The notes under the pieces were generated by a model, which ran no database searches, was not told the DNA's origin, and worked only from the letters and a program-made list of their open reading frames with translations. A stretch of DNA of 64,000 nucleotides, taken from Gemmatimonadota bacterium. Its GTDB lineage: Bacteria > JBHIER01 > G020348925. Shown in pieces: positions 1-64,000 of the stretch. The position numbers and the translations under genes are program-made. The number at the start of each line of letters is the position of its first letter. The first letter of the stretch is position 1. The stretch lies in assembly GCA_020348925.1 (NCBI GenBank), contig CP070758.1, forward strand, positions 2,830,218 to 2,894,217, read 5' to 3'.

Positions 1-375
1 AACACTAGATATGGCAAAGCAGCTGAAACTCCAAAAGTGATGTTTTTCAAAGAAAACATGCAATTTAATTATTTCGCATATGTTGTATATTTCCACCAAT
101 ATTTATAGAAATCCAAGTCGATTATAGAATATAATAAGACTTCTCCACCAATCTATTAATCCCAGTCCTTAAAAAATAAATATGCATGATTTGCAGCTAT
201 TGAGCCTATAATGCATACATTCAAATATTACAGATATTCATGTTTAGTTGTGTAAATAGTTTGAATAAGGTAAGATACGGGAAATCAACGGTTTTTTTAT
301 ATTGAATGGTATGATTGTTGCATATATAGATTATGTATTAATCTATCCACATCCATCGAAAAAGGAGGTAAGACG
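1..375. other. AT-rich non-coding leader
   Basis: No gene is visible. The stretch is AT-rich with short homopolymer runs and ends in a strong Shine-Dalgarno sequence (AAGGAGGT, 362-369) six bases before the ATG at 376. A promoter for that gene should lie here, but no -35/-10 pair stands out clearly enough to call. Confidence 0.5.
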
Positions 376-1419
376 ATGAGTAAGAGATTGAACATCATTC
401 TCGTGTTCTGCGTTCTTACACTTAGCTTCTTCACTTCAGTTGTGACAGGTCAAATTGAGGTACTTCAACCTGGCGGTGCTCTTAATCTAAGCAACTATGA
501 TACGCTCAGTTGGAGAACCCTGGACAATCCAACGATGAAATTCTGGAACAATCCAGGTAGTCCGGGTGACTCAATTGCTGTCTGGTTTCAACCAGAAGGC
601 CCCTGCAGTTTGATAGCACTCAGATTTTATCCAATTGATTGGGAGGGAGATTGCTTGGCTAACGTCTGGGACGGTTCTCATTACGATGGACACATCACAA
701 CCATTGACAGCACAGATACAAACGGATGGATTGGCAATGATGTTGACGGTGAATGGACTCCTGGGCCTGTTTTAGGGCACTCCCCAATCGGATGGGAGTT
801 GTATAGTGATCGTCATTACTGGGGTCAGTTTCCGTTCGTTATAACTTCGACACATCTGGGTACATGGTTTGAGCTTCCTGCTGATGCAGGAGGCCACAAA
901 CAAGTAAATCTGGGAAGTGAACCCTTTTTCGTTACGTTGACACTCTACCAGACATATGGTTTCGGCTGGGCCGCTGAAGAGGAGGGCACAACCCCTTACC
1001 ACACCTTCTACTATTATGCAGACCTCGACCACGGCAAACCCGGTCCTTCCGGGAACTTTGGCTGGCACATCCACAGCCCATCAATCTGGTTTGAAGCTGT
1101 CGTCAAGTACTACGACGTTACATCTATTGAAGAGAACAGCGAAACAAATATCCCTAAAAAATTCTATTCCTATCAAAACTATCCAAATCCATTTAATCCG
1201 GAGACAACGATCGAATACACCTTGCCTAAAGCTGTCAGTGTTAAAATTGAAGTATGTAATTTGCTAGGACAGGTTGTTGACGTGTTAGTGGATTCTGAAA
1301 TAGAAGCTGGTGTTCATCTTGTGAATTGGGTTGGAGAGGATTTTTCAAGCGGAGTGTATTTCTATCGTTTAACCACAAAAGAATATACTGAGACGAGACG
1401 GATGTTGCTTCTGAAGTGA
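376..1419 (+). CDS. Secreted protein with type IX secretion sorting domain
   Basis: The 347-residue protein starts with a typical signal peptide (MSKRLN, then a hydrophobic stretch ending near TGQ at about residue 26). The C-terminal 80 or so residues form a FlgD-Ig-like type IX secretion sorting domain, with the YPNPFNPETTIEY box near residue 271, a LLGQVV strand, and a GVYFYRL...MLLLK ending. In known systems this domain directs export across the outer membrane and is then usually removed or used for anchoring. The middle part (about residues 27-255) is rich in Trp, Gly and aromatic residues. I do not recognise its fold, though it may be a beta-sandwich. Unlike most exported proteins here it has no dockerin and no TSP3 repeats. 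The start is fixed by the AAGGAGGT site at 362-369. Confidence 0.9.
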   Translation: MSKRLNIILVFCVLTLSFFTSVVTGQIEVLQPGGALNLSNYDTLSWRTLDNPTMKFWNNPGSPGDSIAVWFQPEGPCSLIALRFYPIDWEGDCLANVWDGSHYDGHITTIDSTDTNGWIGNDVDGEWTPGPVLGHSPIGWELYSDRHYWGQFPFVITSTHLGTWFELPADAGGHKQVNLGSEPFFVTLTLYQTYGFGWAAEEEGTTPYHTFYYYADLDHGKPGPSGNFGWHIHSPSIWFEAVVKYYDVTSIEENSETNIPKKFYSYQNYPNPFNPETTIEYTLPKAVSVKIEVCNLLGQVVDVLVDSEIEAGVHLVNWVGEDFSSGVYFYRLTTKEYTETRRMLLLK

Positions 1420-1778
1420 TTTCTGTGAATTTTGGGGAAATCTAACTAATCTGTTCAAAATCTGACAGTGAAGTTTTTCTTTGATAACACGTACTTTCCC
1501 AACCAACTAATACGTACCTTTCTCTCGAAATATATAGTGCTTTCCCCCATAGATTCTTCAGATATCGGATTCAGAATACGAGCACTACTATTGCATAGCT
1601 TCAGAAGAATTCTTCAACATTCATTGGGTATTATTCCAACCCGAATTTTCGAATTATTATGCCTCACTCTCAACACTCATGTAATGAACTACAAAAGAGC
1701 ATAAGAAATGAGGGATTTTGAGCAACGAACTCAAGGAGCCTGTCCCGAATCCTGAATCAAGGCCGGGAAAGACTCGCT
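1420..1778. other. Intergenic region between convergent genes
   Basis: This is the gap between the converging ends of the genes at 376 and 1779. It contains one GTG-started 78-codon frame (1468-1704) with no ribosome-binding site and no recognisable protein pattern. No clear terminator hairpin with a T-tract was found. Confidence 0.4.
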
Positions 1779-2441
1779 TCATACTTTTTCAGCTAACTCC
1801 TTTCCGAGTTCGTAACATTTTTTCAAGAGTATCTGATTCCGCTGGTAATCCTTTTCTGCAAGAATTGCAGGTAGCTTCAATTTAGGATAGAGAGTGCGTA
1901 ATTCCTCTTCATTCATTTTCACCTGATTGGCAATGGCCAGTCGAGTTCCTACTATGGTCCGGAGTTTATTTTGAGGGCCGAGGATGGTTGTGATGTATTT
2001 GAAAAGATCTATGACGGGTTGAGCGTCGGCATCGCTGGAAGAGCCAAGAGTTAGTATGAGAACGAAGTCTTTCTTCCACTCATGCCAGGGAATATATATT
2101 AATCCGTTCTCTGTGATTTGGACATGGAGAAAAGAACGGAATCGATCCAGTATTTTCTTCATTGATGCGGTAAGATGGTGAAAATAAATCGGTGAGGCAA
2201 TGACGAGGACATCGGCAATGAGTATCTTCTGGCTCAACTCCAGCCAGTCATCACTCTTAATAGCGCAACGCTTCAACAGATTACATCGCAAACAACCCTT
2301 GCAATATTTAACATTCACCTCTTCAGCAATGATCTCCTCAATTTCCGCTCCACCCTCCCGCGCTCCACGAAGCATTTCGGCTAATAAAAGTGACGAGTTT
2401 CCTCTTCGACGAGGGCTCCCGGAAAATGCTAAAACATGCAT
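1779..2441 (-). CDS. NADPH-dependent FMN reductase / iron-sulfur flavoprotein-like
   Basis: The 220-residue protein has a flavodoxin-like fold. The N-terminal FMN phosphate loop is SGSPRRRGNSSLL (residues 7-19), typical of the NADPH-dependent FMN reductase family. A cysteine cluster follows (CKGCLRCNLLKRC, about residues 47-59) and resembles that of archaeal and anaerobic iron-sulfur flavoproteins, followed by the ASPIYFHHLTASMKK segment that contacts the flavin. The expected role is cytosolic, transferring electrons from NAD(P)H to FMN and then to an unknown acceptor. Whether the cysteines bind an Fe-S cluster cannot be told from sequence. The ATG at 2441 has only a weak AT-rich leader, in contrast to the strong sites of the exported genes. 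No operon partner is evident. Confidence 0.85.
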   Translation of the reverse strand: MHVLAFSGSPRRRGNSSLLLAEMLRGAREGGAEIEEIIAEEVNVKYCKGCLRCNLLKRCAIKSDDWLELSQKILIADVLVIASPIYFHHLTASMKKILDRFRSFLHVQITENGLIYIPWHEWKKDFVLILTLGSSSDADAQPVIDLFKYITTILGPQNKLRTIVGTRLAIANQVKMNEEELRTLYPKLKLPAILAEKDYQRNQILLKKCYELGKELAEKV

Positions 2442-2556
2442 TTTAAATCCAAAATCAAAATGACAAAATTCAAAAGTATGTCATCCCCATAACTTTATCC
2501 GCTTGAGCCACGCGGTTAGAGGCTTGGCGGGAATCCAAATACGACCCAACCCCTGG

Positions 2557-2604
2557 ATTCCTGATTACGGATCCCCGATCAAGTCGAGGACAAGCGTCAG
2601 GAAT
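2557..2604. repeat. Small inverted repeat of the 'ATTCCTGA...TCAGGAAT' type
   Basis: Arms ATTCCTGA (2557-2564) and TCAGGAAT (2597-2604) are perfect reverse complements separated by 32 bases, in the gap between two minus-strand genes. The flanking wording (CTGGATTCCTG ... CAGGAATGAC) resembles short palindromic intergenic repeats seen in many bacterial genomes. It could fold as RNA, but no T-tract follows, so it is not called a terminator. Confidence 0.45.
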
Positions 2605-2636
2605 GACACCACCCCTATTCCGAAGAGCTTGATAAC

Positions 2637-3005
2637 TCATCCTGTTTCGACAAAAGAAGTGTCCTTAAAGTAATCGCTGATAGAAACGATTTTTCCATCC
2701 TTCACCCTGATTAAAGTGACACCTTGATTATGGTAAGGATTTCCCTTATTATCCTCCCCATCATTGGACCAGACAGCACATGCCCGATCCTCATCAACAA
2801 GTATGTCTTCGACTGTGAATGCTAAACGAGGATATTTGCGGAACAGGATTTTGAAAAATAGGAGGATCCGCTTCGGTCCTTGTAAAACCTCTGTCCCGGG
2901 AAAATCGAAAACGGCATCTTCAGCAAGGCACTGTTCAAGATCCGATACGTCACGATTGTTAAAGGTATCGAAGATGGTTTGGGTAAGATCTCTGATGTCT
3001 TCCAC
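2637..3005 (-). CDS. SnoaL-like (NTF2 superfamily) protein
   Basis: The 122-residue protein has the size and pattern of SnoaL-like/ketosteroid isomerase-like cone-shaped proteins. An N-terminal helix (DLTQTIFDTFNNRDV) leads into CLAEDAVFDFPG, then a helix RILLFFKILFRKYP, and beta strands ending VKDGKIVSISDYFKD, where the last strand carries the characteristic aromatic/Asp motif. Members either bind small hydrophobic ligands or catalyse isomerisation or hydrolysis. No substrate can be assigned here. Translation starts at GTG 3005, with AAGG six bases upstream. It sits alone between the flavoprotein and a GNAT gene. Confidence 0.8.
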   Translation of the reverse strand: MEDIRDLTQTIFDTFNNRDVSDLEQCLAEDAVFDFPGTEVLQGPKRILLFFKILFRKYPRLAFTVEDILVDEDRACAVWSNDGEDNKGNPYHNQGVTLIRVKDGKIVSISDYFKDTSFVETG

Positions 3006-3329
3006 TTATAACCTTCAGGGTACAAAGGATTCAAACCTTCTAAAAACAAAGAAGAGTGTTCAACGGTCCTAAGGATCTCGGATACAAGCCTCAAACTGCA
3101 ATCAATAATAATATTGAGGGTTCCTCTTGTCAAGAAAATTCCCGGTACACACTGAAGCATGGACCGAATGAAACGAAATAGGTACCGGAGCTTAAGTTTT
3201 CAGTCATATATACTCGATAATTTCAGATTCGAATGCATTACCCGTCAATAAGATACTGTTTTAACAAACGGAAAAACGATTGTCTATGACGTACGACACT
3301 CCTGTTGAATTTCACGTCCGCCCACCCAC
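3006..3329. other. Intergenic region without recognised features
   Basis: About 320 bases between two minus-strand genes. No open frame with a plausible ribosome-binding site, no clear hairpin and no repeat was recognised. It should hold the promoter of the SnoaL-like gene. Confidence 0.4.
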
Positions 3330-3767
3330 TTAAAGCTTCTTCCAAAAATGATACGCTTCACTGACGAAACCTCTCTTTTCATAAAATCTGTGGGATGCCT
3401 CACGATGAAATGCAGAATCCAATACTATCCCCCGGCACCCTTTCAATTTTGCTGTTTCCATAATTCGCGTCAGGAGCTCTGAGCCAATACCCTTGCCTCG
3501 ATGGGCTTCATCAACGACGAGCTCCTCGATGCATCCCAACTGCCCTTGCTGCCACAAGCTGTTATTCACTGCGAGGGTGCAGAACCCAATAATATCAGAG
3601 CCAATGGTTGCACATAGATAATATTCGGAATCTGACTTCAAACCTTTTTGGTAGATCTTTTTGAGATCTTCAATATTGAGAGATGCATCAGGCCATAATT
3701 GACCAAGCAGCTTGACAATCTGATCGAAATCCTGCTTCGTACATTCCCGAATGACTGCCATCCTCAT
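3330..3767 (-). CDS. GNAT family N-acetyltransferase
   Basis: The 145-residue protein covers one full GNAT domain. The acetyl-CoA pyrophosphate-binding motif A is visible as ELVVDEAHRGKGIGSELL (about residues 82-99, core RGKGIG), preceded by strand IIGFCTLAVNN and followed by GIVLDSAFHREASHRFYEKRGF, the usual motif B with the conserved Tyr and Gly-Phe turn. It should transfer an acetyl group from acetyl-CoA to an amine, with unknown acceptor. Two start codons, Met1 and Met3, are only six bases apart and both are plausible. It is followed on the same strand by the SnoaL-like gene after about 320 bases, so co-transcription is uncertain. Confidence 0.9.
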   Translation of the reverse strand: MRMAVIRECTKQDFDQIVKLLGQLWPDASLNIEDLKKIYQKGLKSDSEYYLCATIGSDIIGFCTLAVNNSLWQQGQLGCIEELVVDEAHRGKGIGSELLTRIMETAKLKGCRGIVLDSAFHREASHRFYEKRGFVSEAYHFWKKL

Positions 3768-3840
3768 GTCCTATTCTTTTTCAATCCGAAATGCTTATAC
3801 GGTAGAGGTTGCACTCCCACGATTGCTCTTGCCAGACAAA

Positions 3841-4203
3841 TCATGGCCAAAGTCCGATGAGACCTGGGAGGAGTAGGAAAAGCGACTCTCCTGTACCAGA
3901 CCTGTACACAACTGCCAGGAATCCAGGGTATAAGAAAATGGTGGCATACAAATTCATGGCGAATCCCGTAACAGCAAATAATCGTCCGAGACGAGAATTA
4001 CTGCGTATCACTGTGACCATTCCACCGATAAGAAAAAGCGGACCCAAGACCAATTGATCGGGCCAGACATAACCCCAATCAAAACGACCGTAGGGTAATT
4101 TCGCCATCCCCTCCTCTGCAGCTGCAGGCCGAAACAGCTTGCTCTTTTCGAGCAGGAAAAACGCCAGACTGTATTCAACGGACAGAACAGCAATGACTTT
4201 CAT
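3841..4203 (-). CDS. Small integral membrane protein, unknown function
   Basis: The 120-residue protein has about four hydrophobic segments (roughly residues 1-18, 48-66, 76-97 and 103-120) linked by short polar loops, including RFDWGYVWPDQ and RSNSRLG. I do not recognise the family. It resembles small membrane proteins of unknown function and carries no catalytic motif I can name. It begins 73 bases upstream of the GNAT gene on the same strand, and the two could be co-transcribed. The start ATG overlaps the stop of a 63-codon frame (ATGA at 4200-4203). That upstream frame overlaps a terminator and is probably not a gene, so the true start is moderately uncertain. Confidence 0.6.
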   Translation of the reverse strand: MKVIAVLSVEYSLAFFLLEKSKLFRPAAAEEGMAKLPYGRFDWGYVWPDQLVLGPLFLIGGMVTVIRSNSRLGRLFAVTGFAMNLYATIFLYPGFLAVVYRSGTGESLFLLLPGLIGLWP

Positions 4204-4343
4204 ATCGGATCTGATTTCATTTCCATTCCGGCGGTTCCTTTGCCTTCCCTAACCAACCTTCCTTTTTCAGAGGATAATTCGTATTTGACCACGGTTTGTA
4301 ACGGCTCTGTTTTGTCACCAAGGTTCATGACAACAAGTAGCAG

Positions 4344-4377
4344 AAAAAAGCCGCCCTGGGTGTGAAACCAGGGCGGC
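4344..4377 (-). terminator. Rho-independent terminator
   Basis: A perfect 10-bp G+C-rich stem (GCCGCCCTGG at 4350-4359 and CCAGGGCGGC at 4368-4377) with an eight-base loop is followed on the minus strand by six T residues (4349-4344). It lies 26 bases past the stop of the 4403-6706 gene and should end that transcript. Confidence 0.93.
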
Positions 4378-4402
4378 AAAAAATACTCCACAGACTCTTG
4401 AA

Positions 4403-6706
4403 CTATTTCATGAGAACCATACGCTTCGTGGCTGAGAAGTTATCCGCATCAATGCGATAGAAGTAGACTCCGCTGGCGGCATCCTTACCGTCCCACCGAA
4501 CCTTATAGTTGCCAGGTTCCTGTTCACCGTCAACCAACACCTTCACTATCTGACCCAAAACGTTGAAGACCTCAGCCTTCACTTTCGAAGTTTTCGGCAA
4601 GCTGTATTCAATCGTCGTCACCGGATTGAAGGGATTCGGATAGTTTTGAGCAAGACGATACTCAGCCGGGGTCAACGCCTCCTTGACCAAGACCATGAAT
4701 CGATCATAATCCTCAGCCGAAAGATACGAATCCAGCGTCTTGAGAAATTCCAGAGCCGCAGGCGTGAGCTTCGCATTGCACGCACCCGGGGCACACGCAC
4801 CGGTCCCGAGAATCACATCCACAATGCCCAAGACATCATAGGCATCGATCGCTCCGTCGTCGTTGCAATCGGCCAGGCACAGTCCATCGTCCACCAGGAG
4901 CGCTATCCCCAAAATGTGCCTCACGGTCGAGACGACATCCAGAACATTGAAAGCGCCATCGCTGTTGACGTCACCTCTGTCACCACCCCAGCAACCGGGT
5001 TCCTTCGTCAGGCGCATCAGCTCCCAACCTCCCTCGGGTCTATCATCCGTCAGATCGGTCATGAGGTTCATCGGATTGGCCGATCCTATGTACAGCGCAT
5101 CGTCCGCCAGCATGGTACGAACGCCGTAGTTGGAATAATTCCCGACGCCGTCCACGAATTCAGGAAAAGCCGGCGACAGTGACGAGGGAAAGCGAAAAAG
5201 ATCCGCACCGAACTCGTTCCACACCAAGTCAATCGGTAAGTCTCCGGCTAAGTCTAAGAGATCTTCACCGAGTAAGAAACTCCAATCCATAGTGCCGACA
5301 AAAAGCTGATTCTCATACACCGCCATGGTCCAGGTGTAGTTGTTGAAGACGTTATTGAAGCCCGAAAACCCGTAGAGGGGCTCTTTGCCCAAATTGTTCG
5401 GCACGATGTCCCAGCCCGTCTCGGGATCGTAGGCCGGCAACTCCGCCAAACCGTACAGGACATCGACCTCTTGCTCCTCAGTGCCAAAATTTCGTCCCCG
5501 GAAAATACTGATGGCCCGATAGGTGCCGAGAAAGGCAGAAATGTAGGCTGCTGAATCCGCCGGGGTTCCGTAAACCATGGTAAAAACTCTCAACGCAAAC
5601 AACGGGACATGCATTGTGCCCCAGTACAAGTAACCGTCAAAGGACGCTACGGCGCCGCCGCCGGTCGTAGCGGCTGAGACCGGGTCCGGATCATAGTCCG
5701 ACATCTTCCAAACCTTCGTCCACGATGTTGAATCGGCACTGGTGAGACCGCTCATGGGTATCTCCGGACTCATCCAGATACCGGCCTCCAATCCCCACGT
5801 CGAGACATAAATTCGCCCCTCGTGATGTGCCAGCTCAGCCCCATCAGCATCTATTTTCCCCACCTCCTCAAACTGGAAGGGATCATTGGCATCCCCCATC
5901 CAACGCAGGATCGCACCCCCACCCTCTGCGCCCACGGCAGTGTACAGAATCCCATCCGCCACAAGCCATTTCCGAATATTATTATAATCCAGTAATGTAT
6001 TCGATCCGAGATAGTCACCCGTCTCCGTATTGAAAGCAAAAAGGTTGATCCCTCCTTCCTGGCTCATGGCAGGTCCGGCCAGGAACACGACATTACCGAG
6101 GGTTCCTGCCGAGCGGATCCCTGTCGTTTGTATGACTTTTGGATCGAGGGGGGTCTTCTCGGTCAATGTCTTGTCCCTGAGATTGTAAACAAAAAATCGA
6201 GCCGGTCTCCAATCACCCGCAGCAGCCGGTATAGGTGGCGAGTAGGGGCCTGAACCAAACTCGCACACCTGGAACTCGTTTTCATAAGCCTCCGTGCTGG
6301 CCAAGTAGCCACCGTTAACCAGACAGTTGACGTTTGGTGCCGTACCGAACCAGAGACCGTCTCCTGATTTGGCAAGACCCCAGACATAAGCCTGGTTCAC
6401 TTTGGGCACACCACCCTCAGCGCGGCACGAGTCGGGATCAAGGCCGGGTGAGAAATCATTCCGGGCATCTCCTATACCAAAGTAACATTCATCCGGCGAC
6501 GCCTTGGCCAATAACTCCCTGATCAAAGTCGCCGAGGACTGCGCAGCCGGCATATCGTACGTGTTCACCCAGAATTCTTTCAGTTTCTTTTGAATTTCAT
6601 CAGGGCCAGTTGCCATAACATCCGAATTTGCGTTCTCCCCGCCGTAGGTTATTCCAGCAAGAAGCACTACGAACACAGAAACTAAAACGATACTCTTGGA
6701 CTGCAT
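4403..6706 (-). CDS. Secreted dockerin protein with type IX secretion sorting domain
   Basis: A 767-residue exported protein. The signal peptide is MQSKSIVLVSVFVVLLAGITYG. The large middle part (about 30-560) looks like an extracellular repeat or propeller-type region with Gly/Trp-rich strands, and I do not recognise the family. A dockerin type I pair follows (GDVNSDGAFNVLDVV and ADCNDDGAIDAYDVLGIV), then an amphipathic linker (ALEFLKTLDSYLSAEDYDRF), then a type IX CTD with YPNPFNPVTTIEYSLP and a GVYFYRI...MVLMK end. The longer TTG-started frame from 6742 is rejected because the ATG at 6706 has AGGAGG six bases upstream. A clear terminator follows the gene. Whether the head is an enzyme or a binding domain is unknown. 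Confidence 0.88.
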   Translation of the reverse strand: MQSKSIVLVSVFVVLLAGITYGGENANSDVMATGPDEIQKKLKEFWVNTYDMPAAQSSATLIRELLAKASPDECYFGIGDARNDFSPGLDPDSCRAEGGVPKVNQAYVWGLAKSGDGLWFGTAPNVNCLVNGGYLASTEAYENEFQVCEFGSGPYSPPIPAAAGDWRPARFFVYNLRDKTLTEKTPLDPKVIQTTGIRSAGTLGNVVFLAGPAMSQEGGINLFAFNTETGDYLGSNTLLDYNNIRKWLVADGILYTAVGAEGGGAILRWMGDANDPFQFEEVGKIDADGAELAHHEGRIYVSTWGLEAGIWMSPEIPMSGLTSADSTSWTKVWKMSDYDPDPVSAATTGGGAVASFDGYLYWGTMHVPLFALRVFTMVYGTPADSAAYISAFLGTYRAISIFRGRNFGTEEQEVDVLYGLAELPAYDPETGWDIVPNNLGKEPLYGFSGFNNVFNNYTWTMAVYENQLFVGTMDWSFLLGEDLLDLAGDLPIDLVWNEFGADLFRFPSSLSPAFPEFVDGVGNYSNYGVRTMLADDALYIGSANPMNLMTDLTDDRPEGGWELMRLTKEPGCWGGDRGDVNSDGAFNVLDVVSTVRHILGIALLVDDGLCLADCNDDGAIDAYDVLGIVDVILGTGACAPGACNAKLTPAALEFLKTLDSYLSAEDYDRFMVLVKEALTPAEYRLAQNYPNPFNPVTTIEYSLPKTSKVKAEVFNVLGQIVKVLVDGEQEPGNYKVRWDGKDAASGVYFYRIDADNFSATKRMVLMK

Positions 6707-7096
6707 GTCAAACCTCCTCTCAACGAAAAAAACGTTGCACAATCAAAACAATAATGCGCTCAGTAATCAAAATTGACACTCAACGATCTTTGAGAATAGA
6801 ATCAAGGCTGATGCAACATACGAGATCTGCTGTTTCCTAACGAACATATGAACCCTCCGTCGATGGGGGTTCGTTGAAGCTGATGGGCAGTGTCTAATAC
6901 AAGTATACGCGGGAAAAAACATTGACAGTTCTAAATGGCATCACCTCCTTGCTCAATCCTGCCCAGATCGACTATCCAACCCTCTCAGCAGATCAAAATA
7001 GGATATCGGGATGTCCTTGTCAAGTGATTTTTAAAATTTCCGAGGACTGACTCTTTCTATGGGCGGAAATCTAAACCACAGGGGCTTGTGTTCGAC
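6707..7096 (-). promoter_or_regulatory. Long 5' leader region with hairpin and orphan Shine-Dalgarno
   Basis: This 390-base gap lies upstream of the 4403-6706 gene on the minus strand. It contains a perfect 11-base complement to the 16S rRNA 3' end (AAGGAGGTGAT read on the minus strand, 6950-6940), directly overlapping an ATG that opens a 15-codon frame (MPFRTVNVFSRVYLY, stop). A hairpin lies beyond it (arms 6850-6857 and 6865-6872, eight pairs with one G-T). The layout resembles a leader peptide followed by a structured leader, but the spacing from site to ATG is very short, so translation of the frame is doubtful. Confidence 0.35.
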
Positions 7097-8644
7097 CTAT
7101 TTCATCAAGAGCATGCGCCTCGTCGCTGTGAAGTTTCCGGCCGTGAGTCGACAAAAATAGACTCCACTGGCGACATCGGAGCCGTGCGCATCTCTCCCAT
7201 TCCACGTCGCTTTGTACAGACCAGGCTCCTTCATGTCATCGACCAACGTCACCACTTCCCGGCCTAACATGTTGTAGATCTTCAGCGTGGTGTGTCCGGG
7301 AGATCCACAATCCGGTATCTGATATCCGATATCTGTCGTCGCATTGAAGGGGTTCGGATGGTTCTGTTCCAAAGTGTATTCCATCGGAACCCTCGACTCA
7401 CCCTTGACAAGAGCCATAAATCGTGAAAAATCATCGGCCTCAAAGTACGGTTTTAAGGTTTCCAAATATTCAAGGATTTCCTGCGTAACTCCGGGGGCTT
7501 TCACCGAGGGCTCGCATTCTCCAACACCCAAAATGGCGCTCACAAGGCCAAACACATCGAGAAGGTCTATCTGGCCATCAGCGTTGCAGTCAGCGCGCTC
7601 GAGGGCATTACCCTCCAGGGATTCGATTTCCATGATATGATTCACACTCATCACCACATCCTGGACATTGATTACCCCATCACCATTAATATCTCCCGGA
7701 CGTTCTTCTAAGGCATTGGTCCAAATCAGCTTCCTTGCACTCATCGCTGTGGAGAAGAGGGAATCCTCTTCATTTACGCGACCGGTGACTGTCGCGACCG
7801 CACCGAGATTCTCGGTGTACCAATCGTAAATATACATGGTTATTGTGTCAGCATATACGGACACATATGAAAAATACACAAAGACGGAAAAATCCACCTG
7901 GGTTGTCTCGTAACGTCTCACTCGAAGGGCTTCGTACTGGCCATACGGTATCCTGACCGTTCCCCATCCATCGACCTGTCCTTCTCGTCGATACTCAAGA
8001 TCTATCTTCACATTCAAGGAATCACCTGGTAAAGGAGAACCCTCCGGATTTTCGATTCGAAAAGTTCCCGAAAAATCGGCCTCGTCGTTCCACGTTGACC
8101 CGTACTGCAGTGGGAGGGGTATCATGGTCAAAGGCGACGCGAGGTTGATGCCCAGTGGATTTCCGGCCGTATCCTGAAAACCGAATCCGAGGAAATCGAG
8201 ACTCCCCTCATTCACATTCATAAATTGGTATCCACTGGCGGTATCAAAACCCATAAGGTCCACCGTTCCGGTTTCTTGAACAAGATTGGCTCCGGGGAAA
8301 AGTTGGCTGAAAGGGGTATCCTCCAGCGCCACAATTCGCTCGACAACTGTGTCGGTCGTATCCGTTGTGAAATTCTGACTGAAGTCCCACAGTTGCGGGC
8401 CACCTGCCAAACCGAGATCTACAGGTATACTGTCCCCTGCCTCAACAGAATATTCACTTGTCACTCCCGGTATGGACGGGATCTCATCCATCGTAATTGT
8501 TATCTGGGCCTGGCTCGGAGACCAAAACGAGAAGAATCCCACGAGCACAAGAGCAATCATGGCGGCGTATTCTCTCATCACTGGAACCTTGCCCATCACA
8601 AGAGAACAAACTTCTTTTTGATAATACGATTTCAATCGATCCAT
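7097..8644 (-). CDS. Secreted dockerin protein with type IX secretion sorting domain
   Basis: A 515-residue exported protein. The ATG at 8644 is chosen over the upstream frame start because GAGGAGG precedes it at good spacing. The signal peptide is long, with the hydrophobic core MIALVLVGFFSFW ending near SQAQ. The central region (about 45-330) has no recognised family and looks all-beta. A dockerin pair follows (GDINGDGVINVQDVVMSV and ADCNADGQIDLLDVFGLV), then the helical linker (ILEYLETLKPYFEADDFSRF), then the CTD (HPNPFNATTDIGYQIP through GVYFCRL...MLLMK). The YPNPFNP box is altered to HPNPFNA, a mild deviation. It lies upstream of another dockerin/CTD gene on the same strand. Confidence 0.87.
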   Translation of the reverse strand: MDRLKSYYQKEVCSLVMGKVPVMREYAAMIALVLVGFFSFWSPSQAQITITMDEIPSIPGVTSEYSVEAGDSIPVDLGLAGGPQLWDFSQNFTTDTTDTVVERIVALEDTPFSQLFPGANLVQETGTVDLMGFDTASGYQFMNVNEGSLDFLGFGFQDTAGNPLGINLASPLTMIPLPLQYGSTWNDEADFSGTFRIENPEGSPLPGDSLNVKIDLEYRREGQVDGWGTVRIPYGQYEALRVRRYETTQVDFSVFVYFSYVSVYADTITMYIYDWYTENLGAVATVTGRVNEEDSLFSTAMSARKLIWTNALEERPGDINGDGVINVQDVVMSVNHIMEIESLEGNALERADCNADGQIDLLDVFGLVSAILGVGECEPSVKAPGVTQEILEYLETLKPYFEADDFSRFMALVKGESRVPMEYTLEQNHPNPFNATTDIGYQIPDCGSPGHTTLKIYNMLGREVVTLVDDMKEPGLYKATWNGRDAHGSDVASGVYFCRLTAGNFTATRRMLLMK

Positions 8645-8864
8645 TGTTACCTCCTCTCTTTTGTCATAAATTACATATTCCTTCATGGGTGTCAAGATAA
8701 TTTTACTGAAGATTGTAAAAAAAATGCCGCGACATTAGAAATTCCTCACAAAAACAAAAAACGGGAATTGATCGATGTCTACAAAGATTCATCGATGTGG
8801 CTTGGCTATCGCTTTTGTGAGCCCGTAATAGGTTCATAACGAACGAAATCGAGCGCATCGAAAA

Positions 8865-9746
8865 TTATAATGCGACCCCAAGTATTCCCAGAAACTCCCG
8901 CGTTGCCGGTGTCAGATATTTCCCTTTTCGAAGAGCCACCCCGTAGCCAAGCTCGCCAAAGTACTTCGTGACTGGGATCATACACATAGGCTGCGCATCT
9001 TTTAACGACAAAGAGATGCCGGAAATGATTGTTACACCCAGACCAAGCTTCACATATTCTTTAATCACCTCAGCGCCACCTGTTTCGATAATCACGTTGT
9101 GCCACAATCCCAGTCGTTCGAAAACCTGATCAATCCTTCTTCTGATGGAATTCTGCCGCTCGTAAAGAATGAGGGGCTCTTTCGCGATATCCTTTAATGT
9201 AACTTTTTTTCTCTTCGCCAGCGGATGATCCGGAGCGGTGCATAGATACATATCATACTTGGCCGTTTCGTAGAAGTCCATACCGGTGAAGTCATTCCAC
9301 GAAGCCGTAATTCCAAAATCGATCTCTCCCGCCATCACCATGGAGAGAATATCGCTGTCCAGAATTCGGTTCATAATCGTTACCTGTACCTCAGGATACA
9401 TTCTTTTGAACTGTTCCACGCACTTCGGCAACTGATATCTCATGTATCCCCGATAGGCAGCGAACACGATTCTTCTGCTCTCCTTATGAGCGATCTCAGC
9501 AAAATGTGCCTCGATATCGTCCAACTTCTGAATGATCGATGCCGCATACTCGAACAATATTTCTCCGTCAGGAGTGAGCCGAATTCCACGCCCCAATCTC
9601 TCATACAGCTTCACCCCTAATTCATCCTCCAAAGCCTTCACTTGGTGGCTGACGGCCGATTGTCCGATATTCAACCTCTTGGCCGCCAGGGAAAAACTCC
9701 CGTATCGTCCACTCCAGTAAAAACCTGCCAGTTGTTGCAGCTGCAT
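8865..9746 (-). CDS. LysR family transcriptional regulator (CysB-like)
   Basis: The 293-residue protein has an N-terminal winged helix-turn-helix (residues 1-60), with the LysR signature SFSLAAKRLNIGQSAVSHQVKALEDELGVKLYER. A periplasmic-binding-protein-like effector domain follows (about 90-290). The effector domain contains IKEYVKLGLGVTIISG, close to the CysB/Cbl subgroup, which senses sulfur compounds, but the ligand here is unknown. The gene is divergent from the receiver-like gene at 10006, and the shared 259-base AT-rich gap holds an imperfect palindrome (9811-9859). In LysR systems such a gap normally carries both the autoregulatory site and the target promoter, so the divergent gene is the likely target. 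Confidence 0.92.
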   Translation of the reverse strand: MQLQQLAGFYWSGRYGSFSLAAKRLNIGQSAVSHQVKALEDELGVKLYERLGRGIRLTPDGEILFEYAASIIQKLDDIEAHFAEIAHKESRRIVFAAYRGYMRYQLPKCVEQFKRMYPEVQVTIMNRILDSDILSMVMAGEIDFGITASWNDFTGMDFYETAKYDMYLCTAPDHPLAKRKKVTLKDIAKEPLILYERQNSIRRRIDQVFERLGLWHNVIIETGGAEVIKEYVKLGLGVTIISGISLSLKDAQPMCMIPVTKYFGELGYGVALRKGKYLTPATREFLGILGVAL

Positions 9747-9810
9747 CGCACCTCCTCGACAAAAATTTCACCAGAATTCTGAGAAAGAATATGTGAATTT
9801 CAAATATGAG

Positions 9811-9859
9811 ATATGAAAATAAATACTATATTGTTATTAAATATTACTTGTATTCATAT
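9811..9859. promoter_or_regulatory. Candidate LysR operator in divergent intergenic region
   Basis: Arms ATATGAA (9811-9817) and TTCATAT (9853-9859) are perfect reverse complements flanking a very AT-rich 35-base core between the divergent LysR gene and the gene at 10006. Dyads of this kind are common LysR sites, but AT-rich DNA produces such matches by chance. Confidence 0.35.
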
Positions 9860-10005
9860 ATCATGTTTCCTATATTCCGCCACCAACGAAAAAATCTGAC
9901 ACCGGGATCTGCTCATCTTTCTCTTTCCAACTGGATTTCTTGAATCGATTGTTCATCATTTTTCGTCCGTGTCTCAACAACTCCCCTCACCAAGGAGGTG
10001 CAGCC

Positions 10006-10851
10006 ATGAAGTCTCAAGCAGTCTCCCCATTTTTAGTGGGCCATGTCATCACACCTCTTTTGCGCCCTTTACCAGTCATCTTCTCATACGCCCACGCCGC
10101 TTCAAAGGATCCCACTCTCGCCCAGAGCAAACCAGATCTCCACGAAGAATTTCAAGCCCATGTAAAATGCTTCACCGCTCTGGCTGAGACAGCCGCCACA
10201 ACAGCAGAGCTTTCGAACGGCGATTACGAATCAGTCATCCAGAAAGCTGAGGATCTTTTGTCGGCCAAACCGAGGACCCTCATAAGAAAAATCGACCAAC
10301 TCGATCTTGAGCTGTCGCATTTTTCTGAAGTTCACAAAAAAGCGCTCCGGCATGCATACAACATGAAACCTGAACTGTTCAAAAGTGTCTATCAGCGTTA
10401 TATCACTCCTCGAAAGCTTCTGCTTGTATACCAGAGCGAATCCACTGAGGTCGTGCCCAAGCTTCAGGAAACATTGTCCAAACGGTGCTACTATGAGGTT
10501 AAGACCGTTGAGGAAGCGTACCTGAAAGCTTCCCTCCGCAAGACCGATTTTGTGATTTTTGCCCCAACGCAAGCACCCATCTCCTCCCATGCGATAAGTA
10601 GCCTTCAGGAGAAAGAGGTGCCTTTTCTTGTTCTTGTCAACCTCGGAGCCGATCTACAAAGAGCTGATATGGTCCAGACGAGACTTGCCGGACTTTATCG
10701 GAATAACGGTATCCCGATTTTGCATCGCCCTTTTCCGGCCGTCCGTCTCTTTCAAAAAATCGACCGCATGATTATCGAACAGCAACTTCTTGAGAAGGTT
10801 GCTCCTGAAGCCGTTGCGTCAAAACGTGCTGCGATGGTTAAGGTCCATTAA
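10006..10851 (+). CDS. Protein with C-terminal receiver-like fold, function unknown
   Basis: A 281-residue protein. The ATG at 10006 follows AAGGAGGTGCAGCC and is preferred to the frame start at 9940. The N-terminal 35 residues contain a hydrophobic stretch (PFLVGHVITPLLRPLPVIFSYAHAA) that could be a signal or anchor. A helical region follows (about 40-155), then a segment that reads like a degenerate response-regulator receiver: strand RKLLLVYQS, strand KTDFVIFAPTQ, strand VPFLVLVNLG, and a PILHRPFPAVRLFQKIDRM ending like the usual KPF loop. The phosphoacceptor Asp region is not conserved. It is divergent from a LysR regulator and ends in a terminator. Function is unknown, and the receiver similarity is by eye only. 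Confidence 0.7.
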   Translation: MKSQAVSPFLVGHVITPLLRPLPVIFSYAHAASKDPTLAQSKPDLHEEFQAHVKCFTALAETAATTAELSNGDYESVIQKAEDLLSAKPRTLIRKIDQLDLELSHFSEVHKKALRHAYNMKPELFKSVYQRYITPRKLLLVYQSESTEVVPKLQETLSKRCYYEVKTVEEAYLKASLRKTDFVIFAPTQAPISSHAISSLQEKEVPFLVLVNLGADLQRADMVQTRLAGLYRNNGIPILHRPFPAVRLFQKIDRMIIEQQLLEKVAPEAVASKRAAMVKVH

Positions 10852-10877
10852 GCATCTAACATCTACATTAAGAATAA

Positions 10878-10942
10878 GGCCCACATTCTACGAAGGTTCA
10901 CAGTGAACCTCACTACAGGACCTTGGAGTGTGGGTCTTTTTT
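10878..10942 (+). terminator. Rho-independent terminator with internal hairpin
   Basis: Outer arms GGCCCACA and TGTGGGTC pair across the element, the latter followed by six T residues (10937-10942). Inside lies a second near-perfect hairpin (AGGTTCAC/GTGAACCT). It begins 27 bases after the stop of the 10006 gene. Confidence 0.8.
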
Positions 10943-11232
10943 GGTTTCACCACCGGCAAGAACGTATTCACGGATTTAATATAAAACTCACGCCTTATTC
11001 TGTCAAGACATTTCAATTTTAGATTTAACTCATCATAATTTAGAAATTTAGAGATATATTAGTCGTCTCCACTGTGTCGAACCATGATCCCTCATCTGTT
11101 ACCTTCCTGTCTCATGTCACATCACATTCAGGTATCGAGTGGGGCGTGAAGATGTTTGGATTGGATTGAATTGATAGGATAATTCAGATGAGAGCGTTTT
11201 AGACTATTAGTGGAAAGAAACACTCTGAAGGT
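10943..11232. other. AT-rich intergenic region
   Basis: This is the gap between the terminator of the plus-strand gene and the end of the minus-strand gene at 11233. Nothing coding or structured was recognised. No remnant of a type IX sorting domain is visible beyond the stop of the 11233 gene. Confidence 0.4.
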
Positions 11233-13509
11233 CTATGGTGCGCATTCGCCAATACCTAAGATCACATTGACGATGCCCAGAGCATCCAGGATGTCGACAC
11301 CTCCATCTCGATTACAATCAGCTCGGTCCAATGGACCTCCAAGAAGAGGTGTGGACGCTAAAATGTGATTTACGACGGCCAAAACATCAAGAACATCAAC
11401 CCCGCCATTACAGTCCACATCACCCCTTTCAGCTTCAGTTTGATCCGGATTGTAGACGTTAGGGCAGTTATCCTCATCACATGTATTGGCTGAATATGCC
11501 GGATCGCCATACCCGTCACCGTCGGTATCCGTGCACGAATCGCATACATCACCAATTTCATCACCGTCACCGTCCATCTGCTCCGGGTTGATATCATCGG
11601 GACAATTGTCGCAGATATCTCCCAGAGCATCTCCATCTGCATCCCCCTGTTCCGGATTGTAGTCATCGGGACAGTTATCCTCAGTATCAAGGACTCCATC
11701 TTCGTCGCGATCCACTGAAGCCGGCTCCAGATGCAGACCCTGGATCCATGCTGCATCAAATATCGTCCCGGTATTCCCGCTGCCGGATTGATCCTCTATC
11801 GCCTCCCCACTCCCCTCATTCATTTGCCAGTAGCCGACCAATCCGGGCTCATCCCCCGTCAGATAGCAGTCCAAAGTCCCGGAGATCTCCTCTCCTGTGC
11901 GCACAACATTCCAGATTCGTACTTCATCGATCATGCCGTCAAAAGCTAAGTTGCCCATGCCGTTCCCGATGACGAGATCGTCGCTGCTATTGTCCTCGAT
12001 ACTGCCTGAAGGCGGGGTGGTGAAAGAGACGTCCTGCTCGATACCGTTGATATATATTCTGACCAGACCCTCACCGTTATACGTCACCGCAACATGTTGC
12101 CATTGGTCAAGAACGAGCGAGCTCTCAGGAGTATTTGCATAACATAATGTCCCGTCGCTGTGCCTCAGTTGGAGAAGCAGACTGTGAGGATGATAGGCAA
12201 GGTATGAGTCAAGGAGCTGGATCGTAATACTGTTCTTGTCAATCACCTTACCAAGTCCGAACGTCAGGAAATTTCCCCAGCCCGCGGGATTGATCCAGGC
12301 TTCCATGGTCAATGCATCTGTCAGATGCAGAGACGGTGTAGCAGGACACGAAACAGAGCTTATGACACCGTCAAAAAGAATGGCGCTTTCCCCGTCGAAT
12401 ACACGGACATGCTCTTCACGAGTTTTAGTGTGAGAAAGCGAATCGTTCGATACTTCCAAGCTGACGGTATAGACTCCGGGTTGGTCGTAAACCCAACTTG
12501 GATTCTGTTCGTAGGAATCGACCGTTCCATCTGTATCAAAATCCCAGGCCCAGGATGTGACAGGCAAATATTGAGTCGAACCATCTGTGAATTGTACTGT
12601 CAGTGGTGCATGGCCTGTCTTGGATTCTGCCGGAAAATTTGCGAAGAAAGGTTTCATCGTCGGACTGAAGGTCGTGGAGAAAAGCATTTCAGTAAAGAGA
12701 AGTGCATCGGGATGGATGTCAACAATCTGCGCGCTGATGCTCGGTATGTTTGGATAAATAGAGATGAAATCCGCAGCCGGTATATGAAGTCCAATAATCT
12801 GTTTTGGACGAAAATGCGTCTCGATGAAAGGTTCCAGAGCGGAGTTGACCAGGAGCCAATAGGGAATAAGGGCCAGGTCTATGTCCTTATCCTGGAGATC
12901 GAAACCGTCAAAATCGTCCAGTGTGGTGTAGGCATCGTCAAGATGCAGAACTTTTTTACCGTCAATCGTCACCAGGAAACACACATTTTCAAGAGTTGCA
13001 TCGGGATAGAAGTGTTGGACGCGCATGATTTCTATCTCGACACCCATTCGAGTGACCGTCGTGTCCTGAAAGAGAGCGAGAGCGATCCCCTCGACTCGGT
13101 CCTCGATGGCGGCAAAGTCCGCAAATTGTAAGCTCAGCTCGTGTACGGTTTGCGCAGGGGCGATGAAATGCGCATTCTCGTTATGGAGAAGGTGCCGGCC
13201 GACGGACTGGGCATGAAAATGATCAGGATGCAAGTGCGTTGAAAGAACGAGGTCTATTGAATTATAAGGGGGGCTTGCCGTTTCGATCTTCTCCTGCTCA
13301 TCGTCAGGAAGATCGACATAGTTTGGAGATCCGTCGCGATAGAGTCCGTCGATTAAGATCTGCGTTTCATGTGATGTTATTAAGACACCTTCATTTGCAA
13401 TGTAAGTGATCTCAAACTCGTTGGCGGTAGCCTGTGTTCTTGCCTCCTGTGTGAGTAAGATTCCTGAAACCATCAGGATTAACAGCACAAAACCGACAAA
13501 AGTCTTCAT
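11233..13509 (-). CDS. Secreted metallo-beta-lactamase fold/PKD/LamG/TSP3/dockerin protein, no CTD
   Basis: The 758-residue exported protein has signal peptide MKTFVGFVLLILMVSG. A metallo-beta-lactamase-fold domain follows (about 32-285), with the metal motif THLHPDH (His92, His94, Asp96, His97) and LHLDDA where many relatives have a single metal-bridging Asp. Next come a PKD domain (about 285-370, TSWAWDFDTDGTVDS), a LamG jellyroll (about 375-560), calcium-binding TSP3 repeats (DEDGVLDTEDNCPDDYNP and following) and a dockerin ending GIGECAP. It stops there, without helical linker or sorting domain. It is a close paralogue of the 16576 gene, which does have both. Likely a cell-surface or released hydrolase of unknown substrate. 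The start has GGAGG nine bases upstream. Confidence 0.88.
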   Translation of the reverse strand: MKTFVGFVLLILMVSGILLTQEARTQATANEFEITYIANEGVLITSHETQILIDGLYRDGSPNYVDLPDDEQEKIETASPPYNSIDLVLSTHLHPDHFHAQSVGRHLLHNENAHFIAPAQTVHELSLQFADFAAIEDRVEGIALALFQDTTVTRMGVEIEIMRVQHFYPDATLENVCFLVTIDGKKVLHLDDAYTTLDDFDGFDLQDKDIDLALIPYWLLVNSALEPFIETHFRPKQIIGLHIPAADFISIYPNIPSISAQIVDIHPDALLFTEMLFSTTFSPTMKPFFANFPAESKTGHAPLTVQFTDGSTQYLPVTSWAWDFDTDGTVDSYEQNPSWVYDQPGVYTVSLEVSNDSLSHTKTREEHVRVFDGESAILFDGVISSVSCPATPSLHLTDALTMEAWINPAGWGNFLTFGLGKVIDKNSITIQLLDSYLAYHPHSLLLQLRHSDGTLCYANTPESSLVLDQWQHVAVTYNGEGLVRIYINGIEQDVSFTTPPSGSIEDNSSDDLVIGNGMGNLAFDGMIDEVRIWNVVRTGEEISGTLDCYLTGDEPGLVGYWQMNEGSGEAIEDQSGSGNTGTIFDAAWIQGLHLEPASVDRDEDGVLDTEDNCPDDYNPEQGDADGDALGDICDNCPDDINPEQMDGDGDEIGDVCDSCTDTDGDGYGDPAYSANTCDEDNCPNVYNPDQTEAERGDVDCNGGVDVLDVLAVVNHILASTPLLGGPLDRADCNRDGGVDILDALGIVNVILGIGECAP

Positions 13510-13593
13510 GATGATCCACCTCCCTATAATTCGGAATACCGATTGAACTGGATCTGCAGCGTCCTTCGGTCTGAAGAAACCACGCTTGAAATA

Positions 13594-16524
13594 CTATTTC
13601 AGCAAAACCATCGATTTTGTCTTAGAGAAAACATCCGTCTCCATCGAGTAAAAATAAATTCCTGAGCTCACTTTCTGCCCTTGGTTGTCCGTGCCGTTCC
13701 ATGTGATTTCATGATAGCCGGCTGATGTTTCGCCCTCTCTGAGCTTTTTCACAAGCTCACCCTTGATGTTGAATACGGCCAGCCGAACACGCCCAGACCG
13801 TGGGAGCGCAAACCGAATCGTCGTCTCAGGATTGAAAGGGTTCGGATAGTTTTGTGCCAGAGAAAACTCTCGGGGGATCCGCGCCTCGGCCTTGATCAAC
13901 GCCATAAATGTTTCAAATTCATCTCTTGCAAGATACCGTTCCAACGACTCGCAAAATTCTATCACCTCCGCATTCATCACAGGCCTCGAAACCGACGGGG
14001 CGCATGCGCCAAGGCCCAGTATGACGTTGATGATACCCAGAGCATCCAGAATGTCCACACCCCCGTCACCGTTGCAGTCGGCCCGGGCCAATGGCCCTCC
14101 GACGAGAGGGCTGGAGACTAAAATGTGGTTTACGACCGCCAGCACATCCAGCACATCGATTTCCCCGTTACAATCCAGATCACCCCGCTCTACAGCACTC
14201 TGCTCCGGATTGTACGCACCGGGGCAGTTGTCCTCCACACACATATTTTCCGGATATCCAGGATCGCCGTACCCGTCACCATCGCTGTCCGTGCACGTAT
14301 CGCACACGTCACCGATGCCATCACCATCACCATCCGTCTGATCCGGATTGACCTCTTCAGGACAATTGTCGCAGACATCTCCGAGGCCGTCGATATCTGT
14401 ATCCTCCTGGGCAGGATTGTAGTCGCCGGGACAGTTATCCTCTGAATCGAGGACTCCGTCCTCGTCGTGATCCGCTGAAGCCGGCTCCAGATGCAGACCC
14501 TGGATCCAGGTGATTTCAAACGCTGTTCCGCCATTGCCATTTCCCGAATGGTCTGTGATGGCTGCACCGCTGCCTTCATTCAGTTGCCAGTAAACGACGA
14601 GCCCCGGTTCATTTCCCACGAGGTATGAATTCATGCCGGATAAAATTTCATCCTCTGTCCGGGTAATATTCCACAGACGGACTTCCTCCAGATTCCCCTC
14701 AAAGGCAAGATTGCCATCGGAATCATTGCCGATTACAAAATCGCTGGCGCTGTTGTCCATAAGAGGACCTGATGGTTGAGGGGATTGAGACAGAATCTGT
14801 TCGACACCATCGAGATATATCGTGATGTCACTGGTTGTTCCGTCATACATCACAGCCACGTGCTGCCAGGTATCGAGATCAATAGAACCCTCAGGTGTGG
14901 TTGCAAGACTGAGGGAGCCACTGGCATGGGTCAGTTGAAAGGCCAGGCTGTTATCGTTGTAAGCAGGATGTGACTCTATGAGGTAGAGGGCAAACAGCTC
15001 TTTATCAAAAACTCTTCCGAAACCGAGATTGAACATTTCCCCCCAGCCAGTGGGATACATCCAAGCCTCGAAGGTCAGGGCCTCGGTAAGATTCAGAGAG
15101 GGTGCTGCCGGACACGACAGAGAGCTGTTGGAGCCATTGAACTGGAGGGCGCTCTCACCGTCGAACACCCGGATATAATCTTCGAGGATCTGTGTATAGG
15201 TATCCGTTCCGTTTGTAACTTCCAACGAAACGGAGTAGATTCCGGGTTCGTTATACGTCCATCCCGGATTCTGCTCCTCGGAATCTATGGTCCCATCGTT
15301 TTCGAAATCCCACGCCCAGGACGTAACGGGCTGGGGGGCACTTGACAAATCGGTGAATTGAATGGTCAGCGGTGCGTGACCTGAAGTCACATGTGTTTGG
15401 AAATAAGCTCCGTAGAGTCTGTTCTCCCACCATGCAATTTCGTTTCTATCCATTGATGCCACCAAGATATCCACATCGCCATCGTCATCGAAATCCAATG
15501 CGCTGGGATAACTCCCACCATGAAATTCCTCTGAAATGGAGTGCTGAGTGAAGACTCGATCCCCGGCATTTTCCCACCACCTGACAGCACCGGCTCCTCT
15601 GGAGGCACCCAGAATATCAATATCGCCATCTAAGTCAAGATCTGCGGCATAAATCCCTCGGGCTCCCTGGAAATTTTCACCAATGAGGTGCTGTGTGAAG
15701 GATTGACTTCCTGTGTTCTCATACCACGCAACCTGTCCGATAAAACAAATTGAGCAGGCCAGGTCAATGTCACCATCATGATCGATATCCTCGGCGTAAA
15801 CGGATGTGGGCCCCTGCACACCGGCTCTCACAATATGCTCCTCGAAGACTTGGTTGCCTGTATTCTCGAACCATAAAATTTGAAAGGATCCTGGTCCTGT
15901 TCCCACTATATCAATATCACCATCCTGATCCATATCCTTGGGATAGAGGCAGCTGGCTCCGGTCCAATTTGTCTTGAGAATATGCTCGGTGAAACTCCGA
16001 TCCCCATCGTTCTCGAACCATGCAGCCTTTGCAGTCTGACATGCGGTTACGAGCAAGTCCGTATGACCATCATCATTGATGTCTTCAGCGCAAACATAAT
16101 TTGGCTGTCCCCAGCCGCTTACTATCGTATGTTGGGTTATGAAGTTCTGATTTCCATCATTTTCCCACCAGGCTAACGTATCGCAGCTAAAACCTGCACT
16201 CACCACATCAACATCACCGTCGGAATCCAAATCGACCCCGCATATCCCCTTGGGACCCCTGAAACTATCGGTAATAATATGTATGGTGAATTTTCGGTTT
16301 CCATCGTTCTCCCACCAGGCGATACTATTGGCCCTCAGAGCCGAACCCAGCACATCGATGTCCTCATCACCGTCCATATCTACGGCCACGGCATGCCAAG
16401 TATAGTTAAAGTCATTTGTGATTGTGTGCTTCGAAAAGAGAAGTTGCGGAGAACTGGAGGTGGCACACAGAACCAATAAGATTGAACTAAAACATGCGAC
16501 AGAACACACCGAGAGCCTTTTCAT
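13594..16524 (-). CDS. Secreted FG-GAP/PKD/LamG/TSP3/dockerin protein with type IX CTD
   Basis: The 976-residue protein begins with a signal peptide (MKRLSVCSVACFSSILLVLCATSS). Residues about 25-370 are FG-GAP/VCBS propeller repeats, each carrying a DxDGDxDIDV calcium loop and a WWENDGN segment. PKD (about 372-460) and LamG (about 460-650) follow, then TSP3 repeats, a dockerin ([19 protein letters not shown] and [18 protein letters not shown]), the linker VIEFCESLERYLARDEFETF, and a type IX CTD (YPNPFNPETTIRFALP to GIYFYSM...MVLLK). The propeller and LamG parts suggest binding of a glycan or protein ligand. Its 3' end is a mosaic: one stretch is almost identical to the 16576 gene and another to the 19418 gene. 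AAGGAG precedes the ATG. Confidence 0.92.
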   Translation of the reverse strand: MKRLSVCSVACFSSILLVLCATSSSPQLLFSKHTITNDFNYTWHAVAVDMDGDEDIDVLGSALRANSIAWWENDGNRKFTIHIITDSFRGPKGICGVDLDSDGDVDVVSAGFSCDTLAWWENDGNQNFITQHTIVSGWGQPNYVCAEDINDDGHTDLLVTACQTAKAAWFENDGDRSFTEHILKTNWTGASCLYPKDMDQDGDIDIVGTGPGSFQILWFENTGNQVFEEHIVRAGVQGPTSVYAEDIDHDGDIDLACSICFIGQVAWYENTGSQSFTQHLIGENFQGARGIYAADLDLDGDIDILGASRGAGAVRWWENAGDRVFTQHSISEEFHGGSYPSALDFDDDGDVDILVASMDRNEIAWWENRLYGAYFQTHVTSGHAPLTIQFTDLSSAPQPVTSWAWDFENDGTIDSEEQNPGWTYNEPGIYSVSLEVTNGTDTYTQILEDYIRVFDGESALQFNGSNSSLSCPAAPSLNLTEALTFEAWMYPTGWGEMFNLGFGRVFDKELFALYLIESHPAYNDNSLAFQLTHASGSLSLATTPEGSIDLDTWQHVAVMYDGTTSDITIYLDGVEQILSQSPQPSGPLMDNSASDFVIGNDSDGNLAFEGNLEEVRLWNITRTEDEILSGMNSYLVGNEPGLVVYWQLNEGSGAAITDHSGNGNGGTAFEITWIQGLHLEPASADHDEDGVLDSEDNCPGDYNPAQEDTDIDGLGDVCDNCPEEVNPDQTDGDGDGIGDVCDTCTDSDGDGYGDPGYPENMCVEDNCPGAYNPEQSAVERGDLDCNGEIDVLDVLAVVNHILVSSPLVGGPLARADCNGDGGVDILDALGIINVILGLGACAPSVSRPVMNAEVIEFCESLERYLARDEFETFMALIKAEARIPREFSLAQNYPNPFNPETTIRFALPRSGRVRLAVFNIKGELVKKLREGETSAGYHEITWNGTDNQGQKVSSGIYFYSMETDVFSKTKSMVLLK
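13691..14035 (-). repeat. Near-identical tail segment, copy A1
   Basis: This segment encodes the end of the dockerin, the helical linker and most of the CTD. Apart from scattered single-base changes it matches 16673-17017, at a constant offset of 2982 bases. Confidence 0.85.
14119..14300 (-). repeat. Near-identical tail segment, copy B1
   Basis: This segment encodes the last TSP3 repeats and the first dockerin half. It matches 19940-20121 almost base for base at an offset of 5821, although the neighbouring CTD segment matches a different gene. Confidence 0.85.
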
Positions 16525-16575
16525 AATGTCGCTCCTTTCTCAAAAGTGAAACTTAGAGAAACGGTTCTCATAGAA

Positions 16576-19332
16576 CTATTTTAACAGTATCATCTTTTTC
16601 ACACAGTGGTAGTTTTTCGTCACCAACCTGTAAAAATAGACACCCGAGCTTACTGCCTGACCTTGCTCATCCGTGCCGTTCCATGTGATTTCATGATAGC
16701 CGGCTGATGTTTCGCCCTCTCTGAGCTTTTTCACAAGCCCACCCGTGATATTGAATACGGCCAGCCGAACACGCCCAGACTGTGGGAGCGCAAACCGAAT
16801 CGTCGTCTCAGGATTGAAAGGGTTCGGATAGTTTTGTGTCAGAGAAAACTCTCGGGGGATCCGCACCTCGGCCTTGATCAACGCCATAAATGTTTCAAAT
16901 TCATCCCTTGCAAGATACCGTTCCAACGACTCGCAAAATTCTATCACCTCCGCGTTCATCACAGGCCTCGAAACCGACGGGGCGCATTCGCCAAGACCCA
17001 GTATGACGTTGATGATACCCAGAGCGTCCAGAATATCCACGCTCCCATCACCGTTGCAATCGGCCCGGTCCAAGGGCCCACCGACAAGAAGGCTGGAAGC
17101 TAAAATGTGGTTTACGATGGCCAGCACATCCAGCACATCGCTTTCACCGTTACAATCCAGATCACCCCTCTCAACTGCACCCTGCTCCGGATTGAATACA
17201 TTGGGACAATTATCCTCCTCACAGGTATTGGCTTCATACCCCGGATCGCCGTACCCATCGCCATCGCCGTCCGTGCACGAATCGCACACATCACCGAACC
17301 CATCACCGTCATCATCCTCCTGATTCAGATTTACATCATCCGGACAATTATCACAGACATCACCAACAATATCCCCATCCGCATCATCTTGATCAGGATT
17401 ATAGTCATAAGGACAGTTGTCCTCAGAATCAGCCACTCCGTCCTCATCACGATCCACTGATGCCGGATTCAGATGCACACCTTCTCTCCATGTGGCATCA
17501 ATCACCGTCCCGTTATTTCCAAAGCCGGAATGATCCTGTGTTATCTCCCCGCTGCCTTCGTTCATCTGCCAGTTCCCGACCAGCCCGGACTCATTTCCCA
17601 ACAAGTAGTAATCCAGATTGACAGCGACTTCCTCATCGGACCGTAGAATATTCCAGATTCGAACTTCGTCTATTATGCCATGAAAAGTTGCGCCGAGATC
17701 CGCGGAATTGCCGATGAACAAATCTTCTCCACTGTTGTTTTCGATATCGCCTGAGGGTCTCATGATGTGGCTGACGGTCTGTTCAATACCGTTTATGTAC
17801 ATCGTGACAACATCTTCCCCATTGTACGTCACGGCAATATGCTGCCATTCGTCCAGGACAATTGACGCTTCTGGAGTATTCGAATAACTTATTACACCGT
17901 CGGCGTGTGTAAGTTGGAAAACCAGACTGTGATCGTTTAAGGAAAGATAAGAATCCACGAGATACAGGGAAATATATTTTTTGTCAAGCACTCTTCCGAG
18001 TCCAAGAGTTTCAAATTCTCCCCAGCCGGAAGGATTGATCCAGGCTTCGATGGTCAATGCATCCGTGAGATTCAGGGAATGTGTGGCCGGACACGAAACA
18101 TAACTATGCTCACCATCAAACAGAATAGCGCTTTCACCGTCAAATACATGGACATAATCTTCACGAATTTTAGTGTGAGAAAGCGAATCATTCGATACTT
18201 CTAAACTCACAGTGTACATTCCAGGTTCATCGTATGTCCAACTGGGATTTTGTTCATCAGAATCGACCGTTCCATCCGTATCAAAATCCCAGGCCCAAGA
18301 TGTTATGCTTAGATGTGTCGTCGAAAAATCTGTGAATTGAATCGTTGCCGGGGCATTGCCTGTTTTTAATTCTGCCTGAAAATTTGCATAAAAAGGTTTC
18401 ATAGTTGTACTAAATATTGTACTGAAAAGGTTTTCAGTGAATAGAAGCGCACTGGGGTGGATATTTTCGATTGCAGCGCTAATGACAGGCGGCTGTACGA
18501 AAGGAGAGGAATCTGAAAGAGGTAGATGTGCCGCTATAATTTGTTTTGGACGAATATGAGTGTCGATAAATGTTTTCAGATTAGAACTGATTAGGATCCA
18601 AAAGGGAAGAATTGCCACGTCAATGTCCCTTTCCTGTAAATCAAATACATCAAAATTGTTTTCCGCGGGATTTGCATCACCAAGATGCAGAATTTTTTTA
18701 CCGTCAATAGTAATGAGAAATCCTACATTTTCAATTGGATCTGATGGGTCAGGTAACCAGTGATGCAGGTATAAGATTTCTATCTCAACTCCCTCTCGAA
18801 TGACAGTCGTGTCTTGATTAAAATCTGGAGTAATTCCTTCGACTCGATCCTCGATTGTAGAATAGTCCGCAAATTGTGAATGAAGCAGTTGTACGGTTTG
18901 CAAAGGACCGATGAAATACGCATTCTCGTTATGTATAAGATGCCGCCCCACAGATTGGGAGTTAAAATGATCACCATGGCCGTGCGTCGCAAGAACGATG
19001 TCTATTGAATCATAAGGCGTGGTTGCTGTTTCAAGTTTCTCAAGGTCTTCGTAAGAATGAAAGGGATAATCAGAGCCGAAATTGCGAAACAATGCATCAA
19101 TTAAAATCTGTGTTTCGTGTGAAGTAATGAGTACACCTTCATTTGCAATGTATGTGATTTCAATTGACTGAAACTCGGAATTTCGTTCCAGTGCATCACG
19201 AGAATCTGGAAATGTGGTATTTACAGGATATACTGCAGACTCATCAACGGAAGTCTGTTCTCCAGCCTCTTGTGCCAGGACAATTCCTGAGAATATTAGG
19301 AATAGCAAGATTGCATGGATAAAAGTCTTCAC
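16576..19332 (-). CDS. Secreted metallo-beta-lactamase fold/PKD/LamG/TSP3/dockerin protein with type IX CTD
   Basis: The 918-residue protein is a paralogue of the 11233 gene with the complete tail. The signal peptide is MKTFIHAILLFLIFSGIVLA, and translation probably starts at the GTG at 19332 behind GAAGG. The metallo-beta-lactamase domain (about 55-310) has the classical ATHGHGDH motif (His117, His119, Asp121, His122) and LHLGDA, a better metal site than in its paralogue. PKD, LamG, TSP3 and dockerin follow in the same order. It then continues into the linker VIEFCESLERYLARDEFETF and a CTD from YPNPFNPETTIRFALP to GVYFYRL...MILLK. An extra 25-residue segment lies between signal peptide and head. 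Expected on the cell surface, substrate unknown. Confidence 0.9.
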   Translation of the reverse strand: MKTFIHAILLFLIFSGIVLAQEAGEQTSVDESAVYPVNTTFPDSRDALERNSEFQSIEITYIANEGVLITSHETQILIDALFRNFGSDYPFHSYEDLEKLETATTPYDSIDIVLATHGHGDHFNSQSVGRHLIHNENAYFIGPLQTVQLLHSQFADYSTIEDRVEGITPDFNQDTTVIREGVEIEILYLHHWLPDPSDPIENVGFLITIDGKKILHLGDANPAENNFDVFDLQERDIDVAILPFWILISSNLKTFIDTHIRPKQIIAAHLPLSDSSPFVQPPVISAAIENIHPSALLFTENLFSTIFSTTMKPFYANFQAELKTGNAPATIQFTDFSTTHLSITSWAWDFDTDGTVDSDEQNPSWTYDEPGMYTVSLEVSNDSLSHTKIREDYVHVFDGESAILFDGEHSYVSCPATHSLNLTDALTIEAWINPSGWGEFETLGLGRVLDKKYISLYLVDSYLSLNDHSLVFQLTHADGVISYSNTPEASIVLDEWQHIAVTYNGEDVVTMYINGIEQTVSHIMRPSGDIENNSGEDLFIGNSADLGATFHGIIDEVRIWNILRSDEEVAVNLDYYLLGNESGLVGNWQMNEGSGEITQDHSGFGNNGTVIDATWREGVHLNPASVDRDEDGVADSEDNCPYDYNPDQDDADGDIVGDVCDNCPDDVNLNQEDDDGDGFGDVCDSCTDGDGDGYGDPGYEANTCEEDNCPNVFNPEQGAVERGDLDCNGESDVLDVLAIVNHILASSLLVGGPLDRADCNGDGSVDILDALGIINVILGLGECAPSVSRPVMNAEVIEFCESLERYLARDEFETFMALIKAEVRIPREFSLTQNYPNPFNPETTIRFALPQSGRVRLAVFNITGGLVKKLREGETSAGYHEITWNGTDEQGQAVSSGVYFYRLVTKNYHCVKKMILLK
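16673..17017 (-). repeat. Near-identical tail segment, copy A2
   Basis: This is the partner of 13691-14035 (dockerin end, linker and CTD). The identity runs through silent positions, which indicates recent duplication or gene conversion rather than selection on the protein alone. Confidence 0.85.
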
Positions 19333-19417
19333 GATAATCCACCTTCATTCGAAAGTTAAAATGTGTTGATTTAGGTTTGCTGCGTGCCCTCTGACTCCAG
19401 TACATATGGTTGAAACA

Positions 19418-22400
19418 CTACTTCAAAAGGACCATTGATTTTGTCTCGCGAAAAGCTTCTGTTTTTATGGAATAGAAGTACACTCCTGAACTCACCTCTT
19501 GACCTCGTTCATCTGTGCCGTTCCAAATTACCGAATGATATCCCGCAGTTTTTTCAACGTCCACAAGCTTTCTGACACGTTCGCCCGTAATATTGTAAAT
19601 TGCAAGTTGGACGTGTGAAGCTTGAGATATACTGAAGGAAATGGTTGTCTCTGGATTGAAGGGATTAGGATAGTTCTGAGAGAGATAATACACTGCAGGA
19701 ACGGACGCTTCTTTAATCAGATACATAACCCTGCCAAAGTCATCGGCTGGGAGGTAAGACGCCAACGACTTCAAAAACTCCATCACTTCAGTGGTGAGCA
19801 CTGGTTTGGAGGTTCCCAATGCACATTCACCCAAACCCAGAATCACATTTATAATACCCAGAGCATCCAGAATATCCACACCCCCGTCACCGCTGCAGTC
19901 GGCTCGGTCCAAGGGCCCACCGACAAGAAGGCTGGACGCTAAAATGTGGTTTACGACGGCCAGCACATCCAGCACATCGATTTCCCCGTTACAATCCAGA
20001 TCACCCCGCTCTACAGCACTCTGCTCCGGATTGTATGCACCGGGGCAGTTGTCCTCCGCACAGACATTTTCCGGATATCCAGGATCGCCGTACCCGTCAC
20101 CATCGCTGTCCGTGCACGTATCACACACATTCCCAAGACCATCGCGGTCAGCATCCGATTGATCCGAGTTGTAGTCGTCCGGACAATTGTCGCAGACATC
20201 CCCCACACCGTCACCCTCAACATCCATCTGCTCAGGATTGTATTCATCCGGACAGTTATCCTCGAAGTCAATTACCCCATCTTCGTCACTGTCCGTTGTG
20301 ATAGGATCCAGGTGAACGCCTTGTCTCCACATGGCGTCCACAACAACCCCGTCATTCCCTTTGACAGAATTGTCCACAAGGGCTCCACCGCTCCCCTCGT
20401 TCATCCTCCAAGAGCCGACCAATCCCGTCTCATTTCCGTATGCGAAGCAATTCATATACTCCTGAATTTCTTCCGGGGTACGGACAACATTCCACAGGCG
20501 AACCTCATCGATGAGGCCGTCGAAGGTCCAGCCGAGATCCTCAGAGTTCCCGATGATGAAATCGTTTGTACTGTTGTCTCGAATGCTGCCTGCGGGTGGA
20601 ATGGTATGGGACACCGTTTGCTCGGTACCATTGATATACATCCTGACCGCATCTTCGCCATTGTAGGTGACGGCGATGTGCTGCCACTCGTCGAGCGCAA
20701 TGGACTGTTCAGGAGTGTTCGAATAACTGGCTGAATAGCTTTCGTGAATAAGCTGCAACAGGAGACTTTGCGTATTATGAGTAAGGTAGGAATCGACCAG
20801 GAAAAGCGATACATTTCTTTTTTCGATAACTTTTCCCAGACCAAAACCGGGAAATTCGCCCCAGCCGGCAGGGTTGATCCAGGCCTCGACAGTAAAGGCA
20901 TCGGTGATGTTCAGGGATGGTGTGGCCGAGCACAGCGCATAGCTGTTTATTCCATCAAACAGGAGAGCGCTCTCACCGTCAAAAACATGAACATACTCCT
21001 CAAAGACCCGTGTTTCGGCGAGCGACCCGGAGGAGACCTCCAATGTCACTGTGTAAATTCCGGGCTCTTCGTATATCCAGCTCGGGCTCTGTTCATCCGA
21101 GTCAACGACCCCATCGTTATTGAAATCCCAGCTCCACGAGACGACGCTCCCGAGGGATAAATCCTGAAAATTTACCTCCAAAGGTGCATGACCGGTGAGG
21201 GGTTCGGCAGCACAGTTTGGAAAAAGACTTGAGATCTTCAGGAGCCACACATCAAACCGGCCTGCTCCAAAAGAGCCCGTGTGTCCCGTAATAATGTAAC
21301 TCCCGTCGCTGGCCTCACAGACGGAACTCCCCCAATCAGGTCCAGGGCCGCCAAAGATCTTACTCCATGTTTCATTTCCCTCCGCGTCCGTTTTGATGAG
21401 ATAGACATCATTTCCCGTCTCAACGGACTTCGTCGCCCCACAAACAAGATAGCCACCGTCGGTCGTTTCACAGACCGACCGCCCATAGTCATAGTAAGTG
21501 CCCTCACCGAATTCTCTTCTCCACTCTTCATTTCCCTGAGCATCGGTTTTTATGAGGTAGACATCGAGCAACTCTCCGAATAGAATATCGGTCTGCCCGG
21601 CGAGGATAAAACCTCCATCCCTGGTCTCTTTGACACAATTGACCGAATCAAAATAGTAGTGATGGAACGTCCTGGTCCACTCCTCATCCCCGTTCGCATC
21701 CGTCTTTATGAGATAGATATCCCGATCACCAAAAGTACCCTGAATATTTGAAATGGTCGAACCCGCAATCAGGAGTCCGCCATCCCGTGTCTCAATGACA
21801 GAATGAGCGAACTCGGACAAATACCCGGTGAATGTCCTTGTCCAGACAGTCCCACCGTCGGCATCCATCTTTATCACATACACGTCCTGGTTCTGCGACT
21901 CAAACGATTTCGTATAGCCACAGATCACGAAGCCGCCATCACTCGTCTCGCAGACGGATTTTCCCACATCCATATGTTCGTCACCGAAGGTACGGGACCA
22001 TTCCTCGTTTCCCTCGGAATCCGTTTTGACCACATATACGTCCCGCGCGCCGGCCCCGTATGACGTCGTATATCCCACAGCAATAATTCCGCCATCGCTG
22101 GTCTGACAGGCTGAGTAGCCGTAATCCCAACCGGATCCGCCGTACGTCTTCGACCACTCCTCATTACCCTCGACATCCGTCTTCACTAGATACAGATCAC
22201 AGTTTCCCGCACCATACGAGTAAGTATACCCACAGACGAGAAAGCCTCCATCGCCGGTCTCGCAGACGGACCTGCCACCCTCCAGGCTGTTGCCGCCGAA
22301 GGTTTTGGTCCACAGGGCATCATCGTGGGTAAAAACATCTCTTTTTTTCAAAACGGCTGCCCTCTCACTCTCACCTCTAGGTTTGAGGTTGCCGTGTAAA

Positions 22401-23008
22401 TGTTCATGTACCCTGGCCAGGGCCTCGCAATTTTCCCAACTGAAGGAATCACCCATCATGCTGGTGACAACATTTCCATCGATGACAGGTGTTGTTCCAC
22501 TCACGTATGTAGCCCCTGCGGTCGCGTACTCATTTTGGTACGTCGGACTGCCCGTTACGCGTCTGCCATCGATCACACCGGCTGCAGCTAAAACCCGCAC
22601 AGCCGGACAAAATCCGGCCACGACAAGGCCCGATTGAGCTGCTTCTCCAATAAGATCCAATGCGTCCTGACTGGCTAAAAGATCCGCGCAGGCGTCATTA
22701 CCTCCGCCTGACATGACTGCCACGATATCATAGTCGGCAACATCCGTAATATCGGAAACAAGGATATCCACGGTAAGGGCAGGAGCCCCAAGGGGTCCCC
22801 CATACACAGGGCACGCTGCGACCGTCTCTGTAATTCCTGCGAGTGTAACATCCCACCCGAAGAGCTCGAAGTCATCCCTATCAAGATGATAATTGGTTCC
22901 GTAATTACTGGGTATCAAGATCAAGATATTGACATCCTGCCCGAGCGCCCCGCGGATGAACGTTACCGTTAGAAAAACACAGAGAGTTGAGATGAGCTCT
23001 TTTTTCAC
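19418..23008 (-). CDS. Secreted DJ-1/PfpI-like and propeller protein with PKD/LamG/TSP3/dockerin/CTD
   Basis: A 1196-residue protein starting at GTG 23008, which has GGAGG five bases upstream; the frame extends further up without a site. After a signal peptide (KKELISTLCVFLTVTFIRGALG) comes a DJ-1/PfpI-like domain (about 25-205), including the nucleophile-elbow sequence GFCPAVRVLAAAGVIDG with its cysteine near residue 134. Seven or eight repeats of about 50 residues follow (W-T-F-GG...SVCETxDGGFLVCGYT...VYLIKTDAEGNEEW), typical of secreted propeller-like domains. PKD, LamG, TSP3 and dockerin come next, then linker VMEFLKSLASYLPADDFGRV and a CTD with YPNPFNPETTISFSIS. The DJ-1 domain might be a cysteine hydrolase or an inactive binding module. 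Confidence 0.88.
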   Translation of the reverse strand: MKKELISTLCVFLTVTFIRGALGQDVNILILIPSNYGTNYHLDRDDFELFGWDVTLAGITETVAACPVYGGPLGAPALTVDILVSDITDVADYDIVAVMSGGGNDACADLLASQDALDLIGEAAQSGLVVAGFCPAVRVLAAAGVIDGRRVTGSPTYQNEYATAGATYVSGTTPVIDGNVVTSMMGDSFSWENCEALARVHEHLHGNLKPRGESERAAVLKKRDVFTHDDALWTKTFGGNSLEGGRSVCETGDGGFLVCGYTYSYGAGNCDLYLVKTDVEGNEEWSKTYGGSGWDYGYSACQTSDGGIIAVGYTTSYGAGARDVYVVKTDSEGNEEWSRTFGDEHMDVGKSVCETSDGGFVICGYTKSFESQNQDVYVIKMDADGGTVWTRTFTGYLSEFAHSVIETRDGGLLIAGSTISNIQGTFGDRDIYLIKTDANGDEEWTRTFHHYYFDSVNCVKETRDGGFILAGQTDILFGELLDVYLIKTDAQGNEEWRREFGEGTYYDYGRSVCETTDGGYLVCGATKSVETGNDVYLIKTDAEGNETWSKIFGGPGPDWGSSVCEASDGSYIITGHTGSFGAGRFDVWLLKISSLFPNCAAEPLTGHAPLEVNFQDLSLGSVVSWSWDFNNDGVVDSDEQSPSWIYEEPGIYTVTLEVSSGSLAETRVFEEYVHVFDGESALLFDGINSYALCSATPSLNITDAFTVEAWINPAGWGEFPGFGLGKVIEKRNVSLFLVDSYLTHNTQSLLLQLIHESYSASYSNTPEQSIALDEWQHIAVTYNGEDAVRMYINGTEQTVSHTIPPAGSIRDNSTNDFIIGNSEDLGWTFDGLIDEVRLWNVVRTPEEIQEYMNCFAYGNETGLVGSWRMNEGSGGALVDNSVKGNDGVVVDAMWRQGVHLDPITTDSDEDGVIDFEDNCPDEYNPEQMDVEGDGVGDVCDNCPDDYNSDQSDADRDGLGNVCDTCTDSDGDGYGDPGYPENVCAEDNCPGAYNPEQSAVERGDLDCNGEIDVLDVLAVVNHILASSLLVGGPLDRADCSGDGGVDILDALGIINVILGLGECALGTSKPVLTTEVMEFLKSLASYLPADDFGRVMYLIKEASVPAVYYLSQNYPNPFNPETTISFSISQASHVQLAIYNITGERVRKLVDVEKTAGYHSVIWNGTDERGQEVSSGVYFYSIKTEAFRETKSMVLLK
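19940..20121 (-). repeat. Near-identical tail segment, copy B2
   Basis: This is the partner of 14119-14300 (last TSP3 repeats and first dockerin half). The match breaks off on both sides of the segment. Confidence 0.85.
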
Positions 23009-23488
23009 CTTTCCCTCCTTCCCCGTGAGGACGGACGTACCGAATGTATCCACAAAGGACTGCAACTATGCTCAGAAAATACAGATATATAAGATTGATT
23101 CTTCAACATCTGGGACGGTGTGCTTCTGGTTATTACAGATATTTATTTGTCTGCAAGGTTTCGGTTGCAAAACGTGTGCCACTACACATTCCGTTAAAAG
23201 TTATAAAAAATCTTGCTTTGAGCACAACGATTTACAAGGACTCAACAGATGGGACTTGTCAGACACACCCTCCTATTCTCTCGAATGGGGGCGCACAGAA
23301 TTGCACGTCTCAAGAGGAATCATTTTGCATTCCGAGGATAATTGCACGTAATCGTCTCCTTTGAAGGGTGAGAACCGTCGGGTGCAAGGCGAACCGTGCA
23401 GTTCTCATCAATTCATTCCAAAGAGGATGGGGACCGTCCGCTCAATAACATGATGTCTTCTAAGACCGCACAAGATTGTATGACTCAA
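23009..23488 (-). promoter_or_regulatory. Intergenic leader with inverted repeat
   Basis: A 480-base gap between the 23489 gene and the start of the 19418-23008 gene. It contains arms TGAGAAC (23369-23375) and GTTCTCA (23401-23407), a perfect seven-base inverted repeat around a G+C-rich core with internal ACCG/CGGT-like pairings. No protein frame with a ribosome-binding site was found. Its length and the hairpin suggest that the promoter and possibly a structured leader of the large gene lie here. Confidence 0.35.
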
Positions 23489-25759
23489 TTAAGGTTGACA
23501 CGTGCCAATCCCGAGCACGACGTTCACAATCCCCAAAGCGTCCAGTATGTCCACACTCCTGTCAGCGTTGCAGTCGGCTCGGTCCAGAGGATCACCGGCC
23601 AGTGGGGTCGAAGCTAAAATATGGTTTACGACGGCCAGAACATCGAGGACATCGATCCCGCCGTTACAGTCCACATCGCCTCTGTCGACAGGCGCCTGAT
23701 CGGGATTGTACACGTAGGGGCAATTGTCCTCCTGGCATTCGTTGGTCGGATACCCCGGATCGCCGTATCCGTCGTTGTCGGTATCCATGCATGCATCGCA
23801 CACATCACCACTGCCGTCACCGTCACCATCGACCTGATCCGGATTGGCCTCTTCAGGGCAGTTGTCGCAGACATCGCCAATGGTGTCATCGTCCGTATCG
23901 TCCTGATCCGGATTAGGGTCATGGGGACAATTGTCCTCGAAGTCGAGAACCCCGTCCTCATCAGCATCCGTCGTCGCAGGATTGAGGTGAACCCCCTGAA
24001 TCCAGGCTACATCGGTCAATGTGCCGTCATTTCCATACGTTGAATAATCCGAAATTGTTTCGCCGTTGCCCTCGTTCATCTGATAGTAGCCGACCAATCC
24101 TTGCTCCATTCCAGACAAATATGAGTCCATAGTGGCCTGGATCTCCTCCCCGGTTCGCACGATATTCCAGATTCGAACCTCATCGATGATGCCGTCGAAG
24201 GTGAATCCGCTATTGGCATCGCTTCCTATCACGAGATCATCTGTGCCGTTATCGGCGATATCTCCCGAGGGTGACGGATTGTGTATCAGTGTCTGCTCCA
24301 CGCCGTTGATGTATATTCTCATTTGGCTCGTCGTACCATCGTACGTCACGGCCACATGCTGCCATGCGTCAAGAACAAGAGATTGTTCGGGTGTTATCGA
24401 AAAACTGACGGGGCCCTGAGAGTGCGAGAGCTGAACGGCCAAGCCGCGATCGTTGAAAGCAGGATGGGATCCAATAAGCATGAGAGAGTATTTACCTTTA
24501 TCGACCACCCTTCCAAATCCAATGCCCTGCACTTTTCCCCAGCCGGAGGGATTGATCCAGGCCTCGACGGTCAGTTTATCAGTACAATTCAAGGATGGTG
24601 GGGCTCCGCACAGGGCGACGCTGTTGTCGCCATCGAACTGCAGAGCGCTCTCGCCATCGAAAACACGTATATAATCTTGTGCAGTATATGTTCTGTTTAT
24701 CGAATTGTTTGAAAAGTTCAAACTCACTGAGTAAACACCCGGTTCCATGTATGTCCATACAGGATTTTGCTCGTAGGAATCCGTTGTGCCGTCAGTATTG
24801 AAATCCCAGACCCAGGTGGTTAACGGTGGATCGTAATCTGATCGATCGGTAAAGTGGACCTCCAGTGGAGAGTGGCCTGTTAATGGTTCTGCATGCATAC
24901 ACGATGGAACTATTGTCACAAGATCCATCCGATTGCCGTTAAAATTTGGAACAACCACGATATTGTCTCGCTTGTTGAACCCAATATCCGCAGGGCCTTC
25001 GTGACCGCTCGAGACCACCTGACGCGGGTCGCTGAACTCGCGATCAAATCGATACACCGAGCCAGTCGACCAGGAAGAGATATATATATTCCCCTCATCA
25101 TCCTGAGTCAGGCCATCGCAAGCGGCTAAATTCATATTCGTCAAAACGGTCAGCGTGGAATCTTGCAGGTTGACAGAGAGAACGGGTGCACCGGGGCTTG
25201 ACTCCGATATAACCAGCAACCGATTGTTTCTCCTATCGAACAGGATTCCGTTCGGAGAAGAGAGGCTCGCTGTAACAAAGGTCGAATAACTCTGGTCGTT
25301 CCTCCGAACCTTGAATATTCTGTCCGTATTGTATTCCGTTACATAGAGATACCCTGAGGTATCCGACGTAATATCGTTTAAGAGTTGCATTCCGGTGATA
25401 TACAGATTGGAAATTGTTTCCCCGGTCGTCAGATCAAATCCAATCAACCCCGCATTAGGACCGGTATTGCATGCGGCATAGAGCGTGTTTCCCACTATAT
25501 GCAAGCCAGCGATATTGTGGGCTCCCAAAAAATCGGTGTTGAAGTAACTCTGCACGCCGTCGTTGTCAATCTGAACCACACCTCCATCCCCCCAGTTCGA
25601 TACGAGATACCGGTTATTGACCTCATCGAAGACAGCACTTTCAGGATTATTGAGCAGGTTCTGAGGGTATGTATACATCGGAGAGACTATAAGAATCAAC
25701 ATCATGATTCCGATGACGACATTTCCTTTCGCTAACAATGTTACTACTGCTTTTTTCAT
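23489..25759 (-). CDS. Secreted NHL/SMP-30-type propeller/PKD/LamG/TSP3/dockerin protein, no CTD
   Basis: The 756-residue protein starts at an ATG behind GAGGAGG. A signal peptide ([29 protein letters not shown]) precedes an NHL/SMP-30-like six-bladed propeller (about 35-285), with blades such as [21 protein letters not shown] and [23 protein letters not shown] (about 290-375), LamG (about 380-570), TSP3 repeats and a dockerin follow, ending GIGTCQP at the stop. There is no linker and no type IX sorting domain, and the downstream DNA shows no remnant of one. The gene lies only 36 bases downstream of the 25796 gene, so the two are probably one transcript. The propeller head suggests ligand binding or a lactonase-like fold; its function is unknown. 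Confidence 0.88.
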
Positions 25760-25795
25760 CTCAAACCTCCTCTCTTATGCCACAAGGTGAAACCA

Positions 25796-28351
25796 TCATC
25801 TATATTGAAAGTTACCTCCAGGCTCCAACCGTTCTGAGGCTATTGGTACACACTCGCCAATACCCAGAATCACATTAATCATACCCAAAGCATCCAAGAT
25901 GTCCACACCTCCATCACCATTGCAGTCGGCTCGATCTAATGGATCACCTATTAGACGGATTGTACCTAAAATATGATTCACAACGGTAAGCACGTCCAAA
26001 ACATCTATGGCGCCTTGACAGTCAATATTACCTATTTCTACTTCAGCCTGATCCGGATTGTACACCTGGGGGCAATTGTCCTCCTCGCATTCGTTGGCAG
26101 GGAACCCGGGATCGCCGTATCCGTCCCCGTCGGTGTCCATGCACGCGTCGCATGCATCACCGCTGCCGTCATTATCGCCATCGACCTGGTCCGGGTTGAC
26201 CTCTCCCGGACAGTTGTCGCAGACGTCGCCGATGGTGTCACCGTCATCGTCCTCCTGGTCCGGATTGTAGTCATTCGGACAGTTGTCCTCGAAGTCAAGA
26301 ACCCCGTCCTCATCACTATCCGTTATCGCAGGATTGAGGTTGATACCCTGAATCCAGGCGACGTTAGTCAGTATCCCGATATTCCCGTGTGCCGAGAAAT
26401 CCGAACTCGTTTCGCCATTGCCCTCGTTCATCTTCCAATAGCCCACCAATCCAGGCTCCATACCCGACAGGTACGAGTCCATGGTGGTCTGGATCTCCTC
26501 CCCTGTGCGCCTGATATTCCACAGGCGAACCTCATCAATGATGCCATCAAATCCGAAACTGCCGGTGACATCATTTCCGATGACCAGATTATGAGAGCTG
26601 TTGTCTTCAATCGGACCCGAGGGCGGGATGGATTGAGTGACCACCCGCTCAATGCCATCAACGTACATTTTCACCTCATTGCCCGTGCCCCTATAGGTGA
26701 CGGCCACGTGCTGCCACTGGCCGAGCGTGATGGAGGCTTCGGGACTGTTGGAATAACTGATCGTACCATCACTGTGAGTAAGCTGCAAAACCGCACTGTG
26801 GGGGTGCATCCCCAGGTACGAGTCGACGAGGTAGAGAGAGATGTGATGCTTATCGATCAATCGACCCAGGCCGAAGTTGAGGAAATTACCCCAGCTCGAA
26901 GGATGAACCCAGGCTTCGACGGTCAGCTCATCCGTCAGGTTGAGGCTCGGGGTGGCGGAGCAGAAGGCATGGCTGCCCTGACCGGTAAATTCGAGAGCAC
27001 TCTCCCCGTCGAAGACGCGGACATAATCGTCAGAGCTCTTCGTATATTCCAACGTATCGCTCGAAATGTGGAGAGATACCGTATAGGTGCCCGGGTCTTC
27101 GTAGGTGAAGAACGGATGCTGCTCCTCGGCGTCGATGAGGCCGTCACTGTTGAAATCCCATCTCCAAACAGTGATAGGCTCCATGACAATGGAGGCATCA
27201 GTGAATTGGACACCCAGGGGGGCATGACCTGTGATCGGATCGGCCTGAAAGTGGGCTCCGATGAGGTCGCTTTCCCACCATTCGATTCGATTGCAGTCGT
27301 TTCCGGCTCCCAGGACATCCGGATCACCGTCCCCGTCCACGTCGGCCACATAGACATCGCTGGCACCATCAAAGGCGCCCCCTGTAACGGAGTGCTCAAT
27401 GAAAAGGTGTTGACCGTTGTTTTCCCACCATTTGATATCGTCGGACGTCTCCCCGGCGCTGAGGATGTCAATGTCGCCATCATTATCCATATCCGCCGCA
27501 TACACGGAAGCGGCACATCGTAAATTGTCCGTGAGCGTATGCATGGTGAAGTTCTGGTTTCCGTTGTTCTCCCACCAGGCGACGGAGCTGCCGCAGGCCG
27601 CACCCAGAATATCGATGTCATCGTCGCCGTCCACATCCGTCGCGTACACCCAATGTGCCCAGGGAAAGGGAAAAAAGTGCTCTGTGAAGTTCTGGGCCCC
27701 GTCATTTTCCCACCAGAGGATGCCGCCGGAGGCCGTATACGATGCGCCATACACCTGAACAATACTCTGTTCGTCCTTCAGGGCATAGATGCAGGTGCCG
27801 CGAATGCGGGGAGAAATGGCGTGGTCGGTAAAGTTCTGATTTCCGTCATTTTCGAACCAGACGAAATCCTCCTCCCAGTTCGAACATAGCACATCGATAT
27901 CCAGGTCTCCATCCACATCCGTTGCATAGATCGTGTGGGGTTCACCGTAGCTGTCGGAAATCAGATGCTCGGTGAATTGACAATCTCCATCGTTCTCCCA
28001 CCATGTGACCCTGTCCGGATGAAAGGCTGCACTGACCACATCAACATCGCCATCTCCGTCGATGTCGGCAAACTCGACGGTCCGAACAGTATCGTAATCC
28101 TCGCTCAGGGCGTGCTCGATGAAGTTTTGATTGCCGTCGTTTTCCCACCACTTGACACCCTCGTCCACATATGCCCCCCCAATAACATCCACATCTCCGT
28201 CCTGATCCAGATCGACGGCCCGCACCGTCATGGTCACGTCAAAGTTTTCTCCGATGATGTGCTCAGTGAAGGCTATTTCCATAGCCTTGACTGAGGAGGT
28301 GGTCAGGGTCACAACCAAGCTGAGAATAATACCTTGAAATATCCTGTTCAT
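25796..28351 (-). CDS. Secreted FG-GAP/PKD/LamG/TSP3/dockerin protein, no CTD
   Basis: The 851-residue protein has signal peptide MNRIFQGIILSLVVTLTTSSVKA. FG-GAP/VCBS repeats follow (about 25-370, units such as DVDGDGDPDVLGAG and WWENDGNQNF), then PKD (about 370-455), LamG (about 460-650), TSP3 repeats and a dockerin (QGAIDVLDVLTVV and [18 protein letters not shown]). After the last dockerin cysteine it has a unique 16-residue tail (ECVP to QYR) in place of a linker and CTD. Its head resembles that of the 13594 gene, so the same head type occurs with and without a sorting domain. GAGGGAA precedes the ATG. Likely extracellular binding protein; export route and anchoring are unclear. Confidence 0.88.
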   Translation of the reverse strand: MNRIFQGIILSLVVTLTTSSVKAMEIAFTEHIIGENFDVTMTVRAVDLDQDGDVDVIGGAYVDEGVKWWENDGNQNFIEHALSEDYDTVRTVEFADIDGDGDVDVVSAAFHPDRVTWWENDGDCQFTEHLISDSYGEPHTIYATDVDGDLDIDVLCSNWEEDFVWFENDGNQNFTDHAISPRIRGTCIYALKDEQSIVQVYGASYTASGGILWWENDGAQNFTEHFFPFPWAHWVYATDVDGDDDIDILGAACGSSVAWWENNGNQNFTMHTLTDNLRCAASVYAADMDNDGDIDILSAGETSDDIKWWENNGQHLFIEHSVTGGAFDGASDVYVADVDGDGDPDVLGAGNDCNRIEWWESDLIGAHFQADPITGHAPLGVQFTDASIVMEPITVWRWDFNSDGLIDAEEQHPFFTYEDPGTYTVSLHISSDTLEYTKSSDDYVRVFDGESALEFTGQGSHAFCSATPSLNLTDELTVEAWVHPSSWGNFLNFGLGRLIDKHHISLYLVDSYLGMHPHSAVLQLTHSDGTISYSNSPEASITLGQWQHVAVTYRGTGNEVKMYVDGIERVVTQSIPPSGPIEDNSSHNLVIGNDVTGSFGFDGIIDEVRLWNIRRTGEEIQTTMDSYLSGMEPGLVGYWKMNEGNGETSSDFSAHGNIGILTNVAWIQGINLNPAITDSDEDGVLDFEDNCPNDYNPDQEDDDGDTIGDVCDNCPGEVNPDQVDGDNDGSGDACDACMDTDGDGYGDPGFPANECEEDNCPQVYNPDQAEVEIGNIDCQGAIDVLDVLTVVNHILGTIRLIGDPLDRADCNGDGGVDILDALGMINVILGIGECVPIASERLEPGGNFQYR

Positions 28352-28529
28352 AGCGTTCCCTCTCTTTAAGAAGTTGTTTCAAAGGTAACGGGATTCGGAT
28401 ACGTTCGGAAGGGTCTGCGGTTCGACCGGAATCCTTTTTCTATTTTGATCACTGTCAAAAAACGGTTGAAAACTCCGGTTGTACAATTGCGTTTTAGTAA
28501 CTCATGTTAGCGAAACGAAGCGGCGTTTA

Positions 28530-30848
28530 CTACTTGTTTGAAAATGATGACGAACATTCGCCCGTCCCGAGAACGACGTTCACAATACCCAAGGCATCGA
28601 TAATATCGATGTCTCCATCTCCGTTACAGTCCGCCGCCCAGATCTGCGAGGATGACGGTTGCATCACACCCAGAATGATATTCACGGCCGCCAACACATC
28701 CAATATGTCTGTCCCACCATCCTGATTGATGTCCCCCCGGCTGGGAACGTAGCTGAACCACTGGAGTGCATTCCTCAACAATGTCCCTCGAACCTCATCA
28801 TCATGTCCAGTCATGGCTCGAATACGCGCAAGCTCCAGGGCGAAATAGACAATTTTGTAAGCCCCATCGTACTTGATAGCAGCAGCTTCGCCAGAAATTT
28901 GATAGGTAAGTACCGGACTCGCTCCTTCCCGCGGGGCAATAACGCTGGGAGAGCTTTGATTCTGGTCCATGGGGAGAAAGGTAAAACCGCCGGAGATCGG
29001 ATCGCCTGCAACTCCATACAAAAACGTCTCCTCATTGGAATCATTGATATACTCGGCATGGAGGTAATTCGCATAGAAAGCCGCGTCAGTTGCTGAACCA
29101 TCCTCGACCAGATCGTACCCGATGTTCGATCCGGCTATCAGCAGATTTCCTCCCCCATCCAAAAATCCGGCTACTGCGGACTGCTCCTCGCCGGTCAACG
29201 TACTCTCCCGGTCATCCCCCGTAAACCAGACAACGGCCTCGTACTCCAGGAGCGTCTCCGTCATCGCCCCACCAGACAGCCACACATCCCATACAATCGG
29301 ATAGATCTCCTTCGTCCTCAAAGCTTCCACGTAGACTTCCTCATACGCCATGCCACCATCATCATCCACCAGCAGAACCGTTGTGGTCCCGATGATGAGC
29401 TCGAAGCTCGCGGTCGCTTCATAACCGCCGTCTGCCGAAATATCCAGATGAAATAGAGTCGGATGCGCAGCAGTCCCAGAACCGACGGAGAAAGAAAAGG
29501 GATCGTCCTCGTTATCGGCGCTCCCATCTCTGGGCAGGTCAGAGAAATTTGCGGTCCCTGTTATAATCTGGACATCCGGATCATCCGCAGTGAGCGTAGC
29601 CGAGACCCCTGTGGCATCTAACCGCGAATTGCTGAAGATCACGATGAGATCGACCGTCTCTCCCCCATCGGCCCGACCATTGTTATTCCCCTGGCTGTCA
29701 TCGATTCTGTATGCGGAGAACCGTATCAATGGAGCATCGAAGAGAGAATATACCCGTGCTCCCATATCCGCCCTCGTGCCATCCGGGTCCAAGGGACTCT
29801 CAGGGTCGCCGGAATCGATACACGGGGAATTCTGGGAGAGGTTATAGTCGGCGTCCTCGAAGCGGGGATCGGCCTCAATATTCCCAACTCCGGGATAGCC
29901 GCCCTCAATATCACTGTATATGATATTCACGTCACCCGCTATCTGCCCCCCCTGGATCTGGGTATTTCCCCAGATGATATTATTACGCGCAGTTATGGTG
30001 GTCACCAAGCCAAATATGGAGATGGCCCCTCCGTTGGTGGCCGAGGAGTTTTCAACAATGGTGTTATTCTCAATGACAATCGGTGCCGGGCCATTTCCGA
30101 TCACCCACTATGCACCACCCCCATAGCTCTGTCCGGCCGTATTTTTGCACATAATGTTTCCCCGAATCCTACCTCCCGAATAATCGGTGACCATCCCGGC
30201 CCCGTAAAGGGCAATATTAGATGCGATAACATTATTGAGAATAAGGGGATTGCCATAGTAACAGAGCAGCCCGCCACCCTGGGCACCTTCGACACCGCTC
30301 ATATTTGTCACCTCGTTATTGATAATGATGTTGTCCCGAATGGTGGGAGAGGATTTATAGGTCAAAATACCACCCCCCGCACGAAATGTCATGTGAGCAT
30401 ACAGATCGTCATGCCACCTCGTGCCACGGCCGCCAGTGAGTGTAAACCCTTGTAACACAGCAGAGGAATCTTCCCCGGAGCACATGACCACGCAACTGGC
30501 CGAATCGGGGTTCGTGGGACTGCTGCCATCGATGATCGTCGTTTCGACGAAATTGGCATCTCCCGTAGTCACGAAATGGCTGGCAACTACAATATTTTTA
30601 CCGATAAAGTTTACATTTTCAACATACGTACCGGGAGCGACCAAAACAGTATCGCCATCCGCAGCCGCTGCAATTCCACTTTGGATCGTGGGCCGATCAT
30701 CAGGAACATGAATCACCGTTCCCAGAACATTCGTGTTCAGGAGTAAAAGTACCGACACAAAACCAATGACATTTTTGGAAACCTGACACGCATAAGCGTT
30801 CATACAGATCCCAACTCGACGCGCACTTCCCACAAGAATCTTTCTCAT
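28530..30848 (-). pseudogene. Parallel beta-helix/dockerin gene interrupted by an in-frame amber codon
   Basis: The frame from ATG 30848 (AAGGAGG upstream) encodes a signal peptide and a right-handed beta-helix (VPDDRPTIQSGIAAAADGDTVLVAPGTY, then NNTI/NNII turns). It hits TAG at 30108-30110 after 246 codons. The same frame continues, without any shift, to 28530. The downstream part carries the rest of the beta-helix, a GATase-like domain (YEAVVWFTGDDRESTLTGEEQ) and a dockerin ending GTGECSSSFSNK. The intact paralogues at 43866 and 46617 have Val or Ile at the amber position, within the block GGGG-V/I-W. Everything else is open, so this is a young nonsense mutation, a sequencing error, or a codon that is read through. 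It lacks linker and CTD, unlike both paralogues. Confidence 0.85.
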
Positions 30849-31342
30849 GACAACCTCCTTTCCGGTTTGAAAGTTTCAGATGAAATTCAGGATCAACCTG
30901 AAAAAATCGGCCCGAAGTTATAAAAAACCGAAGTGCCTTGTCGACCAATTTTAGAAAGTCGGACGTTTTTTTGAAAAAAAGGAGGTAAAAAAGGTTGGTG
31001 AATTATTTGGAGGGAGGTTCCTACATTATTGAAGATGCAGAAAATCTGTCAATCTATATTCCTTTTCAGATTGGGGAATCTTCCGCTCTTTATTTCAATC
31101 TTATATGGAGCTGAGCTGAGCGTTCTATCAGACCAGCGTACCGGATGTGTCATTCTGAACAGAGCAACGCGACGTGAAGAATCTCACTCACAAGGCAAGA
31201 GATTCTTCGCCCGATAAATCGTTCTCAGAATGACATCTAAGTCGTATCGATTGCAAAGAATCACTCAATTTATATTGTATTTTATTAAGCCCTGTGTCTC
31301 TGCATCTTTGTGGCGAATGATCCGGGCTGAAAACATGAAAAA
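30849..31342. other. Intergenic region containing a nested inverted repeat
   Basis: About 490 bases between the broken beta-helix gene and the AraC-type gene. Apart from the element at 31148-31235, it holds A-rich DNA and a GGAGG-like motif near 30980-31015, but no coding frame that I can support. Confidence 0.4.
31148..31235. repeat. Nested inverted-repeat element
   Basis: Outer arms TGTCATTCTGA (31148-31158) and TCAGAATGACA (31225-31235) are perfect 11-base reverse complements. Inner arms GAAGAATCTC (31176-31185) and GAGATTCTTC (31199-31208) are perfect 10-base reverse complements. The element is non-coding and resembles small palindromic intergenic repeats or MITE-like units. Part of it (TTCGCCCGATAAATC, 31206-31220) recurs inverted at 40521-40535. 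Confidence 0.75.
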
Positions 31343-32476
31343 TCAGTTCTGATTTGATTTTTTGAACTCACTTGGAGTCATTCCGGTCTGTTTTTTGAAT
31401 ACCTCGTTAAAGGTCGATTTTGAATTAAAGCCAACCTCGTACAGGATTTCCAGTATCGTCATGTCATTATTCGTCGGCTCCATCATGAGGCGTTTTGCCT
31501 CTTCAACTCTATAATTATTTATAAAATTAAAAAAATTCTGATTGAAGGACGTGTTGATAACCCGTGAGAGATGCCAACTGGGAATGGACAATTTCTCGGA
31601 GAGATCGTCGATGGTTAATTGTGGTATGAGATAGGGTTTCTGGGTCTCCATAAAATTCTTCAGTTTTTCTATATACTTTTGAATATCGGTTTGAGGTAGC
31701 CCTGAGTTCGCATACTTTTGTTTTCCCTCTATTCCCGAGAATATTTTCAGTTGATGTAAACCTTTAATAACCAAGATCGTTGTAAAAACGAGAAATATCG
31801 TTATCGAGAATAAATCCATGATACTGGTAACAATACCTACATGTGCATTCAGAAGGCTCAGCGTGCTCCTGGATACGACGAATACCCAGTGCAAAGAAAT
31901 AAGGACCAAAAGAGATACAACCCAATGTAAGTTGATCCTCTCCAGCGATGAATACAAATTCTTCAATTTTGTCTGATAGATATAGACTGTACGGAGCATG
32001 GCGACGATGTAGAAGAATATCTGGACAAAATTGGCAGTCCAGAACATTTTCCAAAAGTGGGAGACGAACGTATTTTGCAGAACGGTCAATTCCACAGCCG
32101 ATGGTGAGGATTGAATCTGACTCCGGATTATGGCCAAAATGACAATACCAGCAAAGGGAATGAAATGAACCGCATCTTTCCTTCTTAGCGAAAAATCTCT
32201 GTAGCACAGAGATTTTATATAGAAATAGAGCCAGGGTGCCAGCAGGAAAAACGCCGAACAGCTCACGTAATAGACGGATCGAAAATTCTCAAAGGAGAGG
32301 ATCCAGAAACGAAATGAGAACCATCGGACCATCAAAAACGATTTTGACAGCAAAAAAGCCACGAGCAGATTTTTGTTCGATCGCTTTCCACCATGCTGTC
32401 TCAGTATCACAACCGCCAACAATATCAACAGAAAGCCGGCTGTTGTGAGAACAATATCTGTAAGCAGCGCAATCAT
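31343..32476 (-). CDS. Membrane-bound AraC family transcriptional regulator
   Basis: The 377-residue protein joins a membrane sensor to a DNA-binding domain. The first 240 or so residues contain about seven hydrophobic spans (for example IVLTTAGFLLILLAVVIL, AFFLLAPWLYFYI and FIPFAGIVILAII). The C-terminal 100 residues are an AraC/XylS double helix-turn-helix, with SIPSWHLSRVINTSFNQNFFNFINNYRV and the second-helix signature ILEILYEVGFNSKSTFNEVFKKQTGMTPSEFKK. Such seven-span AraC proteins are common in FCB bacteria and are thought to sense a membrane or periplasmic signal. The target is unknown. The nearest candidates are the lipoprotein phosphatase gene upstream and the broken dockerin gene downstream, both on the same strand. 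Confidence 0.88.
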   Translation of the reverse strand: MIALLTDIVLTTAGFLLILLAVVILRQHGGKRSNKNLLVAFLLSKSFLMVRWFSFRFWILSFENFRSVYYVSCSAFFLLAPWLYFYIKSLCYRDFSLRRKDAVHFIPFAGIVILAIIRSQIQSSPSAVELTVLQNTFVSHFWKMFWTANFVQIFFYIVAMLRTVYIYQTKLKNLYSSLERINLHWVVSLLVLISLHWVFVVSRSTLSLLNAHVGIVTSIMDLFSITIFLVFTTILVIKGLHQLKIFSGIEGKQKYANSGLPQTDIQKYIEKLKNFMETQKPYLIPQLTIDDLSEKLSIPSWHLSRVINTSFNQNFFNFINNYRVEEAKRLMMEPTNNDMTILEILYEVGFNSKSTFNEVFKKQTGMTPSEFKKSNQN

Positions 32477-32910
32477 AGGCAGAAGCTCCTATGAATTTCT
32501 TCGATGATGAATCATTCAAACCATGATTGAAATATTGATCATTATTATGGCATTTTCAGTTGCATTTTATTCTTCGTGCTTGGCCGGCAAAAAATATATT
32601 GGATTTTTACACTATTACAATCTTCTTATCTCAAGAAATAATCAATAGGATCCCGAAAGAAAGGACCAGTTTTTCACATTGGACAACAGACAACGTCGAA
32701 AAGTTACAAGGGTCAGAGGTGCGGAGATGCAAGGGAGCAGGGAAGTGAATACGGAAACGGGAAACTGGAAGGCGAATGAGCGAAGGAACAGAGGAGGGAA
32801 TGTGCATCGATGTGACAACGGAGGTGGGAAAATGGAGACCGGTCTCGGGATGAGGGAAAGCCGAATGCACAATTCCAGTGGCTCGACCCTAGCCACTCCT
32901 TCCGAAAACA
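32477..32910. other. Intergenic region with strongly purine-biased tract
   Basis: The gap between the AraC gene and the phosphatase gene. From about 32679 to 32870 the plus strand is dominated by G and A (runs such as GGGAAACTGGAAGG and GGAGGGAATG), with few pyrimidines. Open frames that cross it show no protein character. Such skewed tracts can form unusual DNA structures or be remnants of degenerate repeats. Confidence 0.5.
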
Positions 32911-34554
32911 TTACCGGATATTTAAAACTTTCCCGTCAACAGTATTTGGATATGGCACTCCAGCCATATGAGCCAAAGTTGGAGCGATGTCGATGGTCCT
33001 GGCGGGCTCTTTTGAAACACCCGGTGAGATCCCTTTTCCCATGAAAATGATGGGCACTTCCTGATCGTACCAATACGAAGAGGCGTGGGCCGATCGGGCT
33101 GTATAGAGTTGAGCGTTCTCAACAAACTCCACGATCAGGCCGTAATTGCCGGGATGTTTCGGACTGACATTGCCCCTGAGAATTTCATCCGTCCACAATG
33201 GAAAAGTCGTTTTCAAACCAGGTATAAACGTATTCCTGTATGATTTCAGGATATGATCTGCCGGACCGTTTCCGGCAAGGTCATCCGGCGTCATGGCTCT
33301 GGCAATGAAATCGGACTTTTCAAGCTCCCGGGCAATGCGGGACGGGAGTGCCTCTTCGGGACCGGAATAATTGTCGATAAAATTTTCTATTTCCGAGAGC
33401 AGGTTCTTGAGTTCCTCCTGGGCGACCCGCTTCGCCGGTCGCCCCTGCTCGATCTCATATTCAACAATATTCGGTCCTCCGTGGTCACCTGTCAAGGCAA
33501 TGATACAGTTATTTTTTCCCAAAGTCGCATCGAGGAAATCGAAGAATCCTCCCAATTCCCGGTCCAGTCTTACTATAACATCAAGCTGTTCAAGACTCCT
33601 CGGACCAAAGTCATGTCCGATGCGGTCCGTCAATCCAACCGATATGGCCAGAAAATCCGTTGCATTTCGCCCTCCGAGTTCAAGGACTTGAATACACTCT
33701 TTTGCCAGGGCAAAGAGAGCCTCGTTCGCGTACGGGCTGAATCTGGAAAAATATGCATTCACTGTTTGTTGATGTATCTCTTGATAGAAATCTCCGATAT
33801 GATGGGGAAAGGTAGTATGAATACCGTCGAATTCGCACGGAGCTTGATCAGGCCTCGCTAAATGCCGAAACGCTTCAGGTACTGAATTTTCCCATTCCAG
33901 TTTTTCTTTATACTCAGGCAAGATCTCATCGTTGAACTTTTCCAGCCAATCAGGGTAATCGTCTCGATAGTAGGTTGATGTCACAAACTGACCTGCAGAA
34001 GGTTCTATCCAGTAGACATGATTTTGGGATTTGTCGAGCACTGGTTTGCCTCCATAACACAGTGCAGTCGTTGTAATATTTAGAGAAACACTCCTGCAAT
34101 CAGGATCGACACTTTTCATCCAGTCGCCGAGACCCGTAACTTTTGTGATCCTCGGTGAAAAACTCAAAGCATCTGGATAACCAAGGATGTGTTCTTCCTC
34201 ATCAACAAATATCAATTTCCTGTACCCATCCTCGGTAATGATGTCATTTGTCACCACTCCGTGTGTCCTCGGATGAGCGCCTGTATATATTGTGGTATGG
34301 CCGGGCCACGACAAGGTCGGCGCGTGATCGACCAGGGCCGTATCGTACCTCCACCCTTGATCCCGCAGTCGTCTGAAACCACCCGTAAAAACGCTGTCGT
34401 ACCGTTCAAGATACCCGGCACGGAACTGGTCCAGCGTGATCATAACGACAAGCTTTGGCTTTTCTTTCGCACTGTCCTGTGCACATGAATGAAAGAATAT
34501 CACTACGATAATAGAAAATACTATACGGATAAACGTGATGGGGAAGTATTGCAT
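32911..34554 (-). CDS. Alkaline phosphatase superfamily lipoprotein (PafA/nucleotide pyrophosphatase type)
   Basis: The 547-residue protein has a lipoprotein signal ending FFHSC (Cys24), so it is probably anchored in a membrane. The alkaline phosphatase-superfamily core follows: VVMITLDQFRAGYLERY (first metal-binding Asp), then LSWPGHTTIYTGAHPRTHGV around the expected nucleophile position, RIGHDFGPRS and the metal motif TGDHGGPN. The pattern matches PafA-like phosphatases and type I phosphodiesterase/pyrophosphatases, which hydrolyse phosphate mono- or diesters in the periplasm. The Thr usually found before the PGH motif is replaced by Trp in WPGH; a nearby Ser or Thr may serve instead. It begins only 15 bases before the end of the 34570 gene on the same strand, so the two are likely co-transcribed. 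Confidence 0.87.
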   Translation of the reverse strand: MQYFPITFIRIVFSIIVVIFFHSCAQDSAKEKPKLVVMITLDQFRAGYLERYDSVFTGGFRRLRDQGWRYDTALVDHAPTLSWPGHTTIYTGAHPRTHGVVTNDIITEDGYRKLIFVDEEEHILGYPDALSFSPRITKVTGLGDWMKSVDPDCRSVSLNITTTALCYGGKPVLDKSQNHVYWIEPSAGQFVTSTYYRDDYPDWLEKFNDEILPEYKEKLEWENSVPEAFRHLARPDQAPCEFDGIHTTFPHHIGDFYQEIHQQTVNAYFSRFSPYANEALFALAKECIQVLELGGRNATDFLAISVGLTDRIGHDFGPRSLEQLDVIVRLDRELGGFFDFLDATLGKNNCIIALTGDHGGPNIVEYEIEQGRPAKRVAQEELKNLLSEIENFIDNYSGPEEALPSRIARELEKSDFIARAMTPDDLAGNGPADHILKSYRNTFIPGLKTTFPLWTDEILRGNVSPKHPGNYGLIVEFVENAQLYTARSAHASSYWYDQEVPIIFMGKGISPGVSKEPARTIDIAPTLAHMAGVPYPNTVDGKVLNIR

Positions 34555-34569
34555 AGCAATCCTTGTCCT

Positions 34570-37005
34570 TTAACGGGAGTTTTCTTCTATAAAATCCGTG
34601 GGATCAAGCCAGCCCAGCTCGGTCGGATAGGCATAGGTATAGCCGGCCGTCCAGCGGTTGTCACTGGCATCGGAGGGGTAATCGTACCTGCTCCCTGTGC
34701 GAATTCCGAAATGAAGATGGGGTTCGAGCCAGTCCACCAGACCACTGATCTCATCACCGTCCCCCAAATAGGCGATAAGCTCGCCTTTATAGACAGCACC
34801 GCTTCTCTTTTTCCATCTCCTCGTACTCAAATGACCGTATAACGAGTACACCTCAGGAGACTGATGATCGATGGTTATCGTCCATCCGTAGCCAAGGATC
34901 CATCCTGAATGACTGATAGATCCATCGGCAATGGCATACACAGGGGTACCCGCAGCCCCGATAACATCCTCACCGGCATGATACCGGTTGGTTGGTCTAT
35001 AAAAGTTGCCGAAATCCTGAGACACTTCATACTCTTCCAGTGGGTACCGGAAAGTTGAAGAAGAATATCCACAGTCGCCTATGTTTAAAACGACATTCAC
35101 TAAACCCAAGGCATCCAGAATATTCACATTCCCGTCAACGTTGCAATCGGCCCGGCCACGTGGTCCTCCCATCAATGGATCCGTACCCAATATGTGATTC
35201 ACCACACCCAGCACATCCAAGACGTCGATCAAGCCATCACAGGTGATATCACCCCTCTCAGCCTCACCCTGTTCCGGATTGTGGATATCAGGGCAGTTGT
35301 CTTCATTACAGGTATTTGCGGCGTAACCCGGATCGCCGTACCCGTCACTATCAGTATCAGTACACGGATCGCACTCATCACCGATACTATCGTTATCATC
35401 ATCCCCTTGATCCGGGTTGAAGTCACCTTCACAATTGTCACAGACGTCCCCCAGACCATCCTCATCAATATCTAACTGATCAGGATTATGGTCAGCCGGA
35501 CAGTTGTCCTCTACATCGATGATCCCATCTTCGTCGTCATCATCACACCTGTCACCACGTCCATCACCATCCGAGTCATATTGACCAGGATTGCTTATTT
35601 CTATACAATTGTCGCACACATTGCCAAATCCATCGTTATCCATATCCTCCTGCTCGGGATTGTATACAACAGGACAGTTATCATATCCTGCGACTATTCC
35701 ATCCAAATCGTAATCCGAGGCAAAATCGAAGAGCTCATTCGCTATTTCGAGCACGGCCGCATAGCTGAGCCTGTGGTTCGTGGCTGCAATCACGCCAGAA
35801 TTCTCCTGTTTGCTGTAGAACATGAGCGATCCGCCTCCGGTATACCCCCCTATATGTCCCCAAACTACCCTGTCATAGATGCCGTATCTCCCCCAAAAGA
35901 TACCCAGGGCCGGTGAAACTTCCGGAAGTTGGATCGTTGTCATCAAATCGACGGTAGAGCTCTCAAGGATTCGGACGCCGTCTATCTGACCCCTTTGCAT
36001 GAAGGCGATGAGGTGGCGTGCCAGGTGAAGTACACTCGTTTTGAGTTGCCCGCAGGGATAGACCGGCAAGCCCAGATACCCGAATGGAACGAAGGCGTCA
36101 CCAATACCTCGATACGGCATGGCGATGGTATTGGTGTCCAGATCTGCCAGAAACCACGACGTCTCCTCCATCTTCAAGGGTGTGAAGAGGAAATCCCTGC
36201 AATACTGGGCAAAGGGAACGCCCGTGATCTCTTCCACCAGATAACCTCCTAATGCAGATCCCACATTACTGTATTCGTATTGTGTCCCAGGCCTCCAAGG
36301 ACCAAAGTTATCCTCGGCGCTGTAATAAGCCCCCCCCGGCGTGAGGTAATCCTCCAAGAATTCACCTAACGGGATCGGGGAATCAACGCCGATAGATTCC
36401 ACAGCGAGCAGAGCACCCCACTCGTCCATGATACTTGAGGTGTGCGTCATCAGCATCAGAAACGTGATGGGCGTATCAGGAAACTGAGGATGGATCACCT
36501 GGAAGGCTGAAAGGTAGTCATTGATTGTATCGTCAAGTTCAAAAAGATTTTCCTCCCAGAGCTGCATCAGGGCGACGCCGACAACAGTCTTGGAAATGGA
36601 GTACATCTCAAAAACCGTCGTATCGGACACCTCGATGCCTCTCTCGATATTGGCCCACCCATAAGAGCCGGTCCATATGATCTCACCGTCTTTGATGATG
36701 CACGCGGCCAGGCCGGGCAAATTATAATCTTCCATCCTTCCAATGAAACATGAATCCAGGTCCGCCTGGACCGGAACCGCCTCCTCCACCTGCAAAGGTT
36801 CAACGATGGAATTCCAACCTATATCACGGGTCATATCGACAGGAGAATGGATATTGAAATTCTCGTCTGAATGAATTTTTGAAGACCGACTCGTTACCTC
36901 ATCAGCGAGTCCGAAAAAGAACACGACGCCTAACGAAGTGAGGGCAATTGCTGTGCGACTCATAAGTTTCACAAACATGAAATACTTCTCCCGATTGGCA
37001 CTCAT
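34570..37005 (-). CDS. Serine beta-lactamase-like/TSP3/dockerin/M23 peptidase fusion
   Basis: An 811-residue exported protein with an uncommon order. The start is set at ATG 37005 (AAGGA upstream); ATG 36978 (MFVKLMSRTAIALTS) is also possible and gives a cleaner signal peptide. A class C beta-lactamase/serine hydrolase domain (about 70-400) has the SISK nucleophile motif (Ser136, Lys139), a YSN motif (QYEYSNVGSALGGYL) and a late WGHIGGYTGGG. TSP3 calcium repeats (about 430-590) and a dockerin (ITCDGLIDVLDVLGVV, ADCNVDGNVNILDALGLV) follow. The C-terminus is an M23/LytM zinc endopeptidase with His676/Asp680 in HAGED and His763/His765 in HLHFG. Both catalytic ends act on peptidoglycan stem peptides in known families. 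No type IX CTD. Confidence 0.88.
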   Translation of the reverse strand: MSANREKYFMFVKLMSRTAIALTSLGVVFFFGLADEVTSRSSKIHSDENFNIHSPVDMTRDIGWNSIVEPLQVEEAVPVQADLDSCFIGRMEDYNLPGLAACIIKDGEIIWTGSYGWANIERGIEVSDTTVFEMYSISKTVVGVALMQLWEENLFELDDTINDYLSAFQVIHPQFPDTPITFLMLMTHTSSIMDEWGALLAVESIGVDSPIPLGEFLEDYLTPGGAYYSAEDNFGPWRPGTQYEYSNVGSALGGYLVEEITGVPFAQYCRDFLFTPLKMEETSWFLADLDTNTIAMPYRGIGDAFVPFGYLGLPVYPCGQLKTSVLHLARHLIAFMQRGQIDGVRILESSTVDLMTTIQLPEVSPALGIFWGRYGIYDRVVWGHIGGYTGGGSLMFYSKQENSGVIAATNHRLSYAAVLEIANELFDFASDYDLDGIVAGYDNCPVVYNPEQEDMDNDGFGNVCDNCIEISNPGQYDSDGDGRGDRCDDDDEDGIIDVEDNCPADHNPDQLDIDEDGLGDVCDNCEGDFNPDQGDDDNDSIGDECDPCTDTDSDGYGDPGYAANTCNEDNCPDIHNPEQGEAERGDITCDGLIDVLDVLGVVNHILGTDPLMGGPRGRADCNVDGNVNILDALGLVNVVLNIGDCGYSSSTFRYPLEEYEVSQDFGNFYRPTNRYHAGEDVIGAAGTPVYAIADGSISHSGWILGYGWTITIDHQSPEVYSLYGHLSTRRWKKRSGAVYKGELIAYLGDGDEISGLVDWLEPHLHFGIRTGSRYDYPSDASDNRWTAGYTYAYPTELGWLDPTDFIEENSR

Positions 37006-37061
37006 AACATCCTTATAACAATGAGCAACTCCGAGTGAGAGGCACTGTGTAAAATGAAGGG

Positions 37062-39293
37062 TCAGTGAACTCCAGATGTGCACTCACCAGTACCCAATAT
37101 GACATTTATTATTCCCAGGGCATCAAGAATATTTACACCCCCGTCACCGTTGCAATCGGCCCGGTCAAGGGGACCACCGGCAAGAGGTGCGGATGCCAAT
37201 ATGTGGTTCACGATTGCCAATACATCAAGCACGTCAATCCCGCCATTACAGTCCACGTCCCCTCTTTCAACAGTTCCCTGATCCGGATTAAATACATTGG
37301 GGCAATTGTCCTCCTCACACGTATTGGCCGGATAGCCCGGATCCCCGTACCCGTCACCATCGGTGTCCGTGCACGCATCGCAGGCGTCACCTGTGCCGTC
37401 ACCGTCCTCATCCCGCTGGTCGGGATTGAATTCCTCCGGACAATTGTCGCAGACATCGCCCGCATCGTCGCCATCAATATCTTCCTGACCGGGATTACGA
37501 ACATTGGAGCAATTATCGCAGGCATCACCGAGCTCATCACTGTCCGAGTTGTTCTGATCGGGATTGGCCACACCGGAACAGTTATCGCAAAGGTTGCCGA
37601 CACCGTCCTCATCGGAATCTTCCTGGCCGGGATTGTTCACGTCCGCGCAGTTGTCACAGGCATCACCGAGCCCGTCACCGTCGGAATCCTCCTGGCCGGG
37701 ATTAAACGTGCTCGGGCAATTGTCAACCGGACAGGTCTCCGATTCGTCCGGGATTCCATCTCGATCCGAATCGAGCCCGAAACACAGGTTCTCCCGACCC
37801 TCCACAACAACCACAACCTGATTCGTTGCAACATCAGTATATGTATTCACGATACCCGAGGGCCACTCAACGGTCATGCCTTCGACGATTGTAACGTCGT
37901 CAAGGCCGAACGTCGCAGTGACATCACTCTGGCTGCGATGGCCGTTATTGGTTCTGATCTCCCGCATCTGTTCAATTCCATTCCCACCAACAGTGGCATT
38001 TACCCTTACCTTTGTCCCGATCCCCGTGGCATTGGACGTCGTCCCGATACACCGCACCTTCAACCAATTTGCCATCTCGGAATCATTGCGATACAGAAAA
38101 TTATTCTGATTCTCCCAGTTGGCCAGAAACAGATCCAGATCCCCGTCGCCATCATAATCCGCCGCTCCCACACCTGAAGCATATCCAAGCCGGTTCACGA
38201 TCTCGCCCTGCGTAACCCGGGTGAAGTCGCCCTCACCGTTATTCACGTAGAGAAGGCACGGTTGGTAGTACTGGGTGACAAACAGATCCAGGTTCCCGTC
38301 GTTGTCGAAATCAGCCCAGACGCCACTCCCGGAGCGGCCCGGATTGTGCGCCAAAACACTGCCTGTCATCTCACTGAAACCGCCATCACCATCGTTTCGA
38401 AACAGTTGATCCGCCTCGCCATCCCCACTGTAAGGGCCATTGGCCACAAACAGATCCAGATCGCCGTCGTTGTCGTAATCGCCCCAACTGCCTCCGTGGG
38501 AAGACCGATTGTCCGCCACAATACTCCCTTCGGTTATTTTCGTGAAGGTGCCGTCGCCGTTATTCATGTAGAGAAAGTTGTTCTGGTTCGACCTGTTGGC
38601 CACAAACAGATCCAGGAAACCGTCGTTATTGTAGTCTCCCCAGCTGGCGCCCAGAGATTCTCCGCCGTCGCTAACGACAGCGCCCTCAGTCACCTTCTCG
38701 AAAGTGCCGTCCCCCCTGTTTCTATAGAGGAAGTTGTTTTGGTTGAAGGCATTGGCCACGAACAGATCCAGATACCCGTCGTTGTCGTAATCTCCCCAGG
38801 CACTGGAAAAGGATGCACCGCCGTCCGTGACAACGGGACCAGCAGTGATCTTGGTGAAGGTCCCGTCGCCATTGTTCATGTACAGGAAGTTGTCCCGGTC
38901 CCGCTGATTGGCCACGAAAAGATCGAGAAAACCATCATTGTTACAGTCTCCCCAACACGGCCCGGAAGAGTAAGGATCATAACTGGCGATGTCATTAACG
39001 ATATCGCCCTCCAGGATTTTTGTGAACGTGGCATTGCCGTTGTTACGATACAAGAAATTTCTCTGGTCCTGCCAGTTGGCGACAAAGAGGTCAACATTGC
39101 CATCGGTGTCGTAGTCTCCCCAGGCAACGCCTGCGGAGATCCCTCCGTCACTGACGACATCCCCGCCCCCTATCCTGACAAAGATTTGCCCGTGAAGGTC
39201 TGGTACTCCCATCAAACTTATTGTCACGAGACACACCGTACTTACCACCATCTGATCAAGGAGATCAGGAACAGCTCTTCTGAAACGAAACAT
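37062..39293 (-). CDS. Secreted FG-GAP/UnbV (ASPIC)/TSP3/dockerin protein, no CTD
   Basis: A 743-residue exported protein, started at ATG 39293 because AAGGAGG lies upstream. After the signal peptide (LLDQMVVSTVCLVTISLMGVPDLHG), FG-GAP/VCBS repeats of about 54 residues cover roughly 30-420 (SWGDYDNDGDLDLFVANxxxQNNFLYRNNGDGTFTKIT). An ASPIC/UnbV domain follows (GIGTKVRVNATVGGNG to MTVEWPSGIVNTY), then an unusually long run of TSP3 repeats (DNCxxxxNPxQEDSDGDGxGDxCDNC) and a dockerin ending GTGECTSGVH. FG-GAP plus UnbV is a widespread secreted architecture of unknown biochemical function, probably a binding protein. It is 56 bases upstream of the beta-lactamase/M23 fusion and may share its transcript. 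Confidence 0.9.
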   Translation of the reverse strand: MFRFRRAVPDLLDQMVVSTVCLVTISLMGVPDLHGQIFVRIGGGDVVSDGGISAGVAWGDYDTDGNVDLFVANWQDQRNFLYRNNGNATFTKILEGDIVNDIASYDPYSSGPCWGDCNNDGFLDLFVANQRDRDNFLYMNNGDGTFTKITAGPVVTDGGASFSSAWGDYDNDGYLDLFVANAFNQNNFLYRNRGDGTFEKVTEGAVVSDGGESLGASWGDYNNDGFLDLFVANRSNQNNFLYMNNGDGTFTKITEGSIVADNRSSHGGSWGDYDNDGDLDLFVANGPYSGDGEADQLFRNDGDGGFSEMTGSVLAHNPGRSGSGVWADFDNDGNLDLFVTQYYQPCLLYVNNGEGDFTRVTQGEIVNRLGYASGVGAADYDGDGDLDLFLANWENQNNFLYRNDSEMANWLKVRCIGTTSNATGIGTKVRVNATVGGNGIEQMREIRTNNGHRSQSDVTATFGLDDVTIVEGMTVEWPSGIVNTYTDVATNQVVVVVEGRENLCFGLDSDRDGIPDESETCPVDNCPSTFNPGQEDSDGDGLGDACDNCADVNNPGQEDSDEDGVGNLCDNCSGVANPDQNNSDSDELGDACDNCSNVRNPGQEDIDGDDAGDVCDNCPEEFNPDQRDEDGDGTGDACDACTDTDGDGYGDPGYPANTCEEDNCPNVFNPDQGTVERGDVDCNGGIDVLDVLAIVNHILASAPLAGGPLDRADCNGDGGVNILDALGIINVILGTGECTSGVH

Positions 39294-39480
39294 CCGCCAT
39301 CCTCCTTCACGTTTTTTCCCCTTGTTCTCAATCTCTGTTTGGGAACGCACAACACAGGGACACTCGGTTTCCATATCAACACTGCTTCCAAACTGGAGTA
39401 TGGGAGTAAGCCCAAAGTTTTCCCATCGATATTGACGACCCCGCATCTTTCTCAGAAATACACTCGGGCGCTCTCTCTGA

Positions 39481-40428
39481 TCACTCCTCGAATTTTTCCG
39501 CGTACCGGCTTTGCTCGAGAAACGCCTGATAATCGGTCACGCCAAGGATCTCGCGCACGGCTTTCGACTTGTCGTTCGCATTTGTGCAATAGGCTTCGAC
39601 GATGAGGCTTCCCAGCACATAGCCGACGTGCATTGGCTGCTCCGGATCGCTCGGCTTGCTCCACATCCAGTCCCCGGTCTCCGCACCATTCATCTCCTTG
39701 CGAAACAAATGCCAGAGCCTTCTCTCATGTTTCAAAGTATAGTCAACGGCTTCATCTTGTGTGATTTTTCCTGTGACGAGATTGGCAAAAAATTCAGCCG
39801 TGCCCTCGCGGATGGATAGACCGAGGAGGTTCTTCTCCGGCCCGAAAAGGGCCTTATACTTGTCGTACCCCACGGCCATGACCTGTTGAAAATGGACCAA
39901 TTCATGGATCAGAAGGGTTCTCTTATCTTCAAGCGGTCTCTTCCATTTTTCGACGGAGATGAGTTGTCCCTCCGTTGATCCCGAGCCAATACCCCGATAG
40001 GCTCCGATCAGAAAATAGGTTCGAGGGAACACGGCGTTCGGAATGAGGCGCTTGAGTTCAACAAAAGCTTCGCGATAGGACGGTTCCTTGGCAGAGATTA
40101 AATCCGGCAAGTCACCGAGAGAGTCATACTTCTCCGGATGCGTTCGGATCGCTTTGACCAATCGTTCAGCCGTAAGATCATATTTCTCTATGAACATTCG
40201 AAGTCCGGGTGTCCCCTTATCCAGATACTCCGATTGAAGGATGGCTACAGAATCGCATCCCGGAGTCAAGAGTCCGTGTGCATGTACAAAGGTGTGAATA
40301 TCATCATAGACGAACCGGGCTTGCTGGGGATCCATCGTCAAGTATTCACTCAGCTGGGCATTGGTACCGGGGGAAATCACTCCTGCGAGTGAAACACAAA
40401 TGAAGAATACATAGAGAATGCGTTGCAT
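39481..40428 (-). CDS. Secreted zinc metalloprotease-like protein (DUF2268 type)
   Basis: The 315-residue protein has a signal peptide (MQRILYVFFICVSLAGVISPGTNA). Its core matches predicted zinc-dependent proteases of the DUF2268 kind: a gluzincin HExxH motif in LLIHELVHFQQVMA (about residue 171) and a downstream Glu in REGTAEFFANLVTGK as a likely third ligand. The rest is helical. The related family is of uncharacterised proteases. The substrate is unknown and the protein may be periplasmic or secreted. No type IX sorting domain or dockerin is present, so it differs from its neighbours and probably stays in the periplasm. It lies upstream of the FG-GAP/UnbV gene, 187 bases away on the same strand. 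Confidence 0.75.
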   Translation of the reverse strand: MQRILYVFFICVSLAGVISPGTNAQLSEYLTMDPQQARFVYDDIHTFVHAHGLLTPGCDSVAILQSEYLDKGTPGLRMFIEKYDLTAERLVKAIRTHPEKYDSLGDLPDLISAKEPSYREAFVELKRLIPNAVFPRTYFLIGAYRGIGSGSTEGQLISVEKWKRPLEDKRTLLIHELVHFQQVMAVGYDKYKALFGPEKNLLGLSIREGTAEFFANLVTGKITQDEAVDYTLKHERRLWHLFRKEMNGAETGDWMWSKPSDPEQPMHVGYVLGSLIVEAYCTNANDKSKAVREILGVTDYQAFLEQSRYAEKFEE

Positions 40429-40520
40429 GTTGATCTCCTTTAGAAACCTTATGAGAATTCAATATTCATCGAATTTGAGTGAGAGAGGTTGAAGTATATT
40501 TTACGTATCACTCCGAGTCT

Positions 40521-40535
40521 GATTTATCGGGCGAA
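40521..40535. repeat. 15-base inverted copy of part of the 31.2 kb element
   Basis: GATTTATCGGGCGAA here is the exact reverse complement of 31206-31220. It sits in the 241-base gap between the zinc protease-like and DinB-like genes, where CCCAGAATGA (near 40647) also recalls the outer arm. It may be a decayed member of the same small repeat family. Confidence 0.5.
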
Positions 40536-40669
40536 AAGTCTTCTGCTTCATCGATGAAATGCTTCACTCGGCAGAGCCTGCCTCTCGGCGAGTAAAAGCA
40601 TAGAAACTCTCTTGACTCCAGATTCTCCGACTTCGCTTTACTTCACCCAGAATGAATTAGAGGAATAAC

Positions 40670-41137
40670 CTACTTGATAGCACCGGGTTTCCCCAGAAGT
40701 CGACGGAGTATACCGAGCTGGCCCGCATGATAGGCTTCGTGAAACAGTAAAATCGCCAACTGTTCACAGACCGTTCCGTTCTCCACTGGTTCCTCCAGCT
40801 CCTCAGGCGATATGGAGTGTAATTTTGTGAGTAATTTATTCTGAGAAGCGAGGAGATCGGTCAACATCCTCGAGAGTGGCAGAGCCACACTTTCGTCCTT
40901 CAGGGGAGCCGAACCGCGGACATACGGAGCGGCTTCCTCTTGGCTCCAGACATGACGCTCGCCAATAATCTTCATAACCTGATTTCGAGTGGCAACGATG
41001 TGACCAAAGACCCAGTTCACGCAGTTGCCAGCCTGCCGAGGCTGAAAGAGACTCTCATCAGGAGTAATTCCTTTTAGATTTTTCTCGATCACCATCACGT
41101 TGAGACTGAACAGTTTTGAGAGTGTGTCGCTATTCAT
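40670..41137 (-). CDS. DinB-like (putative metalloenzyme) protein
   Basis: The segment from ATG 41137 encodes 155 residues with a DinB/YfiT-like four-helix pattern. The two metal-binding helices are recognisable as NWVFGHIVATRNQV and LLFHEAYHAGQLGILRRLLG (conserved His residues). Members of this superfamily include thiol transferases and stress-induced proteins; many have no known role. The frame is open upstream to 41320, but residues there do not resemble the family and no ribosome-binding site fits well. ATG 41152 and 41137, each with a nearby GAGG, are the better starts. It is isolated, with no evident operon partner. Confidence 0.78.
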   Translation of the reverse strand: MNSDTLSKLFSLNVMVIEKNLKGITPDESLFQPRQAGNCVNWVFGHIVATRNQVMKIIGERHVWSQEEAAPYVRGSAPLKDESVALPLSRMLTDLLASQNKLLTKLHSISPEELEEPVENGTVCEQLAILLFHEAYHAGQLGILRRLLGKPGAIK

Positions 41138-41549
41138 GAACCTCTTTTCCATTTTCCTCTCAGCGTACATAATCGTCAAGTGATCTTGAACCCTCATATC
41201 ACGCTGAGAGTAAGATTGTATGGACCTCAGCACCGAATCCTGCCATCGTGTCTCGTAGAATAGGATGATATCGCAAAAGTTGTGCCGAAGGATTTTCTCG
41301 AGATTGACTTTAAGATTCATAATTTAATATATGAGATCGGTTTATCAAAAACATTTGAAACGAAAACCGACCTCATGTCAGGTACGGCACAGGAAAATGA
41401 CCAGTTAGGAAGGAAGGATTTTGCACCCTTGACGGACCACTCCAGATATATACACCAAGAAGAGGGAGGCGTATAGTTCCGAGGAAGATGGTCTTCAGCC
41501 GAACATTTGACCTGTGCAACACCACAAACCATCAATTGCACATCATTCT

Positions 41550-43667
<2,118 letters not shown>

Positions 43668-43814
43668 GAGATGCCTCCTTGTATATTGGTAAAACGATGA
43701 CAAAATTCGCTGACAATCCAAGATCACCACGCAGTGCGACGCATTGGACAATCACACAATATTCTCTTTTATTTTCCTAAGTGTTCGCTCAGTCCCTATC
43801 CCATGTTTTTTCAT

Positions 43815-43846
43815 TGGAGCGTAGCATACCACGATGCTACGCTCCA
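43815..43846 (-). terminator. Perfect 13-bp hairpin, possible terminator or palindromic repeat
   Basis: Arms TGGAGCGTAGCAT (43815-43827) and ATGCTACGCTCCA (43834-43846) are perfect reverse complements with a six-base loop, 20 bases past the stop of the 43866 gene. A strong stem in that place suggests a transcript end, but no T-tract follows on the minus strand, so a Rho-assisted end or a palindromic repeat is as likely. Confidence 0.5.
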
Positions 43847-43865
43847 TTTCGTGAGGGGGAGGTCA

Positions 43866-46499
43866 CTACTTCATCAGAATCATGCTTCTGGTTGCTGTGT
43901 AATCACCAACCGTCAGTCGATAGAAATAGACTCCGCTGGCCACGTCAAACGCACCCCAGGTTACACTATGATATCCCGGTTCTTTCGCCTCATCAACCAA
44001 AGTGGCCACTTCTTGTCCTAAAATATTGTACACTTTCAGGGTAGTGTGAACCGATGATCTCATACCAGATATCTGATATCTGATCTCAGTAGTCGGATTA
44101 AATGGATTCGGATAGTTTTGGGCCAAGTGATACTCAGCCGGAACATGGACCGCCTTCACCAGAGTCATCAGTCTGAGATGATCCTTTTTCGACAAATAGG
44201 CGTCCAGCAGCTGAAGGTATTCAATGACGTCGGAAGAAATTTTAGCCGATCCCATCGGTGGACAGGTGTTCGTTCCGAGAACAAGGTTTACGATGCCAAC
44301 CACATCGATAATATCGACGATCCCGTTGGCAGTACAGTCAGCCGCCTCTTCCTGAGTAGGCGATGGTATCAGGTTTCCCAAAATTATGTTTACGGTGGCC
44401 AGCACATCCAAAATATTTACGGCACCATCCTGATTCACATCGGTATTCACAGGAACGTAGGTGAGCCACCTGATGGCATTCTCCAGCAACGTCCCCCTGG
44501 CCTCATTATTCGTCCCGACAAAGGCATTGATGCCCTCAATTCCGATGGCGAAATAGACGACTTTGTAATCCCCATCGTACTTGATGGCGGCGGTCTGCCG
44601 CGTTGCGAAATAGGTGAGAACAGTACTCGCACCTTCCAGGGGAGCAATAACACTGGGAGAGGTTTGACTCGCATCTATTGGAAGAAAGGTGAATCCGCCG
44701 GAGATAGGATCACCTTCAACCCCATACAGAAACGTCTCCACAATGGAATCACTCACGTATTCGGAGTGCAAATAATCGGTATAGAAGGTCTGGTCGCTGG
44801 CCGAGCCGTCCTCCACAAGATCGCGGCCGATATTCGAACCGGAAACGAGAAGCCTTCCTCCCTCGTCCAGAAAGGCGGCGATGACGGTTTGCTCATCCGA
44901 GGTCAGGCTGGTCTCCCCATCATCCCCTGTGAACCATATTACCGCTTCGTATCGCTGAAGCTCCTCCACTGAGGGACACCCCAACTCCGAAACACTCCAC
45001 TCCCCTGGAAAAATGCCTCGCACACCCAAGGCTGACGTATACACGTCCTCCAACGCCACCCCTCCGTCGTCATCCACAAGAAGTATCGTCGGCGTCCCCA
45101 CAATAAGCTCGACACTATCGATAATCGCATATCCACCGTCAGCACCCATCTCCACGTAAAATAAACTCGAGTGGCTCACGCTCCCCTCCCTCACCGTAAA
45201 GGAAAACGGATTGCCTTCATTGTCCTTTTGCTCCCCCTGGGCCAGATCACCCAAAGAAGATGTCCCCTGTTCAATTTCAATGTCCGGATCATCGTTGAGC
45301 AGCGTTACCGTGACGCCTGTGGCGTCCCGGCTCGTGTTCAACACGGATACAACCACATCCGCCGTCTCACCGGCATCGGCTCTCCCGTTACCATTGCCTT
45401 CACTGTCGTCAAGGGTGAACTCTTCCAGCCACAGGTACGGCGCATCGAAATGGTAGAACACCTTCGCCCCCATGTCCGCTCGTGTGCCGTCCGGGTCCAG
45501 GGGACTGTCGGGATCGCCGGAATCGATGCACGGTGAGTCCGGAGACAGATCGTACTCCTCATTGGCAAACAACGGGTCCAGGTCGATGTTACCAACTCCT
45601 TCATGTCCCTGCCCAACATCATTGTAGATGATCTCCGATCCCCCACCGCCGAAGAGCTGGTCACCCGTGCTCTGAGTGTTGTCCCACACAATATTGTTGC
45701 GCATGAAGACAAGGCTCGAAACCGACAACCCCCCACCTGCTCCGCCTGTGCCACTGCTTGTAGACGAGTTACCCACAATCGTATTGTTTTCTATTACGGT
45801 AAAACCATCACCGGCCAACCACACGCCACCTCCCCCGAAATCCTCCCCCCCACTGTTATCCGCAATGATATTTCTTCTTATGACACCGTCCGAATAGAAC
45901 ATGACAATTCCGCCGCCGTAACGACCCGCGTTCCCTTCGATGATGTTCCCTACAATCACGGGATCTCCGTCGCCGCTGCGGATACCACCACCACCGGCAC
46001 TTTGGACACCACCGGATACAAGCACCGCTTCATTGTTCACGATATGGTTGTTCCTGATGGTCGGCGCACACAGATCCATGAGGACGCCTCCACCTTCCCT
46101 GTAGTACAGGCCATCATGAAGGTCTTGCCATATGGTGCCTGTTCCTCCGGTCAGAGTGAAACCTTCCAGGACGGTCGTGGCATCCTGTCCGTAGGCAATG
46201 ATGACACAACTGCCCGTATCAGGATGAGTCGGACTGCTGCCATCGATGATCGTGTTCCCAATGAATTGCTCATCTTCATCGAGGATGTAATGGCTGGCGA
46301 CAACAATATTCTTCTCGAAAATTTTAATGTTTTCCAAATATGTGCCCGGTGCTACGAGAACTGTATCGCCTTGGCCGGCGGCATTGATGCCGCTCTGGAT
46401 AGAAGGTTGATCTCCAGGGACATTGATAATGGTTCCCCCGGCGCAAAACGCCATCAACGTCAGAGAGATCAGCGTCAACGACATAACTCTTTGGTACAT
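43866..46499 (-). CDS. Secreted parallel beta-helix/GATase-like/dockerin protein with type IX CTD
   Basis: The 877-residue protein starts at an ATG behind AAAGGAGGTGC. A signal peptide (MYQRVMSLTLISLTLMAFCAGG) precedes a right-handed beta-helix (about 25-340, VPGDQPSIQSGINAAGQGDTVLVAPGTY, NNHIVNNEA and IENNTIVGNSS turns). A beta-sandwich-like segment follows, then a glutamine amidotransferase-like domain (LLVDDDGGVALEDVY, YEAVIWFTGDDGETSLTSDEQ, LLVSGSNIG) without an obvious catalytic Cys. The dockerin (NTDVNQDGAVNILDVLATV, ADCTANGIVDIIDVVGIV), linker VIEYLQLLDAYLSKKDHLRL and CTD (YPNPFNPTTEIRYQIS to GVYFYRL...MILMK) close it. Beta-helix proteins of this kind often bind or cleave polysaccharides. 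The start of the 28530 gene aligns with this one. Confidence 0.92.
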   Translation of the reverse strand: MYQRVMSLTLISLTLMAFCAGGTIINVPGDQPSIQSGINAAGQGDTVLVAPGTYLENIKIFEKNIVVASHYILDEDEQFIGNTIIDGSSPTHPDTGSCVIIAYGQDATTVLEGFTLTGGTGTIWQDLHDGLYYREGGGVLMDLCAPTIRNNHIVNNEAVLVSGGVQSAGGGGIRSGDGDPVIVGNIIEGNAGRYGGGIVMFYSDGVIRRNIIADNSGGEDFGGGGVWLAGDGFTVIENNTIVGNSSTSSGTGGAGGGLSVSSLVFMRNNIVWDNTQSTGDQLFGGGGSEIIYNDVGQGHEGVGNIDLDPLFANEEYDLSPDSPCIDSGDPDSPLDPDGTRADMGAKVFYHFDAPYLWLEEFTLDDSEGNGNGRADAGETADVVVSVLNTSRDATGVTVTLLNDDPDIEIEQGTSSLGDLAQGEQKDNEGNPFSFTVREGSVSHSSLFYVEMGADGGYAIIDSVELIVGTPTILLVDDDGGVALEDVYTSALGVRGIFPGEWSVSELGCPSVEELQRYEAVIWFTGDDGETSLTSDEQTVIAAFLDEGGRLLVSGSNIGRDLVEDGSASDQTFYTDYLHSEYVSDSIVETFLYGVEGDPISGGFTFLPIDASQTSPSVIAPLEGASTVLTYFATRQTAAIKYDGDYKVVYFAIGIEGINAFVGTNNEARGTLLENAIRWLTYVPVNTDVNQDGAVNILDVLATVNIILGNLIPSPTQEEAADCTANGIVDIIDVVGIVNLVLGTNTCPPMGSAKISSDVIEYLQLLDAYLSKKDHLRLMTLVKAVHVPAEYHLAQNYPNPFNPTTEIRYQISGMRSSVHTTLKVYNILGQEVATLVDEAKEPGYHSVTWGAFDVASGVYFYRLTVGDYTATRSMILMK

Positions 46500-46616
46500 A
46501 ATGCACCTCCTTTGTATACTGTTTGAATATGCACTTTCAATCCCGACGGCCTCTCTCTTAGAAACAATTCATACAAGGATGAATCATTTCTGCATGAGGT
46601 GCAACGAAAAGAATGA

Positions 46617-49262
46617 TCACTTCAGCAGAATCATTCGTTTCGTTGCTGTGAAATCGCCAACCGTTAATTGATAGAAATAGACACCACAAGCTCTATCACC
46701 AGCATCCCAAGTCACCGTATGATACCCTGGTTCTTTCATTTCATCCACTAAAGTTACAACCTCTTGCCCTAAAATATTATAGACTTTCAGAGTGGTAGAA
46801 ACTGAAGATCTCCTATCCACTATGTGATATCTAATATCCGTTGTCGGATTAAAGGGATTGGGATCGTTCTGCAAAAGTTGGCATTCATTGGGGACAAGTA
46901 CCTCCCTGACCAGCGCCATGAGCCTCTCAAAATTTTCAACCGAAAAATAGGGTTTCAGGGATCGAAAATACGCAAGAACCTCCGGAGAAATCCTCTCCGC
47001 CTGGATTGAAGAACACGTACCCGTCCCCAGAACAACATTCACAATACCCACGGCATCAAGAATATCCACGGCATCATTCCCGGTGCAATCCGCCGCCCAA
47101 ACCTGTGAGGCCGATGGCTGCAGCACACCCAGAATAATATTCACGGTCGCCAGTACATCCAGGATGTCCGTCCCGCCATCCTGATTCACATCCCCCCGGC
47201 TGGGAACAAAGCTGAACCACCGCAGCGCATTCTCCATAAGCGTCCCCCGAATCACAGCATCGGTTCCACTCATGGCCTGTATCCGCTCAAAACCGAGAGC
47301 AAAATAGACGACCTTGTGATCTCCATCGTACTTGAGGGCAGCAGTCTGCTGCGTCGTATAATACAAAAGCACAGTACCGGCTCCTTCACGAGGGGCAATG
47401 ACACTGGGAGAAACCTGACCCTGATCCAGAGAGAGAAACGTGTAGTCGCCGGATATGGGATCCCCTGAAACGCCATACAGAAACGTCTCCTCAATGGAAT
47501 CACCGACATACTCCGCATGCAAATAATCACTGTAGAAGGCCGCATCGTCAACCGTCCCATCCTCCACCAAATCATACCCTATATTCGACCCTGCGATCAG
47601 AAGATTTCCACCCCCATCCAAGAATGTTTCCATCACCGACTGCTCCTCCACCGTCAGACTGCTCTCCCGATCGTCCCCCGTGAACCATATCACCGCCTCA
47701 TATGCCTGGAACTCTTCAACCGGTGGACACCCTAATCGCAACATCTCCCACTCCCCAGGGAAAATGTTCACCGTTCGCAATGCTTCCGTGTAGACATCCT
47801 CGTACGAAGCACCATTATCATCGTCCACCAGCAGAATCGTGGGTGTCCCGATTGTAAGCTCCAGACTATCTTCATTGACATACCCTCCATCGGCCCTCAT
47901 CTCCACATAAAACATACAGACATGACTGACGATACCCGGAGTCACAGAGAATAAGAACGGATTCTCAGTATTGTCAGCACTCTCTCCCATCGCCAAAGTA
48001 CCCAAAGCAGTCTGCCCTTGAAGAATCTCCACATGCGGATCGTCAGTGTCAAGAGTCACACTAACTCCCGTGGCATCAAGGCTTGTGTTGATGACCGTGA
48101 CAATAAAATCCACAATCTCACCGGCGTCCGCTCTTCCGTTACCATTGCCCTGGTTGTCATCAAGAGTAAAGCTTTCAAGCCATATGTAGGGAGTATCCAG
48201 ATGATAATAAGAAAACGCTCCCATATCCGCTCTCGTCCCGTCCGGATCAAGGGGACTACCGGGATCACCAGCATCGATGCAGGGTGAATTTGAGGAAAGA
48301 GTGTACCCCGCATCAGCAAACAACGGATTCATATTGATATTGCCAAGACCTTCCCGTCCACCTTGAATATCAGAATAATGAATTTCAGAACCAATGCCGC
48401 CGGAGATTTGTCCCCCGTTTTCCTGAAAATTGTCCCATACGATATTATTGCGGGCGATGACGGTCGTAGCCCAGATCAACATGCCCCCGCCTGCTCCCCC
48501 TTGAGCATACTGACCGGTACCGCCAAAGGATGAATTCCCGATAATAGTATTGTTTTCAACGATAGTCGGGCCGACGGAATACAGCCAAATACCCCCTCCA
48601 CCAAAATCCTCCCCGCCGCCGTTGTCAATAATTAAATTTCTTCGAATAGTACCGGTTGCGTAATTCATGACAATACCGGCACCGTAACGCCCTCGGTTCC
48701 CCTCAATCACGTTGTTTTCGATCAGAGGATTCCCATCGCCGCACCGAATGCCACCACCTCCCGCACTCGTCATCCCCTGCCTGTTGATGGCTTCATTGTC
48801 AACGATATGATTGTTCCGAATCGTCGGCGATGACAAGGTGATTAAAACACCGCCTCCCTCTCGATATAAACCCGCACCATGCTCGTCTTCCCATTTTGTG
48901 CCGGTTCCGCCTGTCAAGGTGAACCCCTCCAGTACGGCTGCTGAACCTTCACCGGAAATGATGAGGACACAACTGGCAGTATCTGGGTGCGTGGAATTAC
49001 TGCCATCAATAACGGTTGTCTCAATAAAATCAGGATTACCTTCCAAGATGAAATGGCTCGCCACTACTATGTTTTTACCACTAAAATTGATGTTCTCAAA
49101 ATAGGTACCGGGTGCGACTAAAACGGTATCGCCGTGCACAGCGGCATCGATTCCTGCCTGGATTGTCGGATGATTATCCGGCACATGAATGACGGTTGTC
49201 CAGGCGGGCATCGCTATCAGTGCAAAAGAAATCAGTGCGGCAAAAACGACACGTCCAATCAT
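46617..49262 (-). CDS. Secreted parallel beta-helix/GATase-like/dockerin protein with type IX CTD
   Basis: The 881-residue paralogue of the 43866 gene has the same domain order: signal peptide (MIGRVVFAALISFALIAMPAWT), beta-helix (VPDNHPTIQAGIDAAVHGDTVLVAPGTY), beta-sandwich segment, GATase-like domain (YEAVIWFTGDDRESSLTVEEQ), dockerin (RGDVNQDGGTDILDVLATV), linker VLAYFRSLKPYFSVENFERL and CTD. The sorting box is DPNPFNPTTDIRYHI instead of YPNPFNP. It lies 32 bases after the stop of the sigma factor gene on the same strand, so the two are probably translated from one transcript. The site before its ATG (AAGGA) is weaker than for most exported genes here, as expected for a downstream gene. Confidence 0.92.
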   Translation of the reverse strand: MIGRVVFAALISFALIAMPAWTTVIHVPDNHPTIQAGIDAAVHGDTVLVAPGTYFENINFSGKNIVVASHFILEGNPDFIETTVIDGSNSTHPDTASCVLIISGEGSAAVLEGFTLTGGTGTKWEDEHGAGLYREGGGVLITLSSPTIRNNHIVDNEAINRQGMTSAGGGGIRCGDGNPLIENNVIEGNRGRYGAGIVMNYATGTIRRNLIIDNGGGEDFGGGGIWLYSVGPTIVENNTIIGNSSFGGTGQYAQGGAGGGMLIWATTVIARNNIVWDNFQENGGQISGGIGSEIHYSDIQGGREGLGNINMNPLFADAGYTLSSNSPCIDAGDPGSPLDPDGTRADMGAFSYYHLDTPYIWLESFTLDDNQGNGNGRADAGEIVDFIVTVINTSLDATGVSVTLDTDDPHVEILQGQTALGTLAMGESADNTENPFLFSVTPGIVSHVCMFYVEMRADGGYVNEDSLELTIGTPTILLVDDDNGASYEDVYTEALRTVNIFPGEWEMLRLGCPPVEEFQAYEAVIWFTGDDRESSLTVEEQSVMETFLDGGGNLLIAGSNIGYDLVEDGTVDDAAFYSDYLHAEYVGDSIEETFLYGVSGDPISGDYTFLSLDQGQVSPSVIAPREGAGTVLLYYTTQQTAALKYDGDHKVVYFALGFERIQAMSGTDAVIRGTLMENALRWFSFVPSRGDVNQDGGTDILDVLATVNIILGVLQPSASQVWAADCTGNDAVDILDAVGIVNVVLGTGTCSSIQAERISPEVLAYFRSLKPYFSVENFERLMALVREVLVPNECQLLQNDPNPFNPTTDIRYHIVDRRSSVSTTLKVYNILGQEVVTLVDEMKEPGYHTVTWDAGDRACGVYFYQLTVGDFTATKRMILLK

Positions 49263-49294
49263 ACATATATTCCTTCAGTTCAAGACGAATGGAT

Positions 49295-50182
49295 TCATTG
49301 AACAGGTCCGAAAATATGTTCGAACTCGCTGCTCTCCAGTATCTCTCGAAGCGAGGCGATAAAATCCGGTGAATTTTGAAAGGGGTGTTCTCGAAACAGT
49401 CTCCGACACTTCGAGGTTAACAAGTTACGAAACCGATGCTGACGTTCCCCAGAAATTGTCTTCACTCTGTACATATAATTTTGTTGAAACATGAGGTTTC
49501 CAGGATCAATGGAGCCCGAATCTAGGAGTGCTTTCATCTTCCGATCACAGTGACACGGGTTTTCGTCTTGAATGAGCCCACATTTTTCCCTCATGAAATC
49601 GTACAGTTTATTTCGCGCTCTGGAGAGCCTCTGACGGAAAAGATCTCTGCTTATCTCTAAAATTTCACTTCCTATTTTATCACTCACGCCAAAAACTTCT
49701 CCCAGAATGAAGGTCAATCTGAGTTCTCGGTTCAGACAGAGCAACATACCCATCATGCAATGAATATTGATTTCCTCCAAGAGTAACGGCATATCAACTG
49801 GTATTCCGTTCTGATCCGGCATATCCATGTCAGGTGTCCCGTCAATGCTCTCCCAATATTGATCGAAGGAGACCAATTTGTTCTCAGCGCTACTTTTTTT
49901 CATATTCAGTACGTGATTGGTCACTACTCTATAAGCCCACGTGCGAAAGCTGCTTCTTCCCTGGAATGTCGAGAGCTTCGTAATAATCTTGAGAAGTGCC
50001 TCCTGAGCAACATCCTCGGCATCTTGAGGATTGCCGACCATTCTCAAGGCAATGTTGTATATCCAGTTCTGGTGCCTTTCTACGAGTCTACCAAGGGCGC
50101 CTTTATCTCCCTTCAAGGCCGAAGCCACAAGCTCGCCGTCTTGAGAATCCCTCTTCTTATCCTCCGTAAATGGATTTATCAC
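49295..50182 (-). CDS. ECF-type sigma-70 factor with cysteine-containing C-terminal extension
   Basis: The 295-residue protein starts at GTG 50182, eight bases after GGGAG. Region 2 is about 28-97 (AEDVAQEALLKIITKLSTFQGRSSFRTWAYRVVTNHVLN) and region 4 about 138-195 (FGVSDKIGSEILEISRDLFRQRLSRARNKLYDFM). About 100 further residues follow, unlike minimal ECF factors, and hold Cys201, Cys210 and Cys212 (CGLIQDENPCHC), then helices. No anti-sigma factor gene is next to it, so the extension may do the sensing or regulate activity itself. The gene is transcribed into the beta-helix/dockerin gene at 46617, which could therefore be part of its regulon or a co-expressed partner. The link is by position only. 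Confidence 0.87.
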   Translation of the reverse strand: MINPFTEDKKRDSQDGELVASALKGDKGALGRLVERHQNWIYNIALRMVGNPQDAEDVAQEALLKIITKLSTFQGRSSFRTWAYRVVTNHVLNMKKSSAENKLVSFDQYWESIDGTPDMDMPDQNGIPVDMPLLLEEINIHCMMGMLLCLNRELRLTFILGEVFGVSDKIGSEILEISRDLFRQRLSRARNKLYDFMREKCGLIQDENPCHCDRKMKALLDSGSIDPGNLMFQQNYMYRVKTISGERQHRFRNLLTSKCRRLFREHPFQNSPDFIASLREILESSEFEHIFGPVQ

Positions 50183-50621
50183 TACATAAACTCCCTAAAA
50201 ATCAATGTTTCACAAACATTCCACAGATTGCACTTAAATTCAACCACAATCCCTTAGACAAAAATAAAGATACACTGTGACAGATTATTTCCAAAGTTTT
50301 TCAAAACGTTTCGAACCGGTGTGTCTCAACCTTCAATATGTTCTTTATACAGCCTTGGTAATATTGTCGTAAAGGACAACCCATGAGGGTACATTTCTGA
50401 GAGCTCGTATTGATACCGCATCCGTTTAAGGAGCTCCTGAATAGTAAATCTTAAAAGCAGTCTTTCACAATCGTTTTTTGTGTCCAATTTTTAATAATTC
50501 TGAACGCAGGAAAAAATTAATTGAGAAAACCTGGTTCTCGGTAAACCACCATTCATATCTTCTCGGGTTAGACTCGGATGGGTTTCACTTTCTCTATCAT
50601 TGAACAAAGGGGTATCTTAAA
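50183..50621. other. AT-rich intergenic region
   Basis: About 440 bases between the lone receiver gene and the sigma factor gene, both on the minus strand. The promoter of the sigma gene should be here. No frame, hairpin or repeat was recognised with confidence. Confidence 0.4.
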
Positions 50622-50987
50622 TTACGAAGGGTGAGTAAGATGTTGCAGTGTTTCGAACACTTTTTCAAACTCACCTGATTTATCAAAAAAGAAGTCCGCT
50701 CCTGCCTCCATGCATTTTTTCCTATACTGAGGATATGGATAGTTCGTCAACATAATTACGACCGGAACGCCGTTCTGCTTTTCGATCTTTTGAAGCACAC
50801 CGATTCCATTTTCTCCAGGCATTCGAATATCCAAGATGACAACATCAGGATTCAATTTCTGTATGAGTGTCAGAGCTTCCAATCCTTCATGGGCCTGCCC
50901 TACTACCTCAATACCTTGCATATCAGACAAGTCCGAACTCAGCAGTTTGCAGAATAGTTCCGAATCGTCAACAATGACAACTTTCAT
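50622..50987 (-). CDS. Stand-alone response regulator receiver protein (CheY-like)
   Basis: The 121-residue protein is one receiver domain with all signature residues: acidic pair Asp7/Asp8 (VIVDDSE), phosphoacceptor Asp53 (VVILDIRMPG), switch Thr81 (VIMLTNYP) and Lys103 (FFFDKSG). There is no output domain, so it must act by protein-protein contact. It begins 600 bases downstream of the NarL-type regulator gene on the same strand. A partner kinase could be the PAS kinase at 52207, but nothing here proves it. Confidence 0.9.
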   Translation of the reverse strand: MKVVIVDDSELFCKLLSSDLSDMQGIEVVGQAHEGLEALTLIQKLNPDVVILDIRMPGENGIGVLQKIEKQNGVPVVIMLTNYPYPQYRKKCMEAGADFFFDKSGEFEKVFETLQHLTHPS

Positions 50988-51587
50988 AACAACAGCCTTT
51001 ATTTAAGCGCTTTTTGGTGAGCAGGCCTTTAACGAAAGAGACTCCCTCCGTCACTGAGAAACTCACAGAAAGAATCTCTATCAACACGTCTCAGGCTCCT
51101 CACTTTTACGACCATCAGAGCAGACTGGACATCTGAGCAGGCTATGGCAGGTAGAGGGAACATAAGCGGAAAAAATGGTAGGAATTGAATAGGTAGGTTA
51201 CTGTTTTGTCATAACCCATGCCAGTCACCTGCTCAGATTTCCATTGTCCATCTTCATAAAAATTTTGCTTTCTTCTTCAGAGCGCTTTTATCCAAAGCTC
51301 GAGAAAAAAATTAAATCATTCCCAAACAGAAATGCAATCAGAAATACCCTGATTTCTCACTTCGCAAAACCTTACGGGAGTTCTCTTCGCTGAGGAAGAA
51401 TGACGGGATCTAAGTCGCTCATTTTTCCGGGAGCTGTATCGGCTGGCATGGAAAGGCAACATTCGGAACAGACCAATTGTTCCATAGCATAAATCGAAAC
51501 TTCGGTTTGTACTTTTGGGTTTGTAATCTTAATCCTATTGCTTTTCGTATTTCGCGCTTCGGATTTCATTCGGTTGCAACTGGGATA
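50988..51587. other. Long intergenic region
   Basis: This 600-base gap lies between the lone receiver and the NarL-type regulator. It shows no supported gene. A 65-codon minus-strand frame (51372-51569) reads MKSEARNTKSN..., which resembles filler DNA with AAATCCGAA-like wording found between genes in FCB candidate phyla, so it is not called. Scattered GAG/CTC dyads occur, but none is long or perfect. Confidence 0.45.
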
Positions 51588-52241
51588 CTAATTTTCCAAA
51601 GAGGTGAGGCCTTCGCGGATGGCAAATTTAACGAGATCGGGGATATTGTGAATGTTTAATTTTTTCATAATTCGCTGTCGATGAGTTTCAACAGTTTTCA
51701 CACTGACATACAATAAAGCTGCTATTTCCTTGGTATTTTTTCCTTCAGCAAAAAGCTGAAGCACTTCACGTTCTCTCGAAGTTAAAAGAGAGAGAGGGGA
51801 CGTCTCAATCTGTGTTGTCATCTGCACATAATCCTCCACGACCACGCCTGTTATTTTCGGACTCAGATAGATTTGTCCGCCTAATACTGTCTCGACGGCC
51901 TGGGCAAGTTCCTCAAAAGCGCAGTCCTTCAGAAGATACCCGGAGGCTCCTGCTTGCAGCATTCCAGAAACGAAACGCTTGTCAGAGTGCATGGACAGGG
52001 CGATCACTTTTACATTCTGGACTGCATCGAGGATATGACGGGTAGCTTCCATGCCATTCAGATTCGGCATACCGATATCCATAATAACAATATCAGGGGT
52101 AAGCTCTGCAGCCAGCTGTAGAGCCCTTCGTCCATCTTCCGCTTCTCCGACAACCTCCATTCCGGATTGCTTGTCGAGCAGGCTCCGTAAACCGTCTCGC
52201 ACAATTTTATGATCGTCTGCGAGAAGGATTTTCGTCTTCAT
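51588..52241 (-). CDS. NarL/FixJ family response regulator
   Basis: From ATG 52241 (GGGAGG nine bases upstream) the protein has 217 residues. The receiver domain shows Asp9/Asp10 (LLADDHK), phosphoacceptor Asp55 (IVIMDIGMPN) and the usual Ser and Lys positions (ALSMHSDKR, YLLKDCAFEE). A LuxR-type helix-turn-helix follows in the last 65 residues (LTSREREVLQLFAEGKNTKEIAALLYVSVKTVETHRQRIMKKL). The gene start overlaps the end of the histidine kinase gene by 35 bases, so the pair is almost certainly translationally coupled. It should be phosphorylated by that kinase and bind DNA as a dimer. Confidence 0.93.
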   Translation of the reverse strand: MKTKILLADDHKIVRDGLRSLLDKQSGMEVVGEAEDGRRALQLAAELTPDIVIMDIGMPNLNGMEATRHILDAVQNVKVIALSMHSDKRFVSGMLQAGASGYLLKDCAFEELAQAVETVLGGQIYLSPKITGVVVEDYVQMTTQIETSPLSLLTSREREVLQLFAEGKNTKEIAALLYVSVKTVETHRQRIMKKLNIHNIPDLVKFAIREGLTSLEN

Positions 52242-54186
52242 TGCCTTCATCCTCCCTCTCACACCCATCGGATTTCAGAGGGGCTATCATAGTGACGTGA
52301 GTTCCCTTTCCAGGCTTGGTTTCCACATTGAAACTTCCTCTCAAATGATCTAATCGCTCCCCAATATTGAAAAGCCCAAAACCCTGAATCACACCCTCGT
52401 GATGTTCCATAACAGACATATCGAACCCAATACCGTCATCCAGAACATCGACTCGAATCGCACCGCGCTCTTTTTGAATGGAGATCTTCACATGTTGAGC
52501 TCGGGCATGTTTGACAACATTGATCAAGAGCTCTCGGACTGCTTGGAAGAGTACGACTCGGATATCGTCGTTCAGCAGTTTCGGCTGCATATCATCCTCA
52601 AATGAGATCTGGATGCCGTGTCGCTCCTCAATCTGATCTTTCAACCATTCCACTGCCGGCTCAAATCCCAACTCATAAAGAATGGGAGGACTCAAATTGA
52701 AAGTCAATGTTCTTGTCTGGTGAATTGTTTGATCGATCAAATCTTGAATCTCTTCGAGAGAAGTCTGGATCTCTGCTCCGTCGACGGTCTTTCTCAAGGC
52801 ACCCAACTTCACCTTCGCAACGGCCAACATTTGGCCGATGCTATCATGTAATTCTGTGGCCAGTTGTCGCCTTTCCCTCTCCTCTGCTAAGGATAGTTCG
52901 GATGCAAGAGAGCGGAGCTGCGCCTGATACACGAGAAGATTTTCCTCGGCTTTCTTGCGCTCGGTAATGTCTGTGAGAAATTTCAACGTGGCCGGCTTTC
53001 CCTCCCATTTGATTTTGACGCCATTGTTCTGCAGCCACCTGATGTTTCCGTCCTTCGTAATCGTTCTGAGATTGTAAACGGATGGCGTCTCCTCTCCCTT
53101 GAGTTTGTTGATATATTTCTCCATAACCATATCACGATCGTCGGGATGCAAGAAATCCACAAAAGGTTTCGAAACCAATTCGGCTGGAGTGTACCCTAAA
53201 ATTTCTGACATCTTTGGATTCGTAAGCTTTACGACTCCGTCCTGAGCCACAATGATACCTTCATTCGCGTTTTCGATCAGGAATCGGTACTTTTCTTCGG
53301 ACTCCCTCAACGATTTTTCTGCCAATTTCTGCTCAGTAATATCCACGGCGAGACCGTAAATTCTTTCGATTTCTCCATTCGGCGCACGTGAGCAAGCCAC
53401 TGAGATAATCCAATTGACCACTTTTCCATTCTTTCGAATATAACGTTTCTCCAACGAATAGCTGTCAATCTCTCCCCGAACAAGCTTATTAAATTGGACC
53501 ATATCTTTTTCAAGGTCATCAGGATGCGTTAATTCAGTCCAGTGCTTTTTCAGAAGTTCCTCTCTCGTATAACCGAACATATCACACATGCAGTCATTGA
53601 CATCAATCCAATCCCCATGCGAGGTTTCAATCGCAATTCCCACAAGCCCGAGCTCAAAGATTTTTCTGAACTGCTCTTCGCTCTCCCGCAATGCTTCTTC
53701 AACTTGCCGACGCTCAGTAACATCGTTCAGAATGCAGTGCGTCTGTTTAAAATTACCTCTCTCGTCAAATCCAACTCTGCCACTGAACGAAACAATAAAG
53801 TTGGATCCATCTTTCTTTACCATCTCATACTCCACGCCGTAAATTTCACCCAAAGCTTTAAATTTAGAGAAATTTTTTTTGAAACTGGCCACTTCTGACG
53901 GAGCCATGAATTCACCCAGCCATCTGCCGATGACCTCGTCGCGGGAATATCCAAAGACATCAAGCCACGCCTGGTTAACTTCAATAAGACAACCATTCTC
54001 ATCCAACGATTGATACCCGAGGGGAGCCCTCTCATAGAGCAGTTTGAACTGTTCCTTTCTTTCACGCAAGCTCACCTCTATCCTTTTGCGTTTTTCCTCA
54101 GATTTTTCTAACTCTACAATCCGTTGGCTCATATTATCCAACTCGTGTATCAACTGTAACTTCGTTTTCGTTTCATCTGATTTCAT
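52207..54186 (-). CDS. PAS-domain sensor histidine kinase (NarX/DegS type)
   Basis: The protein has 659 residues from ATG 54186 (GGGGG eight bases upstream). A short coiled-coil start is followed by three PAS domains (about 40-160, 165-290 and 295-415), each with the DITERK-like ending. A HisKA_3 dimerisation domain follows with the phosphoacceptor in TELHDSIGQ (His447). A HATPase domain has the N-box ELLINVVKHARA and the glycine loops DDGIGFD and GFGLFNIGERLDHLRG. There is no transmembrane segment, so it senses a cytosolic signal through PAS. It partners the overlapping NarL-type regulator. The ligand or cofactor of the PAS domains is not visible. Confidence 0.92.
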   Translation of the reverse strand: MKSDETKTKLQLIHELDNMSQRIVELEKSEEKRKRIEVSLRERKEQFKLLYERAPLGYQSLDENGCLIEVNQAWLDVFGYSRDEVIGRWLGEFMAPSEVASFKKNFSKFKALGEIYGVEYEMVKKDGSNFIVSFSGRVGFDERGNFKQTHCILNDVTERRQVEEALRESEEQFRKIFELGLVGIAIETSHGDWIDVNDCMCDMFGYTREELLKKHWTELTHPDDLEKDMVQFNKLVRGEIDSYSLEKRYIRKNGKVVNWIISVACSRAPNGEIERIYGLAVDITEQKLAEKSLRESEEKYRFLIENANEGIIVAQDGVVKLTNPKMSEILGYTPAELVSKPFVDFLHPDDRDMVMEKYINKLKGEETPSVYNLRTITKDGNIRWLQNNGVKIKWEGKPATLKFLTDITERKKAEENLLVYQAQLRSLASELSLAEERERRQLATELHDSIGQMLAVAKVKLGALRKTVDGAEIQTSLEEIQDLIDQTIHQTRTLTFNLSPPILYELGFEPAVEWLKDQIEERHGIQISFEDDMQPKLLNDDIRVVLFQAVRELLINVVKHARAQHVKISIQKERGAIRVDVLDDGIGFDMSVMEHHEGVIQGFGLFNIGERLDHLRGSFNVETKPGKGTHVTMIAPLKSDGCEREDEGNEDENPSRRRS

Positions 54187-54405
54187 CACTTTCACCCCCT
54201 AATATACGCTGTAATATTTTCAGGATGTATGGAGTGAAATTCTATCATTGAAAATTTGAAAACAATTCAAAAGAACTGTGATTTCCTCCGCGATCTCATT
54301 CTTTCGCACCTTTCGATTTAAGAACAGAGTCGGGTATTTGGTCCAAATAAGCATGAGAGAACCCTTGAATGGATCTCGTGTCGTAAATAAAGCCACAGAA
54401 TCCGT

Positions 54406-56127
54406 TTACACTTCATCGTTCGTTCTTCTTCTCTCCGTAATATCATGACTGATGACTTGAAAACCCGTCACTCTGTCACCATCTTTCAATAAACCGAAAT
54501 GTGCTTCGACAATACGCTCTGTTCCATCCTTTCGGATGAGATTGACTTCAATATGTTGGTAATGGTTATCTCCATTCAGAATGTCGTTGATGAACTCCTG
54601 ATATTTGGGTATATCCTGTGCCTTAAACATACCCATTTCTGAGAAATGTCTTCCGACAATTTCCTCTCTCGAGTATCCTGATATCCTTCCGACCGCAGCG
54701 TTACACGAGGTAATCATGCCCTGGATATCCATTGTTATTATACTGTCTGGAGCCAATTCAAACAGATCTCTATACCTTCGCCTGGAATTTTCTATCTCTC
54801 TTTCAACCTTTTTGCGCTCGGTGATGTCAATCGTTTGAATAACAACTCCTTTGAATTTCCCTTTACTATCTCTCAATGGTTCCCACGAGCTTGAAGCATA
54901 CCAGATCTCTCCGTTCTTTCTGATCGCTTTGTATTCAAAGTTCCTGCCCCTTATTCCCTCACTCAGAGCCCGATCAAAAACCTCTTTTGCCCGAAGGGCA
55001 TCATCCTTATGAACCCACCACACGAGTGTACCGACAAGCTCTTCATAAGAATATCCGGTGATCTTTTTACAATTCGGGCTCACATATTGGTTACGTCCAT
55101 GCTCGTCTGTTATTATGAGGAGGCTGGGGGCAACCTCAACGATGGTCCGAAAAAGCTCTTCCGACTCCCGCAAAGCACTTTCAACTCTTTTACGTTCAGA
55201 AATATCATGGGCAAAAACGGCCAACCGCTTAACTTCCCCCTGGGCATTAAATACAGGATAGCATGTTTGGTCAAAAATTTTCCCCTCACGCTCGTCCTTA
55301 TAGCGGACGGATTTTCCGGTTCGAACAACTTCATTGGCTCTGGCCATTCTCGATGCTACCAATTTTGGCGGTAAAATATCATAAACGCTCACACCGACCA
55401 AATCCTCGACATTCTGACCCAATCTCTCAGCCGCCACCGTATTCAGAGCAAGGATGGTTCCTTCAAGATCAAGAAGTATTGCTGACTCTGTGGGGGCATT
55501 TAACAGGGCTCGCACTGTTTCCATACTTTCACGCAATGCCCCCTCCGTCTTTTTCCGCTCTTCAACCTCCTGTTCAAGTTCATGTGTGCGTGCCTTAATA
55601 AGCTCCTCAAGATGTTCCCGGTGTTTCTTTAGTTCCCCCTCCATTCGTTTACGCTCTGTAATATCTACAAAGGCACCCATCATACAAATGGGCACACCCT
55701 TCTCATCAAAAACCATATTCGCCGAAACCTGGACGGTAAACAGCGAACTGTCTCTTCTTCTGGCTACCATCTCACCGGCCCACGTTCCCCTATTGCGTAA
55801 CCTCTCCAGAACCTCGGAAGCTTCCACCTGCGCGTGCCAAAAGCTTGTGGCAGGTTCCCCCAGAACATCCTCTTCTTTCTCGCACCTCCACATTTGTAGA
55901 AAAGATTCGTTTACGTAAATGATATTCCCCATAAGGTCAGCGAAAGCAATGCCATTAATGGACGATTCTACAGCGCTATCCTTCATCCGAATTTCAGCAG
56001 CCTCCCAATCGTTACTCCTTTGGGCCGCCATACGATCGTCTTCCCTGGCATCCAGTTCAGCAACCCGCTGGCGGAGTTCCTTTAATTCTTTAATAAGTTG
56101 TTCTTTAGTTTTGTTTTTATCTTTCAT
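54406..56127 (-). CDS. Multi-PAS protein without kinase domain
   Basis: The 573-residue soluble protein starts with a helical segment (KTKEQLIKELKELRQRVAELDARED). A PAS domain follows (about 45-160), a coiled coil (HREHLEELIKARTHELEQEVEERKK), and three more PAS domains (about 195-320, 325-445 and 450-565), each closed by an ITERK or ISERK motif. It ends at VISHDITERRRTNDEV, with no histidine kinase, GGDEF, EAL or other output domain. The stop is clean and the next gene (PAS kinase) starts 220 bases further on with its own PAS domains, so no kinase remnant lies behind it. It may be a sensor that pairs with that kinase. Confidence 0.88.
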   Translation of the reverse strand: MKDKNKTKEQLIKELKELRQRVAELDAREDDRMAAQRSNDWEAAEIRMKDSAVESSINGIAFADLMGNIIYVNESFLQMWRCEKEEDVLGEPATSFWHAQVEASEVLERLRNRGTWAGEMVARRRDSSLFTVQVSANMVFDEKGVPICMMGAFVDITERKRMEGELKKHREHLEELIKARTHELEQEVEERKKTEGALRESMETVRALLNAPTESAILLDLEGTILALNTVAAERLGQNVEDLVGVSVYDILPPKLVASRMARANEVVRTGKSVRYKDEREGKIFDQTCYPVFNAQGEVKRLAVFAHDISERKRVESALRESEELFRTIVEVAPSLLIITDEHGRNQYVSPNCKKITGYSYEELVGTLVWWVHKDDALRAKEVFDRALSEGIRGRNFEYKAIRKNGEIWYASSSWEPLRDSKGKFKGVVIQTIDITERKKVEREIENSRRRYRDLFELAPDSIITMDIQGMITSCNAAVGRISGYSREEIVGRHFSEMGMFKAQDIPKYQEFINDILNGDNHYQHIEVNLIRKDGTERIVEAHFGLLKDGDRVTGFQVISHDITERRRTNDEV

Positions 56128-56423
56128 CTATGTATCCCTCTCAGTCGATGATTCGTAAGATTTTCAGTACGAAAAATCCGTTTATTGGGAAATTCACATC
56201 AATATTATTCTATTTAGGCTTGATTGTCAACTTTTTTCTTGAGGACCTTCATGACACCGACAGAATGAAGATGGCGCGTATATAGGAAGCACGGTCACGG
56301 TGCTCGAGGACCTCATGAAGCCTTCGAAATTATTTCTGTTTTTCAGAACTGGCGTTGAAACAAAATCGGACCAGCCCGTGTCACATAATGTAAAAATATT
56401 TACATTACACAGAGGAGAGAGCA
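56128..56423. other. Divergent intergenic region
   Basis: About 300 bases between the divergent PAS-only gene and the DUF5916-like gene. It should contain promoters for both. The clearest element is the palindrome at 56386-56407. The rest shows no other recognised feature. Confidence 0.5.
56386..56407 (+). promoter_or_regulatory. Palindromic operator candidate upstream of the DUF5916-like gene
   Basis: Arms TAATGTAAA (56386-56394) and TTTACATTA (56399-56407) are perfect nine-base reverse complements around a four-base spacer. The palindrome ends 16 bases before the ATG at 56424, next to the AGAGGAGAG ribosome-binding site. Its place and symmetry fit a dimeric repressor site of the TGTAAA-N4-TTTACA kind. 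The regulator is not identified. Confidence 0.6.
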
Positions 56424-58709
56424 ATGAAAAAATTTTTCCAATCAAACCTAAAATTCTTAATAGCTTATCTCGTTGTGATGTCCATCGCTGGTGTTGAAAT
56501 TTCAGAGGGAGTGCCGTCCGCCCCTCTCTCATCTCAAGGAAACACCGGGACAGACGTGGGAACAAATGAAAATCCCTATATCGTCCCTCGCACCAATGAT
56601 GATGTCACTATCGACGCTTTCCTTAAAGAGGAGGCTTGGCAAAACGCTCTGGTTATCGATCTCCCCTATGAAACGGATCCCGGTGAGAACATTCCGGCCC
56701 CTGTAAGAACAGATGCCCTGTTACTGTACGACGAGTCCCATCTGTATATCGGGTTCAAGGCCTACGACCCCGACCCCAAATTGATTCGGGCGCGGTATAC
56801 GGATCGAGATCAGATTTGGAATGATGATTATGTGCTCATTTTTCTGGACACCTTCAACGATGAGCGAAGGGCCTTCGCATTGAGAAGCAATCCCTTCGGA
56901 ATTCAGGCGGATGATATCCGGCTGCCTAACAGTGAGGCGATTAGCTGGGATGCCATCTACGAATCACAGGGCCGGATTACCGATTGGGGATATATAGTGG
57001 AATTGGCCATTCCCTTTCATCAGCTCCGGTTTCAGCGTAACAAAGAAAACCAGATCTGGGGTATTAACATTATGAGGTTTTATCCGAGAAGCGTACTTCA
57101 TGAGTTGAGTGCCGTTCCAATCGACAGAAATAATGACAGCATCCTGTCTCAGTTTATTAAAATCAGAAGCTTTCAAGATGTCAATCCCGGGCGGAACGTA
57201 GATGTTGTTCCTTCAGTAATAAGCGCTCAGACTGACCACCGGCCGGACTTTCCGGAAGGTGATATGAGTAAACTCAGCAGGGATTTTGAGGCCGGTGTTT
57301 CGGTCCGATGGGGTTTCACCCCGAACCTCACGCTCAGTGGAACATTGAATCCCGATTTCTCTCAAGTCGAAGCCGACGCGTACCAATTGGACATTAACCA
57401 GCCTTTTGCCTTATGGTATCCCGAAAAAAGGCCGTTTTTCCAAGAAAGCTCGGACTATTTCACGACCCTGAAAAGTGCTGTCTATACCAGAGTAATGCGC
57501 GATCCCCTGTGGGGGGCGAAACTGACGGGAAAGGAGGACAAAAATACTATCGGTGCTTACATAGTGGAGGATGAAATAACCAACCTGATTTTCCCGGGAA
57601 ATCAGGGATCTTCATCGTCTTCTCTTGATATGAATAACACATCAGCGGTCCTCCGATATAAAAGGGATCTCGGGCGCAGCTATACTCTGGGGCTGATGGC
57701 TACGGATCGGGAAGGAAAGGATTATTATAACCGCTTAATAGGATTGGACGGGGATATTCGTATCACCAATTCAGATCGTCTTCGTTTTCAGGCATTGGGT
57801 TCCAGTACCGCATATCCTGAGAACATCGCAGGTGAATTTGACCAGGACCGTGGTAATTTCAAAGACTATTTCGTTGCTCTGGAGTATGACCACAGTGCCC
57901 GAAACTGGGGCTGGTGGCTGGATTATGATGATGTAGGTCCTCAATTCCGGGCCGATCTCGGATTTGTTCCGATGGTTGATTACCGGAATGTGGAAGGAGG
58001 CGTGAATTACACCTGGTATGGGAAACCTGACAGTTGGTGGTCCTATTTCTATCTGAGCAGCGAGCTGAACTATTACGAAGATCATGACCACAATCCCCTG
58101 ATGAAAAACGCTTCACTGAATATCTCGTACGGAGGGATCATGCAATCCCATGCCCATGTTCAGGGCAATACAGTGGAAGAATCGTATGGCGGCAAAATCT
58201 TCAATTTGACGAATTTCAGCTCCTGTCTCGGTCTCAGGCCCACAGGGAACATATGGTTCCACACTCATTTTGTCTGGGGAGACCGTATCGATTACACGAA
58301 TACGAGACTCGGTAACAGATTCCGTTTTGATCCCGAGATCGATCTGAATCTCGGTCGTCACTTGAAACTGGGACTGTATCATCTCTATGAACGGATGACC
58401 GTGGATTCGAAACATCTCTATACGGCAAATATCAGTCAATTGTCGGTGGTGTATCATCTGAACGTCCGTACTTTGTTCCGTTCAATTGTCCAGTATGTGG
58501 ATTATGCCTACAATGTTCAAAACTACACGACGGATATTGACCCGGAGTACCGATATCTCTTCACGCAGTTTTTATTCTCGTACAAGATCAATCCCTTTAC
58601 GGTTTTTTTCCTGGGGTACAGTGATAACCATTTGGGAAACCAATCGTATGATCTGACACAGCAGGACCGGACCTTTTTCGTCAAGCTGGGATATGCCTGG
58701 ACACGATAG
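56424..58709 (+). CDS. DUF5916-like outer-membrane protein with CBM9-type N-terminal domain
   Basis: The 761-residue protein has a signal peptide (MKKFFQSNLKFLIAYLVVMSIAGVEISEG). A CBM9/DOMON-like beta-sandwich follows (about 55-230), with the usual VTIDAFLKEEAWQNA start, YDESHLYIGFKAYDPD and DDYVLIFLDTFNDERRAFALRSNPFG. The remaining 500 residues look like an outer-membrane beta-barrel with alternating aromatic strands (WYPEKRPFFQESSDYF, a DUF5916 family signature, and many short strands to a final FVKLGYAWTR). In FCB bacteria these proteins are linked to carbohydrate or peptide metabolism, but no substrate is proven. It opens the plus-strand block, under an operator-like palindrome, and two FG-GAP genes follow closely. 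Confidence 0.85.
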   Translation: MKKFFQSNLKFLIAYLVVMSIAGVEISEGVPSAPLSSQGNTGTDVGTNENPYIVPRTNDDVTIDAFLKEEAWQNALVIDLPYETDPGENIPAPVRTDALLLYDESHLYIGFKAYDPDPKLIRARYTDRDQIWNDDYVLIFLDTFNDERRAFALRSNPFGIQADDIRLPNSEAISWDAIYESQGRITDWGYIVELAIPFHQLRFQRNKENQIWGINIMRFYPRSVLHELSAVPIDRNNDSILSQFIKIRSFQDVNPGRNVDVVPSVISAQTDHRPDFPEGDMSKLSRDFEAGVSVRWGFTPNLTLSGTLNPDFSQVEADAYQLDINQPFALWYPEKRPFFQESSDYFTTLKSAVYTRVMRDPLWGAKLTGKEDKNTIGAYIVEDEITNLIFPGNQGSSSSSLDMNNTSAVLRYKRDLGRSYTLGLMATDREGKDYYNRLIGLDGDIRITNSDRLRFQALGSSTAYPENIAGEFDQDRGNFKDYFVALEYDHSARNWGWWLDYDDVGPQFRADLGFVPMVDYRNVEGGVNYTWYGKPDSWWSYFYLSSELNYYEDHDHNPLMKNASLNISYGGIMQSHAHVQGNTVEESYGGKIFNLTNFSSCLGLRPTGNIWFHTHFVWGDRIDYTNTRLGNRFRFDPEIDLNLGRHLKLGLYHLYERMTVDSKHLYTANISQLSVVYHLNVRTLFRSIVQYVDYAYNVQNYTTDIDPEYRYLFTQFLFSYKINPFTVFFLGYSDNHLGNQSYDLTQQDRTFFVKLGYAWTR

Positions 58710-58784
58710 TTGAGGGTGAAACATTTACGGATCGTACTTGTCTCATGGTGCAGGTCGAAACACTATCACATGGAGGTCAAATTC

Positions 58785-60962
58785 ATGATAATGAATAGGA
58801 TTGTGTTCTCTCTCATAAGGTCCCCGTTTTTATGGACACTTCTCCCGCTACTTCTGCCGCAGATCTCCCACCCCACAACACTACACCCCATCTCTTTCCA
58901 GAAAAGTGAACAGGTCTTTCCGGGTGCGGAAACCTATCAAATTGCCCTCGGCGATGTGGACGGCGACGGTGATCTGGATGCCCTTTTTGCCAACATGGGG
59001 TTCAATTTCAGCGCCCTCTGGCTGAACGACGGCAGCGGGTACTTTGTCAACTCTGGCCAGCTTCTGACTCAGCAGGGGCACGGCGTCGGACTGGGCGACC
59101 TGGACGGTGACGGCGATCTCGATGCCTTCATAACCTGTGCCAACTATGGCAGTAACAACAACTGGTATTTTAAGCCGAGCAAAATATACTTCAACGATGG
59201 TACCGGTCTTTTTGTTGACTCTGGACAGGATCTGGGTGATACGGAGGACAGCGGAAACGGTGTGCATCTCCTCGATATCGACACTGATGGTGATCTTGAC
59301 GTTCATATTTATTACTATCACCTGGAGTACACGTATTATCACATAATTTATCTCAACGATGGGAACGGACAGTTTTATGAGAGTGACATCACCATTCCAA
59401 ATGGAACGGAGCTGGCTTGGGGCGATCTGGACGGTGACGAGGATATCGACGTGTTTGTGAGGGAGTTCGACGTCGGCTTCCGTACGATGACTAATGACGG
59501 GCATGGACTTTTTACTGAGCTATGGCAGATATCTGACAGTACGGTCGTGGCCGGTGATGTCGGTCTCGGCGATTTTGACGGAGATGGCGATCTTGATGCC
59601 CTCATTGGAACGGGGAACTGGGAGCGGAACGATTCGACGAAAGTTTTTTTCAACGACGGTACTGGCCGGTTCGAAGAGGGCGGTCAGAGGCTCAACCCAA
59701 CGCAGTGGGCAAATTTTCTACTGGGAGATCTGAATAACGATGGTACGGTGGATGCCTTCGTGAACAATATCCTCCTGCCCAACGAAGTATGGTTGAACGA
59801 TGGTCAGGGCAACTTCATCGATTCCGGGCTGCGATTGAGTGGAAATGAACCAAGCAGCAAAGGTTCCCTGGGAGACCTGGACGCCGACGGTGACCTCGAC
59901 GTATTCGTTTCCTATTTCGGACGAGGCTCCAGTTCGGTCTGGTTCAATGAAACGGAGCCCACGGAATTCTCTGGACCGTATGTGGGTCAGGATCCTCCGG
60001 GTCTGACTCCCGAAATATTCGCCCCGGGATTCATATCCACCGACGGAGACCACACCCGCGAATCTGATATCACGTTCTGGCCCGATGGCCTCGGATGCCT
60101 TTTTGCCCGTTACGTCGAGGGTATGTCTGACTATACTATCTATGAGACAAAGGAAGTGGATGGAATCTGGGTCGATCCCTTCGTCTCGGAGCTCTTTGGC
60201 GACTATGATGTGTTCGAGCCGGGAATTTCTCCCGACGGCCAAAAGATCTTCTTCTCGTCTACTACCCTGACGCCACCATCGGGACCATCGGGACAGGTGC
60301 TGAACATCTGGTACATCGAACAAGCCGACACTGGGTGGAGCGAGCCAATATATTTTGGCTATGATATCTATGCCTCAGCTACCCTTGACGGGACAGTCTA
60401 TTTTACCCAGAGAATCGGGGGAAAAGATCATATCGTCAGAAGGCGCATGATCGGTGGTGAATACCAACCTCAGGAGATCGTCCCTTCACCGGTTTATTCC
60501 CCATACGAGGACACCCACCCCTGCATCGCTCTTGATGAGAGCTATCTCATCTTCGACTCTGAAGACAGGCCGCGGATCAATGACTGCCCTCTCTTTATCA
60601 GTTTCCGTGATTCTAACGATACATGGACGGAGCCCGTCAATATGGGCAGCCTGATACCCATGAATGCCGCCCTGGCCAGGATCTCCCCTGACGGGCAATA
60701 TCTTTTCTTCAAAAGCGAAGGGGATATCTACTGGGTCGATGCCCGGATTATCGAACATCTGAAGCCTCATGAGACCTGCTGTGAGTGTGCGGACTGTAAC
60801 GAAGACGGCTCAGTCGATATTTTGGATGCCTTGTGGGAGGTCAACTGCATTCTGGGAATAAATCCGCCACCATGCTCCTGCGACTGTAATCAGGACGGGT
60901 CCAATGATGTTTTGGATGTCTTATGTATTGTCAATATCATTCTCGAGGGTTTCTGCCCATAA
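58785..60962 (+). CDS. Secreted FG-GAP/PD40 propeller protein with cysteine-rich dockerin
   Basis: The 725-residue protein starts at ATG 58785 (GGAGG upstream), with a signal peptide (IVFSLIRSPFLWTLLPLLLP). FG-GAP/VCBS repeats follow (about 45-410; DVDGDGDLDALFAN, VWLNDGQGNFIDSG and similar). A WD40-like PD40 propeller part comes next (about 440-660; PDGLGCLFARY, SPDGQKIFFSSTT, SPDGQYLFFKSEGD), as in TolB-like proteins. The end is a dockerin variant rich in cysteine ([19 protein letters not shown] and PCSCDCNQDGSNDVLDVL, closing EGFCP). No CTD. It lies 75 bases behind the DUF5916-like gene and is likely in the same operon. Confidence 0.87.
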   Translation: MIMNRIVFSLIRSPFLWTLLPLLLPQISHPTTLHPISFQKSEQVFPGAETYQIALGDVDGDGDLDALFANMGFNFSALWLNDGSGYFVNSGQLLTQQGHGVGLGDLDGDGDLDAFITCANYGSNNNWYFKPSKIYFNDGTGLFVDSGQDLGDTEDSGNGVHLLDIDTDGDLDVHIYYYHLEYTYYHIIYLNDGNGQFYESDITIPNGTELAWGDLDGDEDIDVFVREFDVGFRTMTNDGHGLFTELWQISDSTVVAGDVGLGDFDGDGDLDALIGTGNWERNDSTKVFFNDGTGRFEEGGQRLNPTQWANFLLGDLNNDGTVDAFVNNILLPNEVWLNDGQGNFIDSGLRLSGNEPSSKGSLGDLDADGDLDVFVSYFGRGSSSVWFNETEPTEFSGPYVGQDPPGLTPEIFAPGFISTDGDHTRESDITFWPDGLGCLFARYVEGMSDYTIYETKEVDGIWVDPFVSELFGDYDVFEPGISPDGQKIFFSSTTLTPPSGPSGQVLNIWYIEQADTGWSEPIYFGYDIYASATLDGTVYFTQRIGGKDHIVRRRMIGGEYQPQEIVPSPVYSPYEDTHPCIALDESYLIFDSEDRPRINDCPLFISFRDSNDTWTEPVNMGSLIPMNAALARISPDGQYLFFKSEGDIYWVDARIIEHLKPHETCCECADCNEDGSVDILDALWEVNCILGINPPPCSCDCNQDGSNDVLDVLCIVNIILEGFCP

Positions 60963-61026
60963 ATGATATGTCTACATAATTCATGCCATTGTCAGGAACG
61001 ACATTTCTCAACTTTGGGAGAACGAT

Positions 61027-62340
61027 ATGAGGAAGAGGCACACGTGTCTCGCGATCCTACCGTTTGTACTGCTTCAGGTATATCAAGCTGAAACACAAAC
61101 ATACACTACGACCAGGGATTCATCAATCATTTCTTTCATCGACAGTGGTCAGATGCTTGATGATTTTGACTGCCTCGGCATCGAATTGGGCGATGTCGAC
61201 GGCGATTACGACCTCGATGCTTTTCTGACGAACGGTCAGGGCTCCAGCAAAGTCTGGCTCAACGACGGACACGGGATCTTTACCGACAGCGGCCAGAATT
61301 TTAGCGGCACTATCGGTCACGGCGTCGCCCTGAATGACCTGGATGCTGACGGAGACCTCGACGCCTACCTTGTCTTCAATGGATCCCAGGACAGGGTTCT
61401 GTTCAACGACGGGAGCGGTACCTTCACCGACAGCGGTCAGCGTCTCGGTAATGCCAATGACTGGGGGACAACGGTCTCCAGCGGTGATATCGACGGAGAC
61501 AACGATATTGATATCCTCGTCACGAACTATCAGCATCCGAACCGGATATGGTTGAACGACGGGAGTGGCCAATTTATTCCAGGCGACACAACCATAGGCG
61601 GGACAAACAGTGGCGCCATGCCCCTGGGGGATGTTGATGACGACGGTGATCTCGATGTGCTTGTGACCTATGTCAATAATCCTGACAAAGTATGGCTGAA
61701 CGACAGCAACGGACATTTTACTGACAGCGGCCAGAATCTGGGTGGTGTCGAAGGCTGGGGACACGCAGCCCTGGGCGATCTTGACGGCGACGGCGATCTC
61801 GATGCTTTTATCAACAATTCAGTCTACGGAAGTAAGGTGTGGTTGAATGACGGCTCGGGCACATTTACCGAACATGGAGAGTATTTCGGCGTACATACCG
61901 CCAATGTGGTCCTGGGGGATGTGGACCTTGATGGCGATCTCGACGCCTGCACCGTTTTCAGAATGGGACAGAACGATGTCTGGATTAACAACGGCACGGG
62001 CAACTTTACCTCAGCTGGTCCTCTTTTAGGCGTAAGGGGCGGTCTGCGCGTCTCCCTGGGCGACCTCGACAACGACGGCGATCCCGATGCCATTGTCGGA
62101 AACGAAGTCGGCTACGGAGGTACGAAGGTTTATCTCAACGAGACAAATGTGACCTGCTGTGACTGTGCGGATTGTAACGAAGACGGAACAGTAAATGTCC
62201 TTGATGTCATCTCAGTGGTCAATTGTATTCTGGGAATAACACCACTCCCCTGCTCCTGCGACTGCAACCGCGACGGAGCATACAACATCCTGGATGGCTT
62301 GTGCATAGTGAACGTCATTCTGAATGGTTCGTGCCCATAA
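61027..62340 (+). CDS. Secreted FG-GAP protein with cysteine-rich dockerin
   Basis: The 437-residue protein has a short signal peptide (MRKRHTCLAILPFVLLQVYQAETQ) followed by about seven FG-GAP/VCBS repeats (GDVDGDYDLDAFLTN, KVWLNDGHGIFTDSGQ and similar) that fill about 35-375. The last 60 residues are a cysteine-rich dockerin-like pair (CCDCADCNEDGTVNVLDVI, CSCDCNRDGAYNILDGL, ending NGSCP), almost the same as in the preceding gene. No CTD or linker is present. It has no PD40 part and is a shorter relative of the 58785 protein. It follows 64 bases behind that gene in the same direction and fits the same transcript. Function is probably binding. Confidence 0.9.
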   Translation: MRKRHTCLAILPFVLLQVYQAETQTYTTTRDSSIISFIDSGQMLDDFDCLGIELGDVDGDYDLDAFLTNGQGSSKVWLNDGHGIFTDSGQNFSGTIGHGVALNDLDADGDLDAYLVFNGSQDRVLFNDGSGTFTDSGQRLGNANDWGTTVSSGDIDGDNDIDILVTNYQHPNRIWLNDGSGQFIPGDTTIGGTNSGAMPLGDVDDDGDLDVLVTYVNNPDKVWLNDSNGHFTDSGQNLGGVEGWGHAALGDLDGDGDLDAFINNSVYGSKVWLNDGSGTFTEHGEYFGVHTANVVLGDVDLDGDLDACTVFRMGQNDVWINNGTGNFTSAGPLLGVRGGLRVSLGDLDNDGDPDAIVGNEVGYGGTKVYLNETNVTCCDCADCNEDGTVNVLDVISVVNCILGITPLPCSCDCNRDGAYNILDGLCIVNVILNGSCP

Positions 62341-62398
62341 ACCATTGGTATACTATCTGAAAGAAGAAACCTGAAATCTGAAGGGAGCGGAGCGCATA

Positions 62399-64000
62399 AT
62401 GATCAGGATCTGTGCGATCTTTGAATACATACTCTTGTTACTCATCGTCGTCAGCAGCCAAATCTTCAGTCAACCGAAGTTTACGGATCAGGACCCGAAC
62501 TGCATAAAATTAGGTCAGGAATCTGAGATATTGGAGCCAGCAATCGATTTTTTGGAATATGCCCCTACGATCGACGGTATTCTGGATGAGACTGGAGAAC
62601 AATTGCCTCTGAGAGGATTCAACTATGTCAGATTTCATGCTGAAGAAACATTCTCTACCGTGCCCCTTCACTACAGGCTTGGCTATGGAACGGAATTTTT
62701 ATATGTATACGTAGAAGTCGATCATGATCAAATGTTTTACAACGACCGTGCCTTCCAGAATGGCGACGGATTTCAAGTGTTAATTGCGAAACCCCAAAAA
62801 AACGATGAGCGTACTGACGAGTTTTATGTCATCGCCTGTTCAGCGGTGAATCGAAAAAATCTTGAATGGACGAAGAGAATCATTTTTGTCAATAATATTT
62901 ATAATCTCTTTGTTCCTCTCAGCGAGGACGCAAAAATGGAGTATCATGATACGGGGGAAAAGTTCTCGTTTGAACTGTTACTTCCTTGGAAGGACATTCC
63001 TCCTTTTCATCCCTGGCTATCGGATGATATCGGATTTAACTTAAAATTTGTAAAGGCTTTTCAAGATCAACCCACCAGTGATTATTATGTCTATCCTGAC
63101 CGTGATATGGCACAAGAAAATAAGATGCCTCTGTATTGTCACTTGAAATTTGCCGAGCCTGAGATCGGAAACAATATTCAACATTTTATTCAACTGGGTA
63201 GAAATCATATTTATGAAGGTGATGAGTTTGGCATCCACATCGTTACATTGACATCGGAGAAAGTGAGGCAAACGGTCAATGTTTCAGTCTATTCCATTGA
63301 AAACGATCTCATCTTGAATACCTCTAAATCATTCTATACACAGCCGGGGCTCGATAGAACCTATTCGAAAATGGATGAGGTTTCTTCTCTCCCCACCGGA
63401 CAATACACCATACAATGGGAAACTGCGATTGATGCAGTGAAAGGGGAAGATCAACTGACAATTTTCAATACATTTCATTCAGACGAGATCAAATTGCGTC
63501 TGAGAAATTCGAGGCATCGGATATCGAAAGGAAGCTATGAGACTCTCTTCTACAGTATTGAAAGAGCACAAGATTTCTTAGCGTCCCTCAGACCGTATGA
63601 ATCGGCTCCGAATACACGCGACAGAATTGAGCAATTGGTGAAAAATATCAATAACGCCTCATCAGGAATAGATGTCATTGCAACACATACTGGCGTTCTC
63701 AGAAGAGCATTCCAGTCGAAAGTCGACAGCACCTACCAACCGTATTGCGTGAGAATTCCTGAACATATCGATCGCTCACGAAAATATCCGTTAATCGTAT
63801 TTTTACATGGGAGCGGATCGGACGAAACGGACTTGTTCGGGTTTTCATTTCTCAATAATGGAGAATGCATTGAATTAGGCCCCTTCGCCAGAGGTCGCTC
63901 GAATTTTTACTGCACCGACAATGCCCAGGAAGATATTGCGGAAGCCATTGATGCGGTCATCGAAAATTATCCGGTCGATACCGACAATATTATTCTCACC
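62399..64000 (+). CDS. CBM9-like/alpha-beta hydrolase (esterase-type) protein, cut by window end
   Basis: The frame from ATG 62399 stays open for 534 codons to the window edge, so the gene is partial. A signal peptide (MIRICAIFEYILLLLIVVSSQIFS) precedes a CBM9-like domain (about 55-240; APTIDGILDETGEQ and VYVEVDHDQMFYNDR). A middle segment follows, and from about residue 440 an alpha/beta-hydrolase core of the esterase or prolyl oligopeptidase kind: YPLIVFLHGSGSDE with the HGSGS oxyanion loop at 470-474, then a helix AIDAVIENYPVDTDNIILT just before where a GxSxG nucleophile should come. Substrate unknown; an exported polysaccharide esterase is possible. It follows the FG-GAP gene after 58 bases and may belong to its operon. 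Confidence 0.85.
   Translation, partial: MIRICAIFEYILLLLIVVSSQIFSQPKFTDQDPNCIKLGQESEILEPAIDFLEYAPTIDGILDETGEQLPLRGFNYVRFHAEETFSTVPLHYRLGYGTEFLYVYVEVDHDQMFYNDRAFQNGDGFQVLIAKPQKNDERTDEFYVIACSAVNRKNLEWTKRIIFVNNIYNLFVPLSEDAKMEYHDTGEKFSFELLLPWKDIPPFHPWLSDDIGFNLKFVKAFQDQPTSDYYVYPDRDMAQENKMPLYCHLKFAEPEIGNNIQHFIQLGRNHIYEGDEFGIHIVTLTSEKVRQTVNVSVYSIENDLILNTSKSFYTQPGLDRTYSKMDEVSSLPTGQYTIQWETAIDAVKGEDQLTIFNTFHSDEIKLRLRNSRHRISKGSYETLFYSIERAQDFLASLRPYESAPNTRDRIEQLVKNINNASSGIDVIATHTGVLRRAFQSKVDSTYQPYCVRIPEHIDRSRKYPLIVFLHGSGSDETDLFGFSFLNNGECIELGPFARGRSNFYCTDNAQEDIAEAIDAVIENYPVDTDNIILT

Follow-up and report, generated by a model that had tools for sequence, protein, structure and literature searches.

The window analysed here, a stretch of 64,000 nucleotides from a Gemmatimonadota genome (contig CP070758.1), ends in a plus-strand gene series headed by the gene of a 761-residue DUF5916/CBM9_1 protein (56424–58709; Pfam PF19313, 4.8e-14, and PF06452, 1.9e-10), which is the gene proposed to be repressed. 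It is followed by a contiguous frame for an FG-GAP/PD40/dockerin protein (58710–60962), by the gene of an FG-GAP/dockerin protein (61027–62340) and by that of an esterase-like alpha/beta-hydrolase running off the window (62399–64000; ORF at 8117–10087 of L040; Pfam Peptidase_S9, 3.1e-14, Abhydrolase_2, 1.2e-8, and Esterase, 6.2e-6), all on the plus strand and all likely to belong to the same operon. An initial annotation had described this content as a DUF5916-like operon with an outer-membrane protein, two FG-GAP dockerin proteins and an esterase, and the genes found agree with it.

DUF5916, which we take to be an outer-membrane beta-barrel domain, is a large many-copy family with seven matches in this genome. 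A 60% identical paralog (G000:C1:1167410–1169563, L016) lacked the palindrome described below; by eye, the end of the gene before this paralog resembles the FG-GAP/PD40 protein of the window. When 493 bases around the DUF5916 start were searched as DNA against 59 genomes, a match was found in this genome only, all the other genomes listed in the homolog and DNA searches being kin at the domain level only. A homolog from Aminicenantes (L037) reached 55% identity, and much of the stretch just upstream of it reads N. Before the operon, positions 50622–56127 hold a divergent cluster of a PAS-only protein, a PAS histidine kinase and a LuxR-type response regulator, to which a single receiver domain (50622–50987) and a sigma-factor-like gene (49295–50182) could be added by eye. 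No paper with the term DUF5916 was found in the literature searched.

A perfect 9-4-9 palindrome, TAATGTAAA-AATA-TTTACATTA, occupies positions 56386–56407 and is separated from the ATG at 56424 by 16 bases, within which a Shine-Dalgarno-like AGGAG lies on the plus strand (56413–56417). On re-reading, the arms, the four-base spacer and the distance to the start were exactly as first annotated. The palindrome is proposed as the operator O1 of a repressor named here BlaI-2; its centre is the 6-4-6 core TGTAAA-AATA-TTTACA (56389–56404), and neither feature is assigned a strand. Judged only by its symmetry, it does not exceed chance, and a 9-bp palindrome is nothing unusual for 64 kb: the window contained 4 perfect inverted repeats having arms of at least 9 and loops of 0–12, compared with 3.2 ± 1.3 in ten second-order Markov copies, and with loops of 3–8 the count was 4 against 1.6. 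Because several repeats of such size occur in the window, symmetry alone proves little. The other three (4350–4377, 32192–32216 and 43815–43846) have arms of 10, 11 and 13. What raises the palindrome above chance is the location of the only other perfect core in the genome and the behaviour of its relatives.

A tentative second operator, O2, was noticed at 56425–56440 (TGAAAAAATTTTTCCA; no strand assigned), with one mismatch to TGWAAA-N4-TTTWCA. It sits at the first codons of the window DUF5916 gene, where several relatives have theirs. It is a weaker candidate that may be due to chance and may represent no more than the codons of MKKFF; about 1.7 such sites are expected per 64 kb (six Markov copies).

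The initial annotation had proposed searching the genome for the same palindrome and looking for a regulator whose gene has a matching site, and had named random scatter as the outcome that would speak against a regulatory role. The full pattern occurred once in the 5.04 Mb genome (about 1e-4 expected from base composition), and with up to three mismatches at two places, compared with seven for a reversed-pattern control. The core TGTAAA-N4-TTTACA had exactly two perfect places (one for the reversed control), each before a gene start: the window palindrome and a site, reading TAGTGTAAAAAATTTTACACAA, directly before a gene of the BlaI repressor family, blaI-2, which is a regulator gene of the kind sought. 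The core ends 20 positions before the ATG of the DUF5916 gene and 18 before that of blaI-2. Two perfect cores against about 0.4 expected (P 0.06) are not rare by count alone, and the weight rests on their placement. Near-matches were not enriched, with 11 places at up to one mismatch compared with 24 for the reversed control. Eight of the nine one-mismatch sites overlap ORFs of at least 90 codons, and the ninth (L046) is found 31 nt ahead of an ORF of doubtful status. The contrast carries little weight, since the two perfect sites themselves overlap ORFs read in another frame or strand. A weak site of the D-type described below, before the DUF5916 paralog at 574662 (L215, position 960) was set aside, as it lies in a hairpin with runs of A and T. 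The genome-wide core searches covered TGTAAA-N4-TTTACA, and more regulon members may exist among sites that fit the degenerate TGWAAA-N4-TTTWCA.

The similarity between the two places extends into the putative promoters. Upstream of the palindrome, a candidate −35 element, TTGAAAC (56355–56361, plus strand), is shared with the blaI-2 promoter, and a candidate −10 element, GTGTC (56378–56382, plus strand), would follow 16 nt after it, as in the blaI-2 promoter; both promoters read TTGAAACAAA-N13-GTGTC plus the operator. Local alignment of the two 81-nt upstream stretches scored 39, whereas the best of 2000 shuffles scored 32 and the best of 3192 window stretches 26. With the palindrome left out, the similarity of the upstream part was of weak significance only (43 of 2000 shuffles were as good). 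TTGAAAC-N16-GTGTC, which presumably resembles ECF sigma-factor promoters, was found at five exact places in the genome (2750483, 2886572, 3540678, 4898824 and 4946696 of G000; L055–L059) against 0.64 expected, three of them before plausible starts and two without a convincing gene start; up to one mismatch gave 40 sites and 27 for the control. Given these counts and the two exact places lacking a convincing start, a promoter family around this motif is only a lead. On the plus strand, a sigma-70 promoter scan gave no hit close to the palindrome.

The blaI-2 gene lies on the minus strand at G000:C1:3540257–3540637, 654 kb from the palindrome, and encodes 127 residues. The protein belongs to the BlaI/MecI/CopY family (PF03965 Penicillinase_R, 90.9 bits against a cut-off of 22.6, E 9.2e-26), and MecI was its best match by sequence among solved structures (PDB sequences, 2.1e-5); it fell below the NCBIfam cut-offs for BlaI_of_BCL (42 against 180), CopY_TcrY (44 against 122) and MecI_of_mecA (26 against 250). 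The adjoining gene after blaI-2 encodes a 649-residue protein with a BlaR1-like M56 protease domain (PF05569, 2.2e-32), in whose translation HELAH is visible, followed by HEAT repeats. No extracellular penicillin-binding sensor domain was detected in it by Pfam at E 0.001, only HEAT-type or HEAT-like repeats after M56, and its score against blaR1_generic was 89 with a cut-off of 400. The genome has a second true BlaI gene (G000:C1:2254380–2254889; L043, L201), with Ser at position 42 of the helix-turn-helix (HTH) and an M56 neighbour. Upstream of it are a perfect TGCTAA-type site, TGCTAAAATATTAGCA, and a one-mismatch copy 61 bp away, and this BlaI follows the rule relating site type to helix type that is set out below.

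The search for homologs of BlaI-2 covered 290 genomes, and a further one covered 395 genomes from a single other phylum. About 200 bases upstream were read for 100 loci, 92 of which were aligned (91 excluding BlaI-2). The seven nearest relatives and one further homolog, 47–59% identical, carry Asp, once His, at HTH position 42 and are referred to as the D/H group, whose members come from another phylum than the window; locus L213 (the same as L128, Asp-type) was counted with them, and the Asn-type L212 was grouped with the Ser-type loci. The core was present upstream with at most two mismatches in six of the eight D/H homologs and in none of the 83 others (Fisher 4e-8), and with at most three in 7/8 and 5/83. 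For TGCTAA-N4-TTAGCA with at most three mismatches, the counts were 0/8 and 63/83, and among Ser42 loci fetched after this motif had been recognised the site was found in 31/39. The window operator type is of the same kind, a 6-4-6 dyad upstream of the repressor's own gene with a half-site that goes with the helix type. Two homologs outside the D/H group, L101 and L103, matched 10 of 12 positions of the D-type consensus TGWAAA-N4-TTTWCA, which was written after viewing several blaI upstreams (not that of L125, nor the target-gene sites). In the tree, the D/H rows and a single Asn-type row make up one clade (support 99/97). Because the D/H relatives form one clade, the p-values exaggerate how much independent evidence there is; that helix and site agree is probably the result of one event, and the specificity shift probably happened once.

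The neighbourhood of blaI was also compared by reading 7–12 kb around the gene for the eight D/H loci and for 18 of the 83 others. An M56 protein with HEAT repeats follows blaI in all seven D/H loci tested by Pfam (L188–L194). A DUF5916 homolog, defined by tblastn with the window protein at E up to 1e-5, was near blaI in 6/8 D/H loci and 3/18 others (Fisher 0.008), standing close behind M56 in the D/H loci and farther off within the stretch in the three others. Pfam confirmed DUF5916 in L188–L192; the frame of L193 is truncated where its contig ends and matches CBM9_1. Locus L194 has no DUF5916 within its 7 kb, and the Asp-type L128/L213 has neither a D-type site nor DUF5916. In five of the six D/H-linked DUF5916 copies the best match in this genome is another paralog, and only that of L193 is closest to the window protein.

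TGWAAA-N4-TTTWCA with at most one mismatch was found 12 times in 78 kb of D/H loci, compared with a single time in 216 kb of other loci; neither set contained the reversed pattern. By inspection, these 12 sites are spread over six loci with two in each: the first precedes blaI, and the second is at whichever gene comes first after M56. In L188, L189, L190 and L193 this second site falls among the first 20 codons of the DUF5916-type frame, counted from its first start codon. In L191 it is where a gene starts that, by eye, encodes HEAT repeats and stands ahead of DUF5916, and in L194 it immediately precedes the Shine-Dalgarno sequence and the ATG of a gene for a cytochrome P460 protein. L192 has no D-type site within one mismatch, and a looser AAATGTA-N8-TACATTT was seen at its DUF5916 start. 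L206, whose BlaI is Ser-type, shows a Ser-type site where its DUF5916 frame begins. Operator-like sites in the first codons, the signal peptide region, were noted at L188 7011, L189 3156, L190 2680, L193 583 and L206 10319, where the target frames, with presumed start codons, read EKIFS, EKFFS, DEKKFS, LKRFLQ or AKKLAF. Two further Ser-type BlaI loci, L205 and L207 (PTYSAVRS helix), have a DUF5916 gene nearby, and related loci show TGTTGA-type sites, a possible third operator class.

Three other explanations of the palindrome were weighed. It would be quite improbable that it acts as an RNA hairpin of the 5′ leader, controlling translation or mRNA stability. A 71-nt stretch does fold at −12.6 kcal/mol (z −3.35; none of 200 shuffles as stable), and the hairpin would be placed just before the Shine-Dalgarno sequence; however, any DNA palindrome yields a hairpin, the stem is A-U rich, no Rfam match was found up to E 1, and the blaI-2 leader folds more weakly (z −1.78; 11 of 200 shuffles as stable). 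A block of translation is made less likely because the sites in other genomes stand at other distances from the starts, beginning 73–121 nt before the end of upstream stretches that run 9 nt into the aligned protein, and even lie inside codons of coding frames, where masking of a Shine-Dalgarno sequence makes no sense.

The operator of another dimeric regulator, such as the LuxR-type response regulator (51588–52268) of the neighbouring PAS/histidine kinase cluster, is very improbable. This protein has a GerE HTH domain and is encoded about 4 kb from the palindrome, but the only other perfect core stands before blaI-2 and not near the LuxR-type gene, and across genomes the site type tracks the helix type of BlaI. 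A chance palindrome in an AT-rich leader would agree with the number of perfect palindromes in the window (4, with 3.2 expected) but leaves aside the core and promoter shared with blaI-2 and the same module elsewhere, and it was judged the least probable of all.

We therefore favour with high confidence the reading that the palindrome is the operator of BlaI-2, a BlaI/MecI-type winged-helix repressor that would also repress its own gene and the adjoining M56 gene via the same core. The dimeric regulator postulated at first would very probably be BlaI-2, as suggested by the core before its gene and by the site types of its homologs. A BlaI-2 dimer would sit between the promoter and the Shine-Dalgarno sequence of the DUF5916 operon and so block transcription; by analogy with MecI/BlaI, RNA polymerase would be stopped at, or just after, the transcription start. 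The membrane M56 protease, with HEAT repeats in place of the penicillin-binding domain of BlaR1, would sense a signal, and loss of BlaI-2, by cleavage by this protease or after its signal, would turn on both operons. What was observed are the sites with their rarity and placement, the match between site type and recognition-helix type among the homologs, and the blaI–M56/HEAT–DUF5916 neighbourhood in another phylum; binding, repression, proteolysis and the signal are inferred. The presence of HEAT repeats makes a sensor for beta-lactams less likely.

The closest known arrangement is the MecI/BlaI–MecR1/BlaR1 beta-lactam switch of staphylococci and Bacillus, which shares the BlaI-family winged helix, the adjoining M56 gene and a dyad operator at its own promoter and at a target gene. 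The published consensus for that operator, [AG]NATTACA[AT]NTGTA[AG][TG]NT (PMC5341023), can be aligned in the same 6-4-6 register as the window site. The window site differs in its half-site, TGTAAA, and lacks a TACA-N2-TGTA centre; the core TACANNTGTA reported for classical mec/bla/cop operators is absent, the palindrome centre being AAAAATATTT. The BlaI-2 system differs further in its protease, with HEAT repeats and no penicillin-binding domain match, and in its target, an outer-membrane DUF5916 operon, unlinked in this genome. The CopY/TcrY copper repressors, with the operator RNYKACANNTGTMRNY (PMC7253601), belong to the same protein family. They also resemble the BlaI-2 system in their 16-bp operator size but differ in the operator centre, and BlaI-2 falls below the CopY model cut-off. 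To our knowledge, CopY systems have no M56 partner. The Ser-type BlaI homologs (TGCTAR-N4-YTAGCA) share the family, the 6-4-6 operator and, in most loci read, an M56 match, but have another half-site and the recognition helix SYSAVR instead of the SYDSVR of the BlaI-2 type. Judged from these comparisons, the window operator would work like a BlaI operator, in a sub-branch with its own half-site and with a target of which the literature searched gave no example. Among the matches listed there, no paper addressed a BlaI–DUF5916 link or an M56/HEAT sensor.

On balance, we lean slightly towards a conserved envelope-sensing module in two phyla, BlaI(Asp-type)–M56/HEAT–DUF5916. Its M56 protease would sense through HEAT repeats instead of a beta-lactam sensor and would control an outer-membrane beta-barrel by way of an operator that has a specificity of its own. 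This operator would lie in the signal-peptide codons of the target in several genomes, and in the genome of the window the target would have moved away with the operator kept.

These results would provide the DUF5916 outer-membrane protein with a named regulator, site and target, so that control of the operon becomes testable with one purified protein, and they offer a case in which the operator half-site of a BlaI-family repressor has changed along with its recognition helix. They would tie a family best known from the control of antibiotic resistance to an operon for an outer-membrane protein, and suggest that BlaI/M56 switches may serve outer-membrane remodelling outside the beta-lactam setting.
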